A stretch of 24,484 nucleotides of DNA. It comes from a virus. The notes under the pieces were generated by a model that saw only the letters and a list, made by a program, of their open reading frames with translations, searched no databases and was not told the origin of the DNA. A program made the position numbers and the translations under genes. This document shows positions 1 to 24,484 of the stretch, piece after piece. Each line of letters begins with the position of its first letter. Positions within the stretch are counted from its first letter, which is position 1. The stretch is taken from IMG/VR virus record IMGVR_UViG_3300042914_000364, positions 1-24,484 of that record; one strand, given 5' to 3'.

Positions 1-2
1 CT

Positions 3-764
3 GTTATGTCTCCAAACTCTATGATTACGATTAATAACGTAACGTATTGGATGGGTGTTGATAAGTTCTACATGTACTCAGGCCGAGTAGAAACCCTACC
101 TTGCTCGCTTTGGCAGTACACCTTTGAAGATATTAATAAAGAACAAGCCTTCCAAGTATTCTGCGGCGGTAACGAAAGCTACAACGAAATATGGTGGTTC
201 TACTGTTCACAAGGCTCAAACGACATTAATAAGTACGTGATTTACAACTATTTAGAACGCTCTTGGTACTACGGCACTATGGCTAGAACGGCTTGGCTAG
301 ACTCTGGTTTACGCCAATACCCAATGGCTGCTGACTACAATAGTCGGATGTTGTTCCACGAGGCTGCTGTAGATGATGTATCGGGTATAGCCCCTGTGCC
401 AATTAATTCCTATGTTCAGTCTTCGGACTTTGATATTGGGGATGGGCATAACTTTGGCTTTGTGTGGCGTATCCTGCCTGACGTTAACTTTAACGGCTCA
501 AACGTTAATAACCCATACGTTACGATGCGGGTTAAACCCCGTCAAAACTCTGGAGCGCCCTATGGCGCGGCAGATAACCCAGAGGTAATCAGTGGAGATA
601 ACTTTTCTACCGCCCCTACATATAACGTTCAAGAGTTTACTGGGCAAGTCTATACCCGCCTACGGGGTCGTCAGCTTGCCTTTAGGATTGAGTCAGATTC
701 ATTGGGCGTGGCATGGCAGTTAGGTAGTCCGCGGATTGATATTCGTAATGACGGCAGGCGTTAA
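3..764 (+). CDS. Tail/DNA-stabilisation-type virion protein, C-terminal part (5' partial)
   Basis: The reading frame is open to the left edge of the window, so this is probably the C-terminal part of a longer protein; the first in-frame ATG is at 6. The visible part is rich in aromatic residues and beta-type segments (for example YWMG, FYMYSGRV, EIWWFYC, RSWYYG). It ends with a basic beta segment, RLRGRQLAFRIESD, followed by a short polar tail. This resembles the C-terminal region of large tail hub or DNA-stabilisation proteins of podoviruses (P22 gp10 or tail tube B type), which build the neck or tail tube. That assignment rests on composition and on its position before other virion genes, not on a specific catalytic motif. 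It overlaps the next gene by one base (TAATG), which suggests translational coupling. No membrane segment is seen. Confidence 0.6.
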   Translation, partial: VMSPNSMITINNVTYWMGVDKFYMYSGRVETLPCSLWQYTFEDINKEQAFQVFCGGNESYNEIWWFYCSQGSNDINKYVIYNYLERSWYYGTMARTAWLDSGLRQYPMAADYNSRMLFHEAAVDDVSGIAPVPINSYVQSSDFDIGDGHNFGFVWRILPDVNFNGSNVNNPYVTMRVKPRQNSGAPYGAADNPEVISGDNFSTAPTYNVQEFTGQVYTRLRGRQLAFRIESDSLGVAWQLGSPRIDIRNDGRR

Positions 765-1105
765 TGGCACAAGTCCCACTTCGCCCCTCTAAAGCTCCTA
801 ATTTACTGATTGCGCCAGTAGAGTACCGTCAGCTTTATCAAGACCAGATGAATAACGCTTTGCGCCTGTACTTTAACCAAGTTGACAACTTTACTCAAAA
901 CGTTACGGTTCCTGCTTCGGGTACTACGGCAAATAGACCTACGGAAAATCTACAGGTTGGGCAGTATTACTTTGATACAAGCCTTGGGTATCCAATCTAT
1001 TGGAATGGCTCAGATTGGGTAAATGCCCTTGGAGAGCCTTTGATCTTCTTAACAGGCGTAAAAACAGTAGGAAGAGTTGGTACTGTAACGGTTACAACTG
1101 TCTAA
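764..1105 (+). CDS. Small tail-associated structural protein
   Basis: This 113-aa protein starts at an ATG that shares its A with the stop of the preceding gene (TAATG), so the start is well supported. The N-terminal half (about residues 15-45) looks helical and polar. The second half contains TTANRPTENLQVGQYYFD followed by YPIYWNGSDWVNA. That pattern, 'ANRPT...G..YFDT.LG.PI.WNG..W', is common in phage tail fibre and tail-tip proteins, where it forms a small beta domain. It is probably a minor tail protein or adaptor that works with the large tail protein upstream. The exact role and partner cannot be read from the sequence. A 42-base gap with a weak GAGG site separates it from the next gene. 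Confidence 0.6.
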   Translation: MAQVPLRPSKAPNLLIAPVEYRQLYQDQMNNALRLYFNQVDNFTQNVTVPASGTTANRPTENLQVGQYYFDTSLGYPIYWNGSDWVNALGEPLIFLTGVKTVGRVGTVTVTTV

Positions 1106-1147
1106 CAACATGATAAAGTACTACTTAAATTAGGCGAGGTATATCTT

Positions 1148-2482
1148 ATGGGAACCGGTGTAGGCGAGGCAATGTTAATTGGTGCTGCTGTCGGAGCTAC
1201 GGCAGGTGGCGCTGGTGCGGCTATTCAAGGCGGTGATCCTCTGCAAGGCGCCCTTTTAGGTGGCGCTATGGGCGCTGCTGGAGGTGGTTTAGGTGCTTTC
1301 CCTGCTGCTGCGGCCCCCGTTGCTGGTGGAGCTGCTGGTGGAGCTGCTGGTGGAGCTGCTGGTGGAGCTGCTGGTGGAGCTGCTGGTACAGGTGCTGTTA
1401 TTGGGGCTGAAGCTGGTGCGGCTACTACGTTTGTACCTTCTAGCACGGGGTTAATGGCGCTTCCTGGAGAAGCTGGTATTGCCGCTTTACCTTCTGCAAC
1501 CGGGGTTGGAGCTACTTCTCCATTTGTAACTTCTAGTACAGGACTTTCTGTATTACCTGGAGAAGCTGGTACAGCCGCCTTGTCACCCTCTACTGTAGCC
1601 CCTAAACCAAATATTTTTGGGTACCTTCCTGGAGAAAAAGGATTTATATCTAATACTGGATTAGCTACCATTGGTGGTACTTCCGCCCTTGGCGCCATGA
1701 TGCAAGCTGAACGTAATCGGTTTGGTATTCCCGCCACCGAAAGCTACGAAAGTACTTTTGATCCATCTAAATTTGTTCGCTCAACCCCCACCTATGCCCC
1801 AGAAAGTGTTTATCGCCCTGAGTATAGGGACTATACAACTGCGGCTGAGGGTGGCATTGTACAGTTAGCTAACGGTGGTCCAGTTGAGCGTATGAGCATG
1901 ATGAATACGGCTATGAATCCACAAGGTGGTTTGTACCCACAAGGCATGATTGACAAGACTCAATATGCAACACCAACACAGCGTCCAGTAAGTGCCGAAT
2001 TGATGATGGATGCTCCAGCTTATGAGCGTTCTAATCCTATGCTTATGAATGAGGGTGGTATTGCAAATATAGTCGAAGCCGCTAAAGCCCAAGGGTTAAC
2101 CCTCGATGCCTATCAAAACATATATGGTCGAGGTAATTCAATTATTGAAATGGAAAAGCGCCTTAAAGAAGGCAAACCTATGACGATGGCTAGTGGTGGC
2201 ATTTCTTCTCTAGGAGGGTATTCCGATGGTGGCAGAATGCTTAAAGGACCTGGCGATGGCATGTCTGATTCTATTCCTGGGGTTATTGCTGGTAAACAGC
2301 CCGCCCGACTGGCTGACGGGGAGTTCGTGGTTCCTGCTGATGTTGTCTCTCATTTAGGCAATGGCTCTACAGATGCTGGTGCTAAACAGTTATACGCCAT
2401 GATGGACAAAGTACGCAAAGCTAGGACAGGCAAAAAGAAACAAGCTCCAGCAGTTAAAGCTAACCGTTACATGCCTGCCTAA
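1148..2482 (+). CDS. Ala/Gly-rich virion protein with collagen-like repeat
   Basis: This 444-aa protein has three visible parts. Residues 1-90 are Ala/Gly-rich with a GGAA tandem repeat (residues 58-81), the kind of sequence seen in membrane-active phage ejection proteins. Residues 95-148 hold two copies of an F-V-x-S-S-T-G-L-x-x-L-P-G-E-A-G unit. Residues 230-444 contain glycine-hydrophobic motifs such as EGGIVQLANGG (234-244), and a C-terminal segment with GPGDGMSDSIPG, ARLADGEFVVPADVV and a basic tail. In my recollection this C-terminal segment is widespread in environmental phage structural proteins, but its function is unknown. The gene lies between tail genes and an ejection-type module, so a minor tail, internal or ejected protein is likely. 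Its stop overlaps the next start (TAATG). Confidence 0.6.
   Translation: MGTGVGEAMLIGAAVGATAGGAGAAIQGGDPLQGALLGGAMGAAGGGLGAFPAAAAPVAGGAAGGAAGGAAGGAAGGAAGTGAVIGAEAGAATTFVPSSTGLMALPGEAGIAALPSATGVGATSPFVTSSTGLSVLPGEAGTAALSPSTVAPKPNIFGYLPGEKGFISNTGLATIGGTSALGAMMQAERNRFGIPATESYESTFDPSKFVRSTPTYAPESVYRPEYRDYTTAAEGGIVQLANGGPVERMSMMNTAMNPQGGLYPQGMIDKTQYATPTQRPVSAELMMDAPAYERSNPMLMNEGGIANIVEAAKAQGLTLDAYQNIYGRGNSIIEMEKRLKEGKPMTMASGGISSLGGYSDGGRMLKGPGDGMSDSIPGVIAGKQPARLADGEFVVPADVVSHLGNGSTDAGAKQLYAMMDKVRKARTGKKKQAPAVKANRYMPA
1319..1390 (+). repeat. 12-bp tandem repeat (GCTGCTGGTGGA), six units
   Basis: Four perfect copies of GCTGCTGGTGGA lie at 1331-1378, flanked by imperfect copies at 1319-1330 and 1379-1390. 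Each unit encodes Ala-Ala-Gly-Gly in the 1148-2482 protein, so copy-number change would preserve the frame. This is a directly visible minisatellite and a likely site of length variation between related phages. Confidence 0.9.
1430..1591 (+). repeat. Two-copy 93-bp-spaced coding repeat
   Basis: Two diverged copies start at 1430 and 1523. They encode FVPSSTGLMALPGEAGIAAL and FVTSSTGLSVLPGEAGTAAL. A shorter related segment, YLPGEKGF, follows about 100 bases later. The copies differ at many synonymous sites, so the duplication is not recent and the protein sequence appears to be under selection. Confidence 0.7.
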
Positions 2483-2913
2483 TGGACTTAAAGATTCAGC
2501 CAGTTGGGATTGATTACGTAGTACAGACTTGGCCTTTTGTAGAAACATATTTGAAGGAGGCGTTAGAAAAGGGAGAACCGGTACCTGAGTGGAGCGATAA
2601 TTACGACATTTCCCATGTTCAAGGTTTTTTGACTTCGGGCTTGTGGACGTTGTTAGTTGCTACAGATGATAGTAACCAAGTGCATGGAGCGGCAACCGTG
2701 TCATTTGCTAATTATCCTAAGAACCGAGTCGCTTTTATAACGCTTATTGGCGGAAAATTAATATCTAATAAAGATACGTTTGAACAGATGAGCAACATAT
2801 TAAGACATGCTGGAGCAACAAAGATTCAAGGAATGGCTCGTCCTGCTATAGCTAGGCTATGGAAGCGGTATGGGTTTGAAGAACGCACTACTTTGGTGGA
2901 AGTAAAACTATGA
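2482..2913 (+). CDS. GNAT-fold-like protein (acyl-CoA N-acyltransferase superfamily)
   Basis: This 143-aa protein has the layout of a short GNAT domain. An N-terminal helix is followed by a beta strand (LWTLLVATDD, about residues 54-63), then GAATVSF and RVAFITLIGG strands (about 71-94). A helix and the segment ATKIQGMARPAIARLWKRYGFEE (about 112-135) follow; the last part matches the usual C-terminal 'a..lYeklGF' end of GNAT proteins. The acetyl-CoA pyrophosphate loop (Q/RxxGxG/A) is not obvious, so catalysis is uncertain. It sits just before the Gln-rich structural gene, and T7 gp13, of similar size, sits at an equivalent place in the T7 ejection module. A structural or assembly role is therefore an alternative to an enzyme. 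It overlaps neighbours on both sides (TAATG upstream, ATGA downstream). Confidence 0.55.
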   Translation: MDLKIQPVGIDYVVQTWPFVETYLKEALEKGEPVPEWSDNYDISHVQGFLTSGLWTLLVATDDSNQVHGAATVSFANYPKNRVAFITLIGGKLISNKDTFEQMSNILRHAGATKIQGMARPAIARLWKRYGFEERTTLVEVKL

Positions 2914-4124
2914 AACACTATTCTCGCCGTGAACTATACGCTTTAGGGGAACTCCTAGGTGAATCCGTAACCCAAGCCAAAGTTGGCGGTGGGCGTGTCT
3001 ACGGAGGGGGTGGCTCAGGCGGCGGTGGTCCAACTCAAAGTACAACCGTTACTTCTAATATTCCCGAATATGCTCGTCCCTATGTGGAGAGTATGTTGGG
3101 CGCTGCGCAAAAGCAGGCGTATAAATTTGATGACGCTGGCAATATTGTAGGTTTTCAACCCTATGTTCCTTACGGTGCTACCGTAGGTCCTGGTGGTGAA
3201 ATCACTAATACCGCTCAAGAACAAGCTCAGGCGGCGGTAGCTGGATTTAGCCCCATGCAGCAACAAGCTTTTAGACAAACAGCAAATCTACAGGTTCCAG
3301 GTCAATATGGAGTTGGTAGTCAGTTTGTTGGTGCAGGTGGTATGGGCGCTGCAAATCTAGCTACACAGGCTGCGGGGGTTGGACAAGGGTACTATGGGCT
3401 GGCAACAAATCCATATGCACAACAAGCGTTTATGTCGCCCTATATGCAGAATGTGGTTGACGTTCAAAAACAAGAAGCTATCCGTGACTATGGAAAGACG
3501 TTGCCTGGCATGCAGGCGCAAGCTGTTCGTCAAGGAGCTTTTGGTGGAAGCCGTCAAGCTATTGAGCAAGCAGAAGCCCGCCGTAATCTAGGTACTCAAT
3601 TAGGTCAAATTCAAGCTCAAGGCTCACAACGGGCATTTGAACAGGGCCAACAAGCGCAACAATTTGGAGCTAATTTAGGTTTGCAAGGCTTTGGCACAGC
3701 CCTTCAGGGTACTGGGCAATTAATGGGTGCTGGTAAATCGTTAGCCGATATTGGTGGTGCTCAGTTTCAAGCACAACAAGGCATTATTGGTCTGCAGTCT
3801 CAAGCTGGTGCCCAGCAACAAGCTCTTGAACAACAACGGGTTAATCAAGCAATTCAAAATTACGCTCTTCAGCAACAATACCCACAGCTACAGTTGTCTA
3901 CAATGAGCAGCTTGCTGCGTGGTTTGCCATTGCAACAAGCGACAACCCAGCAGTATCAAGCGCCTCCTAGCGCTATTTCTCAGATCGGTGGTTTGGGAAC
4001 AGCAGGTATAGGTGCTTACGGCTTAGGACGTGCAGCGGGAATATTTAGAGCGGGTGGTAAGGTCAAATCGTCTGATGGCTTGGCTGAGCTAGGTCTTTAC
4101 AATGTCATGAGTAAGGCAGGTTAA
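2910..4124 (+). CDS. Gln-rich internal/ejection-type virion protein
   Basis: This 404-aa protein starts at an ATG overlapping the previous stop (ATGA). After a basic N-terminus (HYSRRELYALGELLGES) there is a glycine-rich linker (about residues 27-40). A conserved-looking segment follows, TSNIPEYARPYVESMLGAAQ and then GFQPYVPYG. Residues about 100-350 are strongly enriched in Gln, Ala and Gly and should form long helices. The end, FRAGGKVKSSDGLAELGLYN, recalls the glycine motifs of neighbouring virion proteins. No enzymatic motif is visible. Its position just upstream of a transglycosylase protein and a giant protein fits a T7 gp14-like ejection protein that helps form a conduit through the envelope. 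That role is inferred from gene order only. Confidence 0.55.
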   Translation: MKHYSRRELYALGELLGESVTQAKVGGGRVYGGGGSGGGGPTQSTTVTSNIPEYARPYVESMLGAAQKQAYKFDDAGNIVGFQPYVPYGATVGPGGEITNTAQEQAQAAVAGFSPMQQQAFRQTANLQVPGQYGVGSQFVGAGGMGAANLATQAAGVGQGYYGLATNPYAQQAFMSPYMQNVVDVQKQEAIRDYGKTLPGMQAQAVRQGAFGGSRQAIEQAEARRNLGTQLGQIQAQGSQRAFEQGQQAQQFGANLGLQGFGTALQGTGQLMGAGKSLADIGGAQFQAQQGIIGLQSQAGAQQQALEQQRVNQAIQNYALQQQYPQLQLSTMSSLLRGLPLQQATTQQYQAPPSAISQIGGLGTAGIGAYGLGRAAGIFRAGGKVKSSDGLAELGLYNVMSKAG

Positions 4125-4125
4125 T

Positions 4126-5907
4126 ATGATTGGTAGCCTAATGAGTCGGATGGCGGATGCCGAGAAGTTATCCATTCCGCAATTAAATCAAGCCGTCAAG
4201 AACGGAACAATCCCAGCCTATGTAGGCGTGCCCCTTATTCAAGAAAAAATGAAAGCAGAGCAAGCTGCCAAAGCAATGGTAGCTCAGACTCAAGCCCAAC
4301 CCCCTCTTGCTCGTCAAGTTATGGAGCAAGCAGATATGATGTCTGGTTTAGAGAAGCTTCAGTCTAATCTACCTGAAGAAGGCTATGCTGGTGGTGGCAT
4401 TATTGCGTTTGCAGAAGGTGGTGTATCTTTGCCTGATGAGGACGAAGACGAAGAAAAGAACTTAATGAGCCGCCTCATGGCTGGTATTACTAGCCTTAAA
4501 CAAGGTGTAAGTGACAGAATCCCGTCTAGCGATGCTATTAAAGAAAGCATAGTCAACAAAATGCCGTCTAGTATGCGTAGCGCAATATATGACGGTCCTC
4601 AAAGAGGGGACTATGTATCACCCCCAGCAGAACGTCGTGCCCGTGGCGATCACAAATATGAGAATATGGTTGCAGCAGAAGCCGAGCGTATTGGTCTTGA
4701 CCCCAATATTGCTGTCCATGCACTCTACAAAGAAACAGGCAACCTAAAAAATCCTGAGTCTGCTCGTTCCCGTGCAGGTGCCTTGGGTGTTATGCAGTTA
4801 ATGCCTAAGACCGCTAAAGAGCTTGGTGTTGATCCACTCAATCCAGAAGATAATATCCGTGGTGGGGTGATGTATCTCAAGAAAATGTACGACAAATACC
4901 AAGACCCAACACTTGCCTTAGCTGCTTATAACGCAGGACCTGGTCGAGTTGATAAGGCTTTGAAGAGTGGTAGAGGTATTGAAGGATTGCCCCGTGAAAC
5001 ACAGAACTATGTCATGGCTAGAAACATGGCAGGTGGCGGTATTGTTGCGTTTTCAGCAGGCGGTACTTCGATGCCCGAAGTAGATTTTGAAGCCATAGAT
5101 CCTTTGACTGGTGCGCCTTATGTAGTTCAAGGTCCGCTTGAGGCAGTTGGGCGCGCAGCAAGGAGTGGTAAATCTATTAAGGAATACTATAACGAAAAAC
5201 CAGCTACACCAGCTGAGAAGAAACCCCAATTTAATTTCCCACCTCAAGGGGGTATTGGACCAACAGATGCAGAATTAGGTAGAAATGCGCCTACAGATGC
5301 TGCTCCAGAAGCGTATAAAGAACCCCCAGCAGATAGAGGTATATCTGATATTAAGAACCTACTTAAACAGCGTATGGAAGAATCTGGCAAGCAAAAACGT
5401 ATTGATGCCTATATGTCCCTACTCCAAGCTGGTCTTGGCATGATGGGCGGTTCTTCGCCGTTTGCTGCAGTTAACATTGGTCAAGGCGCTGCTACTGGTG
5501 TTGCCGCTCAAATGGCTGCTCGCAGGTCTCAGGTTGCTGATGAGAACGCAATCCTAACTGGTCAACTTGGTCTATCCCGTGCAGAACTTTATGAGAAAAT
5601 GCGTCGTGATGCTTTGAAGCAACAAGCTGAGAAAACTGCCGCAGAACTTGGGTTAAGAAAATCAGAACAAGGAATACGCCAACAAGCGCAAAATATTCGT
5701 TTAGGTGACTTGCGTCGTAAAGCTTCTGAAGACTGGGATAATAGCCCTCGTAAAGCACAACTTGAGGCTGACCTTGCTAAACAGAAAAAGAACTGGCGTC
5801 AGGATCCTAAACTTCTTGGTCAGTTTGAAATGGCACGTGGTAGATTTATTAACGAATTTGTTAATGTTGGGCAAGCAGATAGCACCCCAAACGCTTCTCA
5901 GCTATAA
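4126..5907 (+). CDS. Virion-associated lytic transglycosylase (SLT domain)
   Basis: This 593-aa protein contains a lytic transglycosylase domain at about residues 175-298. The catalytic glutamate is most likely E203 (in HALYKETGN), followed by the family motifs GALGVMQLMP (218-227) and AYNAGPGRV (267-275). Such enzymes cleave the glycan strands of peptidoglycan, and in virions they open the cell wall for DNA entry. The domain is flanked by two copies of a glycine-hydrophobic motif, GGGIIAFAEGG at 89-99 and GGGIVAFSAGG at 303-313. The C-terminal third is rich in Lys, Gln and Ala and probably helical. In T7 the transglycosylase lies inside gp16; here it is a separate protein next to the giant one. 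The start is one base after the previous stop. Confidence 0.85.
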   Translation: MIGSLMSRMADAEKLSIPQLNQAVKNGTIPAYVGVPLIQEKMKAEQAAKAMVAQTQAQPPLARQVMEQADMMSGLEKLQSNLPEEGYAGGGIIAFAEGGVSLPDEDEDEEKNLMSRLMAGITSLKQGVSDRIPSSDAIKESIVNKMPSSMRSAIYDGPQRGDYVSPPAERRARGDHKYENMVAAEAERIGLDPNIAVHALYKETGNLKNPESARSRAGALGVMQLMPKTAKELGVDPLNPEDNIRGGVMYLKKMYDKYQDPTLALAAYNAGPGRVDKALKSGRGIEGLPRETQNYVMARNMAGGGIVAFSAGGTSMPEVDFEAIDPLTGAPYVVQGPLEAVGRAARSGKSIKEYYNEKPATPAEKKPQFNFPPQGGIGPTDAELGRNAPTDAAPEAYKEPPADRGISDIKNLLKQRMEESGKQKRIDAYMSLLQAGLGMMGGSSPFAAVNIGQGAATGVAAQMAARRSQVADENAILTGQLGLSRAELYEKMRRDALKQQAEKTAAELGLRKSEQGIRQQAQNIRLGDLRRKASEDWDNSPRKAQLEADLAKQKKNWRQDPKLLGQFEMARGRFINEFVNVGQADSTPNASQL

Positions 5908-5916
5908 GGAATCTCC

Positions 5917-8900
5917 ATGATCCTTGATTTACCCAAACTCGGGGCGGTTAGGTTTGACGATAATCTAACCCCAGAACAACTAAATGCTGAGCTAGACAGG
6001 CTTGCTAAGAAATATGAGTTTGAGCTACCTCAAGCTGAAATGGGTTTTGGGGAGATGGCTAGTAAAGCTCTTACCCGTGGTACTAAACGTTTAGGTTCTA
6101 CTTTTGGGGACATCATCCCTGCCATGGGTGCAAAAGCCCTTGGATTTGAAGAGTATGCACAGAAACAATTAGGCGAAGCTGCTGAGACCGAGCAAGAGAT
6201 AGCCAAGTATTACGCTCCTCAATATCCTGAACTTAAAGACGTAAAGGGTATTACTGACGTTCCTGGCTTTGCTCTTGAGACCATCATTGAGCAGATACCC
6301 AATATTGCTACCTCCATAATTCCTGGTGTTGGCGCTGGTGTTATCGCTGCACGTACTGGATTAACTTCATTGGGCAAGAGCCTTATGGTTCAGGGTGCCG
6401 AGCGTGGTTTGGCTGGTCGTGAATTAACCGAGTTTGTAGCGCAAGGAATGGCGCAAGGTGCCGCAACCCGTCAGGCAGTAGGTCAAGGCGCTGGTGTGTT
6501 CCTAGGTTCCTACGCCCAGAATGCCCCTGAAATATTCCAAAACATCTACCAAGAAACGGGTCAGATGGATGTGCCTGCCTCACTATTGTTTGGTGCTGGT
6601 TCTGCTGCCTTAGATTCTGTTCTCCCCGCACAATTAGCTAAGTCCCTAACGGGTCCAGTCAAAGCAGGTATTGTTGAGAAGGTGCTTGAGAAATCAGGCA
6701 TGGACAAAGGCTTACTCCGTTCTATAACAGCAGGTACCTTAAAAGGTATGGGTGCAGAAGGTTTAACGGAAGGCGCTCAAGAAGCAATCAGTATCTATGC
6801 CGAGAACTTTGTAGGCAATAACCCCCAAATATTTGAGAGTGCGGACTGGAACCGCATCATGGAGTCTAGTGTCCGTGGCGCTGTTGCTGGTTCTGCCTTT
6901 GGTGGTGCAGGTGGCGTTGGTACACGAGTCCAAGAAAAGCGAGCAGAGTTTGCAGAGCAGCAAGCCAAGTTAGCCGAAGAACAACGCAGGGAACTAGCTC
7001 GTCAAGTAGAAGAAGCCAACTTAACTATTGACGAATACAACGCCTTACAGAAACAAGGCATGCTTCCGGGTTTAGAACTCGGTGCATATACTAGCCGCCT
7101 TATAGAGCCTAAAGCTAAAGAAGAAGCTCAGAAGGAACTTAAAGGTAAACAGTTGTCGCTATTTGACGAGCAAGGCTTACCAACTAAAACTGCCGAAGCA
7201 TCCAGAGTTAAGGGCGACAAAGCTGAAGCCAATAGGTTACGTCAGTTGCAGCAAAAAGAAGCTGCCGAATTAAAGGCGTCTCAGGCAAAACTTAAAAAGT
7301 TTCTTGCAGCTAAACAAGGCGAATTAACCTTAACAGAAGCCCCACCTGTAGCAGGTATGGCGGTAGAAGGACAACCTGATCTATTTGGTGCACCCCCTGC
7401 CGCACCCATTACACCTGTTGCGGAACCATCGGTAGTAAGTAAGCCAGTTAAGCTTACACCAAAAGAAGTTGCCACAAAGATAGACGATGGCGTATTAGGA
7501 ACTTTGGGTATTGGACCTACCGCACTCATACGTAAAAACAAGTTGCTAGAAGGCAAAGACATATCTAATCCTGCAGATGCAGCGGAAGTAAAACGGGTGC
7601 TAGAAGCCTATGCTGACCGAAAGAACCTTAGCACAAATATTCGTGAGAAAGTTGAAGAGTATCTAAGCCGCCCAGAATTTACACAGGAGGTAATAAGTGA
7701 GCCTATTTCAGAACCTGCCGGACCTGTCGGAGGAGCAGTACAGCCAAGCCTTCCAAGCGATCAGCAACAACCTACCTTTGCACGCACTCCCGAGACCATT
7801 GCAGGACCTGTCGGGGGAGGATTGGTTACTGCTGGACCAGCTCCTGTATCTGTTGCTGGAGGAGAAGAAGCAGTCGGTGGTGCATTAACTAAAAAGCAAC
7901 AAAACGATTTAAAGAAAGCTCAAGAGCGCCTACAGCCTGCTATTGACGAAGAGAATCAGTTTATTGCTGAGACTGACAAACGGGTACTGGACTTTATTAG
8001 TATTGACATGGGTAATACAGAAGGTCTAGAAGATACCGATGCATTTAAGTTAATGCGCATTGCCCCGCTCACCCAAGAATATGTACGTCTAAAAGAAGTT
8101 ACTGAGCAGATTGCGGACGCTAAGCAGCGTGAAAAGAACCTTCGTCAGTTAGAGCTTATTCGTGATGCACTAGCTAGGTCTTCTCCTGAGGCAGTGCTTC
8201 TAGCAGAACAACAAAATAGCAACACTATTGGTGAATACACAAGAAGTGTAAATGGACTAGCTAGGGCGGAACTAGCTATTGAGCAAGAGGCACGCCCCCC
8301 ATCTGCCCAAGCCACCCAAGAACAAATGATTGAGCAAGAACGTGAAGACGCTCAAGAATTACAAGATGAAGCGTTAGCTGCTCAGATGGCAGAAGACTTT
8401 GTTAATTCTAACGTTGCTAAAGCCATACAAAGAAACGAACTTGGCAACGCCTTAGACGCATTGATTAAGGCTGAGAAGAACCCAGAAGTTAAAAAGATTC
8501 TGCAAAAGATAAAAGGGATGGGTCTCAAGACCGCCATCAGGGTAGGCAAGATTCAACCTAAACCCGGCAAGATGAATATCTATGACTTTGCTGAGTTTGA
8601 TCCTGCTACAAATACGATTACCTACGATCCAGCTTTCCTTAACAAAAATACGACTATCCATGAAATAGTCCATGCTGCCGTATCTAAAATACTACTTAAC
8701 CCAAATCACCCACTTACTAAAGAGCTAACTAAGCTGTACGAAGGTGTTTATAACCAGCTAGGTAGTAGCTACGGTGCATTGGACATCCATGAGTTTGCTG
8801 CTGAATTAATAAGCAACCCAGAGTTCCAAGCTACCCTTAAGGCTATCAAAGCCCCCCGTGGCGGCAATATGTTCCAGCGCATGATGCAGGCTATTGCAGA

Positions 8901-11634
8901 GTTCTTTGGCTTCCGTAAGGGCACCTCGGCTTATGACAAGGGTTTACGCACCATCAGCGACATCATTGACCTATCTGGCGACGTAGAAGCTAGTGCTGCT
9001 GACAAGATGTATCACGGTGTTGGACCTAGTGTAAAACAAGGATTAAGTGTAGTTGGGCAGATTGGTCAGAGCATGCCCGCTCTTGCAGGTCGTACTGTAG
9101 ATCAAACCAAAAACTTCTTTAGTAACGTTCAAGATTACGGCTTACTAAAAGCAGGTATGGGTCTGCTCCGTCTGGATAACCTTAATACGATCTACGGCAA
9201 AGAACTGCCCTCTATCCAGACCTTAATTGATGCTCTCGAGAAGCGTAATGGTCAGCAAGAACAAGAGATCAAGAAGATTAATGACAACTACAAACGATTT
9301 AGTGCCGCAGTAAAAGCAGATCCTAAAGCTGCCGAACGCATGAACAACATGGCAGTTGATGCTCGTCTTGCGCAGGTAGATCCTCTTGACCCTAACTTTA
9401 AACCTACAGCTGCTAATGCGGCAGAGTATCGCAGGCTGCGTTCTGTATATACAGGCTTACCTGCCGACCTGCAAACAACATACAAAGATATTCGTCAGGC
9501 ATATGAAGGCGCCTTACAACGTTACGAAGATTTGTTGCTACGCAACGCTTCGCCAAGCATGCGGGATAAACTTAGACTTGAGTTTGAGGCACGTAAAAAG
9601 CTAGTTGCCTACATTCCGTTCTTGCGTAGTGGCGACTATTGGTTAGAGTATGCAGATCCAAAGTCTGGGGAACGCACTGTACAAGCTTTCCAATCGGCTC
9701 GTGAGCGTGATAACTTTGTCGCTAAAGACCTGCCTACAAATACTAAAGTTCGCAAATATCGTAACCTGCATGAGGCTCGCTTTGTAGCTAGTGAGGTACC
9801 ACCTACTACGTTTATTGGCGGCATTATCCGAGACCTAAAGCAGCAAGGTGCTACAGATGCAATGGTTGATAGCGTATATCAGTCTTACCTAGCCTTGATG
9901 CCTGCGGAGTCAATATCCAAGCGATTTATGAAAGCCGAAGACGTACTTGGTATGGAGCGAGATATTGTCCGTGGCTATGGCGACACGATGATTAAGTGGT
10001 CTCGTAAGTTGGCTGACTCCGAGTATGCACCTCAGATTGACCGTGCTATTACTGGCGTTAAAAACGAAGCGTCTGCTATTGGCACAAGTGATGTAGCTGC
10101 TGTATCCGACACAATTAATGAGCAGTCCGCTTTCTTCCATAATCCTACCTATGGCAAAGTAGTTAGTGGCTTAACCTCATTTAGCTATTTTGAGTACATT
10201 GCAGGTAACATATCGTCCGCATTAATTAACTTAAGCACGTTGCCAATGTTCACTTGGCCTATTTTAGGGGCTAAGTTTGGCTTTGATAAAGCTAGTTCCG
10301 CCATGCTTGCAGCAGGTAAGGTAGTTGCCAACGGACTGGATAAGGACCCTAAATACAAAGCCTTGTATCAATCTTTAATGGATCATGCTCAGTTTGAGCA
10401 CACCATGGCTCGTGAAGTTCTTGAAGCCCGTCGTATGACAACAGGTGATTACCTGGGCGTAAAAGCTAAGATTCTCGATACCTTATCTATTCCGTTCTCC
10501 GCCACTGAGCGTTATAACCGTGGGGTAACTGCTGTAGCTGCTTTTGACTTAGCCCGTGCACAGGGTATGAGTGAGGCTGATGCAATTAAATATGCAGTAA
10601 CTACTGTTAAAGACATCAATACTTCAGGTATGGCGGTAACTGCGCCTAAATATATGCAGTCTCCAGTAGGTCGTGTGTTCTTTACCTTTAAGTCATTTGT
10701 ATGGAACAGCGCATTTGTTGTGGCTCGTGCTTTCCATCAGGCATATAAAGGAGAAAGCAAAGAAGTTCGCCGCATTGCACAACGACAGTTACTTGGTATA
10801 TACGGTATGGCTGGTGCCTTTGCTGGAGTTAAGGGATTACCATTCTTTGGCTTTGCAGAAACCGTAGCCCAAATGCTTAATGCTCTGTTTGGTGATGACG
10901 ACGAGCCATTTAACTTTGATGAAGAGATGCGTAACTTCTTTGGTGAGCTGCTTTACAAGGGTCCTACAAACTTCTTAACCAATCTCGAGATAGCCAACCG
11001 TACCGGAGTGGCTCAAGATCTAATCTTCCGTGATGATCCACGTGGTATTGCTGAGCATGGTTATGTATTGTCCGCCATGAAGAACGCATTTGGTCCTGCT
11101 GGCTCTTACTTAATTGGCGCTGAGCGTGGCATTAAAGCCATGAACGAAGGACAAGTAGAACGGGGCATTGAGTCGCTAGTACCTAGCTGGGTACGTAACG
11201 GCATGAAGGGTATGCGGTATATGTCTGAAGGCGCCTTGACTCTGAAAGGCGATCCAATCGAAGAAGATATTGGTGCGTATAACAGCCTCATGCAGATTAT
11301 TGGCTTCTCCCCCGCCTCTCTGTCTTCTACCTACGAAAAGACATCTGCTGCAAAAGGCTATGACCGAGAGGTAGCCCAGCGTAAACAACGTCTACTTAAC
11401 AAGTACGACATGGCACGGACTGCGGGTGACTCTGATTTGATGACGGAAACCAGAGAAGAGATAGAAGCTTTTAACTCTAGGCGTACAAGTCCAAAAGACA
11501 GGATCACGGGAGATACTTTAAACAGGTCTCAGAAAGCCCGTCAAGCTGCGGAAAAGAACATGATTAACGGTGTAACGTTTAGCCGCAACAGAAAAGCTGA
11601 AATCGAAGAGAAGTTCTTTAACGACGAAGACTGA
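5917..11634 (+). CDS. Giant virion protein with zincin (HEIVH) domain and polyvalent-protein C-terminus
   Basis: This 1905-aa protein starts at an ATG with an AAGGA site a few bases upstream. An early hydrophobic, glycine-containing stretch (about residues 127-146, IPNIATSIIPGVGAG) and another near 321-335 could be membrane-active. Residues about 340-470 are Lys/Gln/Glu-rich, and a Pro/Gly linker covers about 590-660. A zinc-metallopeptidase motif HEIVH lies at 915-919, with a downstream HEFAAEL at 958-964 that could supply the third ligand (E959 or E963). Residues from about 1000 to the end resemble the large polyvalent protein regions (LPD38-like) of phage ejected proteins, ending with a Ser/Arg-rich helical segment. 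Its size, place and lack of a separate internal core gene suggest the ejected core protein equivalent to T7 gp16. The metallopeptidase may act on the virion or host envelope, or on a host target after injection; the sequence does not decide. Confidence 0.75.
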   Translation: MILDLPKLGAVRFDDNLTPEQLNAELDRLAKKYEFELPQAEMGFGEMASKALTRGTKRLGSTFGDIIPAMGAKALGFEEYAQKQLGEAAETEQEIAKYYAPQYPELKDVKGITDVPGFALETIIEQIPNIATSIIPGVGAGVIAARTGLTSLGKSLMVQGAERGLAGRELTEFVAQGMAQGAATRQAVGQGAGVFLGSYAQNAPEIFQNIYQETGQMDVPASLLFGAGSAALDSVLPAQLAKSLTGPVKAGIVEKVLEKSGMDKGLLRSITAGTLKGMGAEGLTEGAQEAISIYAENFVGNNPQIFESADWNRIMESSVRGAVAGSAFGGAGGVGTRVQEKRAEFAEQQAKLAEEQRRELARQVEEANLTIDEYNALQKQGMLPGLELGAYTSRLIEPKAKEEAQKELKGKQLSLFDEQGLPTKTAEASRVKGDKAEANRLRQLQQKEAAELKASQAKLKKFLAAKQGELTLTEAPPVAGMAVEGQPDLFGAPPAAPITPVAEPSVVSKPVKLTPKEVATKIDDGVLGTLGIGPTALIRKNKLLEGKDISNPADAAEVKRVLEAYADRKNLSTNIREKVEEYLSRPEFTQEVISEPISEPAGPVGGAVQPSLPSDQQQPTFARTPETIAGPVGGGLVTAGPAPVSVAGGEEAVGGALTKKQQNDLKKAQERLQPAIDEENQFIAETDKRVLDFISIDMGNTEGLEDTDAFKLMRIAPLTQEYVRLKEVTEQIADAKQREKNLRQLELIRDALARSSPEAVLLAEQQNSNTIGEYTRSVNGLARAELAIEQEARPPSAQATQEQMIEQEREDAQELQDEALAAQMAEDFVNSNVAKAIQRNELGNALDALIKAEKNPEVKKILQKIKGMGLKTAIRVGKIQPKPGKMNIYDFAEFDPATNTITYDPAFLNKNTTIHEIVHAAVSKILLNPNHPLTKELTKLYEGVYNQLGSSYGALDIHEFAAELISNPEFQATLKAIKAPRGGNMFQRMMQAIAEFFGFRKGTSAYDKGLRTISDIIDLSGDVEASAADKMYHGVGPSVKQGLSVVGQIGQSMPALAGRTVDQTKNFFSNVQDYGLLKAGMGLLRLDNLNTIYGKELPSIQTLIDALEKRNGQQEQEIKKINDNYKRFSAAVKADPKAAERMNNMAVDARLAQVDPLDPNFKPTAANAAEYRRLRSVYTGLPADLQTTYKDIRQAYEGALQRYEDLLLRNASPSMRDKLRLEFEARKKLVAYIPFLRSGDYWLEYADPKSGERTVQAFQSARERDNFVAKDLPTNTKVRKYRNLHEARFVASEVPPTTFIGGIIRDLKQQGATDAMVDSVYQSYLALMPAESISKRFMKAEDVLGMERDIVRGYGDTMIKWSRKLADSEYAPQIDRAITGVKNEASAIGTSDVAAVSDTINEQSAFFHNPTYGKVVSGLTSFSYFEYIAGNISSALINLSTLPMFTWPILGAKFGFDKASSAMLAAGKVVANGLDKDPKYKALYQSLMDHAQFEHTMAREVLEARRMTTGDYLGVKAKILDTLSIPFSATERYNRGVTAVAAFDLARAQGMSEADAIKYAVTTVKDINTSGMAVTAPKYMQSPVGRVFFTFKSFVWNSAFVVARAFHQAYKGESKEVRRIAQRQLLGIYGMAGAFAGVKGLPFFGFAETVAQMLNALFGDDDEPFNFDEEMRNFFGELLYKGPTNFLTNLEIANRTGVAQDLIFRDDPRGIAEHGYVLSAMKNAFGPAGSYLIGAERGIKAMNEGQVERGIESLVPSWVRNGMKGMRYMSEGALTLKGDPIEEDIGAYNSLMQIIGFSPASLSSTYEKTSAAKGYDREVAQRKQRLLNKYDMARTAGDSDLMTETREEIEAFNSRRTSPKDRITGDTLNRSQKARQAAEKNMINGVTFSRNRKAEIEEKFFNDED

Positions 11635-11659
11635 AAAAAAGACCCCTGACTGGCAGGGG
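11634..11659 (-). terminator. Intrinsic terminator of the - strand operon
   Basis: On the - strand a stem CCCCTG/CAGGGG (11654-11659 with 11643-11648, five-base loop) is followed by TC and seven T residues (11640-11634), a textbook intrinsic terminator. It lies about 45 bases after the last - strand gene. The T tract runs into the stop codon of the giant + strand gene. The same hairpin on the + strand is followed only by a mixed, weakly T-rich stretch, so + strand termination would be poor. Confidence 0.85.
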
Positions 11660-11704
11660 CCTAAACTTCTTTATGTCTGAGGAGACAAGAGAAGAGTGCT
11701 TGGG

Positions 11705-11914
11705 TCAGAGTATATCATCAAGTCTCCAGACTCGTAAACCATACTTGCCCTTCTCCACTACCTGTTTACAAAGCACCTTAATCCCAAGCCGAGTAGCCTC
11801 TGTCTCCACAAACCGCTGGGTAAGACGTCGATCTATACAGGGCACAAAGAAAGAGGTGCCGGGTTTAAACTTCTCCCACTGAATCAGCAGTGGAAGGTTC
11901 AGAATTGTCAGCAT
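11705..11914 (-). CDS. 69-aa protein of unknown function
   Basis: This 69-aa protein starts inside the end of the primase gene and overlaps it by 50 bases in another frame. It contains FKPGTSFFVPCIDRRL (about residues 16-31) and ends with VVEKGKYGLRVWRLDDIL. The mixture of aromatic, Cys and basic residues looks like a genuine small folded protein rather than a shadow. It fits the short space between the primase stop and the terminator. The overlapping reverse frame at 11673-11882 looks less protein-like. The start is not certain: the ATG lacks a clear ribosome site, although GGGAGAAG lies a little inside the frame, so a shorter form is possible. No function can be proposed. Confidence 0.6.
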   Translation of the reverse strand: MLTILNLPLLIQWEKFKPGTSFFVPCIDRRLTQRFVETEATRLGIKVLCKQVVEKGKYGLRVWRLDDIL

Positions 11915-14723
11915 TTAGAAGCACGTTCTCATTAAAAAATTCTAGTTTTGTTGTGTCAAACCACAAGGCATTTACGGCGGCTTGAGTATTAGCCACAGTT
12001 CCTGCGGTCATGCGCTTTTTCTTCGTCCCCAATAAAGCCCCGCTCTTGCGGTATGGGATTAAAGATTCCTCAAAGTTAGCTTGGTTCTTGACGCAGTCGT
12101 CTCTAAAGCTCTTAACAACAATATAAATAATCTTGGTGTCAGGCTCATAGCGAATAGTCAAAGCACCTTTAGGTTCACGGATTGGACCATGCTCCAGCCC
12201 AGTACGACCATCACGGTTGCCGTTAATAACTAAGGTCTCATTAAAGTGACGTTGCAAGAAGCCACCCAAATAGTCATCGCTATCAAACATATACTCACGA
12301 TTGCGTAGGCGCGTCTCTTTAATTAGATTGATACCGTAGTCAAATACAGGCTGGATCTTGATGTCATGTAGACCTAGGGTCTTGGCTACTGTGCCCCCCG
12401 TAATAGCAATTGTTGCCATAGCAGACCAATACCGCTCGGTACTTCTAATCTCTGCGTGGGCGTCTACCTTGACTTGGATCTCTGCCATCTTTGCTAAAAC
12501 CATGGGCAACTGACCAACTAATGCCTGAGCGTACGGCTCGATAGCGTGCCCGTAGTTACTCATTAATCGTCCGAAGTGTTGCTTAGACCAAGTTGGGTCA
12601 TCGTATGGGTCAGGCTTTACATGGGGCTCCAAGATACGCATTAGTTCGCCTTCTGGAAAGCTCTTTATAGATAGCAGTGAATCAGTTACGGACCTATTAG
12701 ACGAACTTACTAAACCCAAAGACCACTTGGCATGGTTCAGACGCTCAGCATTTTCCTGCGACTTCATACGGTTCTTGCCCCTGCCTGACGTTACGTCGTA
12801 GACCTGATTGGACATTTGCTCAGGAGGCATATTGGTTATCTCATCTAGCGTGGCGCACAAACTTTGCATGGTACCGAGTCGCTGCATCCTAGAGTTGTAG
12901 GTATCTTTAGGGGACATGAGTAATTCTTTTGGGCGACCATATATGGAGTTGATCGCATGTAAGACGGTGGTTTTGCCACTACCGCTTTCCCTACTAAGTA
13001 GATTAAGGAGAAAACCGTCAAGATTAGTAAAGCGCATAAGAAGAGACCCGAAGCCCATGAAAAAAGCAAATGCCCTAGCTTCCATACCCTCTCTCGAGTA
13101 AGCATTGATAACATCTTTCCAAACATGAAAATCTCCTTTTGGCTGGAACAGAGGCGCGAGTGGCAGTGTCGGTGCAGATGGTGGGCTGTATGCAACTTCC
13201 GTTGCACGGATTTCTCTGTCGCCAACAATAATACCGCTCTCGTTTTCTAGCCAACCGAACTGCTTGTGGGCTTGTTCTGCCCCCGATGTAAGCTGCAATT
13301 CCTCTACCCACTTGGTTACATATGACATAAGTTCATCCTGTTTTTTACCTAATACAGTCACGCCGTACGAGGCAACTGTGTCTCTGAATTTCTCTTTAGC
13401 CAGCACCGCAGTTAAAGGCATGATGAACTCACGCACTCCGTCTTTGGGCAGGTGCAATCTAAGCAGTATGGTCTCGCCGTGGTCAGGGTCAGCCATCCGT
13501 TTAACCACATAAAAATCATATGGGTAAATCAAATCATCAAACTCTTCGTCGTCTTCCTTGGACTTTTTATGCACAAAGATACCGCCTGACTTGCCCCTAA
13601 AGAATGGGTATGGGTACTTAGGGATAGTGTAGGTCTTAAGTTCCTTGGTAATTGGCTCAACCTCTATTACCTGTTGCTCTTCCTCGGCTTCGACAATCTC
13701 TTTGCCAAGCTGAATTGGTGAAGTAAATTTATGGGTGCAACCCTCACACCCGCTGGGGTTTAGCTTCTTGAATGTTTCACAGGTGTACGGGCCCTTGGTC
13801 TCATTGGCTTTCTTATCAGTATCTTCTACGTTGTACTCGGGGTGATTCTTAGACAGGTTATGAATTGCTTTTTCCCTGTCCACGCATTGATGGGCAATAG
13901 ATAGCCCTGCTCGCCAAAGAGGTTCCTCTATCGTAGTTTGGTTCTCGTAGATATGCAACAGTTGATTGCACCCAGTACCTTCAATGGATTTGACCATGAT
14001 GGTCTTAAACCGTGACTGACTGCTACCAATCAGTGCCATCGTTACTGCATCCATAGGGCGCTTAAACTCAGACTTCTCAATAGCTTTAAGAATGTCGTCC
14101 GTTGGTTTTAAGATTCCTTCTATAGCACTAAGTGATAAGACTGGTGCTACGTACAAAATTTGCACTGGTAAAGGATTCAGTATGTCCTTCAAATGCATCG
14201 TTTCAGGAATCCGTAAAATTCGAGCAGCATCAGCTGGTACAGCGGGGTCAATATGGAACTGGTTCTCTACTGATAAAGCCTTGAGTCGCTCAGCAAAGGG
14301 CTTCCATTCCTGCCTAGTAATGGCTTTGTCTAGAACCCAGTACACGTGTGCCCCACGTCCAGACTGAATGATTGTAGGTTTGGGTAAACCTGTGGTCTTG
14401 CAGAACTGCCGTAATGCCACTAGCCCGTCGTCTAGCGTTGCATATGGTTTGTCTTCTCCACAATCCAAATCAATAAAGAAAGATTTTAGTTCTAGCGCAT
14501 TGGTTGCATACCGCCCTTGATCGGCAGAACCGAATTTAGCCAGCGCAAAGAATGCGTTGTAGTTATCCTCTAGTAGCTTGTCCGCTCTAGCACTGATTTC
14601 TTCAATGCTACTAACAAACTTCTGTCTTATATTGCCTAGGGAATCGTTGCCCCATACGCAGTAATTCTCCCCTTCTTGTAGGGGTGGTAGTACTAAAGAA
14701 AGAAACTCTGTCCTCGAAAGCAT
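11865..14723 (-). CDS. Primase-polymerase (AEP-like) fused to DUF927-type helicase
   Basis: This is a predicted 952-aa replication protein; numbering is from the ATG at 14723. The N-terminal part has archaeo-eukaryotic primase features: FFIDLDCGED (aspartates at 85 and 87), SGRGAHVYW (H126) and a basic ARILRIPET segment. A probable zinc-binding cluster follows (C315, C326, C329). The C-terminal half matches DUF927-type ATPases, with Walker A ESGSGKTTV (K584) and Walker B TLDE (D627, E628). It should prime DNA synthesis and unwind duplex DNA at the fork, working with the family A polymerase. The ATG at 14723 is preceded by AGGA five bases upstream; a longer frame begins at a GTG at 14786 with no good ribosome site. 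The gene lies downstream of the HTH gene after a 98-base spacer and is followed by a 69-aa gene. Confidence 0.8.
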   Translation of the reverse strand: MLSRTEFLSLVLPPLQEGENYCVWGNDSLGNIRQKFVSSIEEISARADKLLEDNYNAFFALAKFGSADQGRYATNALELKSFFIDLDCGEDKPYATLDDGLVALRQFCKTTGLPKPTIIQSGRGAHVYWVLDKAITRQEWKPFAERLKALSVENQFHIDPAVPADAARILRIPETMHLKDILNPLPVQILYVAPVLSLSAIEGILKPTDDILKAIEKSEFKRPMDAVTMALIGSSQSRFKTIMVKSIEGTGCNQLLHIYENQTTIEEPLWRAGLSIAHQCVDREKAIHNLSKNHPEYNVEDTDKKANETKGPYTCETFKKLNPSGCEGCTHKFTSPIQLGKEIVEAEEEQQVIEVEPITKELKTYTIPKYPYPFFRGKSGGIFVHKKSKEDDEEFDDLIYPYDFYVVKRMADPDHGETILLRLHLPKDGVREFIMPLTAVLAKEKFRDTVASYGVTVLGKKQDELMSYVTKWVEELQLTSGAEQAHKQFGWLENESGIIVGDREIRATEVAYSPPSAPTLPLAPLFQPKGDFHVWKDVINAYSREGMEARAFAFFMGFGSLLMRFTNLDGFLLNLLSRESGSGKTTVLHAINSIYGRPKELLMSPKDTYNSRMQRLGTMQSLCATLDEITNMPPEQMSNQVYDVTSGRGKNRMKSQENAERLNHAKWSLGLVSSSNRSVTDSLLSIKSFPEGELMRILEPHVKPDPYDDPTWSKQHFGRLMSNYGHAIEPYAQALVGQLPMVLAKMAEIQVKVDAHAEIRSTERYWSAMATIAITGGTVAKTLGLHDIKIQPVFDYGINLIKETRLRNREYMFDSDDYLGGFLQRHFNETLVINGNRDGRTGLEHGPIREPKGALTIRYEPDTKIIYIVVKSFRDDCVKNQANFEESLIPYRKSGALLGTKKKRMTAGTVANTQAAVNALWFDTTKLEFFNENVLLNADNSEPSTADSVGEV

Positions 14724-14728
14724 AGCCG

Positions 14729-14732
14729 TCCT
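14729..14732 (-). promoter_or_regulatory. Ribosome-binding site (AGGA) deciding the primase start
   Basis: On the - strand AGGA lies five bases before the ATG at 14723. The alternative upstream GTG at 14786 has only a GG immediately adjacent and no usable spacing, so this site favours the ATG. Confidence 0.6.
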
Positions 14733-14768
14733 ATATGAGCCGTCGTTGTTATAAAAAGGAATGGGCAG

Positions 14769-14788
14769 GGGTGTGACGGCATACACCC
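14769..14788. repeat. Inverted repeat between the HTH and primase genes
   Basis: GGGTGT (14769-14774) pairs with ACACCC (14783-14788) around an eight-base loop, with a possible extra G-T pair at the base. The hairpin falls in the 98-base spacer upstream of the primase ATG, so in the - strand mRNA it would sit before the primase ribosome site. Its role is unknown and chance is possible. Confidence 0.3.
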
Positions 14789-14821
14789 TTTTCGGTAGCT
14801 AACCTAGCCCCCCTCATAAGC

Positions 14822-15052
14822 TTATTTTAATTTATCAACTAGTTTTTTCATCTTCTCAGCGTGTTTGCCGGAGACTATAGATTTACCTCGAAACCAAGAA
14901 TATACAGTCATTCGGCTTACTCCAAAGAAACTCGCTACGTCAGATACGGGTATATCCTTATTAATACAAACCCTACCTAGTTGAACTCCCAATAGCTGGG
15001 AGTCGGCAGATTTGATCTCATCCGCCATCAGAAGCGAATATCCCTTTGGCAT
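14822..15052 (-). CDS. Small HTH DNA-binding protein
   Basis: This 76-aa protein contains a clear helix-turn-helix of the Cro/XRE or small activator kind at about residues 36-55, VSDVASFFGVSRMTVYSWF. Its recognition helix VSRMTVYSWF matches typical phage repressors and transcription regulators. There is no dimerisation or effector domain, so it is likely a Cro-like regulator or DNA-binding accessory. It starts at an ATG overlapping the stop of the SSB-like gene (TAATG); an in-frame ATG lies nine codons in. It ends 98 bases before the primase ATG, so it is probably co-transcribed with the primase. It could autoregulate this operon, acting at the nearby hairpin or at the promoter at 16533-16560. 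No binding site has been proven. Confidence 0.75.
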   Translation of the reverse strand: MPKGYSLLMADEIKSADSQLLGVQLGRVCINKDIPVSDVASFFGVSRMTVYSWFRGKSIVSGKHAEKMKKLVDKLK

Positions 15053-15942
15053 TATGCGTCATCCCATTCGGTCAGCAGCTTTGAGATGTCTTTCTTAGGA
15101 GCAGGGGCTTCTTCTTTCTTTGCCGTACGCTTAGTAGGTTCTTCAACTGCCTCGACTTCCACAGTTACCGACTCTACCTTTGCTTCTGCTTTAGCTTCTA
15201 ACTTAGCAGGTGGCTTAGCATTATCTACCTCTGCAACCGTCATAGTAATAGCCGACTTAGCCGCAGCGGACTGTCCTTGTTGAATTGCTACAGCGTGCTC
15301 TTCTGCATCCAATACACGTACTGGTTTGAAAGCCAACTTAGGTGTTGCGCTATCAGTATCAAAACGCATCTCAGTTACAACCGCAGTGATGGGCACACCC
15401 TTACTACCAATCATCTTGGCATAAGTTTGCAAAGGCCATTTGCCTGGCTCGCCTGCACCGAAGATAGATGACGCTGGCAAGGTTAACTGAAGAATCTCAC
15501 CACCAACATCGTTGGCTAATACAACTGCCAAACGTTGGCTATAACGGCAAGCACGGCTATCGCCTTGACCTGAACCCTTGGCATTTTGTGGGCAGTCCAC
15601 GCAACGCTTGGATTGTGGGTTCTCCGACTTTGGACTAGGCACTTCGCCATCAGAAGACCAGCAGTCAGGTGCAGTTACTTCGCCTTCTACATATGTCTTA
15701 GCATAAAACGTACGAGATACTTTTGGTGAAGCGGCTACGATAACTACGTTCATCGCACGGTCTTCGTTCTTTGCTACTTCTTTGCCGCTAACCATCATGC
15801 GCCATACACCGCCTTTGATGGAAATACGCTTCATACCACTTGTACCACCGCCACCCATTAGGGCTTTGGTTGTATCGTCTAACTGGGTTTCTTTCAAATA
15901 ACTAGGTAGACCCGAACCTAATACAGATAATTCATTACTCAT
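15052..15942 (-). CDS. Probable single-stranded DNA-binding / replication accessory protein
   Basis: This 296-aa protein starts at an ATG with a strong GAGGAG site six bases upstream. An in-frame longer version from 15981 would overlap the preceding small gene and has no good site. Four cysteines (94, 114, 117 and 132) in the pattern C-x19-C-x2-C-x14-C may bind zinc. Beta-rich segments surround them, ending with LQLTLPASSIFG. Residues about 221-285 are a low-complexity, Ala/Lys/Glu-rich linker, and the protein ends with an acidic tail, SKLLTEWDDA. A folded DNA-binding domain followed by a flexible linker and an acidic tip is typical of bacterial SSB and T7 gp2.5. Its place in the replication operon agrees. 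The fold is not recognised directly, so function is inferred. It shares one base with the HTH gene start. Confidence 0.55.
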   Translation of the reverse strand: MSNELSVLGSGLPSYLKETQLDDTTKALMGGGGTSGMKRISIKGGVWRMMVSGKEVAKNEDRAMNVVIVAASPKVSRTFYAKTYVEGEVTAPDCWSSDGEVPSPKSENPQSKRCVDCPQNAKGSGQGDSRACRYSQRLAVVLANDVGGEILQLTLPASSIFGAGEPGKWPLQTYAKMIGSKGVPITAVVTEMRFDTDSATPKLAFKPVRVLDAEEHAVAIQQGQSAAAKSAITMTVAEVDNAKPPAKLEAKAEAKVESVTVEVEAVEEPTKRTAKKEEAPAPKKDISKLLTEWDDA

Positions 15943-15948
15943 TTGTCG

Positions 15949-15954
15949 CTCCTC
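15949..15954 (-). promoter_or_regulatory. Strong ribosome-binding site (GAGGAG) of the SSB-like gene
   Basis: GAGGAG on the - strand lies six bases before the ATG at 15942 and just past the stop of the 51-aa secreted protein gene. It decides the start of the SSB-like gene in favour of 15942 rather than 15981. Confidence 0.75.
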
Positions 15955-15959
15955 TAAAA

Positions 15960-16115
15960 TTAAAAACAAGTTGTGTTGCAATTACCCCATTGGTCACAAC
16001 ATACTGTGCATACAACGAATCTACCATCCGCAGTTGTGATGGTTTGTGTGCGACAGTTAGCATAGACCGCAGTGGCAAAAGCAAGAGTTAAAAATCCTAC
16101 TAGCACTCTTTTCAT
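15960..16115 (-). CDS. Secreted cysteine-rich microprotein (51 aa)
   Basis: This short gene begins with ATG at 16115 and ends with TAA at 15962-15960. An AGGAG site is five bases upstream and overlaps the TAG stop of the previous gene. The protein has a classical signal peptide: MKRVLVGFLTLAFATAVYA, with positive residues, an eleven-residue hydrophobic core and a V-Y-A cleavage site after residue 19. The predicted mature chain of 32 residues has six cysteines (21, 36, 39, 40, 46, 50), enough for three disulfides in an oxidising periplasm. No lipobox is present, so it is probably soluble. It lies between the coiled-coil gene and the SSB-like gene with tight spacing, and so is expressed with the replication genes. 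Function is unknown: superinfection exclusion, an envelope-acting peptide or an inhibitor of a host periplasmic enzyme are guesses. Confidence 0.8.
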   Translation of the reverse strand: MKRVLVGFLTLAFATAVYANCRTQTITTADGRFVVCTVCCDQWGNCNTTCF

Positions 16116-16123
16116 AACTACTC

Positions 16124-16504
16124 CTATCTTTTGACAATTGCAATAGTTTGTGTTGCATCCGCATTTAGCCCCGGCGGATGTAGATCGGGGTTTTCTTCTA
16201 AGAACTGATTCATGTTTGTAGTGTTGATACGTTGATGTAGCAACGCAAATGCATCATGTTCTCTGATGAAGTTGTACATGGACTGCCAATCGTTAGTCCA
16301 ATATCTTTTTGTTGTGCGCATTGAAATCGTACCGTATTCCGTACGCATGGTTTGTACACCTTGTTCTTTGCACAACTCTAGTATTTCCCTAGCAACTAGG
16401 TCTTGTTGTTCTTGCAGTTCGCTTACTTCTTTTTCTAACTCAAGACGTTTAGCACGGATTTTTGTGTAAATCTTAGCCAGCCTCTCGGCATTTACTTCAC
16501 TCAT
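16124..16504 (-). CDS. Coiled-coil protein of unknown function
   Basis: This 126-aa protein starts at the ATG at 16504, six bases after AAGGAG. A longer in-frame start at 16573 would run through the promoter and into the helicase gene and has no site. Residues about 5-50 are a Lys/Glu/Leu-rich helix with heptad character (RLELEKEVSELQEQQDLV), most likely a coiled coil. The C-terminal half has KRYWTNDWQSMYNF, and LLHQRINTTNMNQFLEENP followed by a short PPGLNADAT segment. In outline this could recall Gam-like or recombination-accessory proteins, but I do not recognise it firmly. It is the first gene after promoter 16533-16560, so its product should be among the most abundant of the operon. Confidence 0.65.
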   Translation of the reverse strand: MSEVNAERLAKIYTKIRAKRLELEKEVSELQEQQDLVAREILELCKEQGVQTMRTEYGTISMRTTKRYWTNDWQSMYNFIREHDAFALLHQRINTTNMNQFLEENPDLHPPGLNADATQTIAIVKR

Positions 16505-16532
16505 TAAGCACTCCTTTATATTTATAACTACT

Positions 16533-16560
16533 ATATTAATACTAATCTGTACTTTGTCAA
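16533..16560 (-). promoter_or_regulatory. Sigma70-like promoter for the primase operon
   Basis: On the - strand TTGACA (16560-16555) is followed after 16 bases by TAATAT (16538-16533). The expected start is near 16526, giving a leader of about 20 bases that includes the AAGGAG site of the coiled-coil gene. The -35 box contains the TGA stop of the helicase gene (16559-16557). It shares TTGACAAAGT and several spacer bases with the promoter at 18153-18180. Confidence 0.7.
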
Positions 16561-18098
16561 GTACCTTGCACAATATTTTTATACAGGTCGATTAGTCGTG
16601 CATGAATATCAACCTTCTCTGACAACATCTTGTAGATTCTTCTCTCTACGGGTGAACCCTGAATGTGAACTACGGTGCAAGGGTTACGCTGCCCGGCCCG
16701 GTGGACACGTGCGTTCGCCTGCAAATATGTTTCTATGGATGTAATTGGACCCCACCAGACAACAACGTTTGCCGCATGTAATGTAACTCCATGAGCAGCC
16801 GCTTGCGGTTGTATTACAAGGACTTGCGGGGTGTCCTCTGTTTGGAACCTAGCAAATATCTCGGTACGTTTAGTCGCAGTTACCCCGCCGTGTATGGTCT
16901 CCGAAGTAATGCCGTTATTTTTTAATTCTTCTGCGATGATGTCGATGGCATGTCTAAATGGTGCGAACACAATAACTTTGTGGCTTGCTTCCTCAATAAC
17001 CTCAAGCAACGCGGTCATTCTAGATTTGGCATCAAACGCTACGATCTCCCCACTATCCGAATATACTGCACCGCAAGATAACTGAAGAAGCTTGTTTAAA
17101 TTAGCCGCCGCATTTACTGTCGAGATTTCTTCCCCTGCCGCTATGGTCAACATGTTTTTACGTAAGCTCTCGTAATACTTTAGCTGTTGTGTTGTAAGCG
17201 GTACTTCACGAGTTACGTAGGTCATGTCAGGCAAGTCAAGGCACTCTTCCTTGGTAAAACGGATTGCTGGTTGTAGCACCTCATGCACAGTATTCTCAGA
17301 ACTAATTTTGGGTATCCACTTAAATGTTGTAATGCGTTGCATTACCATGTCCCTAAAAGCACCAAAGAACTTGGGTACCCCTGACGGATTGATAATCTTG
17401 GCTAGTCCGTACGCATCAGTAGGCGACTGAGAAGCGGGGGTTCCTGTCAGCATCCATACCCACATGGTAGGGCGTAGAGAAGTGTTAAGTGTCTTCCAAC
17501 GTTTGGTAGATACGTTTTTGTAGGCATTTGCCTCGTCAATCACAATTAGGTCAAAGTTCTTTACGCAGTCCTTAATAATTTCTAGCCCGTCATAGTTACA
17601 AATCACAAACTCAGCCGAACTGTTGGCAGCTTCAATTCTTTTTTCTTTCGAGTAGCTGTGGGCTATGGCGCAACTGCGATGCATGGCAAACTTAAAGAGG
17701 TCATTTTCCCAAGCCGACTGCATAATAGATAGCGGACATAACACCAAGACTCTCTTAATAACACCGAGGTTCATCAAATAGTCGGCAGCCCAAATCACAG
17801 ACGACGTCTTACCTGTGCCTTGTTCGTTAAAACAGAAAGCCCGACGATGTAAGGTTAAGAACGATGCAGTTGTTTTTTGATGGTCGAACGGTTTGTATAG
17901 CCCAGGCCAGTCGTAGTGCGCCTCAATGGGAGATGGCACATTCTTGATGTGTAAGTTCTTTAATACTTGGGCTTCTTCCAGCCCCCACTTGACAAGCACT
18001 TCCCCCGAATCTAGTATTTTCGATTTAGGAATTACTGTTGTAATGCGTTGCGGCTCTTTAATCCTTAGCAGGAGAGCCTTGTTATCTATTATTTGCAC
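16557..18098 (-). CDS. SNF2-family DNA helicase/translocase
   Basis: This superfamily 2 ATPase carries all main SNF2 motifs; residues are numbered from the GTG at 18098 (513 aa). Motif I is NEQGTGKTSS (K97), motif II is DEAN (188-191) in place of the usual DEAH, and motif III is LTGTPAS (TGTP at 218-221). The C-terminal lobe has AHGVTLHAANVVVWW and the arginine-finger motif VI QANARVHRAGQ (460-470). It is predicted to move along duplex DNA using ATP, perhaps for fork remodelling, recombination or protein removal, as in T4 UvsW-like roles. An upstream in-frame GTG at 18146 coincides with the predicted transcription start and has no ribosome site, so 18098 is preferred; both remain possible. 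Its stop lies in the -35 box of the next promoter. Confidence 0.88.
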   Translation of the reverse strand: MQIIDNKALLLRIKEPQRITTVIPKSKILDSGEVLVKWGLEEAQVLKNLHIKNVPSPIEAHYDWPGLYKPFDHQKTTASFLTLHRRAFCFNEQGTGKTSSVIWAADYLMNLGVIKRVLVLCPLSIMQSAWENDLFKFAMHRSCAIAHSYSKEKRIEAANSSAEFVICNYDGLEIIKDCVKNFDLIVIDEANAYKNVSTKRWKTLNTSLRPTMWVWMLTGTPASQSPTDAYGLAKIINPSGVPKFFGAFRDMVMQRITTFKWIPKISSENTVHEVLQPAIRFTKEECLDLPDMTYVTREVPLTTQQLKYYESLRKNMLTIAAGEEISTVNAAANLNKLLQLSCGAVYSDSGEIVAFDAKSRMTALLEVIEEASHKVIVFAPFRHAIDIIAEELKNNGITSETIHGGVTATKRTEIFARFQTEDTPQVLVIQPQAAAHGVTLHAANVVVWWGPITSIETYLQANARVHRAGQRNPCTVVHIQGSPVERRIYKMLSEKVDIHARLIDLYKNIVQGT

Positions 18099-18152
18099 TC
18101 TACTCTTTCCAATAGGGTGTAGACCAAAACCGAAGTTTTGATCCACGTTTTA

Positions 18153-18180
18153 ATTCTAGTACTACTTAAAACTTTGTCAA
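18153..18180 (-). promoter_or_regulatory. Sigma70-like promoter for the helicase gene
   Basis: On the - strand TTGACA (18180-18175) and TAGAAT (18158-18153) are separated by 16 bases. Transcription should start near 18146, at the GTG that could otherwise start the helicase, so translation probably begins further in, or is leaderless. The -35 box contains the TGA stop (18179-18177) of the HNH-like gene, as in the promoter at 16533-16560. Confidence 0.75.
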
Positions 18181-18476
18181 GCTTTTTTGCGTTCCCGCTT
18201 ACTTACTTCTGAAACTAAATTCTTTTTTGTATCCCGTTTAAATGAGCGATTTGCGTTGTCGGTTTGCACTTTCAACCCATCTTTATTACTACCGCCTTTA
18301 TCTAGTGCCTTTTTATGGGACACATCCATGCCATCGCCCTTAGTTACCTTGCCATCTTTGGCTAAAGTTGCACGAGCTTTATTGCGCAACGCACGATTCT
18401 TAATCTGTTCGGGTTTCCCCTGATAAGTCTCGTACTCACGCTTGTAGTTACGATCTTCTTTGTTTTTGTAAGGCAC
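18177..18476 (-). CDS. HNH-like small basic protein
   Basis: This 99-aa very basic protein starts at a GTG five bases after a GGGAGG site that lies in the end of the preceding gene. Its N-terminus (KNKEDRNYKREYETYQG) and Lys/Arg-rich middle match a small phage family that often carries HNH-like motifs. The segment GDGMDVSHKKALDKGG (H54), then KVQTDNANRSFKRD, resembles the D-x-x-H...GG...N...N-R pattern of HNH nucleases, although no complete catalytic set can be confirmed. It could nick DNA in replication or packaging, or simply bind DNA. Its TGA stop is embedded in the promoter of the SNF2 helicase. It lies two bases after the end of the 97-aa gene, so it belongs to the upstream operon. Confidence 0.6.
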   Translation of the reverse strand: MPYKNKEDRNYKREYETYQGKPEQIKNRALRNKARATLAKDGKVTKGDGMDVSHKKALDKGGSNKDGLKVQTDNANRSFKRDTKKNLVSEVSKRERKKA

Positions 18477-18478
18477 GA

Positions 18479-18772
18479 TTACCTCCCTAGTAATTCACTT
18501 ATTTTCTCAGCTTCGAGAATGGTTTGCAATGCTCTTAAAAAATCACGGTTCTCCACCCCACCACGCATTGTTATTTTTACTTGATTAGTTGTTAATTGAT
18601 AGCTTTGGTCTTCGTGTTTAAATTCCACCACTATTTCGTTACCGCACTCGTTTTCTACAGTAAATGTAGTCTCGCTATCTTTAGTAAGTTCTTGCTCACT
18701 GGTATACCTAAAATCATGATAATGCCCCTCACCTTCTTTTAACGAGTCGCTGTATCGAATATCAAGGCTCAT
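18479..18772 (-). CDS. Acidic 97-aa protein of unknown function
   Basis: I do not recognise this protein. It is acidic, with beta-like segments ETTFTVENECGNEIVVEF (about residues 34-51) and YQLTTNQVKITMRGG (about 58-72), then a C-terminal helix (FLRALQTILEAEKISELLGR). A compact alpha/beta small protein is the most one can say. Its ATG overlaps the stop of the nuclease gene (ATGA), which supports the start, and its stop is two bases before the HNH-like gene. Co-expression with the RecB-like nuclease makes a partner or regulator of that enzyme conceivable, with no direct support. Confidence 0.6.
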   Translation of the reverse strand: MSLDIRYSDSLKEGEGHYHDFRYTSEQELTKDSETTFTVENECGNEIVVEFKHEDQSYQLTTNQVKITMRGGVENRDFLRALQTILEAEKISELLGR

Positions 18773-19443
18773 CGGTAACTTCCTTTCCCATTGTGGATGC
18801 AGTCTTTAACCACGCACCATGCCTTGCAACTGAAGTTAGGCTTGGGGTTCCAAACGTTTACCTCATAGGATTTCTCAAGTCGGTGCGTATCTTCTAGCCA
18901 TTGCACCCATGTTTTCTCATGCTCGGCACGCTCATATTTGGTCTTAATAAAGTCATTTGCCACCACGAATAGCAGACCCGCCTTGATGGTTTCGACCTCG
19001 GGGAAGTGCTTAAATATGGCTAGGGCAAGCAAGTCTAGTTGTTTGGTATCCGCATACTTGGAACTCTTGCCCGTCTTGTAATCGAGCAGGGTAGCTTTAT
19101 CTCCATCCACAGCTAAAAAGTCGGGGATGCCACGCCACCAAACATCTTTACCAAAGAACTCACAAGGCTCCAGGGCCCTGGTCAATCCTAAGCGATGCTC
19201 ACAAAGATGTTGTCCTGTGATCTTACGGACTGGCTCAAGTAGCTCACGCATAAATGCATACTTCTCAGGCACGGGGATACCATCCCTAATAAAGTCTTCC
19301 GCAGCTTTGTGGACTTCCTTGCCGTAAATCATAGCCTCAGACTCAGGTTCTTTAATGTTTTTAGCTACCCGCAAGCGGTAGTATTTATGGGGGCATTGCT
19401 TAAACAAGTCTAGGCTTGAGTAAGACCAAGTATATTCAATCAC
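18769..19443 (-). CDS. RecB/Cas4-like PD-(D/E)XK nuclease
   Basis: This 224-aa protein has the RecB-type nuclease motifs in order: YSSLDLFKQCP (8-18), GKEVHKAAED (H45), a glutamate in CEHRLG (E82), GIPDFLA (D108), LLDYKTGKS (D121, K123) and QLDLLAL (Q135). The active site D108, D121, K123 is intact, so metal-dependent DNA cleavage, usually an exonuclease, is expected. Four cysteines (17, 206, 210, 215) are placed like the iron-sulfur cluster cysteines of Cas4 and AddB nucleases, with one at the N-terminus and three near the C-terminus. The last group has spacing C-x3-C-x4-C, slightly unlike the usual C-x2-C, so the cluster is uncertain. It starts at a GTG overlapping the FkbM gene stop (GTGA), and probably serves recombination or end processing. 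Confidence 0.85.
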   Translation of the reverse strand: MIEYTWSYSSLDLFKQCPHKYYRLRVAKNIKEPESEAMIYGKEVHKAAEDFIRDGIPVPEKYAFMRELLEPVRKITGQHLCEHRLGLTRALEPCEFFGKDVWWRGIPDFLAVDGDKATLLDYKTGKSSKYADTKQLDLLALAIFKHFPEVETIKAGLLFVVANDFIKTKYERAEHEKTWVQWLEDTHRLEKSYEVNVWNPKPNFSCKAWCVVKDCIHNGKGSYR

Positions 19444-20162
19444 TTATGACTTTCGTGTGTAGCTAAGTTGTTCTGCCCTAGCTCTGTGATTTCATAACCA
19501 TGACCTTTCAGGTATTCAAACAAAGCGGTGCGCTTCTCCTGAAACCACGGCTTCCATGTCCACGCTTCAAAGATAATGGGCGGGTAGTTACTTGCCTTGA
19601 TTGTTTCAATACCACCTTTAATTACCTCAAGTTCATGCCCTTCTACATCAACCTTAATTAACTTAATGTTGTCAAGGGTAAGAAAGTCTAACGGGGCTAC
19701 ATCAATCCGATCAGTTGTGTTTACAGTACTGCACTCGTACTCATTCTCACGAACTTCTTTGTCAATACTAAATGCACCGATGTTTGTTTCCGCTGTATAG
19801 TCAGGCATTGCAAGATCAATCGACGCATTTTCGTTAGACAACGCTAGTTCATATACATACACATTCTCTAGGCTGTTGATAACTACGTTGGCACATAGCT
19901 GGTAGCTTACTATCCGTTGTGGTTCAAACGCATGAAACTTTAGCTTAGGAATCTTTCGTGCAAGGGGTACACAGAATGTACCTAGGTTTGCACCGATATC
20001 CAGCACTAATCCATCAGGCTTATCCATTAGTATCTTTAACGCAAGCTGGTGGATGTCGTTCTCGTACAGTTCTTTCTTCAAGTGATTCGATATTAAATCT
20101 TGCCCCTTGAATACAAGAAACTGTGTACCGTCTACTTTAACTAGTTCACAGTTTGGTATCAT
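19440..20162 (-). CDS. FkbM-family methyltransferase
   Basis: This 240-aa protein is a class I SAM-dependent methyltransferase of the FkbM type. The SAM-binding motif LVLDIGANLGTF occupies residues 52-63 (D55). The FEP motif (79-81), KVDVEGHELEVIKGG (170-184) and the IIFEAW strand (196-201) are as in this family. FkbM members usually O-methylate sugars or polyketides, and their substrates in phages are mostly unknown. It overlaps the upstream gene of unknown function (ATGA) and the nuclease gene (GTGA), and lies one gene away from a glycosyltransferase. A joint role in glycan or nucleic acid modification is therefore an attractive inference. Its C-terminal tail is polar and unremarkable. Confidence 0.85.
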   Translation of the reverse strand: MIPNCELVKVDGTQFLVFKGQDLISNHLKKELYENDIHQLALKILMDKPDGLVLDIGANLGTFCVPLARKIPKLKFHAFEPQRIVSYQLCANVVINSLENVYVYELALSNENASIDLAMPDYTAETNIGAFSIDKEVRENEYECSTVNTTDRIDVAPLDFLTLDNIKLIKVDVEGHELEVIKGGIETIKASNYPPIIFEAWTWKPWFQEKRTALFEYLKGHGYEITELGQNNLATHESHK

Positions 20163-20794
20163 CTTTTAATCTCCTCAAAATTGTAAAACCATTCGTCCTT
20201 GGCGCTCCACTTGGCATGGTTTTCTACGCTATGTACCTCGGTAGGAATGCGGAAATCAGGTGTTTTAAGCACGGCAGGCACAAGGGATACGTCATACCAA
20301 AGACAACGGTTGTTCGGTTGGCAGGCAAACTGTCCATTGTCTAACTTGATAAAGTTGTACGACTTATGTTCCTCGACCCCCTCACTAAAGGTTGTATCCA
20401 AGCGATTACTGTCAGGATCGGCAAAGTCAATGGTGAATAAGTAATTACCAAAGTGAAACTGCTTATCCTTACCAAAGTATTTAATCTTTAGCCCACGCAG
20501 GTTAGACTTCTCAATCACTGCCATATCGTAAGACAGACAGTCCCATATCTGTAAATGATCTAACGGCAACGGCTCGGTTACTTCTTTCCATACGTATGCA
20601 CTAATGGGTAGCTTGTCATACAACGCACCATAGTTAGTCAGCATGGATTCAATACGAAACGCTTGCCCCTTGATTGCTTTGGCAGTCATCCATACGCATG
20701 GCTCTAATTCTCCATGCCCCTTCTCATGGTTGTAAAGGTACTCTTTACGCACAAAGCATTTAACGGGGGGTATATTGGCTACAAGGAATGTCAT
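20159..20794 (-). CDS. Protein of unknown function in the glycosyltransferase/methyltransferase cassette
   Basis: I do not recognise the function of this 211-aa protein, but its sequence looks well conserved in style: VANIPPVKCFVRKEYLYNHE at the start, then a Glu-Pro-Cys segment and YGALYDKLPISAYVWKEV (about 55-72). Later it has HFGNYLFTIDFADPDSNRLD (about 114-133) and NGQFACQPNNRCLWYDVSL. Many aromatic residues and alternating charged strands suggest a globular alpha/beta protein without membrane segments or a signal peptide. It lies between a GT-A glycosyltransferase (one base away) and an FkbM methyltransferase (ATGA overlap), so it may work in the same modification pathway. No catalytic motif is visible. 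Confidence 0.7.
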   Translation of the reverse strand: MTFLVANIPPVKCFVRKEYLYNHEKGHGELEPCVWMTAKAIKGQAFRIESMLTNYGALYDKLPISAYVWKEVTEPLPLDHLQIWDCLSYDMAVIEKSNLRGLKIKYFGKDKQFHFGNYLFTIDFADPDSNRLDTTFSEGVEEHKSYNFIKLDNGQFACQPNNRCLWYDVSLVPAVLKTPDFRIPTEVHSVENHAKWSAKDEWFYNFEEIKR

Positions 20795-20795
20795 C

Positions 20796-21569
20796 TTAAC
20801 CCCTTGGCAAAGTACCGCTAAAGTTATAGGTTCCGCTATGGGTTAGGTTTGCCCAAGGTGCGGCATATACTTTGAAGCCTGCCTTACGAGCAATCTTGCA
20901 GAAGTGGTAGTCCTCGGATAACAGTCGGTTTGTATCTTCATCAATGCTGGTATCAAAGTATTCGTGAATAATCTTTTTCTGTGGGTTCTTATCAACAATG
21001 AGAATCATGTCATTGGTATACGTTGGTACAGTTGGCTTTAATGTTTCAAACACGTTACGCTTAATTAGCATGAACCCTGTACCGCCGTTGTCAATCTCCA
21101 TTGGCTCATTGATGTTGCCTGTGGACTCTGTCACACCACCTACTAAGTTAACCACAAACGAGCCTGTGTAATTGCCCAAGTCTTTATAGTCCACACCTTT
21201 TTGCACCGCATTATGTACTAACTGCCAGTTGATCTCTTTCTTTGGGTACAGTCCGCAGATAATATCTTTGTCAGCATCAATCATGCGCACAATGTCTTTT
21301 GGGTCAAAGCTAATGTCCGCATCAATAAACATCAGGTGCGTAGCGTCTGATTGCATAAAGTCATAAGCCATACCGTTACGGGCACGGGTAATCAAAGACT
21401 CATTCATCATGTACGAGTAATACATTTGGATATTGCGTGGTTGAAACGTCTGCACACAGTTAAGAATACCCATGGTGTAACCGCCTACACATAGTCCACC
21501 GTACATCGGTGTAGCTATAAATAACTTAGCGGGTTTCTTTGGTTCGATTGCTTCTACGTTTTCTAACAT
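20796..21569 (-). CDS. GT-A type glycosyltransferase
   Basis: This 257-aa protein has the GT-A fold signature. An N-terminal KLFIATPMYGG strand (15-25) is followed by a nucleotide-binding region, and a DAD metal motif lies at 83-85 (MFIDADISF). Later a GGTGFMLIKR segment (162-171) and SEDYHFC (E219, D220) could bind the acceptor and supply the catalytic base, with a late His (H244). It should transfer a sugar from a nucleotide donor; donor and acceptor are unknown. The ATG has an AGGAG site six bases upstream. There is no membrane segment. With the unknown protein and the FkbM methyltransferase downstream, it forms a cassette inside the replication operon. Confidence 0.85.
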   Translation of the reverse strand: MLENVEAIEPKKPAKLFIATPMYGGLCVGGYTMGILNCVQTFQPRNIQMYYSYMMNESLITRARNGMAYDFMQSDATHLMFIDADISFDPKDIVRMIDADKDIICGLYPKKEINWQLVHNAVQKGVDYKDLGNYTGSFVVNLVGGVTESTGNINEPMEIDNGGTGFMLIKRNVFETLKPTVPTYTNDMILIVDKNPQKKIIHEYFDTSIDEDTNRLLSEDYHFCKIARKAGFKVYAAPWANLTHSGTYNFSGTLPRG

Positions 21570-21578
21570 TTAATGCTC

Positions 21579-21843
21579 CTAAAAAAGTGCTTCTTCAAAT
21601 ACAGTTAAATCAATCGGTTTCTTTTTGCAACGTAAAAGTTTGTACGTCCACCCAACTCTCCCGTTTACGATTTGGTTTGCTTCTTCTAGTCTGAAGACCT
21701 TTCGCATTAGCTCTTGGTTCTCGTCGTAAATCAGGTACGTATTCAAACTTGTGTTCCTCAAATTTTGGTATGTAGTATTTAGTTTTAGGTAGTAAGCGTA
21801 ATGCTTCGTCAAGCACCTCAATCACATTTAATTTACTAGCCAC
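21579..21843 (-). pseudogene. Small gene with an apparent +1 frameshift
   Basis: Two overlapping frames cover one gene-sized space. The first (21610-21843, GTG start directly after the previous stop) begins with natural-looking SKLNVIEVLDEALRLLP and KFEEHKFEYVPD, then turns Arg-rich and poor in order. The second (21579-21821) has no credible start but ends with natural-looking KVFRLEEANQIVNG, GWTYKLLRCKKKP and TVFEEAL, ten bases before the glycosyltransferase ATG. Joining the two frames near 21735 by skipping one base (after the VPD segment) gives one coherent protein of about 87 residues. This may be a sequencing or assembly error, a real inactivating indel or a programmed +1 shift. Function is unknown. 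If no shift occurs, the 77-aa product of the first frame is made. Confidence 0.55.
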
Positions 21844-22020
21844 TTACGTCTTTCTTGTTCGCTTAATTTTGACAATACCTTCTTCGGGTTCTTTGTTACG
21901 GGCTTCGAGCATGACATCTGCCATTTCCCATACTTCCTTCATATCAAACACACTAGCCCTACTTATTAGCCCGTTGACTATAAACATCGCAAAGCAATCC
22001 CTTAAGTCTTCATCATTCAT
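21844..22020 (-). CDS. 58-aa protein of unknown function
   Basis: This small gene starts at ATG 22020, immediately after the polymerase stop (TAA ATG), with a GGAG site a few bases upstream inside the polymerase gene. Its product is a small helical protein: MNDEDLRDCFAMFIVNGL, then KEVWEMADVMLEAR and a basic tail (KIKRTRKT). The motif A-x-x-M-L-E-A-R near the end is, as I recall, common in small proteins of phage replication regions. The next gene starts at GTG directly after its TAA. The clean spacing and sensible composition support a real gene. A role is unknown; polymerase-linked expression hints at a replication accessory. Confidence 0.7.
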   Translation of the reverse strand: MNDEDLRDCFAMFIVNGLISRASVFDMKEVWEMADVMLEARNKEPEEGIVKIKRTRKT

Positions 22021-23844
22021 TTAGCACTCTCCATATGATTTACCTACACCCGATTCACAACTAAGCGGAAGTGTCTGCGCCCATGCAGGTCTAGTTTTCA
22101 TGCACTCTTCCACATACTGTTGAGCCTCTAGGACTTCTTCTTTTGGTGCGAGACAAGCTACCGCATCATGCACCGTCAACACTACCTTGTATCGTTTACC
22201 GATAAGTAGCATCTGCTCTGCAATAACGCATCTTGCAACTGCTTGGCATAAGTTCTCTACAACCTTGCCACCATAAATTTTAACTGCACCCTTGCGGGTT
22301 TTGTATTGATACTGCACTTTACCCTCAGTATCATATACCCTTTCAAGACCATCATACCTTTGCCATAGACCACTTGGCAATAGAAACCCACCCTCAATCG
22401 GATCAAACTTAACTGCATCGACCGCACCAAATGTTGAAGCTTTCTTGTCGACTATTGCTTCGACACACTTTTGTGCTTGCTTCCACAGTTCAGGTATTTT
22501 GTCATAAGTTTTTCGGTAGACTTGGATAATACGGTTTGCTTCATCTGCTTCAATTTCCACACCGAAAGTCTTGAGTTGGACTTGGAATTTCTGCGCCCCC
22601 ATGCCATAACCAGCGCCGAGAATTGTCGTCTTGCCGACGAAGCGTTCGTCCTTCGATATTTTTTCCACATCCTTGCCATATATAGCCGATGCCATGATCT
22701 TGTATACATCTTCACCCTTATCAAAAGCGTCTACTAAATCACTCTGCCCCGATAACCAAGCAACGGTGCGAGCCTCAATCTGTGACGAGTCGCAGTCAAT
22801 CATCATGTACCCATCAGGCGCACGTATAGACTTCTTTAGCTTGCCTGCGTTGTTACCCCGACTGGGTAGGTTCTGCAAGTTAATCTTGTCATCGCCACCC
22901 CACCGACCAGTATGCGCCGCATAGTATTTAATAGGCACGGGCAACAAGCCACGGGTAGAGATGTCGATAAACCTCTGCGTTCTCGTCTCCTCCAAAGTTG
23001 TTTTGTTACCTAGCCTTGCGGACACCAGAGCCTGTACACGTGGATCAGTATGCTCTAACAAAGCCTTGAACTCCTCGTCGGTCTTGGCAAATGCCCATGC
23101 TTCCTTACCTGTCCTAGCACTAATCTTGGTAGGAGGCACGACACCCAAAGCCTTTAGTAACTCAGCAAACCGATCACTACTCATCAGGTCGTCAATGTCA
23201 GCCTGTGCGGAATCAAGCAGTTTAGCCTTGAGGTTCTTGACGTTCTCCAAGTGTTCTTCCAACATAGTCTTATCTAAGACTAACGACGGTTGTATAAACA
23301 TCTTTAGCGTTGTATCTATAACCTTCAACTCCTTTGTTGGGAAAGTTTTTGCTAGTATCTTAAAAATATCGTAGGTTATTGCCACGTCGTTGATACAGTA
23401 CTTGCCATACAGGTCTAGGTCTACATCGTAGAAGTCTGTGCGCCGTTTACCCTCGGCACGAATGACCTCATCTCCCTTTGCCCCAACTTGATAGCGTTCA
23501 GCCAAAACCTTGAGACTGCCACCCGCATCTACTCCATGGATAGCACGAGCCATACACAAGGTATCAAGATAGCCTTTTGGTTTAATACCAAAGTGCCAAT
23601 TCAGAATTGCCCCATCGAACTGCATGTTGTGTGCCAAAGCCAAAGCGTTGTCCCAATCAAACTTCTTTAGGAAAGCACGAGTATCAGCTTGGGTCCCACT
23701 AAACCATTCAGGTTGTTCGTTATCTACCGCAACGGCAACACCAATCACTTCGAATCGGTCGTCACGAATGTACTCCTCGGTCGTCAGCTTAGTTAAGCTA
23801 AACGCTTTGTCGTAGTAGGTCTCAAAGTCTAGGGTAATAATCAT
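22021..23844 (-). CDS. Family A DNA polymerase with 3'-5' exonuclease
   Basis: This 607-aa polymerase copies the phage genome. The exonuclease domain has LDFETYY (D6, E8), AHNMQFDGAI (D77) and YCINDVAITYD (D153), so proofreading should work. There is no 5' nuclease domain, as usual for phage polymerases. The polymerase domain has motif A IDCDSSQIEAR (catalytic D352), motif B RFVGKTTILGAGYG (401-414) and motif C VHDAVA (D560). Aligned with E. coli Pol I, R401, K405, Y413 and G414 match R754, K758, Y766 and G767; L409 takes the place of F762 and A561 that of E883. The start ATG overlaps the preceding stop (ATGA). It works with the primase-helicase encoded at 11865-14723 and the SSB-like protein. 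Confidence 0.93.
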   Translation of the reverse strand: MIITLDFETYYDKAFSLTKLTTEEYIRDDRFEVIGVAVAVDNEQPEWFSGTQADTRAFLKKFDWDNALALAHNMQFDGAILNWHFGIKPKGYLDTLCMARAIHGVDAGGSLKVLAERYQVGAKGDEVIRAEGKRRTDFYDVDLDLYGKYCINDVAITYDIFKILAKTFPTKELKVIDTTLKMFIQPSLVLDKTMLEEHLENVKNLKAKLLDSAQADIDDLMSSDRFAELLKALGVVPPTKISARTGKEAWAFAKTDEEFKALLEHTDPRVQALVSARLGNKTTLEETRTQRFIDISTRGLLPVPIKYYAAHTGRWGGDDKINLQNLPSRGNNAGKLKKSIRAPDGYMMIDCDSSQIEARTVAWLSGQSDLVDAFDKGEDVYKIMASAIYGKDVEKISKDERFVGKTTILGAGYGMGAQKFQVQLKTFGVEIEADEANRIIQVYRKTYDKIPELWKQAQKCVEAIVDKKASTFGAVDAVKFDPIEGGFLLPSGLWQRYDGLERVYDTEGKVQYQYKTRKGAVKIYGGKVVENLCQAVARCVIAEQMLLIGKRYKVVLTVHDAVACLAPKEEVLEAQQYVEECMKTRPAWAQTLPLSCESGVGKSYGEC

Positions 23845-24305
23845 CTAGGGATAGCCTTATTTTTCTTAATTTCCTGTACTTTTGCTTTTTTGTACGCTTC
23901 CACATTATCAATAACATATCGTTTTTCTCGCTCTGTTAGATGTCCTATGGGTTGTGGAAGGGTTGTTGTTAGTGATCCGCCAACATAAGATGAGTTGCTT
24001 GTTGAATAGCTTGTTTCCCATAGTTCTTGTTGTTTTACTGAGTCATCCGCAAGGCGACGCAATACGTCAGCCGTAAAGTTTTCTCTACGCACGTCTTCCA
24101 ACTTCTCGTATAGCGCATTGACCTCGGGGGTAGTTAGGAATGGTAACGGCGCATCCTTTGAGTTCTCTTCGGGAATACTTTTACGAGCGTGTACCGCACC
24201 TATAATGTCGCCCCATTTACCCGTATAGTCATCAAACTCCTCGGGGTTGGTATCCATGCGATCAAGCAGAATTTGTACTCCTTGATTCATCACATCTTTG
24301 TTCAT
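23841..24305 (-). CDS. 154-aa protein of unknown function upstream of the polymerase
   Basis: I do not recognise this protein's function. It starts at ATG 24305, which overlaps the preceding stop (TAATG) and has AGGAG seven bases upstream. It begins MNKDVMNQGVQILLDRMDTN and continues with acidic helical segments including FLTTPEVNALYEKLEDV (about 56-72). A Ser/Thr-rich stretch lies at about 98-116, followed by a basic C-terminal helix (LTEREKRYVIDNVEAYKKA and a Lys-rich tail). There is no membrane segment or catalytic motif. Its stop overlaps the polymerase start (ATGA), so its translation is coupled to polymerase translation, which suggests a replication role. Confidence 0.7.
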   Translation of the reverse strand: MNKDVMNQGVQILLDRMDTNPEEFDDYTGKWGDIIGAVHARKSIPEENSKDAPLPFLTTPEVNALYEKLEDVRRENFTADVLRRLADDSVKQQELWETSYSTSNSSYVGGSLTTTLPQPIGHLTEREKRYVIDNVEAYKKAKVQEIKKNKAIPR

Positions 24306-24481
24306 TACGCTTCTCCTAAATACTTGACTAACTCTTTGAACTTAACACCTTCCTTCAACAACTTCACACGTCCGTCGGTTGGGGATGGCTCAAGCTTGAG
24401 TAGTTTTCTTTTGGTTAAATTTTTAATGTGCTTAAACGTAGTCATGGGCGACTTTTGCTCAAACCCATCGGAGAAAGCCAT
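24305..24481 (-). CDS. 58-aa basic protein of unknown function
   Basis: This small gene runs from ATG 24481 to TAA 24307-24305. The ATG lies three bases from the window edge, so a longer upstream frame cannot be excluded; a second in-frame ATG is at residue 13. The protein has a basic middle (TFKHIKNLTKRKLLKLEP) and a C-terminal helix (GVKFKELVKYLGEA). Its stop overlaps the next start (TAATG). It is a plausible small DNA- or RNA-binding protein, but function is unknown. Confidence 0.6.
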   Translation of the reverse strand: MAFSDGFEQKSPMTTFKHIKNLTKRKLLKLEPSPTDGRVKLLKEGVKFKELVKYLGEA

Positions 24482-24484
24482 GAT

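What the first reader, a model, noticed from the sequence alone, without database searches (positions are those of the whole stretch)
15960..16115. Hidden secreted Cys-rich microprotein inside a phage replication operon
A 51-aa frame, too short for ordinary gene callers, has a strong AGGAG site, a textbook signal peptide (cleavage after V-Y-A) and six cysteines in a 32-residue mature chain. It is placed between replication genes under a strong sigma70-like promoter, so it would be made with the replication proteins and exported. Envelope export from a replication operon suggests action on host surface biology, such as superinfection exclusion or inhibition of a periplasmic enzyme. I cannot name a described family.
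Basis: partly seen in the sequence, partly recalled or inferred. Interest (0 to 1): 0.78.

Follow-up and report, generated by a model that had tools for sequence, protein, structure and literature searches.

The report
Secreted six-cysteine peptide of freshwater phages
The tiny gene is real: it belongs to an unnamed family of exported, disulfide-rich phage peptides that unrelated phages carry as an optional single gene inside their DNA-recombination operons, probably to change the envelope of the infected bacterium.

Summary
On the minus strand (16115 to 15960) a 51-codon frame has an AGGAG site, a type-I signal peptide (VYA cleavage) and six cysteines. It is a gene: 74 distinct relatives were collected from uncultured phages, all passing the signal-peptide rule, all with exactly six mature cysteines. 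Substitutions against the closest variants are mostly synonymous (about 17.5 of 38 sites versus 3.5 of 115 nonsynonymous). No Pfam, PHROGs, NCBIfam or PDB family matches, and I found no paper describing it. AlphaFold gives the mature chain a confident three-stranded beta sheet (pLDDT 92). The gene sits tightly in operons (71 of 72 on the strand of the upstream gene, median gap 7 nt) next to ERF/RecT/SSB/exonuclease genes of unrelated phages (51 of 74 within 3 genes; background 8%). Sister phages with 94-98% identical SSB-like proteins lack it cleanly, so it is an optional single-gene cassette. Best explanation: an early exported effector that acts on the host envelope, most likely superinfection exclusion, which works like T4 Spackle (also encoded among replication genes) or T5 Llp, but is homologous to neither. 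Export, disulfides and function are inferred, not shown.

The parts
15960..16115 (-). microprotein gene, 51 aa plus stop
   Evidence: 74 distinct family members and purifying selection
16059..16115 (-). Sec/SPase I signal peptide MKRVLVGFLTLAFATAVYA (residues 1-19)
   Evidence: rule met by 74 of 74 members, Ala at -1 in all; AlphaFold helix 2-16
15963..16058 (-). mature six-cysteine domain (residues 20-51), predicted three-stranded beta sheet
16121..16125 (-). AGGAG ribosome-binding site overlapping the stop codon of the upstream gene
15949..15954 (-). GAGGAG ribosome-binding site of the SSB-like gene, directly downstream of the microprotein stop
16533..16560 (-). TTGACA-16-TAATAT promoter-like site upstream of the Gam-like gene, conserved in sister phages
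16124..16504 (-). upstream neighbour, 126 aa, DUF7307 (Pam3 gp33-like); weak Mu Gam similarity below cut-off; phrog_13900
15052..15942 (-). downstream neighbour, 296 aa, phrog_27714, called SSB-like here (function of that family is unknown)
16557..18146 (-). SNF2/DEAD helicase
11865..14786 (-). DUF927 primase/helicase-like protein

Best explanation
It is a real phage gene encoding a precursor that is exported by Sec, cut by signal peptidase I after VYA, and folded in the periplasm into a disulfide-stapled, three-stranded beta-sheet peptide of about 32 residues. It is an optional single-gene cassette carried in early recombination/replication operons of many unrelated phages. The most likely job is superinfection exclusion: made early, with the recombination proteins, it binds a conserved host envelope component from the periplasmic side (for example the periplasmic face of an outer-membrane phage receptor or of the DNA-entry machinery) and closes the cell to further phages. 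Shown here: gene, conservation, signal peptide pattern, context, optionality. Inferred: export, disulfides, early timing. Hypothesis only: target and exclusion.
For: Strong purifying selection: window versus L006 has 17.5 synonymous changes over 37.6 sites and 3.5 nonsynonymous over 115.4; 18 of 21 differing bases are third positions. Compact mature fold predicted with pLDDT 92. Early-operon placement: next to ERF, RecT, Sak, SSB, YqaJ and PD-(D/E)XK genes, 51 of 74 within three genes versus 8% of other genes in the same loci, median gap 7 nt and 71 of 72 on the same strand. Optional and mobile: clean absence in sister phages at two different loci, 47 distinct neighbour pairs, as expected of an accessory host-interaction gene. 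Precedent: T4 Spackle is an exported, non-lipidated, early exclusion protein (PMC7677548), and its gene lies between primase 61 and helicase 41, with uvsX close by. Small disulfide-bearing periplasmic exclusion proteins that remodel outer-membrane receptors are known: Llp (PMC9586334) and Rtp45 (PMC12685063). Similar mature sequences across unrelated backbones point to a host target more than to a part of each phage's own virion (inference).
Against: No experiment and no structural or sequence match to any exclusion protein; one of 74 members touches the PHROGs spackle family at E = 0.062, which is noise. Known receptor-blocking exclusion peptides are lipoproteins; this one lacks a lipobox. 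Presence in only some phages of a group, mostly beside recombination genes, could also fit anti-defence or host-takeover roles. The host is unknown, so no receptor can be named.
Confidence: 0.35

Rival explanations
1. Host-takeover effector: the peptide inhibits a periplasmic host enzyme or stress pathway (protease, Dsb system, cell-wall or division machinery) to favour phage production, as small early genes beside the lambda red genes do from the cytoplasm.
For: Early-operon position, optional presence, conserved compact fold with six cysteines.
Against: No similarity to any inhibitor; the mature chain is nearly neutral (net charge 0 or +1 in 71 of 74), so it is not an ordinary cationic membrane-active peptide.
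Confidence: 0.27
2. Spackle-like mechanism: it inhibits a peptidoglycan hydrolase, either the virion transglycosylase of incoming phages or host lysozyme-type enzymes.
For: T4 Spackle precedent (PMC7677548) with the same kind of genomic position; the window phage has a transglycosylase-like virion gene at 4126-5907; a lysozyme inhibitor (PliC, 3oe3) is among the non-significant fold matches.
Against: The fold match has E = 1.9 and is one of many generic beta-meander hits; the peptide is conserved across unrelated phages, which argues against a target in each phage's own tail.
Confidence: 0.17
3. Anti-defence: it neutralises an envelope-located bacterial defence.
For: Patchy presence in otherwise near-identical phages and early-operon position.
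Against: No specific envelope defence is implicated; the DarB-like antirestriction gene elsewhere in the window is unrelated evidence.
Confidence: 0.1
4. Lysis-timing or signalling peptide: acting in the periplasm (like T4 RI) or released on lysis.
For: Export signal and small size; spackle mutants of T4 also change lysis timing (PMC7677548).
Against: The common neighbours are recombination and replication genes, not lysis genes.
Confidence: 0.06
5. Not exported: a cytoplasmic helper of the recombination genes with a hydrophobic N-terminus, or no gene at all.
For: Constant neighbourhood of ssDNA-binding and annealing genes.
Against: Invariant Ala at -1, 74 of 74 signal-peptide rule, six invariant cysteines and no basic surface suited to DNA; strong purifying selection.
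Confidence: 0.05

Closest known systems
T4 Spackle (gp61.3, sp; phrog_1586)
   Same: Small, Sec-exported, non-lipidated, periplasmic, early product encoded among replication and recombination genes (PMC7677548).
   Different: 75-residue alpha-helical bundle with one disulfide; no significant sequence similarity; here 32 residues, six cysteines, beta sheet.
T5 Llp, T1/phi80 Cor and Rtp45 exclusion lipoproteins
   Same: Phage proteins of about 6-8 kDa acting in the periplasm; Llp/Cor and Rtp45 have an intramolecular disulfide (PMC9586334, PMC12685063).
   Different: They are lipoproteins, and Llp is encoded next to the receptor-binding protein gene; this family has an SPase I site, no lipobox, three potential disulfides, and lies in the recombination operon.
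Small early genes beside lambda red and P22 erf (kil, sieB region; from memory)
   Same: Accessory host-takeover or exclusion genes in the operon of the recombination functions.
   Different: Those products are not known as secreted six-cysteine peptides; homology to them was not tested one by one, but no PHROGs family matches.

Membership tests
T4 Spackle (phrog_1586) | significant profile similarity | tested here: not met
   1 of 74 members at E = 0.062; the window protein has no match
T4 Spackle (phrog_1586) | alpha-helical bundle with one disulfide, mature chain about 75 residues | tested here: not met
   32 residues, six cysteines, three beta strands predicted
T4 Spackle (phrog_1586) | inhibits the virion lysozyme | not testable with these tools
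   needs biochemistry
Llp/Cor/Rtp45 exclusion lipoproteins | lipobox with Cys at +1 of the mature chain | tested here: not met
   AYA/VYA/VWA/AWA then usually one variable residue before Cys; aromatic or Gln where the lipobox needs Leu/Val/Ile; only 2 of 74 touch the Pfam lipobox model, at E about 0.01
Llp/Cor/Rtp45 exclusion lipoproteins | gene beside receptor-binding or tail genes (as reported for Llp) | tested here: not met
   gene lies in the recombination/replication operon
Llp/Cor/Rtp45 exclusion lipoproteins | blocks an outer-membrane phage receptor | not testable with these tools
   needs adsorption assays
Cationic antimicrobial or membrane-active peptides | clearly positive, amphipathic mature chain | tested here: not met
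   net charge 0 or +1 in 71 of 74
Any Pfam, NCBIfam, PHROGs or PDB family | match above the curated or significant threshold | tested here: not met
   fold searches with no match at E <= 0.001

The most novel reading that the evidence does not exclude
A previously undescribed, widespread class of phage-exported, disulfide-stapled beta-sheet mini-proteins that move as single-gene cassettes among the recombination operons of unrelated phages and disable one conserved envelope target (a receptor, entry factor or envelope-based defence) of their hosts.
Probability: 0.4. Interest if true: 0.8.

Novelty: new variant of a known kind. Interest (0 to 1): 0.64.

Why it matters
A 50-codon gene that annotation misses turns out to be a strongly constrained accessory gene of these phages. 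Its repeated link to single-strand annealing, SSB and exonuclease genes across unrelated backbones, its clean presence or absence in near-identical sisters, and its export signal make a direct test possible: a phage peptide of about 3.5 kDa acting at the bacterial envelope. If it blocks entry, it would be among the smallest superinfection-exclusion proteins, and a natural, stable mini-binder to an envelope protein of environmental bacteria that are hard to study.

Tried and rejected
Chance frame: rejected. Lipoprotein: rejected (no lipobox). Cationic antimicrobial peptide: rejected on charge. Redox-active CxxC: unlikely, because C36-x2-C39 lies in a predicted beta strand, not at a helix N-terminus, and all six cysteines are invariant (inference). 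Superficial resemblances in cysteine or threonine spacing to unrelated disulfide-rich peptides (heat-stable enterotoxins, insect antifreeze proteins) came from memory only and were not pursued; nothing in the context supports them. Fold search: only generic beta-meander matches, E about 0.5 or worse against the PDB and 0.09 or worse against viral models. Host assignment failed; the only cellular hit is the end of a Runella MAG contig where phage-like genes abut host genes, which may be a chimera. Plasmids: none. Deposited phages: only two near-identical Manatee Spring records; the weak hits in Moraxella and Fusobacterium phages look like chance. Portal, sheath and capsid searches on the records were mostly empty and settle no morphology. 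Literature searches found no description of the family.

Full report
The feature. The window is a 24,484-base IMG/VR virus fragment. The reported frame lies on the minus strand, ATG at 16115 to TAA at 15960, and encodes MKRVLVGFLTLAFATAVYANCRTQTITTADGRFVVCTVCCDQWGNCNTTCF. AGGAG lies 5 nt before the ATG and overlaps the stop of the preceding gene; the SSB-like gene starts 17 nt after the stop codon with its own GAGGAG. The frame is the only one of 342 short start-to-stop frames in the window with a signal-peptide pattern and six mature cysteines, and 0 of 13,024 frames in 40 Markov windows have both. The signal-peptide test is a rule of my own (basic n-region, hydrophobic core, small residues at -3 and -1), not SignalP.

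It is a gene family. A few of these are chance matches, but 137 ORFs in the loci (several loci overlap or repeat) match a family HMM, and they reduce to 74 distinct proteins. All 74 pass the signal-peptide rule, all have Ala at -1 and exactly six mature cysteines. Invariant in the 74-row alignment are A19, C21, C36, C39, C40, G44, N45, C46 and C50; T23, T25, T37, T38, T48 and F51 are at 90% or more. G44, N45, F51 and five of the cysteines were part of the search pattern, so their conservation there is partly built in. A scan that excludes the final F found only 8 stretches, and these too end one residue after the last cysteine. Against the window, L006 and L007 differ at 21 bases, 18 and 17 of them third positions. 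Pairwise counts for L006 are 17.5 synonymous changes per 37.6 sites and 3.5 nonsynonymous per 115.4; the pooled family pN/pS is 0.32 in the mature part and 0.55 in the signal peptide, with synonymous sites near saturation.

Fold. AlphaFold on the 74-row alignment gives an N-terminal helix and three strands; on the mature chain alone (59 rows) mean pLDDT is 92, with strands at mature residues 2-8, 14-21 and 27-31; pTM is only 0.45, as is usual for so short a chain. No fold match reaches E <= 0.001 in the PDB or the viral library. Disulfide pairing was not determined.

Surroundings. In the window the gene lies between a DUF7307 gene (weakly Mu Gam-like) and a 296-aa gene of phrog_27714, which I call SSB-like on position only, below an SNF2 helicase and above an HTH protein and a DUF927 primase-like gene. 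In L010-L029 it sits on the other side of the same SSB-like gene. In most other phages the neighbours are different but of the same functional kind: ERF, RecT and Sak annealing proteins, SSB proteins, YqaJ and PD-(D/E)XK exonucleases, Gp157, endonuclease VII. Counting eight such gene clusters, 51 of 74 members have one within three genes against 8% of genes elsewhere in the same loci, and 61 of 74 within five against 20%. The members are not independent, so this is a description and not a test, but there are 47 distinct neighbour pairs. The gene is co-directional with its upstream gene in 71 of 72 cases, with a median gap of 7 nt.

An optional cassette. Sister phages L159-L162 have 94-98% identical SSB-like proteins but run straight from the Gam-like gene into the SSB-like gene at the point where the window has the microprotein. 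The same clean difference appears at an ERF locus between L239 and L244. None of 43 sister records searched whole carries the gene elsewhere, though most are fragments. Among 80 ERF relatives only 5 have it near ERF. So the gene is gained and lost as a unit, yet is under purifying selection where present.

What it most likely does. Export and disulfide folding follow from the sequence pattern; early expression follows from the operon and the conserved promoter-like site; neither is shown. An optional, exported, early phage protein placed among recombination genes fits superinfection exclusion or envelope takeover. The closest functional precedent is T4 Spackle: exported, non-lipidated, early and periplasmic (PMC7677548), with its gene between primase 61 and helicase 41 and near uvsX. 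Llp and Rtp45 show that periplasmic phage proteins of this size class can close outer-membrane receptors (PMC9586334, PMC12685063). Because similar mature sequences are shared by unrelated phages, I favour a conserved host target over a target in each phage's own tail. I put receptor- or entry-type exclusion at 0.35, other host takeover at 0.27, a Spackle-like hydrolase inhibitor at 0.17 and anti-defence at 0.10.

Comparison and novelty. By sequence, signal type, length and predicted fold it belongs to neither Spackle nor the Llp/Cor lipoproteins (see membership tests), and no Pfam, PHROGs, NCBIfam or PDB family covers it. The kind of thing, a small exported phage protein acting at the envelope, is known; this family, its fold and its repeated tie to recombination modules are, as far as the held literature shows, not described. 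That search covers open-licence papers only, and large small-gene catalogues may contain it unnamed. The freshwater origin in the title is an inference: the one record with a stated source is from Manatee Spring, and the IMG/VR records carry no environment label here.

Noticed in passing
L278, about 555 nt downstream of the ERF gene: A second, unrelated secreted Cys-rich frame (MKKAIAIALLAVTGIASAACPAYAPYNCVPGYNGKMICGCGR, 4 Cys) in a similar position, suggesting that the ERF operon is a slot for exported microproteins.
   Followed up: partly
L281, L288, L290, L302, L306, L311, L312, L316, L317, about 0.8-1.3 kb downstream of ERF: Recurring 30-33 aa hydrophobic frames (MRPLKMTKRLLWMLLVMSW... type) with ribosome-binding sites, not identified.
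   Followed up: no
L033 (MW202462.1, Manatee Spring phage), 755-898: A true family member that is not annotated; a gene is called on the opposite strand there.
   Followed up: yes
L148 (JALQYJ010000183.1, Runella MAG), 1-1100: Phage-like genes including a family member abut Runella genes at a contig end: a chimeric contig or a prophage remnant.
   Followed up: partly
window 5917-11634 (+): A 1905-aa protein with DarB-like antirestriction similarity (phrog_10089, E = 9.8e-80), probably ejected with the DNA.
   Followed up: no
window 20159-20794 (-): A 211-aa protein strongly matching phrog_3704, labelled ferredoxin and filed as a moron (E = 6.1e-84), but long for a ferredoxin.
   Followed up: no
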